Positions 1 to 64,000 of a stretch of DNA of 64,000 nt are shown piece by piece. Origin of the DNA: Mangrovimonas cancribranchiae (GTDB taxonomy: Bacteria > Bacteroidota > Bacteroidia > Flavobacteriales > Flavobacteriaceae); the NCBI RefSeq assembly GCF_037126245.1, contig NZ_CP136925.1:984001-1048000 (forward strand), given 5' to 3'. Both the position numbers and the translations under genes were made by a program. A model generated the notes under the pieces. That model had not been told where the DNA came from. It made no database searches and worked only from the letters and a program-made list of their open reading frames with translations. The first letter of the stretch is position 1; each line of letters opens with the position of its first letter.

Positions 1-138
1 CAATCATGTGATCCAGAGCCAATTTCTCAATCAGAAGCCCAAAGCACAACAGAGTGTTGTGATGAGGATGGAGATATTATTCCGCCACCACCTCCACCAC
101 CAGATGATGGTGATGATGAAAATGAAATAACACCATAG
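1..138 (+). CDS. C-terminal end of an unidentified protein (5' end outside window)
   Basis: Frame 1 is open from the window edge to a TAG at 136-138, giving 45 residues of a tail. It holds a Cys-Cys pair, a run of seven prolines and a final Asp/Glu-rich stretch, so it reads as a low-complexity acidic tail rather than a folded domain. Two hairpins with T-runs follow at once, so the gene ends its transcript here and is probably not co-transcribed with the tubulin-like operon downstream. The family cannot be named from this fragment. Confidence 0.55.
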   Translation, partial: QSCDPEPISQSEAQSTTECCDEDGDIIPPPPPPPDDGDDENEITP

Positions 139-151
139 TATTTATTAAGAT

Positions 152-223
152 TAGGGGTATTGTTCAATATTGGTGTAAATGCCCCTATTTTTTTGCGTTA
201 CGGAAAACCGTAAGGTTTTTTTT
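152..223 (+). terminator. Two tandem intrinsic terminator hairpins
   Basis: The first hairpin pairs TAGGGGTAT (152-160) with ATGCCCCTA (179-187) and runs into seven T. The second pairs AAAACC (204-209) with GGTTTT (214-219) and runs into eight T. Together they separate the partial gene at 1-138 from the operon that starts at 273. Confidence 0.6.
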
Positions 224-272
224 ATCAATATGTTTAGGTTTGTTTTATAACCCCAACAAGATCCTTAAGTTA

Positions 273-1298
273 ATGTTTAAAATAATTCTTTCTATTTCAT
301 TATTCCTTTGCCATTTCATAGGGTTAGGACAAGATTTCAAAAGAGAACAACGTATTTACATGCTTGACATAACAAAGTCAATGTGGGGAGGGGATGGTTC
401 AGGAAATATTTTTAAGGAAGTTAAAAAGGCACTCTACAAAGGAATTGAAGATATTAGGGATCCTGAGACCGTTGTTAAAATAATACCTTTTCAAGCAACT
501 CATACATATTCAGAACTTGAAAACTGGACTTTTAAGGCTGGAGATAAAGCTTCTTTTCTTGAGGCCAAAAAAACAATAGATAACTATTCTATAAAAAATG
601 TTCCTGGTGGATATACAGACATTTATTCTGCATTAGAAACAGCGAAAAACAATATTGATTCCGATAGAGTTAACTATATATTTTTGTTAACAGACGGTAA
701 TCAATCACCAATTCCTAGTGCCACTAAAGAAACAAGTAAAATTGATTTTAGTGAAGAAGATTTGAAAATATCTCTTGATAATTGGTGTAATTTTTCAAGT
801 AAAAGTGAATCTCACCTTTTTTACGTTATGCTCTCTAAAACAGCATTAAACAAACCTATTATAAACATTATAAAAAAACAGTGTAACGCTTATTCAGTAG
901 AAGGAACGAATATGAACATTGCTTTTATCAAACCATATTCTAATAATATAAAAGTAAATCTACACGATAATCCGAAAAACTTTGAAATCGAATTAAATGC
1001 AAACAATTGGGATTACATAAAAGGCCAGATATTCTTGAAAATTAACTTAAAAAATAATTCAATATTTGAAGTTGTCGAGAATGATATCAAAGTTGAAAAT
1101 AAAAAAATTGTTGTTAGACTAAAAACAAAAAACAACTCTACTTTTGAAGCTCTTCGTAAAAATTTACCAATAGAGTCAATTATCCCCTTAACTCTTTCTA
1201 CAGATAATAATTTAAAAATTTTAAACCCAGTTATCAATTTAGTAATTAGAAATAAGAAAGAAAGAGTTTTAACCCTAGAATTTGTAGAAAATGAATAA
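273..1298 (+). CDS. Exported von Willebrand factor A (VWA) domain protein, first gene of tubulin-like operon
   Basis: 341 aa from the ATG at 273. A TTG at 240 is in frame, but the ATG places a typical Sec signal peptide at the very N-terminus (MFKIILSISLFLCHFIGLGQ), so I prefer it. The mature protein begins with a VWA domain: a strand ending in LDITKSM supplies a MIDAS-type DxTxS metal motif and LLTDGNQ gives the later MIDAS aspartate. The C-terminal ~130 residues look beta-rich and unassigned. It overlaps the next gene by 8 nt, so the two are translationally coupled. VWA domains usually bind a protein partner through a metal ion. The partner here is most likely another product of this operon (inference). 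Predicted location is periplasm or envelope. Confidence 0.75.
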   Translation: MFKIILSISLFLCHFIGLGQDFKREQRIYMLDITKSMWGGDGSGNIFKEVKKALYKGIEDIRDPETVVKIIPFQATHTYSELENWTFKAGDKASFLEAKKTIDNYSIKNVPGGYTDIYSALETAKNNIDSDRVNYIFLLTDGNQSPIPSATKETSKIDFSEEDLKISLDNWCNFSSKSESHLFYVMLSKTALNKPIINIIKKQCNAYSVEGTNMNIAFIKPYSNNIKVNLHDNPKNFEIELNANNWDYIKGQIFLKINLKNNSIFEVVENDIKVENKKIVVRLKTKNNSTFEALRKNLPIESIIPLTLSTDNNLKILNPVINLVIRNKKERVLTLEFVENE

Positions 1299-2196
1299 AA
1301 CCCTTACCATTTTACTAGCTTCTTTATTATTCTTTTTTAACTGTCAAAAAGAAGATTCTTTTCAAGGGGAAACTACTAATTTTGGAGTTGTTGAATACTA
1401 TCAACCATTTTTATTTTGCAAATGTGACACTATTACATTATCGAAATCACTTAGGTTTAATTTTAATGACTATTCATTAGAAAAATCATCTTCAGCTACC
1501 ATCAAATTTGTCGGCGAATTTCAAAAAGAAATAAGAGATAAAAGTTTACAACTTTATATCAACGACAATAAAGTAATAGACAATACTTTCACTATAAACA
1601 GTAAAAATGCTAAAACGGGAACTTTAAAATTGGGGCTGAAACTGCTTCCTAACTACCCTGAAGGTTATACGTCTGGTTTTATTTCAGTTGCACAACATAG
1701 CCTGGATTTAATAAACAATAATGACCTCAATACATCAAACGAAACAAGAATTTTTAAATGGGAGGCTGAGCACAAGCTCATAATGAACCCATTAAAAAAA
1801 GCCTTAATTATTGTTTTTACATTTATTTCTTCAGCATTAATTATCTGGTTTCTTTTTTTGAGAAATAAAATTTATCCAAAATTTAAAAAAGGAAGAATTC
1901 AAATTTTATCACCTTACTTTGGAAGTGTCCTCCTAAACAGGAATATTAAACTTATCATTCTTACAAGTTCTCCCAAAAAACAAAAATATTTTAATAAGGT
2001 TTTTACAGGAAAGATACAGTACGAAATAAATCCAATCTATGATAAAGATATAATTCTAAGACCTGGTAGAGGAAAAAAAATAAAAATAAAGCTTCCTCTT
2101 GGAACTCAAATATCACCACCATCGATCAACTTGGAACCGTACAATTCATATAAAGTCAAAACAGAAAAACATATAATAGAAATCCAATATTCATAA
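1291..2196 (+). CDS. Lipoprotein-like membrane protein, second gene of tubulin-like operon
   Basis: 301 aa, family not recognised. The N-terminus is a short hydrophobic signal ending in LLFFFNC followed by QKED. Cys-18 could be lipidated, and QKED resembles the QKDD-type surface-export signal described for Bacteroidota lipoproteins. A second hydrophobic helix at about residues 166-187 is followed by a basic cytosolic-looking segment (RNKIYPKFKKG). The ~140 residues between the two hydrophobic parts would then lie outside the cytoplasm and ~110 residues inside. A true outer-membrane lipoprotein would not normally carry such a helix, so a double-anchored inner-membrane protein is the other reading. 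It overlaps the VWA gene by 8 nt and precedes the tubulin-like gene by 12 nt. It is a good candidate for linking the cytosolic tubulin-like protein to the envelope (inference). Confidence 0.6.
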   Translation: MNKTLTILLASLLFFFNCQKEDSFQGETTNFGVVEYYQPFLFCKCDTITLSKSLRFNFNDYSLEKSSSATIKFVGEFQKEIRDKSLQLYINDNKVIDNTFTINSKNAKTGTLKLGLKLLPNYPEGYTSGFISVAQHSLDLINNNDLNTSNETRIFKWEAEHKLIMNPLKKALIIVFTFISSALIIWFLFLRNKIYPKFKKGRIQILSPYFGSVLLNRNIKLIILTSSPKKQKYFNKVFTGKIQYEINPIYDKDIILRPGRGKKIKIKLPLGTQISPPSINLEPYNSYKVKTEKHIIEIQYS

Positions 2197-2208
2197 AAAC
2201 ATCATATC

Positions 2209-4983
2209 ATGGCAAAATTAAAAAGAAGTCTTTTCATCGGATTAGGAGGAACAGGTTTAAAATCAATATTACATACAAAAAAACGCTTTATAGACACGTA
2301 TGGAGAAATCCCTCCAATGACCTCGTTTCTTGCTTTTGACACAGATGGTGATAGTATTAATGTGAAAATTGATAGTCATTTAGGAGGTGAACGAATAGGT
2401 CTTGATGCTTCTGAGTTTTTGCATATTAGAGTAAGAGATCCTCAAGAAGTTTTAAGGCAACAGGCGGGACTGTTTGATTTTGTTCCAAGTTCCAATAGAT
2501 CTTTGTTAGTTAGTCTTACTGATGGGGCTGGACAAGTGAGATCTAATGGAAGGTTTGCCACTCATTTTAATTATGGCGCAATTGAAAGTGCTATTAAATC
2601 TAAACTTACAGCTATTTTAAATGCTGATGCTATAAGTAATGACAAGTTTGAAGTGAATGGTAATGATGTCGAAATAAATATGATGTTTTCAGTTGCAGGA
2701 GGTACAGGTAGTGGAACTTTTTTAGATGTTGCTTATATTGTTAAAGAAGTTTCTAAAAGTATTAATTCTACAGTAGGAGTTTCAACTATAGGTTTCGCTA
2801 TTTTACCTGATGTTTTTAACTCAATGATGAATGGTCCAGCAATGGCTAATGTTTTACCCAATGGGTATGGAGCATTACATGATTTAGATTATTTAATGCA
2901 TCATAATTATGATAAAAAACCTTTAGAAATAAAATACGCTAATAAAACGATTAAAATTGAAAAACCTCCTTTTGATTTAGTTTTTACAATAAATAATAGT
3001 GACAAAAATGCAAACACTTATACTAATATTAATGATTTAAGTGAATTGATAGGCTTAGCAATGTTTACAGGAGCCAGTGAGTTAAGTGGGGGAATGACTA
3101 GCTCTTATGATAATGTTAGAACTGTAATTGCAGGAGGGTCAATGAAAGTCGAAAACAAAGATTCTTGGGCTTGTGGGTTAGGTTTAAGTGAGTTGTATTA
3201 TGACGGAAACAAATTAGGAAATATCTATGCCCATAAAGCTTCTGTTAGTGTAATAAATAATCTTATTACACCAGAAACGGACTCATTTGATTTAGATGAT
3301 ATATTTATTAATGCTGCCAAAATTAGAGAAAATAATGGGGATGAGAACAACGATTTAATTGACTCGCTTTTAACTGAAGTGCCAAGAATTCAATATACAT
3401 ACATACAGGATGCAAACTCTATTGATTCTGAAATAAAAGCTTATTTACAATCTGTAGACGAATCTGCAAAACAAGAAATAGAATCAAATTTTTCAACTAA
3501 AAAATCAGATGTTGAAAAGAAGCTTGGTAAGTTTATTATAGAACATATCAATAAACCTTCTGGAGTTGGTAATATAGATAGGTTTCTAAATGCTCTTAAA
3601 AAACACGTAAATGTTTTTTTGGAAGAAATGAAGTCGGAGCATGTAGAAAAATCTAAAAATAATGAAGTATTCCGAAGCCATTTAAATCAAAACATTTCTG
3701 AATTAAATGGTTTAAGTTTTATGGAACGTAAGTTTGGCTCAAAGTTAAAAGATACTAAGGAGGAGATAGTTCAAATGGTTAACCAGATTGCAGCTAATAT
3801 GCATGAAGTATTAAGGCGTCAATATGCTATAACATTTTTTAATCAATTATTGTTAGCAATTAGTAAACATGATCAAAATGTTAAAAATATACTACAAAAG
3901 TTACAACAAGTTGAAGAAGAGTGTGAATCTAAATTTATTGGACTCCAAAATCAAATTAATGAACAACCTAAAAAGTTTGTGAAAGAGCTTCATAGAGACT
4001 TTGTTAATCGAGTGAGTGTTTATGATAAAGATGTAAATGTGTCAGATTTTATACAAAGTATTAGCTCAAATGAAGGAGGAATATATGATTTCTCAGAAGT
4101 TTCAACTAGAATAATTTCAGACTTTTTATGGAGATATTCAAAGGGGTTGCCTAAAGCTCTTGAATACCGTAATAAAAAAATAGATGAAGTTTTATCAACT
4201 TATAGTGAAGAAGAGTTAGATAATATTGTTAAGGAACTAATTGAAAAATCAAATCCACTATGGTCATATAATTACAAAGGACATGTTGTTAACAGGCAAC
4301 ACCATGAAGCATTTATTATAGGGGTTCCTAATCTAAAATCGTCAATTTTAATAAAAAATGATATTGTAAAAAATCTTTTAGAGTCTAATCAAAAAGCTGA
4401 TTTTAACTCCACTAGTATGCATGACAGAATTGTTATTTATAGAATGGAGGCTACTGTTCCTATTTATGCAGTCTCAAATATGACGCTTTACAAAGAAAAA
4501 AGAGATAATAGTCAAATAAGTCATCATGTAGATGCTAACTGGGTTTTGAGAATGAATAGAGAAGGGTTTGATATATACCCAACTAAACGTGAAGATCACA
4601 GTTTGGAGTATTGGGTTACTGGATTTATTTATGATTACATCAAATTTGATGGTGAAAATTATTTGGCTTATAGTGAAGAACAAGGAGACCCTATTGATGA
4701 CTATTGGATAGAACTTGGAAATTATAGGGATGAGGCTTTTCTTGATTTTAAAAGACTTAAACTGCAGGATGAGTTTAAATCAATGATAGACAATAAGATT
4801 TCCGAAATTGGTGAAACCGAAAACCAAAAATTAATTAAAAAAGTCACTGAGTCTTCTAATTACAATGATCATTATTCAAAAAAGAATTTTGAAAACAGTG
4901 AGCTAAAAGATTCCAAAATGATTAAGGTTAGAGAACTATTTAGCGATGAAATTAATTTTGTTAAAAAAGTTTTAGCTAAATAA
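2209..4983 (+). CDS. Tubulin/FtsZ-superfamily protein (Tubulin_2-like), 924 aa
   Basis: The N-terminal ~370 residues have tubulin/FtsZ nucleotide-binding features. A Rossmann strand-loop FIGLGGTG lies at residues 9-16. The superfamily signature loop GGTGSGT is at 164-170 after a hydrophobic strand. A T7-like NDLSE at 275-279 recalls the DLTE of alpha-tubulin, whose Glu activates GTP hydrolysis in the partner subunit. The remaining ~550 residues are mostly charged and helical, with likely coiled coil around 400-600, so the protein is far longer than FtsZ (~400 aa). No signal peptide or membrane helix is visible, so it should be cytosolic. Large tubulin-like proteins of this kind are known to neighbour VWA genes and were proposed to act in membrane remodelling. 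Polymerisation and GTPase activity are inferred, not shown. Confidence 0.8.
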   Translation: MAKLKRSLFIGLGGTGLKSILHTKKRFIDTYGEIPPMTSFLAFDTDGDSINVKIDSHLGGERIGLDASEFLHIRVRDPQEVLRQQAGLFDFVPSSNRSLLVSLTDGAGQVRSNGRFATHFNYGAIESAIKSKLTAILNADAISNDKFEVNGNDVEINMMFSVAGGTGSGTFLDVAYIVKEVSKSINSTVGVSTIGFAILPDVFNSMMNGPAMANVLPNGYGALHDLDYLMHHNYDKKPLEIKYANKTIKIEKPPFDLVFTINNSDKNANTYTNINDLSELIGLAMFTGASELSGGMTSSYDNVRTVIAGGSMKVENKDSWACGLGLSELYYDGNKLGNIYAHKASVSVINNLITPETDSFDLDDIFINAAKIRENNGDENNDLIDSLLTEVPRIQYTYIQDANSIDSEIKAYLQSVDESAKQEIESNFSTKKSDVEKKLGKFIIEHINKPSGVGNIDRFLNALKKHVNVFLEEMKSEHVEKSKNNEVFRSHLNQNISELNGLSFMERKFGSKLKDTKEEIVQMVNQIAANMHEVLRRQYAITFFNQLLLAISKHDQNVKNILQKLQQVEEECESKFIGLQNQINEQPKKFVKELHRDFVNRVSVYDKDVNVSDFIQSISSNEGGIYDFSEVSTRIISDFLWRYSKGLPKALEYRNKKIDEVLSTYSEEELDNIVKELIEKSNPLWSYNYKGHVVNRQHHEAFIIGVPNLKSSILIKNDIVKNLLESNQKADFNSTSMHDRIVIYRMEATVPIYAVSNMTLYKEKRDNSQISHHVDANWVLRMNREGFDIYPTKREDHSLEYWVTGFIYDYIKFDGENYLAYSEEQGDPIDDYWIELGNYRDEAFLDFKRLKLQDEFKSMIDNKISEIGETENQKLIKKVTESSNYNDHYSKKNFENSELKDSKMIKVRELFSDEINFVKKVLAK

Positions 4984-5033
4984 ACAAAACACAACTTTTA
5001 TCTAATACAAATTAGACCTTTTAAAAACTTTTT

Positions 5034-8000
5034 ATGTCTTCCCCTTCAATAAATATTGGTATTAATAAACAAGGTAAAATACTTATCAAACGAATTGACA
5101 AGCATTTTAAAGATCATGAACCAGTATTTTACGAAAGTTTTATCCTTTCCTCTTCTATGGAATTGAAAAAGGATAAAAATAAACTTAAAGTTCTGAAACA
5201 GGGAGAATTTCAACTTTCCGATAACGATGACATAAAAAGTTGGTTCGACTATGAATTGTATGCAGAAATAAAAAACTTAGTTGGTCTTGTAAATGATTCC
5301 ATTAGCGACACTGTTATTGTCAATATTGTTGTTTCTTTAGCTGAAAAAGAAAGTGTTTTTATACTAAACAAGTTATTACAAGCAATAAAGGATTTAAGCT
5401 CTAATCAGATTATTTCAGGAGTTGATATAAAATTGTTTGTTATAACATATTCTCTTGATAGTAATAATCACAATGATAATTTTAATATAAAAAACGAGTT
5501 AAAAGAACTTGAAAAAACGATTCCAGAATATTCAGACCTAATAAAAGATATTTACTATATAGATGACAGAAATACAGATAAAATCATTTTACACCTAAGC
5601 TCAAATTGGCTTGCCTTTGCGTTAGCTGAGTTTTTTGTTTTCCAAATGGTTTGCCAGACTTCATTAGCTATACAAAACAAAACAAAAATTTTTGGTATAG
5701 GTATCATTCATTTTAATGAAATCTTATTTAGAAGTGTCATAACCAATAAAATACTACAGTATAAATTTAAAGAAGAGGGTATATATGATGATAAAGGCAT
5801 TCAATTCAGAGACATAATTCTAAAATGTAATCCTTTTATTTCAGAGCACCAGAATTTTTTCAATGAATTCTTTACTAAATACCCCTACAGTAAGGAAAAC
5901 AATCAAAATTTAACAGCAAACTCGGAGGAATACATTAATTCTTTTAAAGATAAATTAGAATTATTTGTTACCGATTCTAACTATACAATTGGTGAGTCGA
6001 AAGTAATTCTTGCTAATCTTTTAGGTGAAGATGATAAGAAACTACAAGGTATAAATTGGACTAATCTGCGTTTAAATATAAGTGATTTAGAATTTGATAT
6101 TATTGATTATTTCAATAAATATTTAGATAAAGAAAACAGAGTAGATTTTCATAGACAAAAGGCTTTAAGAAATAAAATAACCGAACTCAACCAAGCTATA
6201 AAAAATGATGAAAAGTCGCTAAAAATATTAAAAGAACAATCCACCGAAATTTATTCTGATTTAGACATATCTTTTGAAGAAGGCATCTTTAGTGTTGAAG
6301 GTAAGAGAATTAACGCGTCTGGTTACATCCCTTCTCCTGTAAATTTAAATGAGGACTTTTACTCCTTCGAAGATAAGCCTATTCCTAAAGCCATTGATTT
6401 ATCTAAATACCTTTCAAAGGTAAAAGACCAAGGAGAATTAGGAAGCTGCACTGCATTTCCCGTTTCAGCTGTTTACGAATTTGCAGCAAAACGTAACAAT
6501 AAGAATGTAGACATTAGCGAACTTTTCATTTACTACAATACCAGAGAAATCCTAGGAAATATCTCTGATGATACGGGTGCAACATTATTGGAAACCATTA
6601 ATTCAGTAAAAAAACATGGTGCATGTTATTCTAAAAATTACCCATATAAAATTGAATCATTCTCTGTAAAACCAGGAGAAGAAGCTTATACAGAAGCACA
6701 GCATCAAGTTGTAGAAAAAGCCTATAGAGTTAACATTACCGAAAAGGATTTCAAACACGCGATTGCCAATGGACACCCAATTATAATAGGCTTAAAACTA
6801 TTTAAATCTTTTTATCCAAAAGACAAAACAGGCCTTGTTCCATTCCCTTCGAAAGACGAAGCAAGCTTTGAAAACCATGGTAATCATGCTATGTTAATCG
6901 TTGGTTATAACGAAGAAGAAAAACTGTTTAAAATAAGAAATAGCTGGGGTAGAAATTTTGGAGAAAATGGCTATTGTTATGCGCCTTATGATTACATAGC
7001 TAATACTGAATTTTGTTTAGAAGCCTTTGTTATTACAGATATAGTAGATTTATCATTTAGTGAATTTAACTATGATTCAAATGCTAGCTTCTCATTCTTA
7101 AATGATTCATTAATAAGAAGAAAAGTCATTAAAGAATATAATCTACGTAAAAAGAAAAGGGATTTAAGAAAAGTAAAAAAAGATTATGACTTAATAGCCC
7201 TAAAAAACGAAGAGAATGAAGAACAAATTAAAAACCCTTTATTTAGAAAACAATTATTTGAAGATCTAAAAGCTCAAGAAATTCCAGCCCCTGCTATTCC
7301 CCAAGCAGAACCAGAAAAAAGTAACAAAAATCCTTGGCCTTTTATTGCCGGGGGTGTGTTCGTTATTCTTATTAGTTTATTTTTTAAATCATATATAACA
7401 ACACCCAGTTCTTTAATTGGTGTATTAGGCAGTATTTTACTCATAACTTATGGCTGTAAACTTCTATTTACTAAAAAGGAAGTTATACAACAACCTACAG
7501 TTATTGAAGACCCAAGATTATCACATGAAAGAGAACTTTATCGTTTTGAAATTGCAGATAACTTATTTCAGCTATTCGATGAAATGAATAAAAACCTTAT
7601 AATAAGATACAAAGCCCTTTCAATCTATTTTGAAAAAATTAAAAACTGGCAAAAGGAAAGTTTAGAAACTCTTAATGAAACCTTATTTGACTCTCCTACA
7701 TTTGTTGTAAATGTTGTTCAAAAAAAACCTTTACTTGATTATATCAAAAAGGAAAAAAACACGTTTTTAAAGAATCTGCCTAACCTTTCATTAACATTCC
7801 ATGAAAATTATATCCTTGAAGAAAATAACACAAATGAGGTCTTTGAAACACTATACAAAAACTATCTAAATGATATACATAGCAATATTGAAACCATATT
7901 AGATATTAGTATTGTGGATTATATTCAAGGCAGAGTGCAATACCCTTATTTCAATTCTGCTCCAGAATTGAATAAAACAATACAAAATATTCAAAAGGTA

Positions 8001-8231
8001 TCCACTCCCTTTTGCAACATAAAACAAACCACAAGTTCTTTAAACATTCAAAACTATGTCTTGTATGAAACCTTAACTAGTCATCCCGATGCCAAAACTA
8101 AAGAATTTTCAAAGCACAGACCTGCATCTATAAAACCAGTAATAACAATTAGAGACAATAAAAAGAAGTATGTCGCTGTTCAAGTAGCAGCTCTTAATAA
8201 CATTTCAGACTTAGTAAAACATAATTTTTAA
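5034..8231 (+). CDS. Papain-like (C1) cysteine protease fused to a putative degenerate tubulin-like domain, membrane anchored
   Basis: 1065 aa with three parts. Residues ~440-680 form a C1A papain-type peptidase with the full tetrad visible: Q466 and C472 in DQGELGSCTAF, H618 in GNHAMLIVGY and N636 in RNSWG. Two hydrophobic segments near 767-785 and 793-812, after a basic helical stretch, look like a transmembrane hairpin, and ~240 helical residues follow. There is no signal peptide. The N-terminal ~400 residues are not a propeptide I recognise. Segments at ~93-140 and ~170-245 match the strand/helix order of the tubulin-like neighbour (VNIVVSLA against INMMFSVA; FGIGIIHF against CGLGLSEL) but lack the glycine loop. 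It lies 50 nt after the tubulin-like gene in the same operon. The protease part is certain; the degenerate tubulin fold is a hypothesis. Confidence 0.8.
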   Translation: MSSPSINIGINKQGKILIKRIDKHFKDHEPVFYESFILSSSMELKKDKNKLKVLKQGEFQLSDNDDIKSWFDYELYAEIKNLVGLVNDSISDTVIVNIVVSLAEKESVFILNKLLQAIKDLSSNQIISGVDIKLFVITYSLDSNNHNDNFNIKNELKELEKTIPEYSDLIKDIYYIDDRNTDKIILHLSSNWLAFALAEFFVFQMVCQTSLAIQNKTKIFGIGIIHFNEILFRSVITNKILQYKFKEEGIYDDKGIQFRDIILKCNPFISEHQNFFNEFFTKYPYSKENNQNLTANSEEYINSFKDKLELFVTDSNYTIGESKVILANLLGEDDKKLQGINWTNLRLNISDLEFDIIDYFNKYLDKENRVDFHRQKALRNKITELNQAIKNDEKSLKILKEQSTEIYSDLDISFEEGIFSVEGKRINASGYIPSPVNLNEDFYSFEDKPIPKAIDLSKYLSKVKDQGELGSCTAFPVSAVYEFAAKRNNKNVDISELFIYYNTREILGNISDDTGATLLETINSVKKHGACYSKNYPYKIESFSVKPGEEAYTEAQHQVVEKAYRVNITEKDFKHAIANGHPIIIGLKLFKSFYPKDKTGLVPFPSKDEASFENHGNHAMLIVGYNEEEKLFKIRNSWGRNFGENGYCYAPYDYIANTEFCLEAFVITDIVDLSFSEFNYDSNASFSFLNDSLIRRKVIKEYNLRKKKRDLRKVKKDYDLIALKNEENEEQIKNPLFRKQLFEDLKAQEIPAPAIPQAEPEKSNKNPWPFIAGGVFVILISLFFKSYITTPSSLIGVLGSILLITYGCKLLFTKKEVIQQPTVIEDPRLSHERELYRFEIADNLFQLFDEMNKNLIIRYKALSIYFEKIKNWQKESLETLNETLFDSPTFVVNVVQKKPLLDYIKKEKNTFLKNLPNLSLTFHENYILEENNTNEVFETLYKNYLNDIHSNIETILDISIVDYIQGRVQYPYFNSAPELNKTIQNIQKVSTPFCNIKQTTSSLNIQNYVLYETLTSHPDAKTKEFSKHRPASIKPVITIRDNKKKYVAVQVAALNNISDLVKHNF

Positions 8232-8239
8232 TAAAATCT

Positions 8240-9163
8240 ATGGTGAAAGTCAATCTTAAATTAATAGGTCTATTACTATTAATTTTATTCTGTTCATGTT
8301 TACCTGAAGTTTCACATTCAGATAAACTTTTTAATGAATTTACAGATTCATCAAATAGCGCTCTTAGTTTACAAGAAGTAAACTCTTCGAATAATGTCTC
8401 ATCTCATAATCCATTAAATATTATGAGTTGGAATATTAGAGACCTAGGAAGAACAAAAAATGCAGAAGAAATTCATCAAATAGCTCAAATACTTAGACGC
8501 TCAGACTTAGTAGCTATACAAGAAGTCGTTGCTAAAGATCCAGCAGGTGCTCAAGCAGTGGCTAAAATAGCTGATGAACTAAACAGGATGGGTAGCAAAT
8601 GGGATTATACCATTAGTAACCCTACAAAAAGTCCATCTTCCCATATAAGTGAGCGTTATGCTTTTTTATGGAAAACCCATAGAGTAAAAATGTTGAATGA
8701 GCCTTACTTAGCATCTAAATTTGAAAATGAAATGTATAGAGAACCTTATATAGCTAATTTTAAGTTTAAGGATAAAGACCAACCAATAAGTATAGTAAAC
8801 TTCCATTCTAGAAAGTATTACGATAAGCCAGAAGAAGAAATTATACACTTTACTAGTTTGGTGAAAACTTTAAGCCATGAAGCTGTTGTAATAGTGGGAG
8901 ATTTTAACTTGACTGAAAAGCATAGAGTTTGGAATTCGTTATATGAAATAGGGTTTCAAAATGCATTGTCAAACACAAAAACCACTCTTAAACAAAAATG
9001 TCATTTTGGGCAATACAGAAATCATGCTATAGACAATGTATATTACAACGAATATCTTATAAAGATAAATGCCCAAGCTATAGATTTAGTTAAAACGTGT
9101 AAAAACTTAAAGTTTGTTAGGGAACTATCAGATCATTTACCTGTTATGTTCACTTTTCAATAA
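8240..9163 (+). CDS. Exported endonuclease/exonuclease/phosphatase (DNase I-like) family lipoprotein
   Basis: 307 aa, starting 8 nt after the protease gene. The N-terminus is a lipoprotein-type signal (LLLLILFCSC, Cys-20 as lipid site), so the enzyme should act outside the cytoplasm. The EEP fold motifs appear in order: MSWNIRD, AIQEV (metal-binding Glu), SERYAF, VNFHSR (catalytic His region), VGDFN and a final ELSDHLPV. DNase I-like enzymes use these to cut DNA with Mg2+; the same fold also includes phosphodiesterases and lipid phosphatases, so the substrate is not settled. The repeated SERYAF and HSRKYY context is closest to bacterial secreted DNase I-like proteins. Its place at the end of the tubulin-like operon suggests joint function or at least co-expression. 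Confidence 0.8.
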   Translation: MVKVNLKLIGLLLLILFCSCLPEVSHSDKLFNEFTDSSNSALSLQEVNSSNNVSSHNPLNIMSWNIRDLGRTKNAEEIHQIAQILRRSDLVAIQEVVAKDPAGAQAVAKIADELNRMGSKWDYTISNPTKSPSSHISERYAFLWKTHRVKMLNEPYLASKFENEMYREPYIANFKFKDKDQPISIVNFHSRKYYDKPEEEIIHFTSLVKTLSHEAVVIVGDFNLTEKHRVWNSLYEIGFQNALSNTKTTLKQKCHFGQYRNHAIDNVYYNEYLIKINAQAIDLVKTCKNLKFVRELSDHLPVMFTFQ

Positions 9164-9219
9164 AAGTGATTTAACATCGACACCTGTTGACGTGTTGGTA
9201 AGGTAGATTTGAAAGAATA

Positions 9220-9948
9220 ATGATTAAAATAAGGAAAAACAATATTATGAAACAAAAGACTAATGCAATGACTAAAGAAAAATTAATTGAAAAGATTAAA
9301 TGTCAGGTTTATAAATCAAGAGAACTTATTGACGGTAATGGAGGTTTTCATATTCGTAGAGGAATGGCTCATGCGATATCAGGGTATTGTGAAGATGTAT
9401 TTGCATTATATGTAGCTCAATACTTAAATAGAACTGATTTGAAATTTTTTGTAGACAAAGTGATTTCTACAAGATTTCCTGGCAATGAAAAATCAACATC
9501 CTTTAAACCTGATTTAGCTATTATTAATGAAAACAATGTACTTACACATTATTTTGATTTAAAAACTAATTTGGGCTGGAATAGAAAATTAGAAAATTAT
9601 TTAACCGAAAAAGATAACTTCATACGTAAACTTAAAAATCACAATAAAGCTTGGGTGACTAGTAAAAGAGATTGGTTAAAGAATGTTGACGACAAAGGAA
9701 ATGAAATCAAATTTAATAAAACTTTTAAGTTAGATTCTCGTGAAAATATCACTATTTCAGATGATTTAGAATATCACATGGTTGTGGTATTTGGAGGCAA
9801 CATGAATGAAGAAGATATGATTCGAAATATTGACGTAGCTAATACTTTAAGCTGTGTTAGAATTAATGTTTTATATGAAAATAAACAAATTAATAATAAA
9901 GCTTTTGAAAATATTCATATGGTTTTGAAGCCTTTATTAGGAACTTAA
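9220..9948 (+). CDS. Hypothetical protein with a PD-(D/E)XK-like nuclease motif
   Basis: 242 aa, family not recognised. A Glu in GYCEDVF, then KPDLAI, then after ~12 residues FDLKT give the E...PD...DxK order of the PD-(D/E)XK nuclease fold found in many restriction enzymes. No signal peptide or membrane helix is visible. In-frame ATGs at 9247 and 9268 are alternative starts; the first ten residues are weakly supported. It sits 56 nt after the exported nuclease on the same strand and could extend that operon, but the gap is larger than within it. If active it would cut nucleic acid in the cytosol. The motif match is short, so the assignment is tentative. Confidence 0.55.
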   Translation: MIKIRKNNIMKQKTNAMTKEKLIEKIKCQVYKSRELIDGNGGFHIRRGMAHAISGYCEDVFALYVAQYLNRTDLKFFVDKVISTRFPGNEKSTSFKPDLAIINENNVLTHYFDLKTNLGWNRKLENYLTEKDNFIRKLKNHNKAWVTSKRDWLKNVDDKGNEIKFNKTFKLDSRENITISDDLEYHMVVVFGGNMNEEDMIRNIDVANTLSCVRINVLYENKQINNKAFENIHMVLKPLLGT

Positions 9949-10013
9949 ATAGTAAATTTAGTAGAATAGTGGGGGAAATTAAAGTACTTATTAATAGAGG
10001 CTAATTTTTATAG

Positions 10014-10586
10014 TTATTGCTTCCCAATCCAAGGATTTAAACGGTTTCTTAATTTGCGTTCTAGTTGCGTTATGATAAACTGTTTTATGGGTTTATTATT
10101 ATTTTCTTGTAGTGTGTTGGGAAGTTGCCAATAAGCATACGTGATTTTATGTGTGTTTGTAAAATGTCTGTCTTTTAGTTTTAAACCATAGGTTGAAGCG
10201 TGTTTGTTGTGGGTAATATGCTCTTTAATGCGTTTGCCAACTTGTTCAGATTTACCAATGTAGAACGTGTAATGAGTGGTTTTGCTATGTATGCTTTTTT
10301 CAAATCGAGATTTACATACTTTAGGAAACTTGATATGGCCTTCATTACTGTTTTCCCAATCTTTTATTAGTTTTTTCTCGTTGAATTTTTTGTTGGGAAT
10401 TATAAAAAACACATAAACACCCCAAAGGGACTTTACATTTTCGAAAGATGTATTGGCAATTGGTTTGGCATTTTGTTCAAGCTCATGAATAATTTTGGGT
10501 AAGGCTTTATCAAGTTCTTCTTCTGTTTTCTCCCAAAGTGTTTCGAAATTGTTGTAAAAATCTATTAAAGTGGTCATATGTATCAT
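10014..10586 (-). CDS. GIY-YIG nuclease-fold protein
   Basis: 190 aa. The core starts at WGVYVFF (GIY equivalent), continues to FYIGKSEQVGKRIKEH (YIG plus the basic helix), and ends with a Glu in QLERKLRNRLNPWIGK, the expected metal-binding and C-terminal GIY-YIG elements. An N-terminal ~50-residue helical part precedes it. GIY-YIG enzymes cut DNA, and some bacterial stand-alone members have unknown roles. Its ATG overlaps the stop of the cyclic-phosphate receiver gene by 4 nt (ATGA), so it is the last gene of a WYL-hydrolase-receiver-nuclease operon. Confidence 0.75.
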   Translation of the reverse strand: MIHMTTLIDFYNNFETLWEKTEEELDKALPKIIHELEQNAKPIANTSFENVKSLWGVYVFFIIPNKKFNEKKLIKDWENSNEGHIKFPKVCKSRFEKSIHSKTTHYTFYIGKSEQVGKRIKEHITHNKHASTYGLKLKDRHFTNTHKITYAYWQLPNTLQENNNKPIKQFIITQLERKLRNRLNPWIGKQ

Positions 10587-10951
10587 TTTGTATTCAAAAA
10601 GTTGATGTAATTATTTAAAAGTCCTCTTATCTGCTCTGCAGCCACAGGGTTTGCCGAATGTACGTTAAATTTTAGGTCTTTAAGGTTTAAGTCAGACTCG
10701 TAAACCAGCCATTTGGCAGCGGCATACCCATCTGGAGCAACTTTACCACTTTTATCTAACCCTAAATCATTATCAAAACTAATAAGTGGTGGTGGTCCAT
10801 TATCTTTTATATACGTAACAAAATCAGCATAGCTTCGTACCACCACAAACTTTTTAGCTTCTGTTGATTCATACACCATTTCTGGCGTTCGGATATCATC
10901 TAAAACAGTTTTTTCATAGCTGGTTTCTGTTAAAGAAGTTAAAGAGTGCAT
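10583..10951 (-). CDS. Cyclic-phosphate processing receiver-domain (cREC) protein
   Basis: 122 aa from the ATG at 10951; a TTG six bases upstream is also in frame. Receiver-like fold landmarks are visible: LDDIRTP near the N-terminus, ISFDNDLG as the acidic strand end, DGYAAAKWL and VHSANPVAAEQI. These match the cREC family, described as receiver-like domains linked to processing of cyclic-phosphate ends in RNA repair and conflict settings; biochemical function is not established. The start overlaps the preceding hydrolase gene by 38 nt in another frame, and its stop overlaps the GIY-YIG start, so the operon is very compact. Confidence 0.65.
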   Translation of the reverse strand: MHSLTSLTETSYEKTVLDDIRTPEMVYESTEAKKFVVVRSYADFVTYIKDNGPPPLISFDNDLGLDKSGKVAPDGYAAAKWLVYESDLNLKDLKFNVHSANPVAAEQIRGLLNNYINFLNTK

Positions 10952-11408
10952 TTTCAAAAATAGGTATGGGAATACGATGTTCCAATTCCGGTAAAATACT
11001 TATGGTATAGTGTTGCTCATTTTCTATCTGTTCTCCAAGATATGTTAATGTATCTTTAGGGAAAACAACAGTGTCTTTAGCACCTAAAACAATTTCCATA
11101 GTATGATTGTTGTTTGGCGGTGTAGAAATCGTATTTTGATGGACACTTCTGCGAGCTAAAGCAGGATTAAATAGGAGGGCAGGTGTTTGTAAGCGTTTGC
11201 AAAGATGATATCCTGCAAAACCTCCCATGCTGCTACCTATTATTACGTCTATACTTTCCTTTTGGTATTGTTTATACAACCAAGATATAGCATCAGGATT
11301 ATTTTCATAATCTATGCGAGGTGCATGCACCAAACCATAATGTTGCAAAAGCTGTCTTTTTTCTGGTTTTAAGTTGCCGTTTAAGCCGTGTAGGTATAGA
11401 ATGTTCAT
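10914..11408 (-). CDS. YqiA/YcfP-like alpha/beta hydrolase
   Basis: 164 aa from ATG 11408, which starts MNILYLHGLNG exactly as in this family and lies 4 nt after the stop of the WYL gene; upstream in-frame codons would overlap that gene. The nucleophile elbow is GSSMGG, an acid lies in LGAKDTVV and the catalytic His is probably in ELEHRI. YqiA-type proteins are small esterases with poorly known natural substrates. It sits between a WYL regulator and a cREC gene on one transcript, an unusual setting for a housekeeping esterase. Confidence 0.75.
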   Translation of the reverse strand: MNILYLHGLNGNLKPEKRQLLQHYGLVHAPRIDYENNPDAISWLYKQYQKESIDVIIGSSMGGFAGYHLCKRLQTPALLFNPALARRSVHQNTISTPPNNNHTMEIVLGAKDTVVFPKDTLTYLGEQIENEQHYTISILPELEHRIPIPIFENALFNFFNRNQL

Positions 11409-11412
11409 ACAG

Positions 11413-12324
11413 TTAGTCTTTATATTTATTATAAATTTGTTCAACTTCTTTTTTTATACGATCTCGAAGCCATTGAGGTTCCAAAACCTCAGTTTCGATA
11501 CTCATTTTTAATATTTCAATGATAAACTCGTAGTTAGGGACTAAATTATAGGTAACTACCGCAAAACCATCATCGGGATGGGGTAACGTTTTTTGAGAAG
11601 GATGTAACGGCAAACTCTCTAAGTACTTTAAATGTAAATGGGTTACCTTAAGGACTATGTGTTCCGGTGATTTATTAGAGTACATTAAACCAATTATCTT
11701 TTCAAAACGATGTGTTTGTTGTACATAGGATGATCGGTTAATTACCGATAGTTCTCCTAAATTTATATTAGTAATGCGTTCAATACCAAATGTTCTAATA
11801 TCGTTTTCACCTTTAGGAACTCCCACAAGATACCAGCGATTTATATATTCTTTAATAATTATAGGGGTCACAATCTTTTGTTTATATGTATTATAATGAA
11901 AGCTATAGTGTGTGAATTCTAGGTCACGTTCCTGTTTAATGGCCATTAAGATAGTTTCAAGATTATCAATACCTTTTAAATGGCTAGAGTCATCAAACTG
12001 AACATATTCTAATGTTTTGTTATTGTTCTTAAGTCCATCTGCAAACACATCGGCTAATGATACTAATTCTAAAAACCTAAAAAATGACTCTACCTTCACA
12101 CTTTTCTCTTCATCTATATAATATCCGTTATTGTTTTTACTATACGTAAGCTCTATACCAAAATCGGCTTTAATTTTTTCAAAATCACGTTCTAAAGTCC
12201 GTGATGAAATATTAAAATCTTTATCGGCTAAAAATTCTAAAATGTCCTCTTTAGAGGCTTGTTTTTTATCATGAATAAATTGAATGATAAATTGTAAGCG
12301 TCTTGAAATATGGTATTTAGACAT
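11413..12324 (-). CDS. HTH-WYL domain transcriptional regulator
   Basis: 303 aa. The N-terminal ~70 residues form a DeoR-type winged helix (SKEDILEFLADK...SSRTLERDFEKI). A central WYL domain follows, with the diagnostic RWYLVGV and the arginine-containing GIERITNI strand; the rest is the WCX-like C-terminal extension. WYL proteins bind nucleic-acid or nucleotide ligands and often control phage-defence or DNA-damage genes. It is the first gene of the minus-strand operon down to 10014 and shares a 159-nt divergent promoter region with the SLOG gene at 12484, so it may regulate both sides (inference). Confidence 0.85.
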   Translation of the reverse strand: MSKYHISRRLQFIIQFIHDKKQASKEDILEFLADKDFNISSRTLERDFEKIKADFGIELTYSKNNNGYYIDEEKSVKVESFFRFLELVSLADVFADGLKNNNKTLEYVQFDDSSHLKGIDNLETILMAIKQERDLEFTHYSFHYNTYKQKIVTPIIIKEYINRWYLVGVPKGENDIRTFGIERITNINLGELSVINRSSYVQQTHRFEKIIGLMYSNKSPEHIVLKVTHLHLKYLESLPLHPSQKTLPHPDDGFAVVTYNLVPNYEFIIEILKMSIETEVLEPQWLRDRIKKEVEQIYNKYKD

Positions 12325-12483
12325 GGTTTGCGAATTTAGATTTCTAGAACGTCAAATAGTGACGATGTACTAAATATAGCATAAAAAATTAAGTACGACA
12401 TCTATTGGCGAGCATACTTATTTGTTTTATAAAAGGAATTTAAAATACAGCCCTAACATTTAAAAATAAACAAGCGCAAAAAC

Positions 12484-12849
12484 ATGAGGTTACGAGTATT
12501 AATAGCGGGAAGCAGGACCTATGCCAATTATGAAAATTTAAAAAGAGTTTGTGATTTGCAGTTGCGACAACTAGATGAGGTTGAGATAATAAGCGGCGGA
12601 GCCAGAGGTGCAGATCGCTTGGCGATACGTTACGCCGAAGAGAACCAACTAAAGTTAACCATTGTTAAGCCAGATTGGAAAACATTTGGAAAGGCGGCAG
12701 GTTTTGTGAGAAATGCGGCCATGATAGAATTTGCCGACCTAGTAATTGTTTTTTGGGACGGAAAAAGTACTGGAACAAAACATGCCATTGCGTTAGCTCG
12801 TTTAAGAAAGATAAAAGTAATCATTAATTTTTTTAAAGAAGACGCGTAA
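12484..12849 (+). CDS. SLOG-fold protein, YspA/DUF2493 type
   Basis: 121 aa. It starts with VLIAGSRTYANY and has IISGGARGADRLA and ADLVIVFWDGKSTGTKHAI, the three conserved loops of the SLOG (SMF/DprA/LOG) Rossmann family member YspA. SLOG proteins bind nucleotides or nucleotide-derived signals, and several act as sensors beside effectors in defence systems. It is divergent from the WYL regulator and 72 nt upstream of the AAA-M41 protease on the same strand, so sensor plus protease is a possible pairing. No catalytic activity can be stated from sequence. Confidence 0.8.
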   Translation: MRLRVLIAGSRTYANYENLKRVCDLQLRQLDEVEIISGGARGADRLAIRYAEENQLKLTIVKPDWKTFGKAAGFVRNAAMIEFADLVIVFWDGKSTGTKHAIALARLRKIKVIINFFKEDA

Positions 12850-12921
12850 ATTCTTTAGGTCGACATAGTTTGTCGTAGTGTGATTGTTCTTTTGTTGTGT
12901 TGTTAATTTAAAATCCAAAAA

Positions 12922-14982
12922 ATGAGTAAACAGTTAGATGCTTTAAAAGCCAACTTTGTAAAAAAACAAGAACAATTAGGATATGCTAAGAAACAATTGA
13001 AAAAAGAGTTTTTTGGAATAGATCATGCCATAGATCAGCTTATTAATCAAATCAGACCTTGGTATATATTAAACGATTATCAAGATAGACCATTGATTAT
13101 AAATCTTTGGGGGTTGACAGGCGTTGGTAAAACGTCTTTAATTCAACGTATGGCAGAGTTGATGCATTACTCTAACAAGTTATACAGGTTTGACTTAGGA
13201 GATAAGCGTAATAGCTCTCTTCATAGAGATCTAGAAGAATTGTCCGATAACAACGAAGAGAACCCTATCATGATTATGCTTGATGAATTTCAACATTCTA
13301 GGACTTTAAAAGGGCCGATGCGAGAAGAAATTAATGAGGATGCCAATCGTAAAGTTTGGGATTTAATAGATTCAGGCAAGATAGAGTACCACTTTTGGAA
13401 ACGAGGGTTATACAATTTTATTACTCATGTAGAGCTTTTAAAGCATTTGTTAAAGGCTGGGATAAAAGTAAAAAATGGTGTCGTGGTAGAAGGTGTTGCG
13501 CTATTTAATTCAGAATTAGAAAAACAAGATCATCACTTTGACTTTGATAATGATGGAGAACAACCGTGTCAGTTCGTTCAAAGAATATATTATAGTGATA
13601 TTGTTGAGTTTAGTTCGGGACAATTAGGGGTTTATTTAATGGAAGACGTAAAGTCTCATCTTATGACATTGGATGGTGATGAGACCATTATGTTTCTAGA
13701 TAAGGTTATTAGAATAGCCAAAAAACCTAATATAAAAAAATTTACGAAAGCCTTAATTTTTGTTGTTGGAAATTTAGATGAAGCGTATTCTATGAGTGGC
13801 GTTCTTAGTGCAGATATAAATGCCGATAACTTCCATGAAGCGTCATTAAAAATAACATTACCACAAATTAAAAGAGCCTTGTCTTGTCGATTTAGAAAAG
13901 AACAAATTGCTAGGCTGGGGAATAATCATATTATTTATCCTTCCTTGAACAAAGAAGCTTATAACCAAATTATAGCCTATGAACTAACTCAAATTTCTCA
14001 AAAAGTAAAAGATGGTTTTGGTATCTATTTAACGTTTTCTGAAGCTTTATCAGGGTTAATCTATAAAGAAGGTGTTTTTCCAACGCAAGGCGTAAGACCA
14101 GTTAAAACGACAGTTAACTTTATGGTGCAATCTAATTTACCAGAAATGATATCAGAAATCATGCTTAAATATATTGATGTAGATACCATCAACTTAACGT
14201 ATTTAGACAATCATATTATAGCGGAGTATTTTAATGCTAAACATAAGATACATAAAAAGACATTTAAGGTGTCAACACCTCTTGAAGATATGCGTAAGCC
14301 TAAACAAAATGACATTCAGGCCATAACAGCTGTGCATGAAAGTGGTCATGCCGTTTTATCTGCAATTTTATTACAAGTTGTTCCAGAACATGTCTGTTCC
14401 ATGACATCAGATCCTACAAGTTTTGGTTATGTGCATACAAAATGGCCATGGAAATATATAGCTAAACACGAAATAGAAAAACGTGTAGCGGTTTATTTAG
14501 GAGGTTTGGTTGCTGAAGAGTTAGTGTTTGGCGAGGATTACATAACTACGGGAGCTTCAGAAGATATAAGTCAAGCGACGCGCTTTGTAGGAAGAATGCT
14601 TAAATATAATGGTTTAGGTAATACACCAATAGAATATAACACAGATGAAAATGACAATTTAAGCTACCATGATACAAAAGAAATTGAGTTAGATATTAAA
14701 CAAATCGTAGAAAAAGGACTAGAATTAGCTAAAGAAACATTAAAAAAAGAAATAGTTCTATTATTAAAGTTATCAGACTTTTTAAGTGATCACTCGTCGA
14801 TAAATAAATTACAATTAGAAAAGCTGATTAAGGCGCATAAAGTATCTAACGTAGATTTTATAACAAATGGCGACAATCTTTTTTATCGTAAAACATTAAA
14901 AAAGAAAATCTCTCAAGATCTAAAACAGGTGTCACGAGAGTTATTTGAATCTGTAACGTTAAATAAGAAAGATAACATATAA
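12922..14982 (+). CDS. Soluble AAA ATPase fused to an FtsH-like M41 metalloprotease
   Basis: 686 aa. Walker A GLTGVGKT is at residues 64-71 and Walker B-like MLDEF at 119-123. The C-terminal third is an M41 peptidase with HESGH at 472-476 and the downstream signature GGLVAEELVFG plus TTGASEDISQAT, where D548 is the expected third zinc ligand. Unlike FtsH there is no N-terminal transmembrane pair, the ATPase part is more ClpA/torsin-like than FtsH-like, and ~300 residues separate Walker B from the protease. It should be a cytosolic ATP-driven protease of unknown target. The SLOG gene upstream is the likely partner. The 359 nt that follow have no gene: they hold a 106-bp repeat and the hip operators. 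Confidence 0.8.
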   Translation: MSKQLDALKANFVKKQEQLGYAKKQLKKEFFGIDHAIDQLINQIRPWYILNDYQDRPLIINLWGLTGVGKTSLIQRMAELMHYSNKLYRFDLGDKRNSSLHRDLEELSDNNEENPIMIMLDEFQHSRTLKGPMREEINEDANRKVWDLIDSGKIEYHFWKRGLYNFITHVELLKHLLKAGIKVKNGVVVEGVALFNSELEKQDHHFDFDNDGEQPCQFVQRIYYSDIVEFSSGQLGVYLMEDVKSHLMTLDGDETIMFLDKVIRIAKKPNIKKFTKALIFVVGNLDEAYSMSGVLSADINADNFHEASLKITLPQIKRALSCRFRKEQIARLGNNHIIYPSLNKEAYNQIIAYELTQISQKVKDGFGIYLTFSEALSGLIYKEGVFPTQGVRPVKTTVNFMVQSNLPEMISEIMLKYIDVDTINLTYLDNHIIAEYFNAKHKIHKKTFKVSTPLEDMRKPKQNDIQAITAVHESGHAVLSAILLQVVPEHVCSMTSDPTSFGYVHTKWPWKYIAKHEIEKRVAVYLGGLVAEELVFGEDYITTGASEDISQATRFVGRMLKYNGLGNTPIEYNTDENDNLSYHDTKEIELDIKQIVEKGLELAKETLKKEIVLLLKLSDFLSDHSSINKLQLEKLIKAHKVSNVDFITNGDNLFYRKTLKKKISQDLKQVSRELFESVTLNKKDNI

Positions 14983-15056
14983 AAATAGATTTATGAAATC
15001 TACATTTTGATGAGGAAGAAGACAAAGATTATAAAATAGTAATTTGTTATATTATC

Positions 15057-15162
15057 GACTACATTTGTAGTCAATTTATTACTGATTTGACTACAAATGA
15101 AGTCACTACCCTCGATGAAAACTGAAATTACCCTCGATGAAAATTGGTGTTACCCTCGGTGA
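15057..15162. repeat. 106-bp direct repeat, left copy, flanking the hip module
   Basis: This segment matches 16898-17003 with about seven differences and no gaps. The left half holds dyads of the form GACTACA-nn-TGTAGTC and a longer inverted pair ATTTGTAGTCAA / TTGACTACAAAT. The right half holds three tandem copies of a TACCCTCGRTGA unit. The two copies bracket the three hip genes in the same orientation. It could be a target-site or homologous-recombination scar, a MITE/REP-like element, or a regulatory block. Confidence 0.85.
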
Positions 15163-15208
15163 GATTTCTTTTACAGCTTAAAAAAATAATTCGCTTTACT
15201 GTTTAAAA

Positions 15209-15287
15209 AGTGCATTTCGGCGCACTTTTTAAGGTGTTCTAATGGTTGTTTTGGTGAAAATCAATCAATAGTGTATTTTAATGCACT
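15209..15287 (+). promoter_or_regulatory. Two 18-bp dyads upstream of hipB, candidate HipB operators
   Basis: AGTGCATTTCGGCGCACT at 15209-15226 and AGTGTATTTTAATGCACT at 15270-15287 share the pattern AGTGYATTTYRRYGCACT. A further half-site, AATGCACT, spans the hipB start codon. HipB-type repressors bind paired dyads upstream of their own operon, so these are the natural candidates. The first could also form a hairpin, since T follows GCAC. Confidence 0.5.
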
Positions 15288-15341
15288 TTTTTTGTGATTA
15301 TTTGTAAATATTTTATATTTTTACATTAAAAGAGCGATAAA

Positions 15342-15557
15342 ATGCACTATAAAACATTAATAGAAAGTGTAAAATCCCGTAGAGATACGCTTAAAATTAC
15401 ACAGGAAATGCTCGCAGATCTTTCAGGTGTAGGTTTGCGTACACTAAAACAGTTTGAAAGTGGTAAAGGTAATCCAACACTGGAAACGTTAACCAAAATA
15501 GGTGATACGTTAGGTATGGAACTTATTTTTACTACTAAAAACTTAACAGCTGATTAA
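15342..15557 (+). CDS. hipB: HipB-like XRE-family antitoxin/repressor
   Basis: 71 aa, almost entirely one XRE helix-turn-helix: TQEMLADLSGVGLRTLKQFESGKGNPTLETL carries the Q, A, S, R and E-x-G-x-x-N-P-T pattern. It is the first gene of a three-gene unit in which successive genes overlap by one base in TAATG, so translation is coupled. In HipBST systems HipB binds the operator and forms the complex with HipS and HipT. Two dyads upstream are probable binding sites. Confidence 0.85.
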   Translation: MHYKTLIESVKSRRDTLKITQEMLADLSGVGLRTLKQFESGKGNPTLETLTKIGDTLGMELIFTTKNLTAD

Positions 15558-15883
15558 TGCGACAAGTCCAAGTTTTATATAAAAAGGAAGCTGCTGGGGT
15601 ATTATCACAGTTAGATAATGGTAGCTTTGTGTTTAAATATTATGATCAATGGTTTAATAACTCAGATAAGCCAGCTATTAGTTTAACTCTACCCAAAACA
15701 CATCAAGAATATACATCTAAATATCTGTTTCCTTTTTTTTATAACATGTTGCCAGAAGGCTCGAATAAACAAGTTGTTTGTTTTGAAAACCGTATAGATG
15801 CTAAAGACTACTTTAGTATCTTAATGGTAACAGCCATGCATGATACAATCGGGGCGATAACCATTAAAGCGGTAAATAAATAA
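15557..15883 (+). CDS. hipS: HipS-like protein (separate HipA N-subdomain-1), probable antitoxin
   Basis: 108 aa. It matches the N-terminal couple_HipA region of HipA: a beta-rich start, SLTLPKTHQEY, then LFPFFYNMLPEGSN, a hallmark of that subdomain. In two-gene hipBA loci this segment is part of the kinase; here it is a separate gene, as in the tripartite HipBST system of Escherichia coli, where HipS rather than HipB neutralises the kinase. It starts inside the hipB stop (TAATG) and ends inside the next start. Confidence 0.8.
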   Translation: MRQVQVLYKKEAAGVLSQLDNGSFVFKYYDQWFNNSDKPAISLTLPKTHQEYTSKYLFPFFYNMLPEGSNKQVVCFENRIDAKDYFSILMVTAMHDTIGAITIKAVNK

Positions 15884-16866
15884 TGATTTTTACAGATATA
15901 AAATATTGCCCAAGTACACTTGCAGAAGGTTACACAACTTATAGCAATACAGCTTTAAGGCGTGTGTTTAATGGTAAAAAAGTAAGTGTTGTTTTATCGT
16001 ATGATTCGCCAACAAATAATGCTACTACAGATGAATTATTTTCAGACAATAGAAGCCGTATGTCTATATCTGGCGTGCAAGAAAAATTTTCAGTTTTATT
16101 AGATAAAAATAAATTACGGTTGATACAAGAAGGCGAGCAAGGGCAATACATCTTAAAGCCTATTCCAAATGTTGGTAAAAACACCTATTTAATGCCTGCA
16201 AACGAGCATGTAACCATGCAAATAGCACGTCAAGTGTTTGGAATTGATACCGCAGAAAATGCACTAATATTTTTTAAAAATGGCGAACCCGCTTATATAA
16301 CAAAACGGTTTGATGTTAAAAATGATGGCAGCAAATGGGCTCAAGAAGACTTTGCGTCATTGGCAGGTAGAACCCCGCAAACACATGGCGAAGATTATAA
16401 GTACACAGGTAATTATTTAGAGCTTTTCACACTATTAAAAACGTATGTGCCAGCCTATACTATAGAGTCTATTAAATTGTTTAAGCTTATTTTGTTTAAC
16501 TATTTATTTTCTAATGGCGATGCACATTTTAAAAACTTTTCTTTAATAGAAACCCCTTTGGGAGATTTTAAATTAAGTCCTGCTTACGATTTACTAAATA
16601 GTAGATTACATATAGCTGATAAAGATTTTGCATTAGACGAGGGGTTGTTGCCACCTAATTTAACAAAAGGTAAAATTAAAGAGCAGTTTTATATTTTAGG
16701 AAGCGAAGCTAACATAGCTAAAAAACAAATAGAAAACGTGTTTACTAATTTAACGTCTAAACAGGATAAGGTACAAGCATTAATTGAAGCCTCTTTTTTA
16801 GATGAAAAAGCAAAAAGAAACTATACTCAAGCTTATCAAACTAGATTAAAAAAACTAATGCGTTAA
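15883..16866 (+). CDS. hipT: HipT-like serine/threonine kinase toxin
   Basis: 327 aa, a HipA-family kinase lacking N-subdomain 1. The catalytic loop NGDAHFKNFS contains D213 and the metal-binding aspartate is D236 in SPAYDLL. The glycine-rich loop has SISGVQEK with S61 and S63; HipT of E. coli has a comparable Ser-Ile-Ser that is autophosphorylated. HipA/HipT kinases phosphorylate aminoacyl-tRNA synthetases (GltX for HipA, TrpS for HipT) and stop growth; the target here cannot be told from sequence. Its stop lies 31 nt before the right 106-bp repeat. Confidence 0.85.
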   Translation: MIFTDIKYCPSTLAEGYTTYSNTALRRVFNGKKVSVVLSYDSPTNNATTDELFSDNRSRMSISGVQEKFSVLLDKNKLRLIQEGEQGQYILKPIPNVGKNTYLMPANEHVTMQIARQVFGIDTAENALIFFKNGEPAYITKRFDVKNDGSKWAQEDFASLAGRTPQTHGEDYKYTGNYLELFTLLKTYVPAYTIESIKLFKLILFNYLFSNGDAHFKNFSLIETPLGDFKLSPAYDLLNSRLHIADKDFALDEGLLPPNLTKGKIKEQFYILGSEANIAKKQIENVFTNLTSKQDKVQALIEASFLDEKAKRNYTQAYQTRLKKLMR

Positions 16867-16897
16867 TATGTTATAACTGTTGGCACAAGGTGAAATT

Positions 16898-17003
16898 GAC
16901 ATCATCTGTAGTCAATTTATTGCTGATTTGACTACAAATGTAGTCGCTACCCTCGATGAAAACTGAAATTACCCTCGGTGAAAATTGGTGTTACCCTCGG
17001 TGA
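16898..17003. repeat. 106-bp direct repeat, right copy, flanking the hip module
   Basis: Same orientation and length as the copy at 15057-15162. In this copy the second GACTACA-aa-TGTAGTC dyad is perfect. It occupies a third of the 303-nt gene-free stretch 16867-17169; the rest of that stretch shows another TGTAGTCA half-motif near 17031 and nothing else I can name. Confidence 0.85.
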
Positions 17004-17169
17004 AACTTTGCCTAAAACGTGGTGCATAATGTAGTCATATTTTTAGTTTGAAGTAGGGTAGTGTTAATGAGTAATACTTTGTTTATTACTAGAAGGAGCT
17101 TAACGATAGTTTTTGTATTAATTTTTTGTTTAATTTTAGAAGAGAAATCACCCTAAACTTTGATTAGAC

Positions 17170-17553
17170 ATGTGGAAGTATTTTTTTGCATGGTTCCCAA
17201 TGGTTCTTGTAGCCATATTGAATGGTTTGTTCCGAGAAAAAGTTGTTGCTAATAAATTTAACGAGCTTCAAGCGCATCAGTTATCAACATTAAGCATGAT
17301 TGTTTTTTTTGGAATCTATGTTTGGGTATTGTTCAAAATTTGGCAACCAGAATCTACAAATCAAACACTATTAATTGGCTTGCTTTGGTTAGTGTTGACC
17401 GTGATTTTCGAATTTTTGTTTGGTCATTATGTTGTAGGTCATTCTTGGAGCAAGTTACTGTTAGACTATAACATTTTAAAAGGGCGTGTTTGGGGACTGT
17501 TTCTCATATGGATTACAGTTTCTCCGTATGTAATTTATCACCTTCAGAAGTAG
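17170..17553 (+). CDS. Small conserved integral membrane protein, four predicted helices
   Basis: 127 aa. Hydrophobic helices lie at about 5-20, 40-60, 68-88 and 106-123, with conserved-looking polar patches NGLFRE, ELQAHQLST and FGHYVVGHSW between them. The His and Arg residues near membrane edges are suggestive but I cannot name a function. It is a single gene, convergent with the TraB-like gene at 17591, just outside the hip repeat. Confidence 0.6.
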   Translation: MWKYFFAWFPMVLVAILNGLFREKVVANKFNELQAHQLSTLSMIVFFGIYVWVLFKIWQPESTNQTLLIGLLWLVLTVIFEFLFGHYVVGHSWSKLLLDYNILKGRVWGLFLIWITVSPYVIYHLQK

Positions 17554-17590
17554 GGGAGAGCGAGTGATTAATTTGTGGTACGATTTGTAT

Positions 17591-18403
17591 TTAATACTCG
17601 TAAAATTCTTTTATAGTGAAATTCAATTCTTCTTCTTTTGGCTTAATTAAAGAGTTTAAGTAGTACCTGTGAAAATAACCATTTAAAACAATTATTTTCT
17701 TACCGTGGTACTCTCTAATAAAGTGCAAAATATTTTTAGACATTGTATGGTTTCTTAAATCCCAAAATTCAGATGCTCTTTTATACCCTTCATAATAACT
17801 AATACTATCACCGTCATTTTTAACGTGATATGTGTCAGAGAAAATAGGATATTTAGACATTATGCTTAAAAGCTCTTTATAATGATATTTTTGCCTGATT
17901 TCAGCAGCTTTATCTGTTTTAGGATTATTAAAGGCTTTTGCTCCTAAATAGGCAAATGAATTAAGAGTATCATTTGCTTCAAGAAAGTTTTGATAAATTC
18001 TTTTATCCAAAGCACTCAGCTGGTTATTTCTGTAAAGACTGTCTAAAAACTTGAATGCTTTGCTATCTGTTGGACGAGACCCTATTCTTATCCTATATTC
18101 GTTTCTTCCTGTAAATCCGTATGGTCTTACATCTACATTAAAGTTGTTCATGTATTTTACAGTGGAAATATTTTCATTGCTTTCCCAGGTTTTCTTAAAG
18201 TTAAATTCTTTGGTAAAGAATGAAGAATCCACTTCATAAAGTATCAAGTCTGGTTTAATTTTAACCAAGATATTGTAAAGGCTGTCGGGTGTAAAATTTT
18301 GAACAGGCTGATGAACAGTTCCAAGAATGACTAATTCAGTTTTTTTATTTGTACAACCCCAAAAAAGCAAGCCAATAAAAATAAATTCTAAAAGTCTTTT
18401 CAT
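17591..18403 (-). CDS. Lipoprotein with TraB/TIKI-like fold signature
   Basis: 270 aa. The signal ends in LLFWGC, so Cys-17 is probably lipidated. The mature start has VILGTVHQP (GxxH), then LILYEVD, later DLRNHTMSKNI (RNxxM) and close to the end VLNGYFHRYY. These are the landmarks of the TraB/PrgY/GumN and TIKI erythromycin-esterase-like superfamily, some of which are metalloproteases. Similarity is limited to motifs, so substrate and activity are unknown. It is a single gene with a 215-nt gap before the amidohydrolase, in which I see nothing. Confidence 0.55.
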   Translation of the reverse strand: MKRLLEFIFIGLLFWGCTNKKTELVILGTVHQPVQNFTPDSLYNILVKIKPDLILYEVDSSFFTKEFNFKKTWESNENISTVKYMNNFNVDVRPYGFTGRNEYRIRIGSRPTDSKAFKFLDSLYRNNQLSALDKRIYQNFLEANDTLNSFAYLGAKAFNNPKTDKAAEIRQKYHYKELLSIMSKYPIFSDTYHVKNDGDSISYYEGYKRASEFWDLRNHTMSKNILHFIREYHGKKIIVLNGYFHRYYLNSLIKPKEEELNFTIKEFYEY

Positions 18404-18618
18404 TCCAAATAAAGTAGATTATAATGTAGAATAACTATTCATGTTGTGAGTCGTTTTTAATTGATTATTCTCTAACAACCATATCTTGGATATCTAGTAC
18501 TTCTACTTTTAACATAATTAGGTATTTCAGAAAACTTTGCTATAAAAGATGTTATCATTCTTAATGAAATTTTGAGTGTTAAATATTGTAGCGCGTTATA
18601 AACTATTGTTTAATCTTT

Positions 18619-20664
18619 CTATTCTTCCACCACTTTAGGTATTGTAGTAAAAGGCTTAATACCAAAGGCTGGATACACTTCACTAGGATAGTAGATTGTA
18701 CCACCTCGAGAGACCATAGAAATTGTTTTTATAGCTTTGATGTCCTCTACTGGATTTCCAGGAATTAAGAAGAAATCGGCTAATTTTCCAGGTGCAATGC
18801 TTCCTAGGTCTTGATCTCCTAAATATTGCGCCATATCATAGGTGGCCAGTTTCAAAAGTTCTGCTGGTGTATAACCTAATTGTTGGTAAAGCTCTAATTC
18901 ACGATGGAAAAAGAAAGCCCCTCCCAAATCAGTCCCGGGTACGATAAAGATTCCTTTTTCCTTCATCATTTTTAAGGTCTCTATAATTTTTTCATACCCC
19001 TCGCGATAAGCTTGGTCTTCTTCTGGGGTAGCCACATCTGACAGCGCAACCTTAAATTCACGCTGTGCATTTGGAGGCATGTGGTCTATTATATCATTAG
19101 TGCCTTCCCAGACTTCTCCATTTCTAGCTTTCATTAATACTTCATGTATTGCCAAAGTTGGGTCTATTGCTGTATTATTCGTTACAAATAATTCTAGTGT
19201 TTCTTGCACTTTGGGACTATTTAGGTCTAAGTCTGGAAATCTTTTTAAGGCCGTAAGACGAAGTAGTGTTCGTGTATCTTCATCGGGTTCTAATACCCAG
19301 CCTAACATGGTTTGGTTTATATGTGTCATTTCATCGAAACCAGCCCTTAACATATCATTTGCATTGGAGAATGCTGGGACATGTCCGCATACAAACATTC
19401 CATACTCATGTGCTTTATCGACAATGTCTGGCGCCCAATCTCCGTTCATGGAGTTGTATAGTTTTACTCCGTAAAAACCCATCTCGTGATAGGTGTCCAC
19501 AGCTGCAAGAGCTTCTTCTTTACTAGAAACCAAAATCCCACCGTTTGCATTGTATTCACTTTGCCCTTCAATAAAACCCAGCCTATGTATTCTGGGGCCT
19601 GCTAAAACTCCAGAATTAATTTTTTTAACTAACTCATCCAACACTTCATTGTTGTTCCCCATATCCCGGAAAGAGGTCACTCCAGCTAGTACATTCAATA
19701 AGGCATCTTCATCTGCTGTGTGTGCATGCATTTCATACATACCAGCTACCAATGTACCGTTAGCTCCATCAATGACTATTTCACCATCGCCTTTAGTATT
19801 AGGGGCATCGATACTTACGATATGTTCACCATCTATTAAAACTGATGATAGAGGTGTGAGTGCTAATGTTTTTGGGTCGAATATTTTGACATTGTCAATA
19901 CGAACATTTTTGCCATAGTTATGGGCGTATTTTCTTTGTAGTGATTCAAATCGTTCTGTGGAATATCTTTCGGCATACCCCCTTAGTTTTTTTTCATGTT
20001 CTTCAAATCCTTCGCGAATCATAATAAAAGATGGACTAATCAAAGCAAATAAACGTAAATCACTATCAGCAATAAAATAAGAAGGGTTTAAATCAGCTCC
20101 AGACATTGCGTAGGTGGTAAGATCTAGGGTGATGGAATCAACAGTAATACTTGTTTTTTCCATTTCTGTTAGCTTTAGAGAGCCTGCGGGTAGTACATCT
20201 GCCGAATGATCGGGAGATTTTAACAGGTTTCGTGCTGTAAGAATTATTGAATAAGGACTTCCAGATTGATTGATATACCATAAGGCCTTGTCTACGGTTG
20301 TACTATCACTACCGGTGGCATCTGTCCATGAAGCAAGGCTTTCAGCCATGGTATAGTGTTCATCGACAGGATTCCCAAACGTTGAATTTCCAGTAATATC
20401 CCATTGAACCGGATAGCCGTCTGTATTTAACACAACTGTTTCTTTTATGGTAGGTCCGCGACCATTGGTTTTATATGCGTAATCTATTTGAATGGTATCT
20501 CCAGCTATATGGGTTTTAAGGTGACCTATAGTAGCATTTCCATAGATAACAGAAAAGGTTTCATCTCCTTGATAGTTTATTAAGGATGATACTTTGGAAG
20601 ATTTTTGTTTACAAGAAACAAGAAATAATATGACGATGACAGTGTAGAGAAATTGTGATTTCAT
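18619..20664 (-). CDS. Amidohydrolase-family lipoprotein
   Basis: 681 aa from the ATG at 20664, chosen because it gives a lipoprotein signal ending in LFLVSC; the upstream in-frame start adds nine unsupported residues. Residues ~1-260 are a beta-rich N-terminal region. From ~265 a metal-dependent hydrolase fold begins: VDGANGTLVAGMYEMHAHT (HxH metal pair), KLYNSMN (Lys), CGHVPAF, THINQTM, and GTDLGG (Asp) before GKLADFFLIPG. Relatives include imidazolonepropionase- and prolidase-like enzymes; the substrate is unknown. Probably tethered in the periplasm or on the surface. Confidence 0.85.
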   Translation of the reverse strand: MKSQFLYTVIVILFLVSCKQKSSKVSSLINYQGDETFSVIYGNATIGHLKTHIAGDTIQIDYAYKTNGRGPTIKETVVLNTDGYPVQWDITGNSTFGNPVDEHYTMAESLASWTDATGSDSTTVDKALWYINQSGSPYSIILTARNLLKSPDHSADVLPAGSLKLTEMEKTSITVDSITLDLTTYAMSGADLNPSYFIADSDLRLFALISPSFIMIREGFEEHEKKLRGYAERYSTERFESLQRKYAHNYGKNVRIDNVKIFDPKTLALTPLSSVLIDGEHIVSIDAPNTKGDGEIVIDGANGTLVAGMYEMHAHTADEDALLNVLAGVTSFRDMGNNNEVLDELVKKINSGVLAGPRIHRLGFIEGQSEYNANGGILVSSKEEALAAVDTYHEMGFYGVKLYNSMNGDWAPDIVDKAHEYGMFVCGHVPAFSNANDMLRAGFDEMTHINQTMLGWVLEPDEDTRTLLRLTALKRFPDLDLNSPKVQETLELFVTNNTAIDPTLAIHEVLMKARNGEVWEGTNDIIDHMPPNAQREFKVALSDVATPEEDQAYREGYEKIIETLKMMKEKGIFIVPGTDLGGAFFFHRELELYQQLGYTPAELLKLATYDMAQYLGDQDLGSIAPGKLADFFLIPGNPVEDIKAIKTISMVSRGGTIYYPSEVYPAFGIKPFTTIPKVVEE

Positions 20665-20780
20665 ATTTGGTTGATATTTAGGTGTATACAAGGTAGTGAT
20701 AAATATTTACCTACAACAATTTATTACTAAGTAATAAAAATTATCAAGCGACTATAAGAAAATATGTTGTATAACAATTA

Positions 20781-20806
20781 ACGTCAAACTTACGCACGTT
20801 TGACGT
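20781..20806. other. 9-bp inverted repeat downstream of 20816 gene
   Basis: ACGTCAAAC (20781-20789) and GTTTGACGT (20798-20806) form a perfect stem with an 8-nt loop. It lies just past the end of the minus-strand gene 20816-21505. There is no T-run, so it is a weak terminator candidate or a protein-binding dyad. Confidence 0.4.
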
Positions 20807-20815
20807 ATAATTTAA

Positions 20816-21505
20816 TTATTTTTTAGTGTTGTTTACTGTATTGACAACTTTTGCTGTCATTTTAGAAGGAATATTAAAAACAGTTTCTAATAAATACCTA
20901 TCAGCTTTTTCATTACTAATAAGTTGCGGTTTTTTAGGAGGTTTCTTTTTACTGGAAACAGTTTTTTTGTTCTTAAGAGGTGTCTTATTAATGTTACTTT
21001 TTTTCTTACTATAAGTCAGCAATGTGTTGTTAAACATTGATGTTAATAACACTCCAAACGTTCTTTTTATTTCGGAATGATGTGTTGAAAAATAATTGCT
21101 TTGCAAAGCAAACATATCACTCACGTTTTTAGAGACATCTTTAATGTATTCCGAAAGATGTGTACACATTAAATGGGTTAGATAGGTGTGCGTTTCTACA
21201 TGCTCCCAATACTTATTAATTAGGTGTTTAAATTGACTTTCGGTTAGGCTTTCTTGGGCATCTATAAGTGTGAATATATTTTTCTCTAATAAGTTGCTCT
21301 TAGAAATAAGTTCCACCTTACTTAGTTCGTCTGTATCTTCTGTGGGGTTGTTGTTGTCATCTAAAAAAACAATCGTGTTCGTAATGTGATAGGGAATGAT
21401 ATCTTTTAATTGCGTTTGCTGAATATCATCATATACTTTACTAGGGATGTAAAAAACATACGATCTGGTTAAATTGTTGCGTAAGGTGTCAAAAGTATCT
21501 TTCAT
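20816..21505 (-). CDS. Hypothetical protein beside the integrase
   Basis: 229 aa, family not recognised. It is helical and charged, with a Lys/Pro-rich basic segment at about 168-195 (repeated KKK and KKPP motifs) near the C-terminus suggesting nucleic-acid contact. No signal peptide or membrane helix. It begins 3 nt after the integrase stop and is therefore co-transcribed with it. Partner proteins of integrases (excisionase or accessory factors) are usually shorter, so that role is only a guess. Confidence 0.5.
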   Translation of the reverse strand: MKDTFDTLRNNLTRSYVFYIPSKVYDDIQQTQLKDIIPYHITNTIVFLDDNNNPTEDTDELSKVELISKSNLLEKNIFTLIDAQESLTESQFKHLINKYWEHVETHTYLTHLMCTHLSEYIKDVSKNVSDMFALQSNYFSTHHSEIKRTFGVLLTSMFNNTLLTYSKKKSNINKTPLKNKKTVSSKKKPPKKPQLISNEKADRYLLETVFNIPSKMTAKVVNTVNNTKK

Positions 21506-21508
21506 AGG

Positions 21509-22876
21509 CTATTTTAATAAATGCGAATAGTCATCAGGGATAGCCGCATCAATACTACGTAAATATTTCTCTAAAGCATCCATGGTTGAATGCCCTGTAA
21601 TTAACATGATTTTACTTTTAACTTCATGCGGTGTACTGTTTTTTATTAAGGATTGATAAAGCTTGGTTATAAAGGTGTGTCTAAAACTGTATAACCCGTA
21701 GTTTTTACCAAGCTTAAAATGGTTTTTAACGACTTTTCTATAGCGCGCAGAGAAGTGGTTTCTTTTGTTTGTTTCATCAATATCCCAATAACCACCTATT
21801 TTTTCTGGTGTAAATAAATGCATATCGCCATCAAGCAGGGATAAGTCAGGTAGGTCTTTTAATAATATGTTGGGAATACGCTTAACTTCTAGCGGGTTGT
21901 TTTTTGACTTAAATTGAAGTAATCCCTCCTTAACATTGATGTCTTTAATTTTAAGCCTACAAACTTCTATAGGTCTTAAAAAGTTATAGGAAATAAATTT
22001 GATGTATAAGAGTAGGATAGGATCTTCCGTTTTTAAGTAGTCGAAAATATCTTGCTGTGTTTTATGAGAATACGTCTTGTTACGTTCAGGTTTTGTTTTT
22101 AGCGCCTTTATTTTCTTCACATGATTAGCGGGAATGATATCGTTATCTTCCATAGTTTGCATTAAAGAACTAAGATTGGTTCTATAATTATTGCAATTTC
22201 TAGCACTCGACCTTGATAGTACCTCATTAAGATACGTCATAATAACAGCCTTATCGACCATGTCTATGGTTGTTATGTTAGGGCGTTCATCTTTAAGCCA
22301 ACTAATAAATTTATCTGCATGAGCTCGATAATCCTTAAGCGTTCTTTCGCTAACAACATTCTTTTTTAAGTGCAAGCTTAAACCAAAGGCTTTTTCTAGC
22401 GATGTGCCTGTTGTTTCTTGCTCAGTATTACTTGTAGCTATGTTGTCTTGCTTTTGAATTACTGGGGTGATAGGCTGTTGTATTGGTTTTGGTATAGAGG
22501 ACGTTTCGTTTTGGGTGTTTACGGCTTCAGGTTGACTCTCTTTGTTTATTAAATGCTTGTTATCCTCAAAAGGATTGTAGCCTTTTTTAAGTAATATAAG
22601 GAGTCTTTTTCTATAAATGCTTAAAACCTCAAAACGCTCTTCTTTCTTTTTGTAAGTATTAGCAATGCCATAAATATTTTTCATACGTTCTAATTTTCCC
22701 GTTTTAGGGTTTCTAAAAGAAAAATAGACATACCAACGCTTACTTAAATCACCTTTAGCATTGTAAATTTTTGGGGTTGAAAATTGGGGCTTTTTTCTCA
22801 AATTGTGTTCCGAATCGTGTTCTAAATCGTGTTCATTTCTGTGTTCAAATGTAATAAAATCGTTTAATAAAGACAT
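21509..22876 (-). CDS. Tyrosine recombinase / site-specific integrase
   Basis: 455 aa. The N-terminal ~90 residues are an arm-type DNA-binding region (KRWYVYFSFRNPKTGKLERM), then a core-binding SAM-like domain near 165-250 and the catalytic domain. Active-site parts visible are Arg in FLRPIEVCRL, YSFRHTF (R-H, with Tyr in place of the usual first His), LITGHSTMDALEKYL with GH and the nucleophile Tyr. The protein appears full length. Its start is 54 nt from the 3' end of tRNA-Met and it reads away from it, the classic layout of an element integrated at a tRNA gene. Confidence 0.85.
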   Translation of the reverse strand: MSLLNDFITFEHRNEHDLEHDSEHNLRKKPQFSTPKIYNAKGDLSKRWYVYFSFRNPKTGKLERMKNIYGIANTYKKKEERFEVLSIYRKRLLILLKKGYNPFEDNKHLINKESQPEAVNTQNETSSIPKPIQQPITPVIQKQDNIATSNTEQETTGTSLEKAFGLSLHLKKNVVSERTLKDYRAHADKFISWLKDERPNITTIDMVDKAVIMTYLNEVLSRSSARNCNNYRTNLSSLMQTMEDNDIIPANHVKKIKALKTKPERNKTYSHKTQQDIFDYLKTEDPILLLYIKFISYNFLRPIEVCRLKIKDINVKEGLLQFKSKNNPLEVKRIPNILLKDLPDLSLLDGDMHLFTPEKIGGYWDIDETNKRNHFSARYRKVVKNHFKLGKNYGLYSFRHTFITKLYQSLIKNSTPHEVKSKIMLITGHSTMDALEKYLRSIDAAIPDDYSHLLK

Positions 22877-22909
22877 AAAAAAAACGGTTTAGCGAACCTA
22901 AACCGTTTA
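22877..22909 (-). terminator. Intrinsic terminator after tRNA-Met
   Basis: Read on the minus strand, AAACGGTTTAGG and CTAAACCGTTT pair around a TTCG turn and run into eight T. It ends directly at the integrase start codon, so it would stop tRNA transcription before the integrase. Confidence 0.8.
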
Positions 22910-22929
22910 TTTTGAAATGATTACATTTG

Positions 22930-23003
22930 TAGCGAGACCGAGATTTGAACTCGGGACCTCCGGGTTATGAATCCGACGCTCTAACCAACTGAGCTACCTC
23001 GCC
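22930..23003 (-). tRNA. tRNA-Met (CAT anticodon)
   Basis: 74 nt on the minus strand without encoded CCA. The acceptor arm pairs GGCGAGG with TCTCGCT (two G-U pairs), the T arm is CCGAG-TTCAAAT-CTCGG, and the anticodon CAT is at 22967-22969. The G1-U72 pair is not the mismatch of an initiator tRNA, so an elongator tRNA-Met or a lysidine-modified tRNA-Ile2 is expected. Confidence 0.9.
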
Positions 23004-23134
23004 GTTTTTCAAGGCTGCAAATATAAAAACAAATTTATATCAAGCAAACATAATCTGCTTAAAATATTTTAAAAATAGTTTTAAAACTTATTAATTAATC
23101 TATATATTGAGCAAATAATTTTTATTTAAGGACT

Positions 23135-23521
23135 ATGGACGATAAGATTAAGTACGAAATGGAATTCCCCATTCATGCGTCACCGCAATTGCTTTACCAA
23201 TATATATCAACACCTTCTGGATTATCAGAATGGTTTGCTGAAAATGTAAACTCCAGAGGAGAACTTTTTAAATTTATTTGGGACGGGGCAGAAGAGCAAG
23301 CCAAACTTTTAAGTAAAAAAAGTGGCGAACGCGTTAAATTTAGATGGATTGATGACGAGGATTCATCTTACTATTTTGAAATTAAAATTCAAGTAGATGA
23401 AATCACTAAAGATGTGTCATTAATCATAACTGATTACACTGAGGAAGATGAGCTAGATGAAGCAAAAATGCTTTGGGAAAATCAAATTTCCGATTTAAAG
23501 CAAGTCTTAGGCTCAGCATAA
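23135..23521 (+). CDS. START-like (AHSA1/Bet v1 fold) domain protein
   Basis: 128 aa. It reads as a compact SRPBCC/START-like protein: an N-terminal strand KYEMEFPIHASPQLLYQYIS, then GLSEWFAENV, FIWDGAEEQAKLL and a C-terminal helix LWENQISDLKQVLGSA. Members in Bacteroidota are single-domain cytosolic proteins of unknown ligand. It is the first chromosomal gene past tRNA-Met. Confidence 0.8.
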   Translation: MDDKIKYEMEFPIHASPQLLYQYISTPSGLSEWFAENVNSRGELFKFIWDGAEEQAKLLSKKSGERVKFRWIDDEDSSYYFEIKIQVDEITKDVSLIITDYTEEDELDEAKMLWENQISDLKQVLGSA

Positions 23522-23551
23522 TATTTTTCACTTAAGATATCATATATTTGC

Positions 23552-23576
23552 AAATCCCGAGTTTTCGGGATTTTTT
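23552..23576 (+). terminator. Terminator after START-like gene
   Basis: AAATCCCGA and TCGGGATTT pair around GTTT and run into T. A -7 box TATATTTG lies immediately upstream at 23543-23550. If that promoter serves the next gene, its transcript would start inside this hairpin. Confidence 0.7.
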
Positions 23577-23588
23577 AATGATATAGCA

Positions 23589-24434
23589 ATGATAAATCTT
23601 AACGGTACATTAAGTAAAAACGAAGACACGCTTTCTTACAACAATAGAGGATTTAACTATGGCGATGCCCTTTTTGAAACCATAAAAGTAGTACACGGTA
23701 AAGTTCTTTTTTTAGAAGATCATTATTTTAGGTTAATGGCTTCTATGCGCATTTTACGTATGGAAATTCCTATGAGTTTTACTATGGAATTTATTAAAGA
23801 AGCGGTTTTAAAAACAGTAGAAGCCAACCAGCTAAGTAAACGTACAGCTAGAGTAAAAATAGTGGTGTTTAGAGAAACAGGAGGTTTGTATTTGCCAAAA
23901 AATAAAGCTGTTGGTTATGTGATTTCTGTGACTTCTTTAGAAAGTGATTTTTATTTATTAGATGAATCGGCTTACGAAGTAGATTTATTTAAAGATTACT
24001 ATGTGTCTCCTGATTTATTATCAACCCTAAAAACCAATAACAAAGCGATTAATGTAGTTGGTAGTGTGTATGCTAGTGAGAATGATTTAGCAAATTGTTT
24101 GTTGTTAAATACAAATAAAAGTGTTGTAGAAGCTTTAAATGGTAACTTATTTTTAGTAAAAGGGAATGAAATAAAAACGCCACCAATTTCCGATGGTTGT
24201 TTAAAAGGGGTGTTAAGAAAACAACTTATAGACATTATTAAAATGCTACCCGATTATACTTTGGTCGAAGAATCGATATCACCTTTTGAGTTACAACGAG
24301 TAGACGAAATGTTTATAACAAATGTAATAACAGGGATTCAGCCTATATCGAAATATAGAAAGAAAACCTACACAACAAAAGTTGCTAAGTTATTATTGCA
24401 AAAACTTAATGTGAAAGTAAGGCTATCTAGTTAA
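23589..24434 (+). CDS. Class IV PLP aminotransferase (IlvE/PabC-like)
   Basis: 281 aa. The fold-type IV pattern is visible: NRGFNYGDALFETIKV near residue 20, LEDHYFRL, the PLP lysine in STLKTNNKAINVV, then NGNLFLVKG and PISDGCLKGV. Members are branched-chain aminotransferases or aminodeoxychorismate lyases; length and the GDALFETI start lean towards PabC-like, but substrate cannot be fixed. Its 3' end overlaps the convergent YqgE gene by 8 nt. Confidence 0.85.
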   Translation: MINLNGTLSKNEDTLSYNNRGFNYGDALFETIKVVHGKVLFLEDHYFRLMASMRILRMEIPMSFTMEFIKEAVLKTVEANQLSKRTARVKIVVFRETGGLYLPKNKAVGYVISVTSLESDFYLLDESAYEVDLFKDYYVSPDLLSTLKTNNKAINVVGSVYASENDLANCLLLNTNKSVVEALNGNLFLVKGNEIKTPPISDGCLKGVLRKQLIDIIKMLPDYTLVEESISPFELQRVDEMFITNVITGIQPISKYRKKTYTTKVAKLLLQKLNVKVRLSS

Positions 24435-24987
24435 AACTTGGATTTTCTGGTGCGTTAGACCAAATACTGTATTCGCCACCTAATTCAAGCATTTTTTCTT
24501 TCCAAAAAGATTGGTAATCTTTTTCAATAACAGATTTTTTATAAATATTTTCTGTAACAACCCAAGAGCTTAGTTTAAGTTCTTGTTCAAGTTGATTGGT
24601 TGTCCAGCCCGAATAGCCTAGAAAGAATTTTATATCACTTTCTGTAAGTCCGCCATTCGAAATAAGCTCGGCTACCTGGTTAAAGTCGCCACCCCAATAA
24701 ATGCCTAAAGATATTTCTATACTATTAGGGATTAAATCGGGTACTTTATGAATAAAGTAAAGGTTATCCTGTTCTACAGGGCCGCCATTATAAACTTTAA
24801 ACTTAGCGTTTATAGATGGAATAATGTCGTTAAGTGTAAAATCTAACGGTTTATTTAAAATAAAACCTATCGAGCCTTCATCAGTATGATCTGCTAAAAG
24901 AACAATCGATCTGTTAAAAGAGATATCGCCAATTATAGATGGTTCGGCGATTAATAAATTACCCTTTTTTGGCTGAAGTGTAATCAT
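24427..24987 (-). CDS. YqgE/AlgH family protein
   Basis: 186 aa. It shows the family landmarks: KGNLLIAEPSIIGDISFNRSIVLL, GSIGFILNKPL, YNGGPVEQDNLYFIH and FFLGYSGWTTNQLEQEL. YqgE proteins are conserved cytosolic proteins of uncertain function. The length is normal. It is convergent with the aminotransferase and upstream of HU, with a terminator between. Confidence 0.9.
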   Translation of the reverse strand: MITLQPKKGNLLIAEPSIIGDISFNRSIVLLADHTDEGSIGFILNKPLDFTLNDIIPSINAKFKVYNGGPVEQDNLYFIHKVPDLIPNSIEISLGIYWGGDFNQVAELISNGGLTESDIKFFLGYSGWTTNQLEQELKLSSWVVTENIYKKSVIEKDYQSFWKEKMLELGGEYSIWSNAPENPSFN

Positions 24988-25056
24988 ACTGTTAGGAGTT
25001 AGTTATCTAAAGCTAATAAAAAAATGTTAAAAAACAAATCTTTAAAAACGTTAATT

Positions 25057-25085
25057 AAAAAAGCCTTCTAATTATAGAAGGCTTT
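25057..25085 (-). terminator. Terminator downstream of HU gene
   Basis: On the minus strand AAAGCCTTCTA and TAGAAGGCTTT pair around TAAT and run into T, 28 nt past the HU stop. Confidence 0.75.
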
Positions 25086-25112
25086 CATATGATTTATAAA
25101 AGAAGCTTAAAC

Positions 25113-25385
25113 TTAGTTTACAGCGCTAGATAAATCTGAACCAGCTTTAAACTTTACTACGTTTTTAGCTTTGATTTTTATAGTTTTTCCAGTTTGTGGG
25201 TTTCTTCCTTCTCTTGCAGCTCTTCTAGATACTGACCAAGAACCAAAACCTACTAAAGAAACGCGGTTTCCTTTTTGTAATGCTCCTTCAATTTCGATTA
25301 GCATACACTCTAAAGCTTTTTTAGCAGCAGCTTTAGTAATTCCAGCGTGTTCTGCCATTGCATCGATTAAATCTGATTTGTTCAT
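25113..25385 (-). CDS. HU-family histone-like DNA-binding protein
   Basis: 90 aa, the standard HU length. MNKSDLIDAMAEHAGITKAAAKKAL forms the helical dimer part, SLVGFGSW the turn, and GRNPQTGKTIKI the beta-arm with the conserved R-N-P tip. It binds DNA without sequence preference and bends it. It is a single gene ended by a strong terminator. The 195 nt upstream to the fmt stop hold no other gene I can support. Confidence 0.95.
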   Translation of the reverse strand: MNKSDLIDAMAEHAGITKAAAKKALECMLIEIEGALQKGNRVSLVGFGSWSVSRRAAREGRNPQTGKTIKIKAKNVVKFKAGSDLSSAVN

Positions 25386-25580
25386 AATTTTAAATTTAAT
25401 TATTAATAAATTGTTGGTTAAACATAATTTTTGTTAAATCCTCTACAAATTTATACGGATTATGCAACCATGCAAGTAATGGCAGGGCAAATACGCCATT
25501 TTGTTAATAACTTAGGTAATTTGTTAATAACCACTATGTATTTCACCGATGTTTTTGTTTTTGTCAATGATAATAAGGGT

Positions 25581-26531
25581 TTAGAGCACTTTAGCATTTT
25601 CTTGAAAATGATATCCATTTAAAAGATCTTTACTTTTCATTTTTCGCTTTCCAGGTAACTTGATATCATCTATTATTACAAATCCATTTTCTACAGCAAT
25701 TTTTATATCTTTTTTTGTGGTTATGACGGATCCTATATCAAATGTGTGGGAATCTTCATTAATACTGGCTGCGTAAATCTTTACGTCTAATTCTTCATCA
25801 CCATTTTTTAGAATAGTCCAAGCAGCTGGGTACGGACTTAACCCACGGATTTTATTATAGATGTCTTGTATAGGTTTTTGCCAGTCTATTTTACAATTGT
25901 CTCGATTTAATTTATAGGCTGTTTTGATATTTGATATTTGTGGTTGTGGAGTTGTTTTAACATTCCCTTGTTCTATAAGTTGTACAGTATCTATAACCAG
26001 TTCTTTGCCAGTATGCATTAGTTTGTCGTGAAGACTACCCGCATTTTCATTAAAATCAATAGGAACTTCCTTTTGAAGTATCATTTCACCTGTGTCAATT
26101 TTTTCATCAATAAAGAAGGTGGAAACACCTGTTTTGGTTTCACCGTTAATAATAGCCCAATTAATTGGGGCTGCACCACGGTAGTTAGGTAATAAGGACG
26201 CATGAAGGTTAAACGTTCCTAATTCTGGCATTTGCCAGACAACTTTAGGAAGCATTCTAAAGGCAACAACTATTTGTAAGTTGGCTTGAAGGCTTTTTAA
26301 GTCTTCAATAAAATCTTGGTCTTTTAAGTTTGTAGGTTGTAAAATATGTAAATCGTGTTTCTTGGCAAATACTTTTACCGCGCTTTCATGGAGTTTTCTA
26401 CCGCGTCCAGCAGGTTTGTCGGGAGCTGTAATAACGCCAACTATATTATAATTATGGTCTAATAGAGATTGCAATGTCGCTACAGCAAAATCTGGCGTTC
26501 CCATAAAAACAATGCGTAATTTATTTGTCAT
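25581..26531 (-). CDS. fmt: Methionyl-tRNA formyltransferase
   Basis: 316 aa. FMGTPDFAVATL at the start, HASLLPNYRGAAPINWAIINGE with the catalytic Asn-His-Asp setting (HxSLLP), FFIDEKIDTGEM and the C-terminal OB-like part ending GYHFQENAKVL. It adds a formyl group from 10-formyl-THF to Met-tRNA for initiation. The start overlaps the recQ stop by 4 nt, so the two are transcribed together. Confidence 0.95.
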   Translation of the reverse strand: MTNKLRIVFMGTPDFAVATLQSLLDHNYNIVGVITAPDKPAGRGRKLHESAVKVFAKKHDLHILQPTNLKDQDFIEDLKSLQANLQIVVAFRMLPKVVWQMPELGTFNLHASLLPNYRGAAPINWAIINGETKTGVSTFFIDEKIDTGEMILQKEVPIDFNENAGSLHDKLMHTGKELVIDTVQLIEQGNVKTTPQPQISNIKTAYKLNRDNCKIDWQKPIQDIYNKIRGLSPYPAAWTILKNGDEELDVKIYAASINEDSHTFDIGSVITTKKDIKIAVENGFVIIDDIKLPGKRKMKSKDLLNGYHFQENAKVL

Positions 26532-28432
26532 TTTTTATTGATTTTGTATGTGTTTTTTACCGTTACACTAATAACACCTTCTTCTAAAAGTTGTTTTATA
26601 GCTTGGTGTATACTGTTTTTAGATAGCTTTGTAAGCTCTGTTAGTTCTCTAGAACTTTTATGAGTTACTTTTAAATGATGCAAAATTAAGGCTTTTACAT
26701 CGTTTACAAGAGGTGTTGTTTTTGTTTTTTGTTGAATGCAAACCGAACAAATTCCACAGCCTCTTGTATTGGTTTCGCCAAAATAGGATAGTAATTGTAC
26801 ACTGCGACAAGTCGTGGTGTTGTCAATGTATTTTAATATAGAAGAGACTTGTTGCTGCTTTAGTTCATTTTGTTGCTTGATAATATGCGATATTCTATTA
26901 ATAGTTTTATCGTCTTCTCGAGGTTCAATAAAGGTAATTTGTGCATCTGTAGTTGTAAGGTAAAGTGCAATAATGTTATCGGCTTCCAATTGTTTTAAAA
27001 CCTGAATAACATCGTCCTCAGAAATGTTAGACTTACTAGAAACTAAAACAGGGTTTATTTTTATATCGTGTTCAAAAATACCGCCGTAAGTTCGTAAAAT
27101 AGTTTTTACGATAAGGGTAACTTTTAAGGATTGTTTGCTTAAATAAGCAAATAAAGTTGTATCAGTTACAATAAACTTAACCGTTGTTTTTTTATTAAAC
27201 TGTTTGGAAAGTGTAATAACACTTGTTCTATCTAGCATTAATAATGTATTGTATGCTAAAAGCCCATTTAGTTCGTATGTTTTGCAGAAATGGTTAAACT
27301 TAAAATCAAACGTTTCATAGCTTCCTTCTCCATAAGAAATTTGAAAGTAGTTGCATAGTTTTTTATAAATATGCTTGACTTTTTTTATAGCAGGTAAAAT
27401 GCTTAAAAACTGATTTTCTACCAGTTGTTTATCGCTATTATTTTTTAAGATTACGGCAAACGCTTTGTTGCCATTTCTACCAGCACGTCCAGCTTCTTGA
27501 AAATAACTTTCAATACTTTCGGGTAAATGTAAATGAATAACGGTTTTTACATTGGGTTTGTCAATGCCCATACCAAACGCATTGGTAGCAACCATAACCA
27601 TTTTTTGATTGTTAATCCATTGGTATTGATGTTGCTCTTTCTCTTTATTAGATAATCCGCCGTGGTAATAAGTAGCAGAGAATCCTAATTGCTCTAGCTT
27701 AGAAGCTGTATCTAGAGTTGCTTTTCGGTTTCTAACATAAACGATAGATGAAGCAGGATTCTTTTTTAGAATAGTTTCTAGCCTATAAAGTTTGTCCTCT
27801 TCATGAAAAACCATGTAAGCTAAGTTAGAGCGCTCAAAAGATTGTTTGTGTATTTTAGGTGAAACAAAATCTAAGTTTGTAACAATATCTTCAACAACTT
27901 TTTCTGTTGCCGAAGCCGTTAAAGCAATACAATTAACATGTGGCTTTAACTCTCTTAATAGACTAATGTTTTTGTATGCTGGACGAAAATCGTTTCCCCA
28001 TTGCGAGATACAATGAGCTTCATCTACAGCAATTAGGTTAACATTCATTTGCCTAATTCGATCTTGTACTAATTCTTGTTGAAGTCGCTCGGGCGATAAA
28101 TATAGAAATTTATAATTTCCATAAATACAGTTATCTAAAAACGTATCTAAATCACTATAAGAAATCCCGCTAGTTAAACAAAGCGCTTTTATGCCTTTAT
28201 TATTTAGTTGTTGTACTTGGTCTTTCATTAAAGCCACTAAAGGCGATACAACAATGCAAATACCATCCTTTATTAATGCAGGTATTTGAAAACACATAGA
28301 TTTTCCGCCACCTGTTGGCATAAGTGCCAAAGTGTCATTACCATTTAAAACATCATTTATAACAACATCTTGTAACGGTTTAAACGAGGTATATCCCCAA
28401 AAACGCTCCAATATGTCTAAGGGTTGTTGCAT
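26528..28432 (-). CDS. recQ: ATP-dependent DNA helicase RecQ
   Basis: 634 aa. Walker A is MPTGGGKSMCF, the DEAH box is AVDEAHCISQWG, motif IV-VI are SSIVYVRNRK, FGMGIDKP and EAGRAGRNG. A RecQ-Ct zinc region (CRSVQLLSYFGE...CGICSVC) follows; a long HRDC domain is not obvious. It unwinds DNA 3'-5' in recombination repair. It overlaps the upstream ATPase stop by one base and the downstream fmt by four. Confidence 0.95.
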   Translation of the reverse strand: MQQPLDILERFWGYTSFKPLQDVVINDVLNGNDTLALMPTGGGKSMCFQIPALIKDGICIVVSPLVALMKDQVQQLNNKGIKALCLTSGISYSDLDTFLDNCIYGNYKFLYLSPERLQQELVQDRIRQMNVNLIAVDEAHCISQWGNDFRPAYKNISLLRELKPHVNCIALTASATEKVVEDIVTNLDFVSPKIHKQSFERSNLAYMVFHEEDKLYRLETILKKNPASSIVYVRNRKATLDTASKLEQLGFSATYYHGGLSNKEKEQHQYQWINNQKMVMVATNAFGMGIDKPNVKTVIHLHLPESIESYFQEAGRAGRNGNKAFAVILKNNSDKQLVENQFLSILPAIKKVKHIYKKLCNYFQISYGEGSYETFDFKFNHFCKTYELNGLLAYNTLLMLDRTSVITLSKQFNKKTTVKFIVTDTTLFAYLSKQSLKVTLIVKTILRTYGGIFEHDIKINPVLVSSKSNISEDDVIQVLKQLEADNIIALYLTTTDAQITFIEPREDDKTINRISHIIKQQNELKQQQVSSILKYIDNTTTCRSVQLLSYFGETNTRGCGICSVCIQQKTKTTPLVNDVKALILHHLKVTHKSSRELTELTKLSKNSIHQAIKQLLEEGVISVTVKNTYKINKK

Positions 28433-28974
28433 TATATGATGCTCAAATGGTTAAGTAAAAAATCAACACGATTTTCAATAGTATCCAAAGGAACATCAGT
28501 TAAATTATAATCAAACTTTTTATAGGTTGACAATAAATAATCATGAATTTCTTCTGCTTGTTTAAAGTTCTCGTAACGCTCATTGTCGCTTTCAAATATG
28601 GCTTCCCAAGGAGCTAGAACAAACACAGCGTCATAAGTATGGTTTTGACTAGCGTTAACAAAGTGATTAGGATAAGTTTCATTAGCGTAGTCCATATAAG
28701 CCAAGACATCAGGAATACCACGATCTAAAAAAATGAGATCTGACTTAGAATTATTAGCTTCAATATATTGCTGTTTTCGGCCTTCTAAAAGACGTTCGCT
28801 AAACAAAAGCGGCTTTGTAAGAAACAGCTGTTCAATACCTTCTTTGCGGGCTTCTAGTATAACGTCTCTAGAAACTTCATCGTAGCAAATGTAGCCACGA
28901 GTTTTAAGTTCGTTAATAAGCGATGTTTTTCCTGTACCTGGGCCACCAGTTATAACTATTTTTTTTGTTTTCAA
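28432..28974 (-). CDS. AAA_28-type P-loop ATPase (NadR-like kinase fold)
   Basis: 180 aa. Walker A GGPGTGKTSL is at the start; LIFLDRGIPDVLAYM and VFVLAPWEAIFESDNERYE follow. This is the layout of small AAA_28 P-loop proteins close to NadR-type kinases; the substrate is unknown. First gene of the ATPase-recQ-fmt operon, ending in the recQ start codon. Confidence 0.8.
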   Translation of the reverse strand: MKTKKIVITGGPGTGKTSLINELKTRGYICYDEVSRDVILEARKEGIEQLFLTKPLLFSERLLEGRKQQYIEANNSKSDLIFLDRGIPDVLAYMDYANETYPNHFVNASQNHTYDAVFVLAPWEAIFESDNERYENFKQAEEIHDYLLSTYKKFDYNLTDVPLDTIENRVDFLLNHLSII

Positions 28975-29039
28975 ATCGGCAAGGTTTTAGCTGTAAAAAT
29001 CGTAATTTAAAAGGGAAATAAAAAATAGAAACTAAAGTG

Positions 29040-29047
29040 TATCTTTG
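29040..29047 (+). promoter_or_regulatory. -7 promoter box TATCTTTG
   Basis: Perfect match to the Bacteroidota -7 element TAnnTTTG, 20 nt before the ATG at 29067. Confidence 0.65.
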
Positions 29048-29066
29048 CTAGATAGATATAAAGACT

Positions 29067-29360
29067 ATGGAATTAAATAAAAAAACAGAAGAATTTTACG
29101 AAAAACTAAAGTCACAACTTTATGAAAATAATTCATGGCCAGCTGAATACCTCTATAAGTTTATTGTGAAATCTGATTCGCATAAAATAGCCGAAATAGA
29201 AGCTATATTTAACAATATGGGCGCTGTTATTAAAACAGCTGAATCTAAAAATGGTAAATATACCAGTGTGTCTATTAACTTGTTAATGCGTAATCCAGAG
29301 CATGTTATAGAAAAATACATAGAAGTTGGAGAAAAAGTAGAAGGTGTTATTAGCCTATAA
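29067..29360 (+). CDS. DUF493 (YbeD-like) family protein
   Basis: 97 aa. The ferredoxin-like fold YbeD pattern is visible: FYEKLKSQL, WPAEYLYKFIVKSD, then VSINLLMRNPEHVIEKYIEVG. YbeD is a small regulatory-type protein with unknown target. Directly downstream of a consensus -7 box. Confidence 0.85.
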   Translation: MELNKKTEEFYEKLKSQLYENNSWPAEYLYKFIVKSDSHKIAEIEAIFNNMGAVIKTAESKNGKYTSVSINLLMRNPEHVIEKYIEVGEKVEGVISL

Positions 29361-29423
29361 TTATTTTTTGTATTTTGCGCTTAAGGAAAATGACTTCAAG
29401 ACAATTTTAATCCGCAACACATT

Positions 29424-30056
29424 TTGATAGACAATTTAGAATATAACTCAGAAAGAGAACATTTGATTATTCCAGAATACGGAAGGCATATTCAAAAAAT
29501 GGTAAACCATGCCAAAACCGTTGAAAATAGAGACGAAAGAAATAAAGTAGCAAAATCAATTATTGATGTTATGGGGAATTTACAACCCCATTTAAGAGAT
29601 GTAACAGATTTTCAACACAAACTTTGGGATCAGTTATTTATCATGTCTAATTTTGAATTAGATGTTGACTCTCCATTCGAAAAACCTTCCAAAGATAAAC
29701 TTCAAGAACGTCCAGAACCATTACGTTACCCACAAAATCACCCTAAATACAGATTTTATGGTAACAATATAAAAACCATGATAGATGTAGCATGTACTTG
29801 GGAAGAAGGTGATAAAAAAGAAGCCTTGGCATACACCATTGCAAACCACATGAAAAAATGTTTCTTAAACTGGAACAAAGATACTGTAGACGATGCCGTA
29901 ATTTTTCAACATTTGTATGAATTATCAGACGGGAAAATAAATTTAAAAACATCTGATGAAGATTTAACAGATGCCTCAAGTTTAATGCGTGGCAAAAAAC
30001 AACGCCATCATAGTAACAAGAAAGGAAAAAAGAACCGAAACCGTAAACGCTACTAA
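29424..30056 (+). CDS. DUF4290 family protein, TTG start
   Basis: 210 aa. The N-terminus IDNLEYNSEREHLIIPEYGRHIQKMV agrees with DUF4290 proteins only if translation begins at the TTG at 29424; the next ATG would remove the conserved start. The C-terminus is strongly basic (KKQRHHSNKKGKKNRNRKRY), which suggests RNA or ribosome contact. Found across Bacteroidota, function unknown. It ends 9 nt before murA, so the two are probably one operon. Confidence 0.85.
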   Translation: MIDNLEYNSEREHLIIPEYGRHIQKMVNHAKTVENRDERNKVAKSIIDVMGNLQPHLRDVTDFQHKLWDQLFIMSNFELDVDSPFEKPSKDKLQERPEPLRYPQNHPKYRFYGNNIKTMIDVACTWEEGDKKEALAYTIANHMKKCFLNWNKDTVDDAVIFQHLYELSDGKINLKTSDEDLTDASSLMRGKKQRHHSNKKGKKNRNRKRY

Positions 30057-30065
30057 ACTACCAAA

Positions 30066-31376
30066 ATGGGAATTTTTAAAATTGAAGGCGGCCATCAATT
30101 AAAAGGAAGTATCCAACCCCAAGGCGCCAAAAACGAAGCCCTACAAATTCTTTGTGCGGTGCTTCTTACTCCAGAAAAAGTAACTATCAAGAACATTCCA
30201 GACATTGTCGATGTCAATAAATTAATTGTTCTTTTAGGGAAACTTGGAGTAAAAGTTGAAAAGCTCTCAACATCGTCTTATTCTTTTCAAGCAGACGATA
30301 TTAACTTAAAATATTTAGAATCGGCAGAATTTAAACAAGATGGTCGTGGTCTTCGTGGGTCGATTATGATTGTTGGGCCGTTATTGGCTCGTTTTGGCAA
30401 AGGTTATATCCCAAAACCAGGAGGCGACAAGATTGGTCGTCGTAGATTAGATACGCATTTTGAAGGTTTTATTAACCTTGGCGCAAAATTTCGTTACAAC
30501 AGGGAAGAGTATTTTTACGGTGTAGAAGCCGATAAACTTACTGGAACCTATATGTTGCTTGATGAAGCTTCAGTAACGGGAACGGCCAATATAGTTATGG
30601 CAGCAGTTTTGGCCGAGGGTACAACCACTATTTACAATGCAGCTTGCGAACCTTATTTGCAGCAATTGTGTAAGATGCTCAACAGAATGGGCGCAAAAAT
30701 TTCAGGAATAGGCTCTAATTTATTAACCATTGAAGGCGTTGATACATTAGGCGGAACTGAACATACCATGTTGCCAGATATGATTGAAATTGGTAGTTGG
30801 ATTGGCTTGGCTGCGATGACCAAAAGTGAGCTGACTATTAAAAATGTAAGTTGGGACGATTTAGGACAAATTCCTAATGTATTTAGAAAGTTAGGGATTA
30901 CGGTTGAGCAACAAGGTGACGATATTCATATTCCAGCACATACCGATGGTTACGAAATACAAAGCTATATAGATGGTTCTATTTTAACCGTTTCCGATGC
31001 ACCTTGGCCTGGATTTACACCAGATTTGTTAAGTATTATTTTAGTTGTTGCTACCCAAGCTAGAGGTAGTGTTTTAGTACATCAAAAAATGTTTGAAAGT
31101 CGTTTATTCTTTGTTGATAAGTTAATCGATATGGGCGCAAAAATTATTTTATGCGATCCACATAGAGCGACTGTAATTGGTCATGATTTTAAATCGCAAC
31201 TAAAAGCCACTACAATGACCTCGCCAGATATTCGTGCGGGTATTTCATTATTAATCGCTGCTTTATCGGCCAAAGGAACATCAACTATTCATAATATTGA
31301 ACAAATTGATCGTGGTTACGAACACATTGTAGAACGCTTACAAGCTATAGGCGCTAAAATTGAACGCTTAGATTAA
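30066..31376 (+). CDS. murA: UDP-N-acetylglucosamine 1-carboxyvinyltransferase MurA, Asp at fosfomycin site
   Basis: 436 aa, full length. It catalyses the first step of peptidoglycan precursor synthesis, moving enolpyruvyl from PEP to UDP-GlcNAc. K22 sits in GAKNEAL, and RGSIMIVGPLLARFG then KPGGDKIGRRRLDTH gives the active-site loop. In E. coli that loop has Cys-115 (GGCTIGARPVD), the residue fosfomycin alkylates; here the position is D121. Cys-to-Asp at this position is known to make MurA fosfomycin-insensitive in other bacteria. It lies 9 nt after the DUF4290 gene and is followed by a terminator. Confidence 0.95.
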   Translation: MGIFKIEGGHQLKGSIQPQGAKNEALQILCAVLLTPEKVTIKNIPDIVDVNKLIVLLGKLGVKVEKLSTSSYSFQADDINLKYLESAEFKQDGRGLRGSIMIVGPLLARFGKGYIPKPGGDKIGRRRLDTHFEGFINLGAKFRYNREEYFYGVEADKLTGTYMLLDEASVTGTANIVMAAVLAEGTTTIYNAACEPYLQQLCKMLNRMGAKISGIGSNLLTIEGVDTLGGTEHTMLPDMIEIGSWIGLAAMTKSELTIKNVSWDDLGQIPNVFRKLGITVEQQGDDIHIPAHTDGYEIQSYIDGSILTVSDAPWPGFTPDLLSIILVVATQARGSVLVHQKMFESRLFFVDKLIDMGAKIILCDPHRATVIGHDFKSQLKATTMTSPDIRAGISLLIAALSAKGTSTIHNIEQIDRGYEHIVERLQAIGAKIERLD

Positions 31377-31401
31377 ACAATTTATATTATCATAAATAAT
31401 T

Positions 31402-31434
31402 AAAAACGTCTGCATTTGTGCAGGCGTTTTTTTT
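31402..31434 (+). terminator. Terminator after murA
   Basis: AAAAACGTCTGCA and TGCAGGCGTTTTT pair around TTTG and run into T. It also ends the convergent photolyase gene. Confidence 0.85.
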
Positions 31435-32737
31435 AGTTTAAAGCGTTTTTATAAGTTGCTAAGCAACGTTCACGTGCTTCTCTATGATCTACAATAGGTT
31501 TTGGGTAAGTTAGTTCTTGATATTCTGGCACCCATTTTTTGATGTATGTATGGTCTTTATCAAATTTTTTAATCTGTGTAGTGGGATTGAAAATTCTAAA
31601 ATAAGGAGCAGCATCAACACCAGACCCAGCTACCCATTGCCAGTTACCAATATTACTTGCCATTTCATAATCGTGAAGTTTTTCGGCAAAATAAGTTTCG
31701 CCCCAACGCCAATCGATTAGCAAATGTTTACATAAGAAACTACCTACTAGCATTCTAACGCGATTGTGCATATAACCTGTTTTGTTAAGTTCTCGCATTC
31801 CAGCATCAACCAAAGGATATCCTGTTTTGCCTTCACACCAGGCTTTAAACTCGATTTCGTTATTACGCCATTCAATACGGTCGTATTTTGGTTTAAAGCT
31901 TTTGGTAACCGTATGTGGAAAGTGCCACAAAATTTGTATAAAAAACTCACGCCAGATAAGTTCTTGCCAAAAGGTTTCGTTGGGTTCTGTTATGGCTTTT
32001 TTTATCATTTCACGAATACTTACTGTACCAAACCGTAAATGTGGCCCTAAATGTGATGTCGCATCTTTGGCTGGAAAATTACGTGTGGCTTCGTAGTTTT
32101 GAATAAGCTCTGGTGACACAGTATAATCAGTAATATTTTGTGAGGATGTTTTAAATCCTATATCATTTAAACTTAAGTTAGGTAGATTATTTTCTTTAAT
32201 TAAATTTTTAAGGAGTGGTTTTGTGTCATAGGTTTTAAGTTGAATGGTTTTAAACTTGGCTTTCCAGGTTTTCATATAAGGTGTGTATACTACATAAGGA
32301 TTGCCATCGTTTTTTACAACTTCATTTTTTTCAAAAATAACGTGGTCTTTGTAAGTTTTAAAAGCAATATTCTTCCCCTTTAAAAACGTTTCAATATCCT
32401 TGTCACGTTTTTGGGCATAAGGTTCGTAATCGTGGTTGGTAAATACGGTGTTAATGGTATAATTTGCCGTCAGTGTTTTAAAAACATCAATAGGTTTTCC
32501 ATTGAAAAGTGCCAAACTACTATTTTGTTTACCTTTAATATAACTACGCATTTGCTGCAAAGTGTTGAATATGAATGTCACGCGTGCATCGTCCTTTGGT
32601 AACTTATCCAAGATTTCTGTATCGAAAATAAATATTGGTAGGACAGGTAAACCGTTGTTTAAAGCATGACATAAGCCAACATTGTCTTCCCATCGTAAAT
32701 CACGACGAAACCAAAAAATATTTACAGGCTTATTCAT
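31433..32737 (-). CDS. phrB: Cryptochrome/DNA photolyase family protein
   Basis: 434 aa. The N-terminal alpha/beta antenna domain starts NIFWFRRDLRWEDNVGL; the FAD domain has GYPLVDAGMRELNKTGYMHNR, WRWGETYFAEKLHDYEMASN and NWQWVAGSGVDAAPYFRIFNP. It most likely repairs cyclobutane pyrimidine dimers with light, though cryptochrome roles cannot be excluded. It overlaps the RluE gene by 8 nt and belongs to the minus-strand operon 34780-31433. Confidence 0.9.
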   Translation of the reverse strand: MNKPVNIFWFRRDLRWEDNVGLCHALNNGLPVLPIFIFDTEILDKLPKDDARVTFIFNTLQQMRSYIKGKQNSSLALFNGKPIDVFKTLTANYTINTVFTNHDYEPYAQKRDKDIETFLKGKNIAFKTYKDHVIFEKNEVVKNDGNPYVVYTPYMKTWKAKFKTIQLKTYDTKPLLKNLIKENNLPNLSLNDIGFKTSSQNITDYTVSPELIQNYEATRNFPAKDATSHLGPHLRFGTVSIREMIKKAITEPNETFWQELIWREFFIQILWHFPHTVTKSFKPKYDRIEWRNNEIEFKAWCEGKTGYPLVDAGMRELNKTGYMHNRVRMLVGSFLCKHLLIDWRWGETYFAEKLHDYEMASNIGNWQWVAGSGVDAAPYFRIFNPTTQIKKFDKDHTYIKKWVPEYQELTYPKPIVDHREARERCLATYKNALN

Positions 32738-33308
32738 AGGGTAATTCGTTTTCCTTTAATGGTTTATAGTCACTTGAATTGATATCTAGAATAATATTTC
32801 CAATACGAATACGAACTAAACGTAAGGTTGGAAATCCTACTTTGGCTGTCATTTTTCGTACTTGTCTAAATTTTCCTTCGGTAAGTGTAATGCTTACCCA
32901 GGAAGTAGGTCCATGACGAGAGTCACGAACATGGCGCTTTTCTATAGGGAAATGATTTGGATTAATATTTGTAGTTACTTGACAAGGTTTTGTTTGATAG
33001 GATTTTCCATTAATACTAATGGTAACACCAGTTTTAAGTTGATTTATGGCTTCTTCTGTAATTACACCATCAACTTGTGCCAGATATTCTTTTTCAACTT
33101 TGGAGCTGTTTATGTAATGACTTGTTTTTCCACAAGTCGTTAATAGTAATAAGCCTTCAGAGGTTTCATCGAGTCTCCCAACAGCCATAATATTTTTGGG
33201 AAACTCACCAAGTTCACCTAGTAGCTTTTTATTACGACGTTTATTTTGATTATTAACAAACTGACTTAAATAGCCGTAAGGTTTATGTATTTTAAAATGC
33301 TGTGCCAT
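32730..33308 (-). CDS. rluE: 23S rRNA pseudouridine synthase, RluE-like
   Basis: 192 aa. KPYGYLSQF leads to the catalytic block AVGRLDETSEGLLLLTTCG with the Asp nucleophile, followed by EKEYLAQVDG and FRQVRKMTAKVGFPTLRLVRIRIG. There is no S4 domain, as in RluE, which modifies 23S rRNA U2457. It starts inside the upstream gene's stop (1-nt overlap). Confidence 0.85.
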   Translation of the reverse strand: MAQHFKIHKPYGYLSQFVNNQNKRRNKKLLGELGEFPKNIMAVGRLDETSEGLLLLTTCGKTSHYINSSKVEKEYLAQVDGVITEEAINQLKTGVTISINGKSYQTKPCQVTTNINPNHFPIEKRHVRDSRHGPTSWVSITLTEGKFRQVRKMTAKVGFPTLRLVRIRIGNIILDINSSDYKPLKENELPYE

Positions 33309-33772
33309 TATTTAAATTCACCAAATAAGTCCATAAGTTTTTGTTGCCGGTAGTTGAATATCTCGTTTAATTTTGGTTTTACCAATATAGGGTGAAAAAG
33401 CTGCCCTAGAAAACCAAACGGGAGTTTGTAGTGCACAATATCTTCCATTTCAATACCGCTATTAATGGGTTTTATAAAATGTTTATGATGCCATAAGGCG
33501 TAAGGGCCAAACCGTTGCTCATCTACAAAATAGGTGTTGTCTTTAACATGAGTGATTTCGGTTACCCATTTTGATTTAATTCCCAAAATAGGAGTTACAA
33601 TGTATTGAATAATTTGTCCAGAAAACATTGGTTTGTCTGCACCAGACAAAATATCAAAACTCATATAATCTGGTGTAATCGTTTTAAGGTTTTTAGGATT
33701 TGATAGAAATGCCCAAGCCTCTTCAACAGAAATGGGCAACTCCTGTTTTGTGTGTAATGTGTATATTTTCAT
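33308..33772 (-). CDS. SRPBCC family ligand-binding protein
   Basis: 154 aa. LPISVEEAWAFLSNPKNLKTITPDYMSF, ITHVKDNTYFVDEQRFGPYALWHHKHF and VHYKLPFGFLGQL are typical of SRPBCC proteins related to plant-type START/cell-division-inhibitor annotated proteins. Ligand unknown. One base separates it from the TspO gene, and it runs into rluE. Confidence 0.8.
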   Translation of the reverse strand: MKIYTLHTKQELPISVEEAWAFLSNPKNLKTITPDYMSFDILSGADKPMFSGQIIQYIVTPILGIKSKWVTEITHVKDNTYFVDEQRFGPYALWHHKHFIKPINSGIEMEDIVHYKLPFGFLGQLFHPILVKPKLNEIFNYRQQKLMDLFGEFK

Positions 33773-33773
33773 T

Positions 33774-34238
33774 TTAGTTGTAGATAAAAATATAAGCGTT
33801 TAAAGAGGTCGCCAGTAATAACCAAATTAAATAAGGCAGCAATAAATACCTTATGCGTTTCATGTAATCTAGTTGGTATTTTATAAAGAAATAACCTATT
33901 ACCAGAGTAAGCAAACTAATAACAATAAGTCCTAGAAAAACTAAATGTTGATTAAAGAAAATGTAATTCCAACTGACGTTTAAAATAATTTGAACACCGA
34001 ATAATATGTTTAAAAACTTTGACTGGAATTCTTTAAATAAATACGCCAAATACACAGAAAAACAAATCATAATGGTACTCCAAGCAACCCCAAAAACCCA
34101 ACCTGGAGGTGTCCAAGGCGCTTTGTTTAAATTTAGATACCATTGCGATTGCGGCCCATTATCCATTAACCAACTACCCAAGGCCAAACAGCCAAAATTG
34201 ATAACTAGAAGTAGTATGATTAATTTGGCCGTTTTCAT
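33774..34238 (-). CDS. tspO: TspO/MBR family tryptophan-rich sensory protein
   Basis: 154 aa with five predicted membrane helices and the tryptophan-rich motifs WYLNLNKAPWTPPGWVFGVAW and LNVSWNYIFF. TspO proteins bind porphyrins and take part in light/oxygen-linked stress. It sits in an operon with photolyase, fitting a light-stress theme. It overlaps the stop of the peroxidase gene by one base. Confidence 0.9.
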   Translation of the reverse strand: MKTAKLIILLLVINFGCLALGSWLMDNGPQSQWYLNLNKAPWTPPGWVFGVAWSTIMICFSVYLAYLFKEFQSKFLNILFGVQIILNVSWNYIFFNQHLVFLGLIVISLLTLVIGYFFIKYQLDYMKRIRYLLLPYLIWLLLATSLNAYIFIYN

Positions 34239-34780
34239 TATTCTAGATGTTTGGTAATCTTCTTGCTTAAGGGCTTTGTCATTGAGTAATATACATCAAC
34301 AAATCGGCCGTTTTCATCAATAAGATATTTTTGAAAATTCCATTTAACCGATGAGTTTTTTGTGCCGTTAAGGTCTTTATCAGTTAACCATTTGTACAAT
34401 TCGTGTTGGTTATCGCCTTTAACGTCTATTTTTTCAGTCATTAAAAAGTCTACACCATAATTAGATTGACAGAAATTTTGAATTTGTGTGGCAGAACCTG
34501 GTTCTTGGTTCCCAAACTGATTACATGGCAATCCAATAATTACAAGTTTGTCTTTATACATTTCATGAAGCTTTTGTAAATCTTCGTACTGTGGTGTAAA
34601 ACCGCATTTAGAAGCTGTATTAACAAATAATATATGTTTGCCTTTAAAATCAGAAAGATTTACAGGTTCTCCAGAAAGATTATTAATCTTAATATCATAA
34701 ATAGATGTTTTAGGTTCTTGAGCCTGCGTTTTACAATTAAATAGTACCATAAAAGTTAATATTGGAATGAATGTTTTCAT
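34238..34780 (-). CDS. Glutathione peroxidase-family lipoprotein (Cys type)
   Basis: 180 aa from the ATG at 34780, chosen because it starts a lipoprotein-type signal ending in MVLFNC; 16 upstream in-frame residues are unlikely. Active-site Cys in NTASKCGFTPQ, Gln/Trp partners in GLPCNQFG and VKWNFQKYLID. Such Cys enzymes usually use thioredoxin. It is predicted to act outside the cytoplasm and heads the operon with TspO, SRPBCC, RluE and photolyase. Confidence 0.9.
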   Translation of the reverse strand: MKTFIPILTFMVLFNCKTQAQEPKTSIYDIKINNLSGEPVNLSDFKGKHILFVNTASKCGFTPQYEDLQKLHEMYKDKLVIIGLPCNQFGNQEPGSATQIQNFCQSNYGVDFLMTEKIDVKGDNQHELYKWLTDKDLNGTKNSSVKWNFQKYLIDENGRFVDVYYSMTKPLSKKITKHLE

Positions 34781-34935
34781 AAAGTATATAAAATAAATGT
34801 TCAACAAAAATATAAAAAAGTTAGACAAAAATATGGTCTTTCGCTTTTATTTAAGGATTCGTTAACAATTAAAAGAGCGCTTAATTTGTAATTTTAACCT
34901 AATTAAAATTAGAAAACAAAATAATACTAATCACA

Positions 34936-35781
34936 ATGAAAAAATTATTACTACTAGTTGCTTTAGTAGCGTTTACTTTTAATGCTAAAGCACAAATTGA
35001 AACACCTCAACCAAGTCCAGCGAGTAAGTTGGAGCAAAAAGTTGGGTTAACAGATGTTACATTAGAATATTCACGTCCTGGAGTTAGAGGGCGAACCATT
35101 TTTGGCGATTTAGTACCATACGGAAAGTTATGGCGTGCAGGAGCCAATAAAAACACAATGGTCACTTTTAGTGACAATATAACTATAGGTGATCAAACAC
35201 TTAAAGCTGGTTCTTATGCTATTTTTGTTAAACCTATGAAAGGTTCTTGGGAAGTGTATTTTTACACCGATACTAATAACTGGGGAGCACCAAAAAACTG
35301 GGACGACAGTAAAGTAGCCGCAAAAATTACTGTAGAAACGCACGATGTTCCTTTTAATGTGGAAACTTATACTATAGATGTTAATCAGATAACTAATAAT
35401 GGCGCGGCATTAGAGTTTATTTGGGAAAAAACCTATGCGGCTGTACCGTTTTCTGTACCAACAGAAACTAAAGTTGCATCGGCTATTAATCGTGTAATGC
35501 AAGGCCCAGGAGCGAACGATTATTATGCTGCTGCAGTATATTATTTAGAAGAAGGTAAAGATATAAAACAAGCGAAACAATGGATAGATAAAGCTATATC
35601 TATGGTAGATAAACCACAATTTTGGCAATATAGAAAGCAGGCTTTAATTTATGCTGAAGCTGGTGATAAAAAAGGAGCAATAAAGGCCGCAAAGAAATCT
35701 TTAAAAGGTGCTGAAGAAGCTGGAAATGCCGATTATGTAAAGATGAATACCGATTCTTTAAAAGCATGGGGAGCCATGTAG
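34936..35781 (+). CDS. DUF2911 family exported protein
   Basis: 281 aa. Signal peptide MKKLLLLVALVAFTFNAKAQ with cleavage after AKAQ. DUF2911 landmarks are TDVTLEYSRPGVRGRTIFG, PYGKLWRAGANKNTMVTFS and WEVYFYTDTNNWGAP. The C-terminal ~90 residues are TPR-like helices (AAAVYYLEEGKDIKQAKQWI). Periplasmic, function unknown. Confidence 0.85.
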   Translation: MKKLLLLVALVAFTFNAKAQIETPQPSPASKLEQKVGLTDVTLEYSRPGVRGRTIFGDLVPYGKLWRAGANKNTMVTFSDNITIGDQTLKAGSYAIFVKPMKGSWEVYFYTDTNNWGAPKNWDDSKVAAKITVETHDVPFNVETYTIDVNQITNNGAALEFIWEKTYAAVPFSVPTETKVASAINRVMQGPGANDYYAAAVYYLEEGKDIKQAKQWIDKAISMVDKPQFWQYRKQALIYAEAGDKKGAIKAAKKSLKGAEEAGNADYVKMNTDSLKAWGAM

Positions 35782-35820
35782 TAAAATCTATTTGATAGAT
35801 TGAATTGACCAAAAAAAAGC

Positions 35821-35851
35821 GCGCTACTAAAATTAGTAGCGCATTTTTTTT
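35821..35851. terminator. Bidirectional terminator
   Basis: GCGCTACTAA and TTAGTAGCGC pair with a 2-nt turn; an A-run precedes and a T-run follows, ending the convergent DUF2911 and Gfo/Idh genes. Confidence 0.85.
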
Positions 35852-35852
35852 A

Positions 35853-36833
35853 TTAATAGTTTAAATTAATTTTTTTTCTAACGGAATCTAAAGTGGTGAT
35901 TAGCGTTTTGCTGAATTCAAAAGGCATAATATTGCTTTCCGTTTTTCCTTCGCGAATAAGTTGATTAAAATGGCGTGTTTCAAAACTATATCCTATGGTA
36001 TTGTAACCAAAATCTAAAATTTCTTCTATTCCATTTTGGGGTAATAAAGTAACTGTTGACGGTTCGTGAAAACGTCCATTTATTTTAATAATACCTTGTT
36101 CGCAATAAAAGGTTGCCGACGTTTCAGTTTCTTCAAGTAAAGTACTTTTTAAACTAGCTCTTACATTATTTGGGTATTGAAAAACCATATGGCAAGAAGC
36201 ATCCGATCCATTATCAAAAAATGTAGCCGAAGCTTCAATATTTTGTGGATTTCCTAATGTTGATAAGGCTGCAAAAATAGGGTAGATACCAATATCTAAT
36301 AAGCTACCTCCGCCAAGGGCTTTTTTTATTACTCGTGAATTTTCATCATATTCAGGTTGAAATCCAAAATCGGCTTCCATTTTTAAAAGCTTTCCAAAAT
36401 GGTTTTTTTGCAAAAGATTTTGAACATGTTGATAATGTGGTAAAAAAGCTGTCCAAAGCGCTTCCATTAATAAGGTATTATTGGCTTTTGCAGTAGCAAT
36501 CATTTCAGAAACTTCCTCAAGATTCATAGCAAAAGGCTTTTCACACAATACAGCAATACCTTTTTTTAGGCACATAATGGTATTTTCTTTATGAAACACG
36601 TGCGGTGTTGCTATGTAAACAGCATCGATTGTAGCGTCGTTAGCTAACGCTTCGTAAGAACTATATGCTTTTGTTGCTTGATAGGATTTAGCAAACTCAT
36701 TAGCCTTATCTTGGCTTCTAGATGCCACAGCATAAATTTTGGCATCGGTTAGTGTAGATAAGTCTTTAGCAAATTTATGGGCAATTTTACCAAGCCCAAT
36801 AATTCCCCAGTTTATCGTTTTGTTAGTGTTCAT
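35853..36833 (-). CDS. Gfo/Idh/MocA family oxidoreductase
   Basis: 326 aa. Rossmann GIIGLGKIAHKFAKDL, YIATPHVFHKENTIMCLKKG then the EKPFAMN motif, and the C-terminal sheet with GGGSLLDIGIYPIFA. It oxidises or reduces a sugar or polyol with NAD(P). It overlaps the symporter by 11 nt, so it probably acts on the transported compound. Confidence 0.9.
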   Translation of the reverse strand: MNTNKTINWGIIGLGKIAHKFAKDLSTLTDAKIYAVASRSQDKANEFAKSYQATKAYSSYEALANDATIDAVYIATPHVFHKENTIMCLKKGIAVLCEKPFAMNLEEVSEMIATAKANNTLLMEALWTAFLPHYQHVQNLLQKNHFGKLLKMEADFGFQPEYDENSRVIKKALGGGSLLDIGIYPIFAALSTLGNPQNIEASATFFDNGSDASCHMVFQYPNNVRASLKSTLLEETETSATFYCEQGIIKINGRFHEPSTVTLLPQNGIEEILDFGYNTIGYSFETRHFNQLIREGKTESNIMPFEFSKTLITTLDSVRKKINLNY

Positions 36834-38505
36834 TTTTAAAGTTTAAAGATTGAATTAATATAGCCAATGCAATAACTAAAATACAGCCAAATAAATTTAG
36901 CCATAGGTATGGCATCCAATTAAACCACCAGCCAATTATAACGATGATTTGTGTTATTATTGCAGCTGTGAAAACAGCATTTCCACGTATTTTTTTAAAG
37001 AAAAATGCGAGCAAGAAAATACCAAGAACATTACCGTAAAAAATGGAGCCAATAATATTTACTAATTGAATTAAATTATCGGCTAAATAAGCTACGCAGG
37101 CCACAATAATAGCAAGAATACCCCAACTTAAGGTAAACCATTTAGTGGCTTTAACATAGTGTTTTTCGTCCTTGTTTTGAGCGTAATTACGCTTGTATAA
37201 GTCTAATGCTGTAGTTGATGCTAAAGCATTTAACTCGCTAGCTGTACTTGACATGGCGGCACTTAGAATAACAGCTAATAAAAGGCCAATAAGTCCGCGA
37301 GGTAAATTATTTAATATAAAATGAATGAACACATAGTCCTTATCATTAGTCTCTACATCTACTATTTTTTCTTGAGCAGCTTGTTCTATTAATGTTTTTG
37401 CAGCCTCACGATTAGCTTCAGATTGTTTATTTAATTCTTGAATGTCTTTGGTTAATGCTACATTATTAGTTTTTATATAGTCCGTTATTAAGGTTTGCTT
37501 TTCTTTAAAAATGGCTGTTTGCTCATTTTCAAGAGCTTTGTAATCTTCAGCATAGGCAGAATTTAAAATAGTCTGTTGTGCTGATGGATTAAAATTAATA
37601 GGAGAGACATTGAATTGGTAAAATACAAATACCATAACGCCAACCAACAGAATAAAAAATTGCATAGGGACTTTTAAAAGGCCATTAAAAATTAAGCCCA
37701 TTTGCATTTCTTTGACTGATTTTCCAGAAAGATAGCGTTGCACTTGACTTTGGTCGGTACCAAAATAGGAGAGAGCTAAAAAAGTTCCACCAATTAAACC
37801 GCTCCAAACGGTATAACGATTTTCAAAATCAAAAGAAAAATCTAAAATATCCATCTTACCACTTACGCCAGCAATATCTAGAGCATTTGAGAACGTAATA
37901 TTTTCTGGTAGATAGCTAAATATCAAGAAAAAAGCAATAAACATTCCAGTGAAAATCACAGCCATTTGATATTTTTGAGTAACGCTTACCGCTTTGGTAC
38001 CGCCTGAAACGGTATAAATGATAACTAAAATACCAATAATAATATTGAGATAGGTTAAATTCCAACCCAAAACAGCCGATAAAATAATAGCAGGTGCATA
38101 AATAGTAATTCCAGCAGCTAAGCCTCTTTGAATCAGGAATAAAATAGCTGTTAAACTTCGTGTTTTTAAATCGAATCTATTTTCTAAAAACTCATAAGCT
38201 GTGTAAACTTTTAAACGATGGTATATAGGAATAAATACCATACAAATAGTAATCATAGCTAATGGTACGCCAAAATAAAATTGTACAAACCCCATACCAT
38301 CATGAAAGGCTTGTCCTGGTGTAGACAAAAATGTAATAGCACTAGCCTGAGTAGCCATTACAGATAAACCAATGGTCCACCATTTCGAGCTATTACCGCC
38401 ACGTACATAATCTTGTACGTTTTTGCTTCCGCGAGTTTTCAAAGTGCCATAACCAACAATTGTAAACAGAGTTCCTATTAATACAACCCAATCGAGTAGT
38501 TCCAT
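36823..38505 (-). CDS. Sodium:solute symporter (SSS family)
   Basis: 560 aa with ~13 membrane helices. LSVMATQASAITFLSTPGQAF is the SSS core with the Na+ site region; YTAYEFLENRFDLKTRSL and FGTDQSQVQRYLSGKS follow. A charged loop of ~70 residues between helices (about 325-395) is larger than in most relatives. It starts one base after a 34-codon membrane peptide gene and runs into the oxidoreductase, consistent with uptake of a sugar-like compound. Confidence 0.9.
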   Translation of the reverse strand: MELLDWVVLIGTLFTIVGYGTLKTRGSKNVQDYVRGGNSSKWWTIGLSVMATQASAITFLSTPGQAFHDGMGFVQFYFGVPLAMITICMVFIPIYHRLKVYTAYEFLENRFDLKTRSLTAILFLIQRGLAAGITIYAPAIILSAVLGWNLTYLNIIIGILVIIYTVSGGTKAVSVTQKYQMAVIFTGMFIAFFLIFSYLPENITFSNALDIAGVSGKMDILDFSFDFENRYTVWSGLIGGTFLALSYFGTDQSQVQRYLSGKSVKEMQMGLIFNGLLKVPMQFFILLVGVMVFVFYQFNVSPINFNPSAQQTILNSAYAEDYKALENEQTAIFKEKQTLITDYIKTNNVALTKDIQELNKQSEANREAAKTLIEQAAQEKIVDVETNDKDYVFIHFILNNLPRGLIGLLLAVILSAAMSSTASELNALASTTALDLYKRNYAQNKDEKHYVKATKWFTLSWGILAIIVACVAYLADNLIQLVNIIGSIFYGNVLGIFLLAFFFKKIRGNAVFTAAIITQIIVIIGWWFNWMPYLWLNLFGCILVIALAILIQSLNFKNEH

Positions 38506-38506
38506 A

Positions 38507-38611
38507 TTAAAAAGCTTGCATTAAAAGGAAGAATAGTACAATATAAATAGCGTTGGCCACTAAAACTAAAGTGTAAAGCTTAGACCATTTTTCTTTGGGT
38601 TGCTGCGCCAT
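38507..38611 (-). CDS. 34-residue single-helix membrane peptide upstream of symporter
   Basis: ATG at 38611, TAA at 38507-38509. Starts MAQQPKEKWSKLYT and continues as one hydrophobic helix (LVLVANAIYIVLFFLLMQ). It begins 2 nt after the PIG-L stop and ends 1 nt before the symporter ATG, so it is translated from the same mRNA. Small partner peptides occur with several SSS transporters; that role here is inferred. Confidence 0.65.
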   Translation of the reverse strand: MAQQPKEKWSKLYTLVLVANAIYIVLFFLLMQAF

Positions 38612-38613
38612 TT

Positions 38614-41136
38614 TTAGTCGTTTAAGGTTTGCGTGTTATTGTTGGCTTCTTTTCCTAAAGATAACATGTTGGCAAATAATCTGTAAGCGCCAGATACGCC
38701 AGCAGGAAATTCTCTAAAGAAACTTAAACCTGTATATATATAGTAGCCTTTACCGTATTGCGTTACTAGTAAACTTCCTTTTTTTGCCGACTCACCTTTA
38801 TCATGCATAGATAGAATAGGTGTAAAGTGTTTGTCCCATTTGTTAGGGAAATATAAGCCGCGTTCTTGTGTCCAGCCTTCAAAGTCGTTTTGAGTAATAT
38901 TATTTGGGTAATTTAATATTGGATGTTCGGGTTTTAAAAGGGTTACTTTTGCAAACTCATCGGTAACACGATCGCGTGACAATTCTAATTTATATGGTGC
39001 TAGTTGTTGTGTTTTAAGTCGGTGACTAGTATTGTATTGTACAATCATATTGCCACCTTGTTTAACAAAATTAAATAATGCTTGTTGTTTAAATTTTAAT
39101 TCTTCAACGGTATTATATGCACGAATACCAATAACAACTGCATCGAAACTTGAAAGGTTTTCAAGGGAAATATCTTCGGGAGCAAGTGTTACAACGTTGT
39201 ATCCTATTTGCTGTAAACTTTCTGGAACAACATCGCCAGCGCCTTCAATGTAAGCTATATTTTCACCAATTTTTTTAATGTCTAGTTTTACAACTTTACT
39301 TTCGCTGGGTAATAAAACGGTTTGAAAAGGAATATGATTATAATCAATTTCAATCAGTTCTTTAGTGTAAAATGTATCATCAATATTAACCATTGGCGAA
39401 ATAAATCCTTCACTTTGATATTTTGGAGGAACTACTGTAAAAGTTACTGTTTGTTCTTCGCCTTTGTGCGATAAGCTGATGTTTTGTTTTTTAGGGTAAA
39501 CCTGCCAATCTTTAGGATGTGCTATTTGTACAAAACCTTCTAAATTATCTTTTTCAGCTTTAATAATAACTGGAATTTCTTTTTCTTCATTGGTATTAAA
39601 AATGATAACTTTTTCATCAATTTTTGCCGAAACCACTGGTACAATTTCAAAAGGTTTGTAGACTTCGCCTTTTACAGGGTCGTTGTATTTGTAAACAACA
39701 GGTTTTGTAAATGAAATAGGCGTATTTTCTATATATAAATTAAAAGTAACGTTAAAAACTCTTGGTGTTTCTGGATTACCAGTTACGTTAATATCATCAA
39801 CTTTATACATACCTAAACTACCTTTTTGTGTTAACCAATATGGTGTAGTTGGCGCTTGGTTTTTAGGAATGTTTAGTTTTTCTTCAAACTGAAAAGAGGT
39901 GTTGTTTGTTAAGTTAATATTTTTTGAAACTTGATGGTTTTCTGTGTTATAGCTAACTAATGTAATGGCATTTTGACTACGGTTAATGGTTTCTATATTT
40001 AAGTCAATAGTTTCTCCAGCTGTCGCCAAATTTGTGTTCGCAACTGCTTCCAGATATAACCCAGAACAAGCAGCAATAATATGCTTAATTTCTTTAGTTT
40101 TTAGAGCTTTCCAATGAGCATCTTCTAGATTTTGAATGTGCTTATAAGCTTCAATTAATTTAGGAACAGAGGCCGAAGGGTTTGTAAAGTCGAAGTCGTC
40201 TTCAACTTGTTTTAAAATAGCTCCAATAGTTTTTCCGCCTTTTACACGGTTCCAAGAGGTATCGATACCTTCAAACACATTATTAGTGGAAGGCATATCT
40301 CCTTTAATTAACTCGATATATTCCATTTGCTTACCACGAGTTCCTGTATTTCCAAATCCTTGTGATTTGTGTTGGCTTCGGCTTAATGAAGCGATTTCAG
40401 AGTTACTTAAACCTAATTCAGGGTAATAGGTTCCTATATCAATGGAAAGCATTTCAGATTTGTCTGCTTTATCAAATTTCTCTTGACTACCATAAAACCA
40501 CCAAGAGGTATTAAAAAACACCCGTTTGGGTTGCCAAGTTGACGTTATATCAAGGTGTTTTGGATATTTTTCAGGATTGTTTGCTATATCAAAAGCTTCA
40601 ATACTTAACATAGCCGAGGTGGTATGATGCCCATGAGTTCTACCTGGGCTTCTGTGATCAAATCTATTTATAATAACATCTGGCTTAAATTGTCTAATAG
40701 CTAAAACAACATCGCTTAAAACCTCATTTTTATTCCAAATATCTAAGGTTTCGTCCGGGTGTTTGGAATAACCAAAATCGTTGGCACGTGTAAAACGTTG
40801 TTCGCCACCATCTATGGCTCTAGCAGTAAGTAGTTCTTGTGTTCTGATGACGCCTAAAAGTTCACGGATTTCTGGACCAATAAGGTTTTGGCCACCATCG
40901 CCACGAGTTAAAGACAAGTAGCCTGTTCTAGCATGAATATTGTTTGAGAAATAGGAGATAAGACGCGTATTTTCATCGTCTGGGTGTGCTGCTAAATACA
41001 ATACAGATCCCAGAAAATTAAGCTTTTTAATATCTTGGTAAATCTCTGATGCATTAGGTTTTTGGGGGTGTTGAGCTGCAACGTTTAATGTAGTTAAAAC
41101 GAAAATTAACGTGAGTAGGCGTAACAGTTTTGTCAT
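38614..41136 (-). CDS. Exported PIG-L/LmbE family deacetylase
   Basis: 840 aa with signal peptide (LLTLIFVLTTLNVAAQ). The LmbE-type zinc site is in YLAAHPDDENTRL and HGHHTTSAM, with GDGGQN between. Residues ~300-620 are a beta-sandwich region, and the last ~200 look like a class I amidotransferase/ThuA-like fold (FDAVVIGIRAYN). Family members deacetylate GlcNAc-type sugars. First gene of an operon with the small peptide, symporter and oxidoreductase, so an amino-sugar uptake route is likely (inference). Confidence 0.85.
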   Translation of the reverse strand: MTKLLRLLTLIFVLTTLNVAAQHPQKPNASEIYQDIKKLNFLGSVLYLAAHPDDENTRLISYFSNNIHARTGYLSLTRGDGGQNLIGPEIRELLGVIRTQELLTARAIDGGEQRFTRANDFGYSKHPDETLDIWNKNEVLSDVVLAIRQFKPDVIINRFDHRSPGRTHGHHTTSAMLSIEAFDIANNPEKYPKHLDITSTWQPKRVFFNTSWWFYGSQEKFDKADKSEMLSIDIGTYYPELGLSNSEIASLSRSQHKSQGFGNTGTRGKQMEYIELIKGDMPSTNNVFEGIDTSWNRVKGGKTIGAILKQVEDDFDFTNPSASVPKLIEAYKHIQNLEDAHWKALKTKEIKHIIAACSGLYLEAVANTNLATAGETIDLNIETINRSQNAITLVSYNTENHQVSKNINLTNNTSFQFEEKLNIPKNQAPTTPYWLTQKGSLGMYKVDDINVTGNPETPRVFNVTFNLYIENTPISFTKPVVYKYNDPVKGEVYKPFEIVPVVSAKIDEKVIIFNTNEEKEIPVIIKAEKDNLEGFVQIAHPKDWQVYPKKQNISLSHKGEEQTVTFTVVPPKYQSEGFISPMVNIDDTFYTKELIEIDYNHIPFQTVLLPSESKVVKLDIKKIGENIAYIEGAGDVVPESLQQIGYNVVTLAPEDISLENLSSFDAVVIGIRAYNTVEELKFKQQALFNFVKQGGNMIVQYNTSHRLKTQQLAPYKLELSRDRVTDEFAKVTLLKPEHPILNYPNNITQNDFEGWTQERGLYFPNKWDKHFTPILSMHDKGESAKKGSLLVTQYGKGYYIYTGLSFFREFPAGVSGAYRLFANMLSLGKEANNNTQTLND

Positions 41137-41168
41137 AGTTAGTGTTTTTCAGCGTTAAATATAAAAAG

Positions 41169-41192
41169 AAAACCAGCGGTTAGGCTGGTTTT
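41169..41192 (-). terminator. Terminator after corA
   Basis: AAAACCAGC and GCTGGTTTT pair around GGTTAG, with a T-run on the minus strand. Confidence 0.7.
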
Positions 41193-41213
41193 AAAATTTC
41201 TTTAACGTAAAGT

Positions 41214-42281
41214 TTAAAGCCATTTTTTTCTTCTAAAATAGTATATCATTCCTAGAAATATGATAATCATAATCCCCCAAACAATATAGTAGGCATTGTT
41301 ATAATGAAGCTCTGGCATATTGTCGAAATTCATACCGTAAATTCCCGCAATAAATGTTAATGGAATAAAAATGGTAGCTATTATGGTTAGTACTTTCATA
41401 ACTTCGTTCATGCGATTACTTATGTTGGTCATGTAGAGGTCCATTAAACTCCAAATCATTTCACGATATATATCGATAGTATCGGATAATTGGATAATAT
41501 GATCGTAAATATCGCGGTAGAATTGTATGGTTTTTTTCTGAATAAATTTTGTTTCGCTTTTTTCAATTCTATTAATAATTTCGCGAAGTGGAAAAATAGC
41601 GCGACGTACTTTTAGAAGTTCTTTTTTTAAGTTAAGAACTTGCTGGCTTATGTTATCGGCGGCGGCACCTTCAAAAAGGACATCTTCAATATCTTCAATT
41701 TTATTGCCTAAAGTTTCCGATACAATATAATAATGATCGACTATGGCATCTATTAAAGCATATAATAAATAATCTGAACTAGAGGTTCTTATACGACCTT
41801 TCCCGTTACGTATACGTTCTCTAACTGTATCGAAAACATCGCCCTCCGATTCTTGAAAAGTGAGTACGTAGTTTTCTCCCATAATAAAGCTTACTTGCTC
41901 TATAACAACATCTTCATTGGTGTTATAGTAAAGCATTTTTAATGAAATAAAAATGTAATCGTCGTATTCGTCAATTTTTGGGCGTTGCGAGGTGTTTACA
42001 ATATCTTCTAAAATTAAAGGGTGAAGATTGTAGTGTGTTCCTATTTTTTCAATTTCATCAATGTGGTTTAAGCCGTTAAGGTTTATCCAAGTAATGGTGT
42101 TTGACGCTTTATACTTAAAGGCTTCTTCAACATTTTTTAATTCGGCTTCAATGGCTTGTTCGGAATTGTAATCAAAAGATTCAATAAAGAGTTTTTCAGA
42201 TATTTTATCGCCAGTGTAAACAATAGCGCCGGGAACTTGCCCAACATGTTTTTTGTATTTAGAGGTACGTTTTTTGCCCAT
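41214..42281 (-). CDS. corA: CorA-type magnesium/cobalt transporter
   Basis: 355 aa. A soluble N-terminal domain of ~290 residues is followed by two helices; the GMN selectivity motif is in GIYGMNFDNMPEL and the C-terminus ends RRKKWL. Forms a pentameric Mg2+ channel. Preceded by the MscS-like gene, 23 nt apart. Confidence 0.95.
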   Translation of the reverse strand: MGKKRTSKYKKHVGQVPGAIVYTGDKISEKLFIESFDYNSEQAIEAELKNVEEAFKYKASNTITWINLNGLNHIDEIEKIGTHYNLHPLILEDIVNTSQRPKIDEYDDYIFISLKMLYYNTNEDVVIEQVSFIMGENYVLTFQESEGDVFDTVRERIRNGKGRIRTSSSDYLLYALIDAIVDHYYIVSETLGNKIEDIEDVLFEGAAADNISQQVLNLKKELLKVRRAIFPLREIINRIEKSETKFIQKKTIQFYRDIYDHIIQLSDTIDIYREMIWSLMDLYMTNISNRMNEVMKVLTIIATIFIPLTFIAGIYGMNFDNMPELHYNNAYYIVWGIMIIIFLGMIYYFRRKKWL

Positions 42282-42304
42282 AATTTACTAAAAGTACATA
42301 ATTT

Positions 42305-42877
42305 TTATAACGCATCATGACCATCGTTGTAACTATTTGTAATGGCGTCTTTTTTTAGTAATGTTACTGGTTTTTGTAAAATAAGGTTGTTGGGGTAGGT
42401 TACTAAGTCGCCATTGTCTAAGCGTAAATGGAGTTGAAAAGCGCCAATATCTTCAATAATAGCTTTAATAGGGAAATCTTTGTCATGTATTTCTATTTTA
42501 TCACCCACTTTATAAGGGAAATTAAAAAACATGATAATACCCGAAGTAATGTTGCTTAAAATAGACCAAACAGCAAATAAACCAATACCTATAACGGCAA
42601 AAACCGAAGAAAAAACCAAGGCAATGTCTTTAAATTCGGTGCCAAAAATAATAGTCTCAATTAAAAGCGCAATTAATAGAAGCGTTACCGTGACATAGCG
42701 GTTTATTAAATGAATACGCGCATCGTTTATGCCGCTTTTTTTTCCAATTTTATTTATAGTGACTCGTGTTAAAAAACGGATAATTAATAAAAAGGTAATG
42801 ATGATTACCGATTGGATGAGTTCTGATTTGTATGTTTCAAAAAACATAGTTATAAAATATCTCGGGTTGCTTAACAA
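42305..42877 (-). CDS. Short MscS-family mechanosensitive channel
   Basis: 190 aa, shorter than E. coli MscS (286 aa). Three helices, the third (ALVFSSVFAVIGIGLFAVWSI) matching the Gly/Ala-rich pore helix, then the beta domain FNFPYKVGDKIEI. The C-terminal cage domain is largely missing. Likely opens under osmotic downshock. Confidence 0.85.
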   Translation of the reverse strand: MLSNPRYFITMFFETYKSELIQSVIIITFLLIIRFLTRVTINKIGKKSGINDARIHLINRYVTVTLLLIALLIETIIFGTEFKDIALVFSSVFAVIGIGLFAVWSILSNITSGIIMFFNFPYKVGDKIEIHDKDFPIKAIIEDIGAFQLHLRLDNGDLVTYPNNLILQKPVTLLKKDAITNSYNDGHDAL

Positions 42878-42907
42878 AGATAGTTTACAAAATGAATTTG
42901 CAAGAAT

Positions 42908-43492
42908 TTAAATAAAACTATTTAATGTTTTATAAACGAGATCTGTTGGTAAACCAACAACATTAAAATACGAGCCTTCTATGTTTGTAATGCCAATTTT
43001 CCCAATCCATTCCTGTATGCCGTAAGCACCAGCTTTATCGTAAGGTTTATAGGTTTTTATGTAATATTCAATTTCTTCTCTAGATAATTTTTTAAAGGTA
43101 ACTTTTGTTATTGAATTTACTGTTTTTTGAAGTGTTTTGGTAGTAAAACAAACCGATGTAATAACCTCGTGTGTTGTATTGCTTAAAGCATTTAACATAA
43201 AAAACGCTTCGTCCTCTGAAGTTGGTTTGCCCAATGCTTGGTTGTTATGCCAAACAATAGTGTCGCTAGTAATTAAAATATCCTCTTCTTTAAGTTCTTC
43301 TTTAAAAGGTAACGCTTTTAACTGTGCTAAATAATCGCTTATTTCAAAATGGTGTAACCTATTGGGATATTCTTCTTTTACGGGTTTTAAACGAATGTCG
43401 AAATCTAGACCTAAATCTTTGAAAAATTGCTGTCTTCTAGGAGATCCAGAAGCTAGAATAATATTAAAGTCTTTTAATTTCTCTTGAAGCAT
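42908..43492 (-). CDS. maf: Maf family nucleotide pyrophosphatase
   Basis: 194 aa. Begins IILASGSPRRQQFFKDLGL; ITSDTIVWHNNQALGKP and KPYDKAGAYGIQEW complete the family pattern. Maf proteins hydrolyse dTTP/UTP or modified nucleotides. Confidence 0.95.
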   Translation of the reverse strand: MLQEKLKDFNIILASGSPRRQQFFKDLGLDFDIRLKPVKEEYPNRLHHFEISDYLAQLKALPFKEELKEEDILITSDTIVWHNNQALGKPTSEDEAFFMLNALSNTTHEVITSVCFTTKTLQKTVNSITKVTFKKLSREEIEYYIKTYKPYDKAGAYGIQEWIGKIGITNIEGSYFNVVGLPTDLVYKTLNSFI

Positions 43493-43505
43493 AGTCGTTA
43501 ACTAA

Positions 43506-44034
43506 TTATTTCACTTTTGTCCAATCGTTTTTTATAAACGGACTAAAATTTTTGCCATCGAAAGCTATTAAAAAATCTTCGGTAAATGTTGAGTTAGAAT
43601 TTTTAGTGTAAATAAGCTTTGCTTTCCAATTACCAGGGTTGTTTTCTATTTCTCTAGACATAAATACAACCTTGTTGTTGGTAGTTTGCTTACTATCTAA
43701 TTCGTAAACAATGGTAAAGCCTTCAACAAAAAATTCACGAAAAACAATCTTTTTTGTATTACTATTAAAACTAAAAACACCTTTATCACGGTGTATTTCG
43801 CCTTTAGGTTTTTTTTTCTGAAGGCGGAAAAGCCGATTGGTTTTCTATAAAAATAAAATTGTTTGCTAATTCGTATTGGTAAGTTCTAAAACCAACACCA
43901 TTGCCTGCAGCACCCGATTCGATACCTTGCCAGTTTCCTATTAAAAAATCTAAAGCTTCAAATTTTGATTGACTATATGTTAGTTGATTTATAGTTGCAA
44001 AAATAAGGGCTAAGAGTAATATTATTTTTTTCAA
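43506..44034 (-). pseudogene. Exported lipocalin-like (DUF1579-type) protein, split by a frameshift in an A9 run
   Basis: The first frame gives a signal peptide (LLALIFATINQLTYSQ), FEALDFLIGNWQG and stops after SEKKT at 43803. Reading on from the same nine-A run in the +1 frame gives KPKGEIHRDKGVFSFN to a TAA at 43506-43508. Removing one A joins both parts into about 175 aa. Both halves look like good beta-barrel coding sequence, so this is a recent mutation, a sequencing error in a homopolymer, or slippage-corrected expression. The F-L-G-W-G start resembles DUF1579/nitrobindin-like barrels. Confidence 0.75.
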
Positions 44035-44046
44035 AATAAAATAGTT

Positions 44047-44958
44047 TTATTTGAGTATAAACGGATATAAAAGTAATGATAGTAACCCCAAAAACATAAC
44101 AAGTTTTAATAATTGACTTATATAATGTAGTTGCTTTTTTGTTTCAGCAGAAAATAATTTAATACTAATATAAATTAATGGTGCAATAACAAATAACAAA
44201 AAGTAAATTACAGCAATTATTTGATGATATAAATACGTTGCGGTATAGTAAATTATCGAGATAATAGGAAGTAAGGATATTATAAAAGCAATTTTTATAG
44301 CGCGTTCCCTACCAATAGCTATTGGTAATGTGTTCATTCCAGATTTATAGTCGCCGTCAATATCTTCAATATCTTTAACAATCTCGCGAATTAAGTTAAT
44401 AAAGAAAGCAAACATGGCGTAGTCTAAGATAATCTTAAAAAATGTTGATTGTGTATCTTGGTTTTGTGGTGTGATTTCTGGTAATAAATCAAAAACACCA
44501 ACAATAATTAGGCTTAAAGCAACAAGTATAGAAATTAAAATATTACTCGCTAAAAGCACTTGTTTTAAATAGCTAGCATAAAAATATAGCGAAGCCGATA
44601 CAAAAACAAAAAGGCCAAAAAAGACATCTTTTCCAATGGCTGTAGCAACATAGTAACCCAATAAAACACCAATAATATTACATGCAAAAAATAGGTTATA
44701 AGCAAGTTTTTCTGAGATGGATTTCCCAATTAAAACAGTATCTGGATTGTTTATTAAATCGGTATCTACATCGTAAATATCGTTAATAATATTTCCAGCT
44801 GCAGCAATACAAACTGATGCTAAAACCAGAATTGTAAAATGAAATCCGTTTAAGGCTGTGGCAACTCCAAATGGTTCTAAAAGGGCATATTTAACTAAAA
44901 TTTGAGATAAGGCTATTAGTCCTAAATTTTTCCAACGGATAAGTTTTAAAATCGCCAT
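44047..44958 (-). CDS. UbiA-family prenyltransferase (GGGP/DGGGP synthase-like)
   Basis: 303 aa with ~9 membrane helices. The two Asp-rich motifs are NDIYDVDTDLINNPD and DIEDIDGDYKSGMNTLP. Members move a prenyl chain to an acceptor; Bacteroidota copies are annotated geranylgeranylglycerol-phosphate-type or menaquinone/haem enzymes. Runs with kdsC and the DUF2520 gene as one transcript. Confidence 0.85.
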   Translation of the reverse strand: MAILKLIRWKNLGLIALSQILVKYALLEPFGVATALNGFHFTILVLASVCIAAAGNIINDIYDVDTDLINNPDTVLIGKSISEKLAYNLFFACNIIGVLLGYYVATAIGKDVFFGLFVFVSASLYFYASYLKQVLLASNILISILVALSLIIVGVFDLLPEITPQNQDTQSTFFKIILDYAMFAFFINLIREIVKDIEDIDGDYKSGMNTLPIAIGRERAIKIAFIISLLPIISIIYYTATYLYHQIIAVIYFLLFVIAPLIYISIKLFSAETKKQLHYISQLLKLVMFLGLLSLLLYPFILK

Positions 44959-44966
44959 AAGTTGTA

Positions 44967-45497
44967 TTAATCGTATTTAGCATCAAAGTTACTATTCCAT
45001 TTTTCCTGAACTTTTAAAACTTGCTCAATAACATCTCTTACAGCACCTTTACCACCATTTTTGTGAGAGACGTATTTAGAAATGCCTTTTATTTCTGGAA
45101 CAGCATCTTGTGGGCAGCATGGTAAACCTATCAATTTCATAACCGGGTAATCGGGAACATCGTCTCCCATGTACAATACATTTTCGGCTTTAATATTGTA
45201 AATGTCTAAATATTCATCTAGCTGTTCAATTTTATTATGTGCGCCAAGATAAATATCGGTAACTCCTAAGCCACGTAAACGTTTACGAACCCCTTCGTTG
45301 GTGCCTCCAGAAATAATGCATACATTAAAACCTGCTTGTAGAGCTGTTTTTATAGCATAACCATCTTTAATATTCATAGTTCTTAGCATCTCGCCGTTTG
45401 TTGTAATGGTTATTGTGCCATCGGTAAGCACGCCATCAACATCAAAAATAAATGTGGTTATATGTTCTAGGTATTCTTTGTAACTTTTATCTTCCAT
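44967..45497 (-). CDS. kdsC: KDO-8-phosphate phosphatase KdsC-like
   Basis: 176 aa HAD protein: FIFDVDGVLTDGTI (DxDG nucleophile), ISGGTNEGVRKR and MGDDVPDYPVM. No cap domain, as in KdsC, which makes KDO for lipopolysaccharide. Its start overlaps the DUF2520 gene by 11 nt. Confidence 0.9.
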   Translation of the reverse strand: MEDKSYKEYLEHITTFIFDVDGVLTDGTITITTNGEMLRTMNIKDGYAIKTALQAGFNVCIISGGTNEGVRKRLRGLGVTDIYLGAHNKIEQLDEYLDIYNIKAENVLYMGDDVPDYPVMKLIGLPCCPQDAVPEIKGISKYVSHKNGGKGAVRDVIEQVLKVQEKWNSNFDAKYD

Positions 45498-46245
45498 GAG
45501 TGTGTTTTATTGAAGCTGTAAGCAGCTCGTATATGTCTTTATGTTTCGAGTTTTCTAATTGTTTTAAATGACGTTTTATTGTTTTTTTATCACGTCTCAC
45601 GGCTGGTCCAGTTTGCGCCATGTAAGGCGAAACGGTTTGTACTTTTTTGGCCGTTTCCATAATTAAAGGTTTTAAGATATCGAAATCTATACTCTTAGCA
45701 TCGCTTATTTCGTGAGCGATACGATACAATTGATTGGTGAAATTATTTACAAATACAGCCGAAAGGTGTAGCGTTTGGCGTTGTTCGGTATTAATTCTAT
45801 ACCATTTACTCCCAATGGCTTCTGTAATGGTTTTTAGGGTGTCAATATCTTGTTTATCTATAGTTTCTATACATATAGGCACCTGTTTAAAATCCATTTC
45901 AACGTTTTTAGAGAACGTTTGTAAAGGGTAAAATACGCCACGGCGTAATTTTTTGTCTAAATCATGAATACCAGCACTACCCGAAGTATGCACAACTAAT
46001 CGGTTTTCAAACGGTAAGTTAGACGACACTTTTTTAATAGCATCGTCGCTAATAGCCATAATATAGATATCAGCTTCAGCCAATTGTTCTATATTATCAG
46101 TAATATTTACCTCATTTTTATACGTGCTAACTTTAGATAAATTGCGGTTATACCACTGCTTTACTTGCAATTGGTTACTCTGTGTGAAAGCTTTATATAA
46201 ATGTGTAGCTACATTTCCGGCTCCTATAATGCAAATTGAAATCAT
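45487..46245 (-). CDS. Rossmann-fold/DUF2520 protein
   Basis: 252 aa from ATG 46245 (MISICIIGAGNVATHLYKAF); upstream in-frame residues would invade the divergent globin promoter. GAGNVATHL is the NAD(P)-binding loop; HTSGSAGIHDL and the C-terminal helical AVFVNNFTNQLY part are DUF2520. Substrate unknown; resembles ketopantoate/P5C-reductase-like dehydrogenases. Confidence 0.85.
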   Translation of the reverse strand: MISICIIGAGNVATHLYKAFTQSNQLQVKQWYNRNLSKVSTYKNEVNITDNIEQLAEADIYIMAISDDAIKKVSSNLPFENRLVVHTSGSAGIHDLDKKLRRGVFYPLQTFSKNVEMDFKQVPICIETIDKQDIDTLKTITEAIGSKWYRINTEQRQTLHLSAVFVNNFTNQLYRIAHEISDAKSIDFDILKPLIMETAKKVQTVSPYMAQTGPAVRRDKKTIKRHLKQLENSKHKDIYELLTASIKHTHGR

Positions 46246-46281
46246 GCCGCTAAAATACTGAAGTATCTTATGATTTAAAAG

Positions 46282-46289
46282 TATCTTTG
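46282..46289 (+). promoter_or_regulatory. -7 promoter box TATCTTTG of globin gene
   Basis: Consensus TAnnTTTG only 5 nt before the ATG at 46295, implying a nearly leaderless mRNA. Confidence 0.6.
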
Positions 46290-46294
46290 TAAGT

Positions 46295-46681
46295 ATGAAG
46301 AAAAAGGATATAAAAAATAGAGACGACATCAAGCTATTGGTTAGTAGTTTTTACGATAAAATAAGAGCACACGCTATATTAGCGCCTTTTTTTGAAAACG
46401 CAATAACCGATTGGGAAGCGCATATTGAAAAGCTAACTGATTTCTGGGAAGCTAGTTTGTTTTTAAAAACAAAGTTTTACGGTAATCCGTTACAAGCACA
46501 TATAGAAGTAGATAGAAATAATAACCATAGTATTACACAAGAACATTTTGGTTTATGGCTAAATTTATGGATTAATACTATTGATACACTTTATAAAGGT
46601 GACTATGCCGAAAACGCTAAAAGCAAAGCAAGGAAAATGGCTAGTTTTATGTATATAAATATTTTCTCCGCGAGAAAATAG
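46295..46681 (+). CDS. Group III truncated haemoglobin
   Basis: 128 aa. Short 2-over-2 globin: LVSSFYDKIRAHAILAPFFE, WEAHIEKLTDFWEASLF and PLQAHIEV with the proximal His in the HIEVDRNN setting, then HFGLWLNLW. Binds O2/NO; role unknown in Bacteroidota. Divergent from the DUF2520 gene, followed by the ResB-CcsA gene. Confidence 0.9.
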   Translation: MKKKDIKNRDDIKLLVSSFYDKIRAHAILAPFFENAITDWEAHIEKLTDFWEASLFLKTKFYGNPLQAHIEVDRNNNHSITQEHFGLWLNLWINTIDTLYKGDYAENAKSKARKMASFMYINIFSARK

Positions 46682-46749
46682 TTGCCATAATTTTGTAATT
46701 TTTAACATCTCAAGTTTATTTCTAAACACTTAAAGTAAACAAAAAGACT

Positions 46750-46757
46750 TACCTTTG
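46750..46757 (+). promoter_or_regulatory. -7 promoter box TACCTTTG of ccsBA
   Basis: Consensus box 27 nt before the ATG at 46785. It contains the in-frame TTG at 46755, which therefore cannot be the start codon. Confidence 0.65.
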
Positions 46758-46784
46758 CACGAGCTAAAAATAAGCCGCTTTATC

Positions 46785-49700
46785 ATGCTAAAAAAACTTA
46801 CCAAAACACTTTTCTCTACAAGACTTACTGCTGTTTTATTTATTGTATTTGCTGCAGCAATGGCCATAGGAACTTTTATGGATGCTGGAGAAGAAACATC
46901 GCCTACAGCATACTCAAGAAACATGATTTACAACACCTGGTGGTTTGAAACCATTATGGTCATGTTTGTTATCAATTTTATAGGAAATATTAAAAGATAT
47001 AGGCTTTTACGAAAAGAAATGTGGGCTACTTTAATCCTACATTTATCTTTTATTTTAATTATAGTAGGAGCAGGCGTTACGCGATACATAGGTTTTGAAG
47101 GCATGATGGGAATTCGAGAAGGCGCTACCGAAAACACGTTCTTGTCAAGAGAAACTTACATTACAGCATACATAGATGGTGATTATGAAATAAATGGTGT
47201 TGCGCAGCGGTTACCTAGAGAATGGCCTGTTGATTTTTCATATAGATTAGAAAACGATTTTAAAGAAACAGCCGTTTATAATAACCAACCTGTTACTTTT
47301 GAATTAGAACGATTTATACAGGGAGCAGAACTAGATGTAGTACCTTCGGAAGACGGCGAAGAATACTTGAAAATAGTAGAGGCAGGTGGCGGAGCGCCTC
47401 ATAATCATTTTCTGCAAAGCGGTAAGGAGCAACTTATACACAATGTTATTTTTACATTAAACAAGCCTATTGAAGGAGCCGTTAATATCACCAATCAAGA
47501 TGGCAAGTTAAGTATAGAATCTCCTTTTGATGGCGAGTATATGACTATGGCTACCATGACAACAGGAACGTTAGTAAAAGACTCCATTCAGCCTCTCATA
47601 TTACGTTCGCGGTACATTATTGGCGATATGCAAATGGTGTTTCCTAAGCCTGTGGTTAAAGGACAATTTGAAGCTGTTAAAAAATCTAGACTACTGAAAG
47701 GTGATGAAGACGGTGTAGTATTAAAAATCACCTCTGAAGGCGAAACAAAACAAGTTCACCTACTAGGCGGACAAGGCCATAGCAATCCTTTTGAACAAGT
47801 AAGCATTGCAGGGTTAGATATTGCTGTTAAATATGGCTCTAAAACAAGAGAGTTACCGTTTAGTATTAAGCTAAACGACTTTATTGCAGAGCGTTACCCT
47901 GGTACCGAAAACAGCTATTCTTCATTTGCAAGTGAAGTAACTGTATTAGACCAACAAGAAGGTGATTTTGACTATCGAATTTTTATGAATCATATTTTAG
48001 ACCATCGTGGTTATCGCTTTTTTCAAGCTAGTTTCGACCCCGATGAAAAAGGCACAAGACTTTCTGTAAATCACGATTTTTGGGGAACTTGGATTACATA
48101 TATAGGATACGCTTTGTTGTATTTAGGGCTGTTGGCTATTTTATTTGATAAGAATACACGTTTTGGAGAATTAAAACGATTGCTTAAAAAAGTTAAAAAC
48201 AAAAAGAATGCTTTATCAGTAATAACCTTGTTGTTTTTTGCAACATCGTTTGCACAAACCGAGGCAACACAAACAAACCATATTCACAATCAGCCAACAA
48301 AAGCAGAAATAGATTCTATAATCCATGCCAATATCACACCTAAAGAACATGCCGATAAGTTCGCACATTTGGTGATACAAGATGCAGGAGGAAGAATGAT
48401 GCCTGTAAATACATTTGCTTCTGAAATGCTTCGTAAATTAAGTAAACACAATACTTACAACGATTTGGATGCTAATCAGGTATTTTTATCTATTCACGAA
48501 AGTCCTATGTTATGGTACAATGTGCCCATAATTTATTTAAAGCCTAAAAAGTCAGATTCTTTAAAGCAGTTAATAGGCGTACCGAAAGAGCAAGATTATG
48601 TGTCTTTAGTTGATTTTTTTAGTGATAAGGGGGATTATAAATTAGCGTCTTATTTAGAAGAAGCATATAAAGCGCCAATACCTAATGGGTATCAAAAAGA
48701 ACTTAAAGACGCCGATCAAAAAGTAAATCTATTATATAATACTATAGAAGGTTACGCTTTAAGAATATTCCCGCTTCCAAATAACGAAAACAATAAATGG
48801 ATCTCTCCAACAGAATATAGGAGAGACGGCTATCAAGAACAAGTAAACGATTCGTTATACGGAAACTTTATTAATAGCGGATTTAGCGCTTATCTTTTTA
48901 CACTTAACAAAGCCAAGCAAACAAAAGACTTTAAAAAAGCCGAAGAATTGCTAGAAGCCTTTAAAAAAACACAACATAAATATGGTAGCGAGGTTATGTT
49001 GTCTGATAAAAAGATAAATACTGAAATACTTTACAATAAGTACGATATTTTTAAAAACTTATTTAGTTGGTATATGTACGCTGCTACTTTAATGTTTATA
49101 CTTATTATCATACAAATTTTTAATGATAAGAGTAAAGTATTACCAGTAATAGTTAATGTATTTACAGGGATTATTCTTTTACTTTTTGTATTACATACTG
49201 TTGGTTTAATAGCAAGGTGGTACGTTTCTGGTCATGCCCCATGGAGCGATGCATACGAATCTATGATTTATGTCGCTTGGGCAACTATGCTATTTGGATT
49301 AATATTTGGTAGAAAAAGTAACTTAACCATAGCATCTACAGCTTTTGTAACCTCAATGATTTTAATGATAGCCCATTGGAATTGGATGGATCCTTCCATT
49401 GCAAATTTACAACCTGTATTAGATAGCTATTGGTTAATGATTCATGTAGCGGTTATTGTAGCAAGTTATGGACCATTTACATTGGGTATGATTTTAGGTG
49501 TTGTATCATTATTATTAATGATTTTTACAACAAAAGACAATAAGAAGAAAATGAAACTCAATATCCAAGAGTTAACCATTATAAATGAAATGGCATTAAC
49601 CGTAGGTCTTGTCATGTTAACCATAGGAAACTTTTTAGGTGGTATGTGGGCTAACGAAAGTTGGGGGCGTTATTGGGGTTGGGACCCTAAAGAAACTTGG

Positions 49701-49973
49701 GCTTTAATTAGTATTATGGTTTATGCCTTTGTAATTCACATGCGTTTGGTGCCAGGATTACGCAGTAGATTTGGGTTTAACCTAGCATCAATAATAGCAT
49801 TTGCTAGTATCATGATGACGTATTTTGGCGTTAATTTTTATTTAGCGGGATTACATTCTTATGCTAGTGGCGATCAAATAATAAGTTTGAAATTTATTGG
49901 AATAGCTTGTGCAGTTGTAGCTGTGTTAGCCATCTTGGCTTACAGGAATTATGCAAAGTTTTATAAGAAATAG
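46785..49973 (+). CDS. ccsBA: ResB-CcsA fusion, cytochrome c haem ligation protein (system II)
   Basis: 1062 aa from ATG 46785. The N-terminal half is ResB-like (LTAVLFIVFAAAMAIGTFMDAG, NFIGNIKRYRLL) with a large periplasmic domain; the C-terminal half is CcsA with six or more helices, a His-containing WMIHVAVIVASYGPF-type segment and the WWD haem motif WGRYWGWDPKETW. It exports and attaches haem to c-type cytochromes, for which the window contains at least one client (55378). Confidence 0.95.
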   Translation: MLKKLTKTLFSTRLTAVLFIVFAAAMAIGTFMDAGEETSPTAYSRNMIYNTWWFETIMVMFVINFIGNIKRYRLLRKEMWATLILHLSFILIIVGAGVTRYIGFEGMMGIREGATENTFLSRETYITAYIDGDYEINGVAQRLPREWPVDFSYRLENDFKETAVYNNQPVTFELERFIQGAELDVVPSEDGEEYLKIVEAGGGAPHNHFLQSGKEQLIHNVIFTLNKPIEGAVNITNQDGKLSIESPFDGEYMTMATMTTGTLVKDSIQPLILRSRYIIGDMQMVFPKPVVKGQFEAVKKSRLLKGDEDGVVLKITSEGETKQVHLLGGQGHSNPFEQVSIAGLDIAVKYGSKTRELPFSIKLNDFIAERYPGTENSYSSFASEVTVLDQQEGDFDYRIFMNHILDHRGYRFFQASFDPDEKGTRLSVNHDFWGTWITYIGYALLYLGLLAILFDKNTRFGELKRLLKKVKNKKNALSVITLLFFATSFAQTEATQTNHIHNQPTKAEIDSIIHANITPKEHADKFAHLVIQDAGGRMMPVNTFASEMLRKLSKHNTYNDLDANQVFLSIHESPMLWYNVPIIYLKPKKSDSLKQLIGVPKEQDYVSLVDFFSDKGDYKLASYLEEAYKAPIPNGYQKELKDADQKVNLLYNTIEGYALRIFPLPNNENNKWISPTEYRRDGYQEQVNDSLYGNFINSGFSAYLFTLNKAKQTKDFKKAEELLEAFKKTQHKYGSEVMLSDKKINTEILYNKYDIFKNLFSWYMYAATLMFILIIIQIFNDKSKVLPVIVNVFTGIILLLFVLHTVGLIARWYVSGHAPWSDAYESMIYVAWATMLFGLIFGRKSNLTIASTAFVTSMILMIAHWNWMDPSIANLQPVLDSYWLMIHVAVIVASYGPFTLGMILGVVSLLLMIFTTKDNKKKMKLNIQELTIINEMALTVGLVMLTIGNFLGGMWANESWGRYWGWDPKETWALISIMVYAFVIHMRLVPGLRSRFGFNLASIIAFASIMMTYFGVNFYLAGLHSYASGDQIISLKFIGIACAVVAVLAILAYRNYAKFYKK

Positions 49974-49997
49974 CCTTTAATAATAACCTTATTAAAC

Positions 49998-50031
49998 AAA
50001 AAAATCAATCTTAAACAAGATTGATTTTTTT
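49998..50031. terminator. Bidirectional terminator after ccsBA
   Basis: AAAAAAATCAATCTT and AAGATTGATTTTTTT pair around AAAC; A- and T-runs on either side serve both convergent genes. Confidence 0.85.
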
Positions 50032-50051
50032 GTTTTTATAAAGTAAACGTT

Positions 50052-50423
50052 TTAAAGTTTAATAGGATTCTTATCTAAATTTAAGTCATCTAACATATCT
50101 TGAGTGAATTTATAATGTCCACGTCTAGTAACAATTTTAAACCTATGATCTTTCATTCTAGTTAAGACTTCAAGAAAGCGCCATTTAGATTTTAAAAGTT
50201 TAGGTTTTTCAGATTTCAAACTAATTTCAAAGTAATGTTTCCTACCTGCCTTTTCGGCAACTATATCTGGTGTAATTGTAATATCGCTACCTTTTTTAAG
50301 GTACGATTTAGGCGCTTCATAACCTTCTAAATCAGCTTTAATGTTACTAAAGCCACGCTTCTCTAAATAAGCTAAGGTTTCTTGTAAGAAAACTTCGTTT
50401 TCAGTTTTATCTTGTGCTATCAT
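50052..50423 (-). CDS. Hypothetical protein, possible nuclease-like fold
   Basis: 123 aa, family not recognised. An alpha-helical N-terminus is followed by strands ITPDIVAEKAGRKHYFEISLK: PD and E-x-x-x-K recall the PD-(D/E)XK layout but the exact spacing is missing. Cytosolic. Convergent with ccsBA. Confidence 0.5.
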   Translation of the reverse strand: MIAQDKTENEVFLQETLAYLEKRGFSNIKADLEGYEAPKSYLKKGSDITITPDIVAEKAGRKHYFEISLKSEKPKLLKSKWRFLEVLTRMKDHRFKIVTRRGHYKFTQDMLDDLNLDKNPIKL

Positions 50424-50586
50424 GCTATTAAGATATAAAAAAATATTAATTATTTTATTTATTTAATGTTAAAAAAACAACTTGACTGGTTGAAACATAG
50501 TTGTTTAAGTGTTTTGTGCTTAGTTTTTGTTCTGTATAGAGTACAGGAAATTAATTAAGAAGTAGTATTTTGCAATTTGTAGGACA

Positions 50587-51225
50587 ATGCATAATATGGA
50601 AACATTTTTAGAAAATTATAAAAACATATTTGAAAGTGACCTTATCGACGAAATGGCACAGGTTGGTATTTTTAAAAAGGTAGCAAAAGGTCAGTTAGTT
50701 TTAGATGTAGGCGAATACATTAAATATATGCCTTTAATTGTTTCAGGAGCTATAAAAGTGATGCGTGAAGATGAAGAAGGCGAAGAACTACTGTTGTATT
50801 TCTTAGAAGTAGGCGATACGTGTGCCATGACTATTTCTTGTTGTTTAGGGCAAAAGAAAAGTGAAATTACAGCCATAGCAGAAACAGATTCTAGTTTGGT
50901 CATGATTCCCGTAAAATACATGTCTATTTGGATGTCTAAATATCAATCTTGGCAAAACTTTATTTTAGAAAGTTATAATGAACGTATTAGCGAACTTTTA
51001 GAAGCCGTAGATACCATTGCTTTTTTAAAAATGGACGAGCGTATATACAAATACCTTAAAGATAAAGCCATGGTAAACCGTAACGACTTAGTAGAGGTAA
51101 CACATCAACAAATAGCAAACGATTTACATACATCAAGAGTTGTTGTTTCTAGACTGCTTAAATCGTTAGAAAAACAAAACATAATAGAGCTACAAAGAAA
51201 CTGTATTAAAGTTCTAAAACTGTAA
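50587..51225 (+). CDS. Crp/Fnr family regulator with cysteines in the effector pocket
   Basis: 212 aa. Residues ~25-120 are the cNMP-binding fold; the cAMP phosphate cassette is replaced by GDTCAMTISCCLGQKKSE, giving C79, C85 and C86 and no R-S pair, so cAMP binding is unlikely. The C-terminal HTH is VTHQQIANDLHTSRVVVSRLLKSLE, in which the Fnr Glu that reads TTGAT is absent but the S-R pair is kept. Its stop codon lies inside the first of seven GTAAC-N4-GTTAC sites. It is the obvious candidate for binding them, and cysteine chemistry with sulfide or polysulfide could be the signal (inference). No such site precedes its own gene. Confidence 0.85.
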   Translation: MHNMETFLENYKNIFESDLIDEMAQVGIFKKVAKGQLVLDVGEYIKYMPLIVSGAIKVMREDEEGEELLLYFLEVGDTCAMTISCCLGQKKSEITAIAETDSSLVMIPVKYMSIWMSKYQSWQNFILESYNERISELLEAVDTIAFLKMDERIYKYLKDKAMVNRNDLVEVTHQQIANDLHTSRVVVSRLLKSLEKQNIIELQRNCIKVLKL

Positions 51226-51265
51226 CCATTGTTACGCTTTATATAATTTAACACTATTACCTTTG
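51222..51265 (+). promoter_or_regulatory. Crp/Fnr-type site 1 and -7 box (TauE gene)
   Basis: GTAACCATTGTTAC (51222-51235) and TACCTTTG (51258-51265). Dyad centre to last box base is 36.5 bp. Confidence 0.75.
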
Positions 51266-51281
51266 AAGCAAAATAAGTGAT

Positions 51282-52076
51282 TTGGAAGATATTTTAGGAT
51301 ATTTAGGCGCATTGGTTATAGGTTTAGTGTTAGGCTTAATAGGTGGCGGTGGTTCTATATTAACCGTCCCTTTATTGGTTTACTTATTAGGTTACAATCC
51401 TGTGGTTGCTACAGCGTATTCCCTTTTTGTAGTAGGATCTTCTTCTTTAGTTGGCGTCATTCAAAAGCATCGAAAAAAACAAGTAGATTTTAAAACGGGA
51501 TTTACATTTGTTTTTCCATCGTTCATAGCGGTTTACATGTCTAGACGGTTTTTAGTCCCTTATATACCCGATGAGGTACTTTCTCTTGGTGGTTTTGTTC
51601 TAACTAAAGAAATGGCTATCATGGTTTTTTTCTCTTTAGTCATGTTGTTAGCTTCAATATCTATGATAAAAGGGCGGAAAAACTTAGAACCTGAAAATCA
51701 ACAAACATCGCAACCTTATTATAAAACCTTTGTACAAGGATTGTTTATAGGTTTAGTAACAGGATTAATTGGAGCAGGAGGCGGTTTTCTGTATGTGCCA
51801 GCATTAGTTATTTGGGGCGGATTAAGTATGAAAAAAGCCGTAGGTACCTCATTAATTATTATAGCTTTCAACTCATTAATAGGATTTACAGGTGATATAC
51901 AAACCTTAGAAATAGATTGGGTGTTCTTATTAACCTTTTCAGCCATTACAATTATTGGCATTTTATTAGGGGGGTATTTCTCCAAATATATTTCTAATAA
52001 AAAACTTAAAAAAAGCTTTGGTTGGTTTGTTATGTTAATGGCAATTTATATCTTAATAAGAGAAATTTCAGCGTAG
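51282..52076 (+). CDS. TauE/SafE family sulfite/organosulfonate exporter
   Basis: 264 aa, 7-8 helices with the two glycine-rich repeats GLIGGGGSILTVPLLVYLLGYNPVVATAYSL and GLIGAGGGFLYVPALVIWGGLSMKKAVGTSL. The start must be TTG at 51282, since the next in-frame ATG lies far inside the first repeat. TauE/SafE proteins export sulfite, sulfoacetate or thiosulfate-like anions, fitting the persulfide dioxygenase that follows and makes sulfite. Confidence 0.9.
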   Translation: MEDILGYLGALVIGLVLGLIGGGGSILTVPLLVYLLGYNPVVATAYSLFVVGSSSLVGVIQKHRKKQVDFKTGFTFVFPSFIAVYMSRRFLVPYIPDEVLSLGGFVLTKEMAIMVFFSLVMLLASISMIKGRKNLEPENQQTSQPYYKTFVQGLFIGLVTGLIGAGGGFLYVPALVIWGGLSMKKAVGTSLIIIAFNSLIGFTGDIQTLEIDWVFLLTFSAITIIGILLGGYFSKYISNKKLKKSFGWFVMLMAIYILIREISA

Positions 52077-52084
52077 AAATAATT

Positions 52085-52128
52085 GTAACTTAAGTCACTA
52101 ATTAACTAAAAAAACATTAGTAATTTTG
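52085..52128 (+). promoter_or_regulatory. Crp/Fnr-type site 2 and -7 box (persulfide dioxygenase-rhodanese gene)
   Basis: GTAACTTAAGTCAC (52085-52098) and TAATTTTG (52121-52128), same 36.5-bp spacing. Confidence 0.75.
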
Positions 52129-52143
52129 AGTCACTAAAAAATA

Positions 52144-53568
52144 ATGACAATGATTATAGAACAAATATATACAGGATGTTTAGCTCAAGGAGCTTATTAT
52201 ATAGAAAGTAAAGGAGAGGTGGCTATTATAGATCCACTTCGCGAAGTACAACCATACATCAATAAAGCTTCAGAAAGCAACGCGAGTATAAAATACATTT
52301 TTGAAACTCATTTTCACGCCGATTTTGTTAGTGGTCACGTTACCCTATCAAAGAAAACAGGAGCGCCAATAGTCTACGGGCCTAATGCAAACCCCAGTTT
52401 TGATGCCGTAATAGCCAAAGACGAACAAGAATTTAAACTTGGAGATATAACCATAATAGCCTTGCATACACCAGGACACACTATGGAAAGTACAACCTAC
52501 CTTTTAAAAGATGAAAATGGTAAAGACCATGCTATTTTTAGTGGCGATACGTTGTTTTTAGGAGACGTTGGTCGCCCAGATTTGGCCCAAAAAGGAAAAG
52601 AGTTAACACAAGAAGATTTAGCAGGCTATTTATTTGATAGTTTACGTCAAAAAATTATGCCTTTAGCAGACGAGGTTATTGTTTATCCTGCACATGGAGC
52701 TGGATCGGCCTGTGGCAAAAATATGATGAAAGAAACGGTAGACACTTTAGGTAACCAAAAGAAAATGAATTATGCTTTACGTGCCGATATGTCTAAAGAA
52801 GAATTTATTAAAGAAGTTACAGATGGTTTAGCACCACCACCAGAGTATTTTCCACTTAATGTTAAAATGAATAAAGAAGGTTACGAAGATATTGATGAGG
52901 TCTTAGAACGCGGTTCAAAAGCATTATCACCAGAAGCTTTTGAAGTAGCTGCTAATGAAACAGGCGCAATTGTATTAGATGTTCGTCATCAAACAGAATT
53001 TGTAAAAGGACACATTCCAAGATCTATTTTTATAGGTATAGACGGTGGTTTTGCACCATGGGTTGGTGCTTTAATTGCCGATGTAAAACAACCTATTTTA
53101 ATCGTAGCCAACGACGATCGTGTAGAAGAAACCGTTACGCGCTTATCGCGTGTTGGTTTTGATAATACCTTAGGATATTTAGAAGGTGGTTTTGAAGCAT
53201 GGAAAAATGCCGGTAAAGAAGTTGATACTATAGAATCCATTTCTGCCGAAGAATTTAAAAACAGATTAGAATCTAATAATGAACTTCCTATTTTTGACGT
53301 TAGAAAAGAAGGTGAGTATGTAAGTTCTCATATTGAAACGGCACACTTAACACCATTAGACTTTTTAAACAAACACCTTAGCGAATTTCCAGAAAGCAAC
53401 GATTTTTACGTGCATTGTGCTGGTGGATACCGCTCGGTAATTGCAGCCTCCATTTTAAAAAGTCGTGGTATTCATAATTTAATAGATGTTGCGGGCGGAT
53501 TTTCGGCTATAAAAAAAGCGGGTATTTCTGTAACAGATGAAGTCTGTCCAACAACACTTAAAAAGTAA
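52144..53568 (+). CDS. Persulfide dioxygenase-rhodanese fusion (CstB-like)
   Basis: 474 aa. The metallo-beta-lactamase part carries THFHADFVSGH, HTPGHTMES and FSGDTLFLGDVGRPDL, as in ETHE1-type persulfide dioxygenases that make sulfite from persulfide. Two rhodanese domains follow: the first (~280-370) lacks the Cys, with VANDDR at the active-site loop; the second has C425 in VHCAGGYRS. This PDO-pseudorhodanese-rhodanese order is that of CstB, which turns persulfide into thiosulfate. With SQR and TauE it completes a sulfide detoxification route. Confidence 0.9.
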   Translation: MTMIIEQIYTGCLAQGAYYIESKGEVAIIDPLREVQPYINKASESNASIKYIFETHFHADFVSGHVTLSKKTGAPIVYGPNANPSFDAVIAKDEQEFKLGDITIIALHTPGHTMESTTYLLKDENGKDHAIFSGDTLFLGDVGRPDLAQKGKELTQEDLAGYLFDSLRQKIMPLADEVIVYPAHGAGSACGKNMMKETVDTLGNQKKMNYALRADMSKEEFIKEVTDGLAPPPEYFPLNVKMNKEGYEDIDEVLERGSKALSPEAFEVAANETGAIVLDVRHQTEFVKGHIPRSIFIGIDGGFAPWVGALIADVKQPILIVANDDRVEETVTRLSRVGFDNTLGYLEGGFEAWKNAGKEVDTIESISAEEFKNRLESNNELPIFDVRKEGEYVSSHIETAHLTPLDFLNKHLSEFPESNDFYVHCAGGYRSVIAASILKSRGIHNLIDVAGGFSAIKKAGISVTDEVCPTTLKK

Positions 53569-53577
53569 CTTAAAAAA

Positions 53578-53612
53578 TTAATCAGCATAGCTCTCTTTGT
53601 TATGCTGATTAA
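53578..53612. terminator. Terminator between convergent genes
   Basis: TTAATCAGCATA (53578-53589) and TATGCTGATTAA (53601-53612) form a 12-bp stem; the right arm includes the last codon of the next gene. Confidence 0.7.
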
Positions 53613-54607
53613 TTTCCTTTAATTCTCTTCCATAAATCGTTAAGCATGGCTTTGGCATCACCTGGTTTCCTAGGCTGCTCGATAAAGGTAACATGTCCCA
53701 TTGCATCTTCTTGTATTAAAAACTGAAACACAAAATCTTGAGAGTGGGGTTTTAGGTTTAGCAACCCAAAACGTAAGTCGTTAAAATATAGGTCACCATT
53801 TTTTTTTGAAATCGTGTACCAACCTTCCGAAATAGTAATCATACGTTGCATCTTTTCATGCGTTTGTAACTCGCCTAGTAAATGATGATTTTTAGGGTAG
53901 GAGGTAAAACGAATAGGTTTAGAATCGAAAAAAGAATAGCTTGCTAGTAAATATGCATCTTGAGTATTTACATTGGCATTCCATAGAATAGTATTTAGTG
54001 GCGATGGTCTTGTGTCAATATCAATATAATCTATATTTTGATCTTTTAAGGCTTGTTTAAATTGCGTGTATCCACCCCATTTTAACCCTAAACTAATCAA
54101 TAAGTAAATAGAGCTTACAGTTAATCCTAAAGTATTAAACAACCGCCGTTTTTTACTCGTTCTGTTTTGAAGCATAGTTAAAATTAAAAACACCAAAAAT
54201 GGCAACGTGTATAGTGGGTCGATAACAAAAATGTTTTTGTAGGCTAAACGTAAATCAAACGGCCAAAAAAGTTGTGTTCCCCAAGTGGTGTGGGCATCTA
54301 GTAATGGGTGAGTTATAAACGCCCAAAAGAATAACCAAGTCCAGTCTTTAATACTTTTATGGAGTTCAACTTTTGAGATTATCCACCCAAAAATAGGCGC
54401 AAATACAATAGAAAAAACAATAGAATGTGTAAAGCCACGATGAATTTCTAAAGCGGTAACAGTATCGGTTACATAAGAGGCTATAACATCCAAATCTGGA
54501 ATAGTACCAGCAATGGCTCCATAAAACATGGCTTTGTTGCCAACTTTTCGTCCTAAAACAGCTTCGCCAACAGCAGCACCTAATACAATTTGAGTAAGAG
54601 AATCCAT
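53609..54607 (-). CDS. YdjM-like metal-dependent membrane hydrolase
   Basis: 332 aa. MDSLTQIVLGAAVGEAVLG, AGTIPDLDVI and HRGFTHSIVF, THPLLDAHTTWG carry the family His/Asp residues; 4-5 helices. LexA-regulated YdjM relatives are of unknown substrate. It is divergent from the rhodanese operon; the shared Crp-type site does not line up with a -7 box on this strand. Confidence 0.85.
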   Translation of the reverse strand: MDSLTQIVLGAAVGEAVLGRKVGNKAMFYGAIAGTIPDLDVIASYVTDTVTALEIHRGFTHSIVFSIVFAPIFGWIISKVELHKSIKDWTWLFFWAFITHPLLDAHTTWGTQLFWPFDLRLAYKNIFVIDPLYTLPFLVFLILTMLQNRTSKKRRLFNTLGLTVSSIYLLISLGLKWGGYTQFKQALKDQNIDYIDIDTRPSPLNTILWNANVNTQDAYLLASYSFFDSKPIRFTSYPKNHHLLGELQTHEKMQRMITISEGWYTISKKNGDLYFNDLRFGLLNLKPHSQDFVFQFLIQEDAMGHVTFIEQPRKPGDAKAMLNDLWKRIKGN

Positions 54608-54676
54608 ATTTTTTGCTGTGCAAAGCTATTTAAAAAAGTATTTAAAGCACTATAACTGGTCTATAATTTAGGCAGT

Positions 54677-54720
54677 GTAACATAGGTTACTAATAAATAA
54701 AGATTAATAAGTTAATTTTA
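54677..54720 (+). promoter_or_regulatory. Crp/Fnr-type site 3 and -7-like box (rhodanese operon)
   Basis: GTAACATAGGTTAC (54677-54690) and TAATTTTA (54713-54720), same spacing; last base A instead of G. Confidence 0.7.
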
Positions 54721-54748
54721 TACTTCGTATAAATTTAATAATAAAAGT

Positions 54749-55090
54749 ATGTCGTTTTTATCAACATTATTTTCATCTAAAAGTCAAGATAGCAAGTCTG
54801 TAGTTGGGCTTTCTTCAGAAGAATTTAAAGCACAAATAGAGCATAAAAAAGTACAATTAATAGATGTTAGAACGCCAAGAGAGTTTAAATCGGGTTGCAT
54901 AAAAAAAGCCAAAAATATAGATTTTTTCTCTGGAGCGTTTAACAAAGAATGTCTTAAATTAGATAAGGGAAAGCCTGTTTATGTGTATTGCAGAAGCGGA
55001 AACAGAAGCCGTAAAGCAGCAAATAAACTAGCGAAAATGGGCTTTACTAAAATTTACGATCTTAACGGCGGTATTTTAAGATATAACTAA
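54749..55090 (+). CDS. Single-domain rhodanese
   Basis: 113 aa. LIDVRTPREFKSG, active loop VYCRSGNRSRKAA with the sulfur-carrying Cys, and DLNGGI. It moves sulfane sulfur to a thiol acceptor. First gene of a five-gene operon ending at 57268; a short 28-nt leader separates it from the -7-like box. Confidence 0.9.
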   Translation: MSFLSTLFSSKSQDSKSVVGLSSEEFKAQIEHKKVQLIDVRTPREFKSGCIKKAKNIDFFSGAFNKECLKLDKGKPVYVYCRSGNRSRKAANKLAKMGFTKIYDLNGGILRYN

Positions 55091-55101
55091 TAAGTAAATA
55101 C

Positions 55102-55371
55102 ATGACAGCAGCAATAATCGTTCAAAATTTAAAATGTGGTGGTTGTGCTAATACCATAACCAACAAACTATCTGAAATTAATACTATTTCAAATTTAAGT
55201 ATTAATGTAGAAGAAAGTAAAGTAACTTTTAATTACAACAAAGCGGCAGATATAATACTAGTAAAAGAAACCTTAAGAGCTTTAGGGTATCCTTCAATAG
55301 ACGATGCTAATTCTTTAACAGCAAAAGCAAAGTCCTTTGTAAGTTGTGCCACAGGAAAACTATCTAAATAA
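55102..55371 (+). CDS. HMA-domain metal-binding protein
   Basis: 89 aa. VQNLKCGGCANTI gives the CxxC metal site of heavy-metal-associated domains; ALGYPS ends the fold. A C-terminal FVSCATGK adds a third Cys. Probably a copper chaperone. It lies 11 nt after the rhodanese gene. Confidence 0.85.
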   Translation: MTAAIIVQNLKCGGCANTITNKLSEINTISNLSINVEESKVTFNYNKAADIILVKETLRALGYPSIDDANSLTAKAKSFVSCATGKLSK

Positions 55372-55377
55372 CACATT

Positions 55378-56376
55378 ATGAAAAAAATAATAATATTGGC
55401 TTTTTTATCGGTGGTCATTTTTAGTTGTAAAAACGATACAAAAAATAAAATGTCTGCTTTAGACAAGCAATTAAAGGCACAAAGTCATCCAGGTAAAAAG
55501 CTTATGGAAACGAATTGCTATACCTGTCATAGTCCTTCGGCTAGTCATGAAGATAGAATTGGTCCTCCAATGGTAGCCATAAAAAAACATTATATTGATA
55601 GTGAAACTTCTAAAGAAGAATTTATTAAAGCCATGCAAGAATGGATAAAAAATCCTAACGAAGAAGATGCAAAAATGTTTGGCGCTGTAAAACGTTTTGG
55701 AGTTATGCCTAAACAACATTTTCCTGAAGAAACCATACAGCAAATAGCAGATTATATGTACGATTTTGATATAAAACAACCCGAATGGTTTGAAGATCAC
55801 TTTAATGAACATAAAGGCCAAGGAAAAGGCGCTAGAAAGGGGCAAGGAAAAGGCATGCAAAAAAAACAAGTACAAACTAATTTTGAAGACCTTCCTTATG
55901 CCGAGCGTGGATTAAAATATGCGTTGTCTACAAAAGCAGTATTAGGAAAAAACCTAATGGGAACCATTCAAAAACAAGGTACCATAGAGGCCTTAGCTTT
56001 TTGTAATGAAAAAGCCTACCCATTAACAGATAGTATGTCGGTTGTACATAACGCTAATATTAAACGGGTATCAGATAAACCAAGAAACCAAAATAATCAA
56101 GCTAGTCAAGAAGAGTTAGATTATATAAAAACATTTAAACAAGTTGTTGCAAGTAACGAAGAACCTAAACCTCTAGTAAAGGAATTAGACAATAAAGTGC
56201 AGGTATATTATCCTATTGTTACAAATACCATGTGTTTACAATGCCATGGAAAACCTAATGAAACTTTAGCACAATCAACATTAACAAAAATTAATGAATT
56301 GTATCCAAACGATAAAGCCATAGGCTATGATGCTAACGAGGTTAGAGGTATTTGGCGTGTTACTTTTGCAAAATAA
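55378..56376 (+). CDS. Cytochrome c-DUF3365 (Tll0287-like) fusion lipoprotein
   Basis: 332 aa. Lipoprotein signal ending VVIFSC. Haem site CYTCH near residue 43 opens a c-type domain with a Met ligand probably in FGVMPKQ; after a Gly/Lys-rich linker (GKGARKGQGKG) a DUF3365 domain follows with a second haem site CLQCH. Tll0287-type domains sense or carry haem/redox. This two-haem fusion is a client for the ResB-CcsA protein. Position in a sulfur operon suggests electron transfer from sulfide oxidation (inference). Confidence 0.85.
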   Translation: MKKIIILAFLSVVIFSCKNDTKNKMSALDKQLKAQSHPGKKLMETNCYTCHSPSASHEDRIGPPMVAIKKHYIDSETSKEEFIKAMQEWIKNPNEEDAKMFGAVKRFGVMPKQHFPEETIQQIADYMYDFDIKQPEWFEDHFNEHKGQGKGARKGQGKGMQKKQVQTNFEDLPYAERGLKYALSTKAVLGKNLMGTIQKQGTIEALAFCNEKAYPLTDSMSVVHNANIKRVSDKPRNQNNQASQEELDYIKTFKQVVASNEEPKPLVKELDNKVQVYYPIVTNTMCLQCHGKPNETLAQSTLTKINELYPNDKAIGYDANEVRGIWRVTFAK

Positions 56377-56387
56377 ATACAAGTATT

Positions 56388-56684
56388 ATGAGTAAATTTT
56401 CAGAAATAATAAATCAAGAAAAACCTGTATTGGTTGACTTTTTTGCAGAGTGGTGTGGCCCATGCAAAATGATGAGTCCTATTTTAAAACAGGTAAAAGA
56501 TACCATGGGAGATAACGTTTCTATTATTAAAATAGATGTTGATAAAAACCAAGCGCTAGCTGCAAAACACCAAGTAAGAGGCGTACCAACACTACTATTG
56601 TTTAAAAATGGAAAACAAGTTTGGCGTCAGTCGGGTGTGTTGGAAAAAGATGAGATAATTAATGTTATAAATACATCGAATTAA
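56388..56684 (+). CDS. trxA: Thioredoxin
   Basis: 98 aa from ATG 56388; the in-frame upstream codons overlap the cytochrome gene. Active site FFAEWCGPCKMM and cis-Pro in RGVPTLLLF. Cytosolic. Its stop overlaps the methyltransferase start (TAATG). Confidence 0.95.
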   Translation: MSKFSEIINQEKPVLVDFFAEWCGPCKMMSPILKQVKDTMGDNVSIIKIDVDKNQALAAKHQVRGVPTLLLFKNGKQVWRQSGVLEKDEIINVINTSN

Positions 56685-57268
56685 TGAATTTATCTAAAAC
56701 CTTTTGGGATGATAAATATAAGAATAACGACATAGGTTGGGATTTAGGAGAGGTGTCGCCACCAATAAAAACTTATGTAAATCAATTAACCAATAAAGCG
56801 TTACATATTTTAATTCCTGGAGGAGGGAACTCCTACGAGGCCGAGTATTTACATGCTAAAGGTTTTAAAAATGTGTATGTGGTAGATTTATCAAAAACAG
56901 CGCTATCTAATATTAAACAGCGTATACCATCGTTTCCGTCTTCACATTTAATTAATAAAGACTTTTTCGAATTAGACATGACTTTCGATTTAATTATAGA
57001 GCAAACATTTTTTTGCGCTATAAATCCAACTTTAAGAGAGCAATACGTTACCAAATCTAACGAACTTTTAAAAGCTAAAGGCAAAGTTGTTGGGCTGCTT
57101 TTCAATGTGCCTTTAAATATCGATAAACCTCCTTTTGGTGGTTGTAAAGAGGATTATATGACATATTTTAAAAAGTATTTTAATATTGTTTTAATGGAAG
57201 AAGCTTATAATTCTCACGATACAAGACACGGCAAAGAGCTCTTTTTTATTATCAAGAAAAAAGACTAG
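56684..57268 (+). CDS. TPMT-like SAM methyltransferase, probable thiol methyltransferase
   Basis: 194 aa. FWDDKYKNNDIGWDLGEVSPPI, LIPGGGNSYEAEYLHAKG and VVDLSKTAL form the TPMT-family SAM site; FIEQTFFCAINP-like and GGCKEDY follow. TPMT-family enzymes methylate thiols, halides and in some cases sulfide, so methylation of H2S or persulfide thiols is a plausible job here. Last gene of the operon. Confidence 0.8.
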   Translation: MNLSKTFWDDKYKNNDIGWDLGEVSPPIKTYVNQLTNKALHILIPGGGNSYEAEYLHAKGFKNVYVVDLSKTALSNIKQRIPSFPSSHLINKDFFELDMTFDLIIEQTFFCAINPTLREQYVTKSNELLKAKGKVVGLLFNVPLNIDKPPFGGCKEDYMTYFKKYFNIVLMEEAYNSHDTRHGKELFFIIKKKD

Positions 57269-57295
57269 TTATAATTTAAAAAACTTAAAAACAAG

Positions 57296-57331
57296 AAAAG
57301 AGGAAGTGACTTACAAGCGTTCCTCTTTTTT
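57296..57331 (+). terminator. Terminator after methyltransferase
   Basis: AAAAGAGGAA (57296-57305) and TTCCTCTTTT (57320-57329) pair and run into T. Confidence 0.8.
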
Positions 57332-57375
57332 TATATGTAAAAGCTTTTATACAGGGTATGTGCAAAAAGTATTAA

Positions 57376-57419
57376 GTAACAAAGGTTACAATAAAAAAGA
57401 CTAATACATACTAACTTTA
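57376..57419 (+). promoter_or_regulatory. Crp/Fnr-type site 4 and -7-like box (DUF2202 gene)
   Basis: GTAACAAAGGTTAC (57376-57389) and TAACTTTA (57412-57419), same spacing. Confidence 0.7.
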
Positions 57420-57447
57420 ACATGGACAAATATAAAAACAACTCGCC

Positions 57448-58080
57448 ATGAAAAAGCTAAGAATAACTTCAATCCTTACCGCCTTTATTATAACAGTATC
57501 AATGTCATTTTTAAGTGCATGTAGCTCAGATGACGATGCGAATTCGAGAAACTTCAACACAAATCAACCACTAACAGAAACCGATAAAGATGCACTGCTA
57601 TTTATGTTAGAAGAAGAAAAGCTAGCGAGAGATACGTATGTATATTTAAATAATGAATGGTCTATAAGCCAGTTTGATAACATTAAAGATAGTGAACAAA
57701 TGCATATGAATGCCGTAGAAAACCTTTTAACGCAATATAATGTCGCATACACCATTTTACCAATGGGAGAATTTGAAGATGAAATATTACAAGATCTTTA
57801 TAACCAGTTTATCATAGATGGAACGATAAGCCAAGCAAATGCACTTCAAATTGGAGCAACAATAGAAGATTTAGATATTGTAGACTTAGAAGATTATATA
57901 AATGCCACATCAAATACCAATTTAATTCGTGTTTTCGAAAAGCTTCAATGTGGCTCTCGTAACCATTTAAGAAGCTTTGTTAGCGTTATAGAAAATGCGG
58001 GTGATACGTATACACCACAATACTTATCGCAAGAAGATTATAATAGCATTATAGCAGGAAGTCACGAACAGTGTAATTAA
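57448..58080 (+). CDS. DUF2202 ferritin-like lipoprotein
   Basis: 210 aa. Signal ends SFLSAC followed by SSDDDA, an acidic surface-export-like tail. The ferritin-like metal helices show EEEKLARDTYVYL, SEQMHMNAVENLL and CGSRNHLRSFV. It may bind a di-iron or other metal centre and guard against oxidants. Exported. Confidence 0.8.
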   Translation: MKKLRITSILTAFIITVSMSFLSACSSDDDANSRNFNTNQPLTETDKDALLFMLEEEKLARDTYVYLNNEWSISQFDNIKDSEQMHMNAVENLLTQYNVAYTILPMGEFEDEILQDLYNQFIIDGTISQANALQIGATIEDLDIVDLEDYINATSNTNLIRVFEKLQCGSRNHLRSFVSVIENAGDTYTPQYLSQEDYNSIIAGSHEQCN

Positions 58081-58174
58081 TTATTTTATCGTGATTAAAA
58101 TCATTTTATGATCGTTCTTTTTGTGCTAATTTTAGTTATACACGAAAATAAAAGCCGTTTTTAAAGTCTCTTGT

Positions 58175-58218
58175 GTAACTTAAGTAGCATTGATAAACCT
58201 TATAACTAATTATATTTG
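58175..58218 (+). promoter_or_regulatory. Crp/Fnr-type site 5 and -7 box (peroxiredoxin)
   Basis: GTAACTTAAGTAGC (58175-58188, right half imperfect) and TATATTTG (58211-58218), same spacing. Confidence 0.7.
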
Positions 58219-58246
58219 ATATAAATAAATTTAATACAAAAATATT

Positions 58247-58972
58247 ATGAATAATTCAGAAGTAACAACAGAAAAAGAAGTGTTTTCAATGCCAAGAATT
58301 GGCGATAAAGCACCAGAGTTTAAAGCAGTAACGACACAAGGTGAGATAAATTTCCCATCAGATTATAAAGGCGAATGGGCCATTTTATTTAGTCATCCAG
58401 CAGATTTTACACCAGTTTGTACCTCAGAGTTTATGACCTTTGCTCATTTAGAAGAAAAGTTTAATAAAGCAAATTGTAAACTAGTAGGTTTATCGGTAGA
58501 TGGTTTGTATAGTCATATAGCATGGCTTAGATCAATAAAGGATAAAATTAAATTTAACGGTATGGAAAACGTAGAAGTTAAATTTCCTTTAATTGAAGAT
58601 ATTACCATGGAGGTTGCCAAGAAATATGGTATGATACAGCCAGGCGAACATAAAACACAAGCCGTAAGAGCTGTCTTTTTTGTAGATCCAGAAAGCATTG
58701 TAAGAGCAATAATTTATTACCCGTTAAGCTTAGGAAGAAATTTCGACGAAATTTACAGAGCATTAATAGCCATGCAAACATCAGATAAGTTTAATGTAGC
58801 AACTCCGGCAGATTGGGAACCAGGAAAAGACGTTATTGTTTCTCCTGCAGGTTCTTGTGGCGTAGCTGAAGAACGAATGACAAACACAGAAGATTTAACA
58901 TGTGAAGATTGGTTTTTCTGTACTAAGAAATTAGATAAAGACTTAGTACTTAACGAAGTTTTAAAATCATAA
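58247..58972 (+). CDS. Peroxiredoxin (Prx6/AhpC type)
   Basis: 241 aa. HPADFTPVCTSEF holds the peroxidatic Cys; long C-terminal part as in Prx6 with SCGVAEE and CEDWFFC supplying extra cysteines. Reduces peroxides. Followed by a perfect 26-bp hairpin. Confidence 0.9.
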   Translation: MNNSEVTTEKEVFSMPRIGDKAPEFKAVTTQGEINFPSDYKGEWAILFSHPADFTPVCTSEFMTFAHLEEKFNKANCKLVGLSVDGLYSHIAWLRSIKDKIKFNGMENVEVKFPLIEDITMEVAKKYGMIQPGEHKTQAVRAVFFVDPESIVRAIIYYPLSLGRNFDEIYRALIAMQTSDKFNVATPADWEPGKDVIVSPAGSCGVAEERMTNTEDLTCEDWFFCTKKLDKDLVLNEVLKS

Positions 58973-58984
58973 TTTTAAAAAAGA

Positions 58985-59013
58985 AAAGGCTCTCAATATT
59001 GAGAGCCTTTTTT
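58985..59013 (+). terminator. Terminator after peroxiredoxin
   Basis: Perfect palindrome AAAGGCTCTCAAT / ATTGAGAGCCTTT followed by T. Confidence 0.9.
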
Positions 59014-59075
59014 TATGTTAAAATAGTATAAAACACCTAATTACATTGTATTTTTAAAGAACACAAAAACCAACT

Positions 59076-60407
59076 ATGGAAGATATGCTTTTTTACGATA
59101 GGATGCAGTTTGCATTTACTATCACATTCCATTATTTATTTCCACAATTAACTATGGGATTATCTTTAATGATAGTCTATTTTAAATGGAAATTTCTCAG
59201 AACCAAAATTGATAAATACAACGATGCTGCAAAATTCTGGATGAAAATTTTTGCACTTAACTTTGCTATGGGAGTTGTTACAGGAATTCCTATGGAGTTT
59301 CAATTTGGTACCAACTGGGCCAAATTTTCAGAACTTACAGGAGGCATCATAGGTCAAACACTTGCTATGGAAGGTATGTTTTCCTTCTTTTTAGAATCCT
59401 CCTTTTTAGGGCTCTTTTTATTTGGTGAAAAATTATTAGGTCATAAATTACACTTTGTAACAGGCTTTTTAGTTTTTTTAGGGTCTTGGGCAAGTGGTTA
59501 TTTAATAATTGCTACTCACTCATGGATGCAATACCCTGTAGGATATGAAATTTTAGAAAATGGAAAATTCGTACTTAATAATTTTAATGCTTTGTTTTCT
59601 AATCCTTGGTTACTACCATCTTATTTGCATAACCAATTAGCTTCAATAATTACATCGTCATTCGTGGTTTCTGCAGTAGGAGCGTTTTATCTTTTAAATA
59701 AAAAGCATACAGAGTTTGGAAAACTCTTTGTTAAAACAGGTGTTGTTTTTGGGGTAATATCTAGTGTTCTTGTGGCGTTTCCAACGGGCGATTGGACGGC
59801 AAAAAATGTAGCAAAACACCAACCTGTAACTTTTGCTGCAATGGAAGGAATTTTTGAAACCGAAGATGGCGGTTCAGAAATTGTACTTATAGGTCAGCCA
59901 AATGTGTTAGAAAAGAAATTAGATAATAAAATAGCCGTTCCAAATGTGCTTAGTTTTTTAACCTATCAAAAATGGGATGCACAAATAAAAGGGCTTAATG
60001 AGTTTAACGAAGAAGATTACCCAACAAATATTCCAGGATTATATTATGCATACCATATTATGGTTGGCTTAGGGACCATTTTTATTGGAATTATGTTATT
60101 AGCCAATATCCAGTTATTTAGGAAAAAGCTATACAAAACAAAATGGATGTTATGGGGATTAATGTTTATGTTGCCATTTCCTTATATAGCGAATACAACA
60201 GGATGGTACACAGCAGAATTAGGTAGACAGCCTTGGTTGGTTTACAACTTATTACGTACAACAGAAGGCGCTTCTCCTACAGTTTCTTCGGGTAATACAC
60301 TATTTACCTTACTTGGTTTTATAGGATTATATTTATTGTTAGGCTTATTGTTTTTAATGCTAGCAGGGAAAATTATTAATAAAGGACCACAACTTAATCA
60401 AGACTAA
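59076..60407 (+). CDS. cydA: Cytochrome bd-type oxidase subunit I
   Basis: 443 aa, ~9 helices. FAFTITFHYLFPQLTMG with the haem His, MEFQFGTNW, GWYTAELGRQPW typical of CydA; short Q-loop. Forms a sulfide-tolerant quinol oxidase with CydB 2 nt downstream. No GTAAC site upstream. Confidence 0.95.
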   Translation: MEDMLFYDRMQFAFTITFHYLFPQLTMGLSLMIVYFKWKFLRTKIDKYNDAAKFWMKIFALNFAMGVVTGIPMEFQFGTNWAKFSELTGGIIGQTLAMEGMFSFFLESSFLGLFLFGEKLLGHKLHFVTGFLVFLGSWASGYLIIATHSWMQYPVGYEILENGKFVLNNFNALFSNPWLLPSYLHNQLASIITSSFVVSAVGAFYLLNKKHTEFGKLFVKTGVVFGVISSVLVAFPTGDWTAKNVAKHQPVTFAAMEGIFETEDGGSEIVLIGQPNVLEKKLDNKIAVPNVLSFLTYQKWDAQIKGLNEFNEEDYPTNIPGLYYAYHIMVGLGTIFIGIMLLANIQLFRKKLYKTKWMLWGLMFMLPFPYIANTTGWYTAELGRQPWLVYNLLRTTEGASPTVSSGNTLFTLLGFIGLYLLLGLLFLMLAGKIINKGPQLNQD

Positions 60408-60409
60408 TT

Positions 60410-61486
60410 ATGGAATTATTTTGGTATATCGTTTTAATGAGTATGCTCGCTATTTATGTTATTTTAGATGGTTACGATTTTGGCGCTGGTATTATTCATT
60501 TATTTTTTGCGAAAAAAGAAAAAGATAAAAAAGCCATAACCAATGCTATTGGTCCGTTTTGGGACGCTAACGAAGTCTGGTTAATTGCAGCTGGAGGAGT
60601 GTTGTTTTTTGCTTTTCCAACGTTATATGCTTCTTCATTTAGCGGATTTTATTTACCACTAATTATTATTTTATGGTTGCTTATTTTTAGAGCTGTCGGT
60701 TTGGAACTTCGAGGACAAATACACAATAAAATGTGGGAAACTATCTGGGATAAGGCTTTTGGTATTTCAAGTTTGTTATTAGCCTTGTTTTTTGGAGTAG
60801 CACTAGGAAACGTCGTCAGAGGCGTCAACTTAGGAAATGTGGTTAATGGCGTATCTACACATGAAGCACATTATTTCTTTTTACCACTTTGGAACCCAAC
60901 ATTTAGTCCGCAAACCGAGCAGTTAGGCATTATAGATTGGTTTACCCTTTTGTTGGGTGTAATAGGTGTTGTGGCTTTAACAATTCACGGTGCTAATTGG
61001 ATTATTTTTAAAACAAATTCAGATTTAAATAATAAACTAAAACGCATCGTTTTTAATCTCAATTTTGTGTTGTTAGGACTAATTGTTATTTCATTATTAA
61101 TCTGGCATATTATAGAACCTAAACCGTTTCATAATTTTTTAAACACCCCTTGGTTATGGGTTTTCCCCATAATAACAATAATAGGCGTTTTAGGACTGTT
61201 TAACGTAAAAGTATTTAAAAAAGATGGTTATGGCTTTTTGTTTTCATCATTGTTTTTATTTGGCGGATTAACCTCTACAGTAGCTTCAATATTTCCAAAG
61301 GTACTACCATCTACAAATACCATAAATCCAGATTTAACTATTTACAATGTGGCTGCAGATTATTATGGGCTATCGGTAGGAGTTTATTGGTTTATTATTG
61401 CTGTTGTTTTAGTAGCTATATATTTTACCATTCAATACCGTGTTTTTAAAGGTAAAATGGATAATGTTGGTTATGGAGAACACTAA
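60410..61486 (+). CDS. cydB: Cytochrome bd-type oxidase subunit II
   Basis: 358 aa, ~8 helices. Start LDGYDFGAGIIHLFF and GPFWDANEVWLIAAGGVLFFAFP are the CydB signatures. It pairs with CydA and starts 2 nt after it. Confidence 0.95.
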   Translation: MELFWYIVLMSMLAIYVILDGYDFGAGIIHLFFAKKEKDKKAITNAIGPFWDANEVWLIAAGGVLFFAFPTLYASSFSGFYLPLIIILWLLIFRAVGLELRGQIHNKMWETIWDKAFGISSLLLALFFGVALGNVVRGVNLGNVVNGVSTHEAHYFFLPLWNPTFSPQTEQLGIIDWFTLLLGVIGVVALTIHGANWIIFKTNSDLNNKLKRIVFNLNFVLLGLIVISLLIWHIIEPKPFHNFLNTPWLWVFPIITIIGVLGLFNVKVFKKDGYGFLFSSLFLFGGLTSTVASIFPKVLPSTNTINPDLTIYNVAADYYGLSVGVYWFIIAVVLVAIYFTIQYRVFKGKMDNVGYGEH

Positions 61487-61543
61487 CTTTTTTGTAAAAA
61501 AACAACTAACAAATACATTTATTCTGTAGTGAGAATAGAAACT

Positions 61544-61571
61544 AAAAAGCAGCAATTAAGCTGCTTTTTTT
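61544..61571 (+). terminator. Terminator after cydB
   Basis: AAAAAGCAGC and GCTGCTTTTT pair around AATTAA, then T. Confidence 0.85.
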
Positions 61572-61573
61572 AT

Positions 61574-61617
61574 GTAACATAAGTTACGTTTTAAGTGGTT
61601 GAAAAGTGTCATCTTTA
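61574..61617 (+). promoter_or_regulatory. Crp/Fnr-type site 6 and -7-like box (SQR-like gene)
   Basis: GTAACATAAGTTAC (61574-61587) with CATCTTTA (61610-61617) at the same distance; first and last box bases deviate. About 100 nt of leader to the ATG. Confidence 0.6.
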
Positions 61618-61716
61618 TCAAAAGATTAATAAGGTGTAATAATTTAGTTTTCAAAATGATATCTGTCATTTTGTGATTTGTTTTTTCACCCTAATTTTAA
61701 CTAAATACACAAAAAC

Positions 61717-63174
61717 ATGTCTAAAACTGTCATTTTAGGAGCAGGGATTTCGGGGCACGTAGCTGCAGCGCATTTACGTAGAAAACTACCAAAGGAGCAT
61801 GAGGTTCTTGTGGTATCCCCAAATAGTAATTACCAATGGATTCCATCAAATATTTGGGTAGGAATAGGAAGAATGAAATCAGATAAAATATTGTTTCCTT
61901 TGGCGCCATTATACAAAAAGAAAGGTATTAATTACAAACAAGCCAAGGCCGTTTCATTTCATCCAGAAGGCGATAAAACTGAAAAGACCCCTTTTGTTTT
62001 AGTAGAATATGTGTCTTCAAATAACAAAGGACAACAAGAAAAAATCACATACGATTACTTAATAAATGCGACAGGCCCAAAATTAAACTTTGAAGCAACA
62101 GAAGGATTAACACCTGGAAAAAATAAAGCATATTCAGTCTGTACATATACACATGCAAATCATGCTTGGGAAGGATTAAATGCTTTAATCCAAGAAATGA
62201 AAAAAGGTAAAAAAGCAAAAATTTTAATAGGAACTGGTCATGCAAAATCTACTTGTCAAGGTGCTGCTTTCGAGTATATTTTAAATGTAGAGCAAGAATT
62301 ACGTCGACATAATGTACGCGATATGGCAGAAGTGACGTGGATTTCAAACGAATACCAATTAGGTGATTTTGGTATGGATGGTATGCTTTTAAGTTACGGA
62401 AGCTTAACCATGAAATCTCATGAAATGATAGAAATGATTTTTGAAGACCGCGATATAAAATGGATTTTAGGAGCAGGCGTTAATAAAATTGAAGATGGTA
62501 TTGCTTATTATGAAAACCTAGACGGCGAACACAAATTAGAAACATACGATTTTGCTATGTTGATACCGTCGTTTTCTGGACATGGTTTTAAAGCTTATGA
62601 TAAAAATGAAAACGATATTACCGAAAAACTTTTTAAAGGGTTTATGGTTGTCGATGCAGATTATACACCAAAACCTTACGAAGAATGGTCTGTAAAGGAT
62701 TGGCCAGAGACCTATCAAAATCCAACATATAAAAACATTTTTGCGCCTGGTATTGCATTTGCTCCCCCACACAGTATTTCAAAACCTAGGAAAAGTAAAA
62801 ATGGAACAGACATCACTCCAGCGCCACCTCGTACAGGAATGCCTTCTGGTATAACAGCAAAAATAGTAGCCGATAATATTATAGACTCTATAAAAAGTGG
62901 GAAACAATCGCTAACCCATAAAGGATCTATGGGAAATATGGGAGCAGCTTGTATAGCTTCGGCAGGTTTTGGAATGACAACAGGAAGCGGCGTAAGTATT
63001 ACAACATTTCCTATTGTGCCAGATTACGAAAAGTATCCTAAAACACAAGGCAGAAAATTAGGAAAAACCTTTGGAGAGATAGGTTTGGCAGGACATTGGC
63101 TTAAACTAGCCTTGCATTATGCATTTATTTATAAAGCTAAAATGAAGCCATTTTGGTGGTTAATTCCAGAGTAG
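61717..63174 (+). CDS. sqr: Sulfide:quinone oxidoreductase-like flavoprotein
   Basis: 485 aa. FAD loop TVILGAGISGHVAAAHL, NYQWIPSNIW, then C180 in STCQGAAFEY and C412 in MGAACIASAGFG as the redox Cys pair expected of SQR; membrane-facing C-terminus KPFWWLIPE. SQR oxidises sulfide to persulfide and feeds quinones, here likely used by cytochrome bd just upstream. Other NDH-2-like flavoproteins are possible, but the Cys pair supports SQR. Confidence 0.8.
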   Translation: MSKTVILGAGISGHVAAAHLRRKLPKEHEVLVVSPNSNYQWIPSNIWVGIGRMKSDKILFPLAPLYKKKGINYKQAKAVSFHPEGDKTEKTPFVLVEYVSSNNKGQQEKITYDYLINATGPKLNFEATEGLTPGKNKAYSVCTYTHANHAWEGLNALIQEMKKGKKAKILIGTGHAKSTCQGAAFEYILNVEQELRRHNVRDMAEVTWISNEYQLGDFGMDGMLLSYGSLTMKSHEMIEMIFEDRDIKWILGAGVNKIEDGIAYYENLDGEHKLETYDFAMLIPSFSGHGFKAYDKNENDITEKLFKGFMVVDADYTPKPYEEWSVKDWPETYQNPTYKNIFAPGIAFAPPHSISKPRKSKNGTDITPAPPRTGMPSGITAKIVADNIIDSIKSGKQSLTHKGSMGNMGAACIASAGFGMTTGSGVSITTFPIVPDYEKYPKTQGRKLGKTFGEIGLAGHWLKLALHYAFIYKAKMKPFWWLIPE

Positions 63175-63222
63175 GAGTTCATGCGTAACAGAATAATTTT
63201 ACAATAAATAATATAGATAGTA

Positions 63223-63360
63223 ATGACTCAAAGAATATCAAGATATCAGAAGTTTAAAATGAAGAATCCTATCATTCAGTTTTTCAAGTTCATTTATTTA
63301 AGCATAAAAATAATGATAATAGTAGCTGGAGGACATGGAGGAACTAGAAACGTAAATTGA
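63223..63360 (+). CDS. 45-residue small protein downstream of SQR-like gene
   Basis: ATG at 63223, TGA at 63358-63360. Basic start (RISRYQKFKMKNP), amphipathic/hydrophobic helix (IIQFFKFIYLSIKIMIIVAG) and a GGHGGTR end. It sits 48 nt after the flavoprotein and before the terminator, so it shares that transcript. A membrane-bound peptide is likely; function unknown. Nothing else is coded in the 323-nt gap to 63498. Confidence 0.55.
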   Translation: MTQRISRYQKFKMKNPIIQFFKFIYLSIKIMIIVAGGHGGTRNVN

Positions 63361-63395
63361 TGTGGTTGTCAGTTTTTAATTTTAGGTTAGTTAGT

Positions 63396-63432
63396 AAAAG
63401 GCACTTATGAGTACTTTATAGGTGTCTTTTTA
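63396..63432 (+). terminator. Terminator after small protein gene
   Basis: AAAAGGCAC (63396-63404) and GTGTCTTTT (63422-63430) pair with one G-U, ending in T. Confidence 0.6.
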
Positions 63433-63435
63433 CTT

Positions 63436-63479
63436 GTAACTTTTGTTACTGACTCAGGTTACTCTCTAGCGTATCTTTG
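63436..63479 (+). promoter_or_regulatory. Crp/Fnr-type site 7 and -7 box (TolC-family gene)
   Basis: GTAACTTTTGTTAC (63436-63449) and TATCTTTG (63472-63479), same 36.5-bp spacing. A further half GGTTAC follows at 63457. Confidence 0.75.
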
Positions 63480-63497
63480 TAAAACAAATAAAAAAAG

Positions 63498-64000
63498 ATG
63501 AAAAAATACATTTATATACTATTGTTACTTTTTGTATTTACACTCTCTGTAAGAGCTCAAGATGTAGTTCCTATATCAAAGGAAGAGGTGCTAACAAAAG
63601 TATCAGATAATAACACGTCTATTAAAATTTCTAAGGAAGAATTTAATCAAGCCAAAGCTGATTATCGTCAAACCAATGCCGTGTTTTTACCTAATATCAC
63701 CGCAAGTCATACAGGAATTTCAACTACAAATCCGCTTATGGCCTTTGGTTCCAAACTGAACCAAGAAATTTTAACCCAAGCCGATTTTAACCCAGCATTG
63801 CTAAACGATCCCGATCAAACACAAAACTTCGCTACAAAACTAGAAATACAGCAACCATTAATTAATGTCGATGGCATTTACCAACGCAAAGCAGCAAAAT
63901 CTAAAATGGAAGCCATGTCTCTGCAAACACAACGTACAGAAGACTTTTTAGCGTTTGAAGTCGATAATGCCTATATGCAACTACAATTAGCATATAAAGC
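63498..64000 (+). CDS. TolC-family outer-membrane efflux protein (3' end outside window)
   Basis: First 167 residues only. Signal peptide (LLLLFVFTLSVRAQ), then IKISKEEFNQAKADYRQTNAVFLPNITAS, the helical repeat start of TolC-type channels, and FEVDNAYMQLQLAY. Such proteins are the outer-membrane part of RND efflux pumps. Its promoter carries the Crp/Fnr-type site, so efflux belongs to the same response. Confidence 0.85.
   Translation, partial: MKKYIYILLLLFVFTLSVRAQDVVPISKEEVLTKVSDNNTSIKISKEEFNQAKADYRQTNAVFLPNITASHTGISTTNPLMAFGSKLNQEILTQADFNPALLNDPDQTQNFATKLEIQQPLINVDGIYQRKAAKSKMEAMSLQTQRTEDFLAFEVDNAYMQLQLAYK

Follow-up and report, generated by a model that had tools for sequence, protein, structure and literature searches.

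A conserved five-gene operon pairing an FtsZl1-type tubulin with a predicted pseudo-tubulin–papain protein on a tRNA-Met island of Mangrovimonas cancribranchiae

The 64,000-nucleotide stretch analysed here from the genome of Mangrovimonas cancribranchiae, a marine flavobacterium (contig NZ_CP136925.1, positions 984,001 to 1,048,000; hereafter the window) carries a self-contained unit of five genes, the fourth of which appears to encode a degenerate tubulin fold placed N-terminal to a papain-type protease. It is this arrangement that is new: operons of FtsZl1 tubulins with VWA proteins, and the listing of tubulin and vWA gene sets among conflict systems, are already known, and the open-access literature searched yielded no account of a protease joined to a degenerate tubulin. 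We tentatively read the unit as a mobile, membrane-spanning conflict or defence system, probably anti-phage or anti-plasmid, in which tubulin assembly would control the protease.

Five same-strand ORFs, all on the + strand, fill positions 273–9163 of the window, separated in turn by −8, 12, 50 and 8 nt. A preliminary description of this DNA had picked them out as closely spaced or overlapping genes for a VWA protein, a lipoprotein-like anchor, a large tubulin-superfamily protein, a papain-type protease and an exported nuclease, and these gene and domain assignments hold. Scanning the five proteins against Pfam gave matches to VWA_2 (E 1.3e-6), Tubulin_2 (9.2e-53), Peptidase_C1 (1.3e-19) and Exo_endo_phos (1.4e-6) and none for the second protein; the same scan found OmpA, P-loop GTPase and GAP1-type GTPase domains absent among the five. 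None of the PADLOC 2023 system models matched any of the five proteins at E-values up to 1. A Bacteroidetes-type promoter motif, TAGGTTTG, at 235–242 was set aside, its frequency in the window being no higher than chance.

Relatives of the tubulin were sought by means of short exact peptide patterns in the genomes of 84,980 species, a search whose reach is close relatives only, and five loci were recovered. Aestuariibaculum sediminum (L002) and Brumimicrobium glaciale (L005) carry all five genes in an order identical to that of the window. A Marixanthomonas MAG (L004) carries the tubulin, papain protein and nuclease genes and a Bizionia MAG (L003) the first two of these, both loci lying at a contig edge. 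In a Bacteroidales MAG (L006) the VWA protein and the adaptor are a single 569-aa protein, followed by a tubulin (30% identical) and a papain protein, and the fifth gene encodes something other than a nuclease, so that the nuclease is not strictly required. The expectation that the five genes would keep company in other genomes is thus borne out, with the full set in two species and part of it in the Marixanthomonas and Bizionia MAGs, and such conservation as a unit is more than chance. Nucleotide homology between the window and the A. sediminum locus starts at 243, stops at 9044 and is seen nowhere else in the region compared (window about −1600 to 24000), which indicates that the five-gene block has moved between unrelated surroundings. 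Across the same pair, dN/dS ratios of 0.04–0.22 for the operon genes indicate purifying selection. Values of dS are 0.26–0.44 for the VWA, adaptor and papain genes and 1.1–1.3 for the tubulin and nuclease genes, an approximately fourfold difference that suggests recombination inside the block. Viral contigs yielded no relatives and phages a single weak match.

The fourth gene (5034–8231, +), defined by its ORF, Pfam matches and alignment, encodes a protein of 1065 aa in which the papain (C1) protease domain (PF00112, E 1.3e-19) spans residues 451–649 (6384–6980, +). Its catalytic tetrad, reported as complete from the outset, consists of Q466, C472, H618 and N636 and is intact in all five full-length proteins (those of the window, A. 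sediminum, B. glaciale and the Marixanthomonas and Bacteroidales MAGs). The preliminary description was right about the protease but overlooked two other parts of the protein, a tubulin-like N-terminus (residues 1–250; 5034–5783, +) and a two-helix transmembrane (TM) hairpin found by hydropathy scan at residues ~770–812 (7341–7469, +). The hairpin is predicted, from the topology inferred, to leave both the protease and the C-terminus in the cytoplasm and, as no signal peptide was seen, the protease is most simply regarded as cytoplasmic and membrane-tethered. The papain domain's closest plasmid relative, in Deinococcus, was rejected as a further member, lying outside any tubulin operon.

Two largely independent lines of evidence, from sequence profiles and from structure prediction, agree in pointing to a degenerate tubulin fold at residues ~1–250 of this protein. 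Compared as a whole with the profile of seven close tubulins, the protein fell short of significance (E 0.068); restricting the query to the N-terminus and diversifying the tubulins brought the match to significance. Alignment of residues 1–440 by hhalign to varied sets of Tubulin_2 proteins, drawn from the window and other genomes, gave E-values (pairwise, not database-wide) of 2.6e-5 (14 sequences) and 6.7e-6 (21 sequences), and 3.5e-5 against the N-terminal half of tubulin alone. Against the 14-sequence set, the reversed control and 20 column-shuffled controls all gave at least 0.14, as did the papain domain and the C-terminal part of the same protein, the VWA protein, the adaptor and the nuclease. 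Comparison of the C-terminus with the C-terminus of tubulin gave an E-value of 0.0027, which is no more than suggestive.

For the structural test, residues 1–280 were modelled with AlphaFold2 from an alignment of six homologues that included no tubulin. The model is of moderate confidence (pTM 0.63, mean pLDDT 57), with blocks of pLDDT 74–88 in the core strands and helices and values below 50 over the final 70 residues; a full-length model (pLDDT 41) was not used for fold claims. Foldseek placed FtsZ at the head of its PDB matches (E 1.5e-3, probability 1.0, TM 0.36), the top 30 being mostly FtsZ or tubulin, and VIA-align returned a Z of 12.6 over 192 residues to tubulin, in a list filled with FtsZ/tubulin-superfamily chains. 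The N-terminus would therefore share its fold with FtsZ, alpha, beta and gamma tubulin and CetZ, yet it differs from them in its ~10% identity, in the loss of the nucleotide loops and in being fused to a protease and a membrane hairpin. At the T4 position, the glycine-rich loop of an active tubulin-superfamily GTPase is replaced by SLAEKES (residues 101–107), and all six sequences lack glycine there; the pseudo-tubulin is thus not expected to bind nucleotide as tubulins usually do. A search for the domain in 395 Bacteroidia genomes returned the window's own copy and one marginal partial match, leaving unsupported the idea that other effectors are attached to the same pseudo-tubulin.

The tubulin encoded by the third gene (2209–4983, +) presents a different picture. 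This 924-aa protein matches PF13809 over residues 8–349 (E 9.2e-53), well within the cut-off, and has a VWA gene two genes upstream in its operon, as is characteristic of the FtsZl1 (Tubulin_2) family. Both its T1-like loop (GLGGTG, residues 11–16) and its T4 loop (GGTGSGT, residues 164–170, the motif that had first drawn attention to it) are conserved in relatives. Set against the GTP-loop pattern GGGTG(S/T)G, residues 163–170 read AGGTGSGT, the first G being replaced by A, likewise in several relatives. The preliminary description had supposed a tubulin able to bind nucleotide, and the retained loops predict one. The distribution of PF13809 is patchy: it is present in 3 genomes of a family sample of 397, in 9 of a phylum sample of 395 and in 3 of an order sample of 396.

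The remaining three proteins are placed by prediction at or beyond the inner membrane. The first gene (273–1298, +) encodes a 341-aa VWA protein with a hydrophobic N-terminus and a signal peptide, predicted to be periplasmic; we take its start to be the ATG at 273, matching the A. sediminum start, with the TTG at 240 given as an alternative by the ORF tool. The D-x-T-x-S of its MIDAS motif is DITKS, the T and D positions are retained, and the motif is kept in A. sediminum, B. glaciale and the Bacteroidales MAG. The second gene (1291–2196, +) encodes the 301-aa adaptor, identified by TM scan. Its N-terminal signal peptide ends in a lipobox-like FFNC, in keeping with the anchor originally proposed, and is followed by a periplasmic part and, according to a hydropathy scan, by a TM helix at residues ~172–190 (1804–1860) and a cytoplasmic tail of ~110 aa. 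Given that VWA protein and adaptor are fused in the Bacteroidales MAG, and that a number of distant operons (L027, L028, L029 and Meiothermus) encode a single VWA–TM protein, the two are likely to work as a pair spanning the inner membrane.

The fifth gene (8240–9163, +) encodes a 307-aa DNase I-like EEP nuclease (PF03372, E 1.4e-6), an exported lipoprotein as judged by its lipobox-like N-terminus. Among solved structures in the PDB it is best matched by DNase I (E 4e-9), and the predicted catalytic residues are E138, H189, D221/N223, D265 and H299. Both the lipobox-like N-terminus and complete DNase I motifs are found in four loci, and the nuclease is the least conserved operon member, with 63% identity in A. 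sediminum as against 87–95% for the others. Directly after the operon, and outside the conserved block, positions 9220–9948 encode a 242-aa protein with a PD-(D/E)xK-like stretch (KPDLAI...YFDLKTN).

The operon forms part of a genomic island. An integrase of the tyrosine-recombinase type (21509–22876, −) lies beside a tRNA-Met gene (22929–23003, −; ARAGORN) that is the integration site. A direct repeat of the final 43 bp of the tRNA gene is present at genome positions 982671–982713, 1.3 kb left of the window, which sets the length of the element at 24.3 kb. At the same tRNA-Met a sister species (G028) has an island with an 87%-identical integrase, a 99%-identical HipA and a complete type I restriction–modification (R-M) cargo, and the unequal identities of integrase and HipA suggest that parts of the island move separately. 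The hotspot there (L064, 2800–13927) holds the type I R-M set together with a PDC-M64-like pair and has the appearance of a swappable cargo slot. Elsewhere on the window's island are a HipA-like pair (15557–16866), a 686-aa protein (12922–14982) in which a ClpA/ClpB-like AAA+ region, weakly matching DolB, is joined to an M41 zinc peptidase of the FtsH type, an amidohydrolase and lipoproteins. Just left of the window, a divergent gene (18515–19183 of L019) encodes a possible regulator, a protein of 222 aa that has a single TM helix and whose relative in A. sediminum, 36% identical, is likewise located upstream of the operon.

FtsZl1 (Tubulin_2, PF13809)/VWA operons were described by Makarova and Koonin (2010; PMC2875224), who proposed a role in membrane remodelling, and the preliminary description was correct in linking the window to them. 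The window operon has in common with these the Pfam tubulin family with its GTP loop, an adjacent VWA gene and membrane-bound partners, but is without OmpA, kinase and P-loop GTPase; conversely, its pseudo-tubulin–papain fusion and DNase I-like lipoprotein are absent from the main text of that article. Tubulin and vWA gene sets have since been placed among conflict systems (Kaur et al. 2020; PMC7159879). The GAP1-N2 GTPase-centric systems of that study likewise bring together vWA proteins and tubulin genes, of which firmicutes have two, in a context predicted to be one of conflict, whereas the window operon has neither a GAP1 nor a zinc-ribbon GTPase and its second tubulin is degenerate and protease-bearing.

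More distant operons provide a further comparison. Three Thermales plasmids (L040, L041 and L045) encode in line a VWA protein, a Tubulin_2 protein, a protein of ~680 aa and BrxL, with HmaC upstream in one case and a helicase and methyltransferase downstream in another, and are candidates for a tubulin-bearing defence system. Their tubulins are 26–30% identical to that of the window and the order of VWA, tubulin and further gene is shared, but papain and nuclease genes are missing and BrxL follows the ~680-aa protein. At two other distant loci, L028 and L020, the product of the gene that follows the tubulin gene also scores against the tubulin profile (1e-6 and 4e-5) and against its N-terminal half (2.6e-4 and 2e-5), so that pairing with a diverged tubulin may be a wider trait; the equivalent protein of L029 is borderline (0.026 and 0.13). 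The ~680-aa Thermales protein, an Azospirillum neighbour and L027 were rejected as pseudo-tubulins, having no detectable tubulin likeness in profile comparison.

How might such a unit work? In the reading that we tentatively favour, the VWA/adaptor pair would sense an event at the envelope (the adsorption of a phage, for example, or the entry of DNA) and signal inward. The tubulin with a GTP site and the pseudo-tubulin would then co-assemble at the membrane, as a hetero-oligomer or filament, and this assembly would cluster or unleash the papain domain, whose cleavage of cytoplasmic targets could stop growth or block the invader. The outward-facing nuclease would cut DNA that is periplasmic or on the cell surface. 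With VWA protein and nuclease outside and tubulin and protease inside, the coupling between the two sides is conjecture. It is conceivable, if on balance unlikely, that what we see is a bacterial tubulin heteropolymer acting as an immune signalling scaffold, in which a GTP-dependent tubulin and a dead tubulin–papain protein respond to an outside signal by assembling together at the membrane and so bring about proteolysis; by analogy, and with the same reserve, this would be a cytoskeletal counterpart of inflammasome-type protease activation.

The main rival to a conflict role is an envelope or membrane remodelling machine, with polymerised tubulin to curve or organise the inner membrane and a protease and nuclease that process or scavenge. 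The tubulin family and VWA partner shared with the operons of Makarova and Koonin (2010), and the membrane attachment of three or more components, are what such a machine would lead one to expect. We nonetheless judge it unlikely, for the operon sits on a swap-in island that has R-M as its alternative cargo, is very patchy in its spread and is without OmpA or P-loop GTPase by Pfam, and the remodelling inference was itself questioned by a reviewer (in PMC2875224). The preliminary description had already preferred conflict or defence to remodelling because of the island setting. That preference is strengthened by the tRNA island, by the R-M cargo of the sister species, by R-M, Hma and BrxL genes neighbouring relatives (R-M genes adjoin the A. 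sediminum and Marixanthomonas operons) and by the placement of Kaur et al. (2020; PMC7159879), and was reached with the pseudo-tubulin unseen. Islands carry much else, however, and the defence context is therefore guilt by association.

Another reading is that these are general-physiology genes, for stress, motility or extracellular nutrition, carried on the island by chance, as the amidohydrolase and lipoproteins also found there could imply. Movement of an exact five-gene block between unrelated contexts, and the R-M genes that neighbour its relatives, make this distinctly unlikely. An exported DNase I-like lipoprotein with complete motifs, lying within the shared block, would also suit a barrier to DNA entering by conjugation or transformation, with the nuclease as main effector and the tubulin and protease regulating its export or release; we consider this improbable given that the nuclease is the member that has diverged most and is replaced in the Bacteroidales MAG. 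A mobile setting and a HipA neighbour would fit an island maintenance or addiction module in which cells that have shed the element are poisoned by the protease or nuclease. Five large proteins and a transmembrane sensor are, however, far from a toxin–antitoxin design and no candidate antitoxin was seen, and this we regard as very improbable.

No tested function for FtsZl1 tubulins since 2010 was found in the literature searched. A dead tubulin joined in nature to a protease offers the family its first concrete, assayable output. If the conflict or defence reading is right and the unit is immune in function, tubulin assembly would here serve as the switch for a defence enzyme, which would account for the occurrence of FtsZl1 family members near R-M, Hma and BrxL genes.
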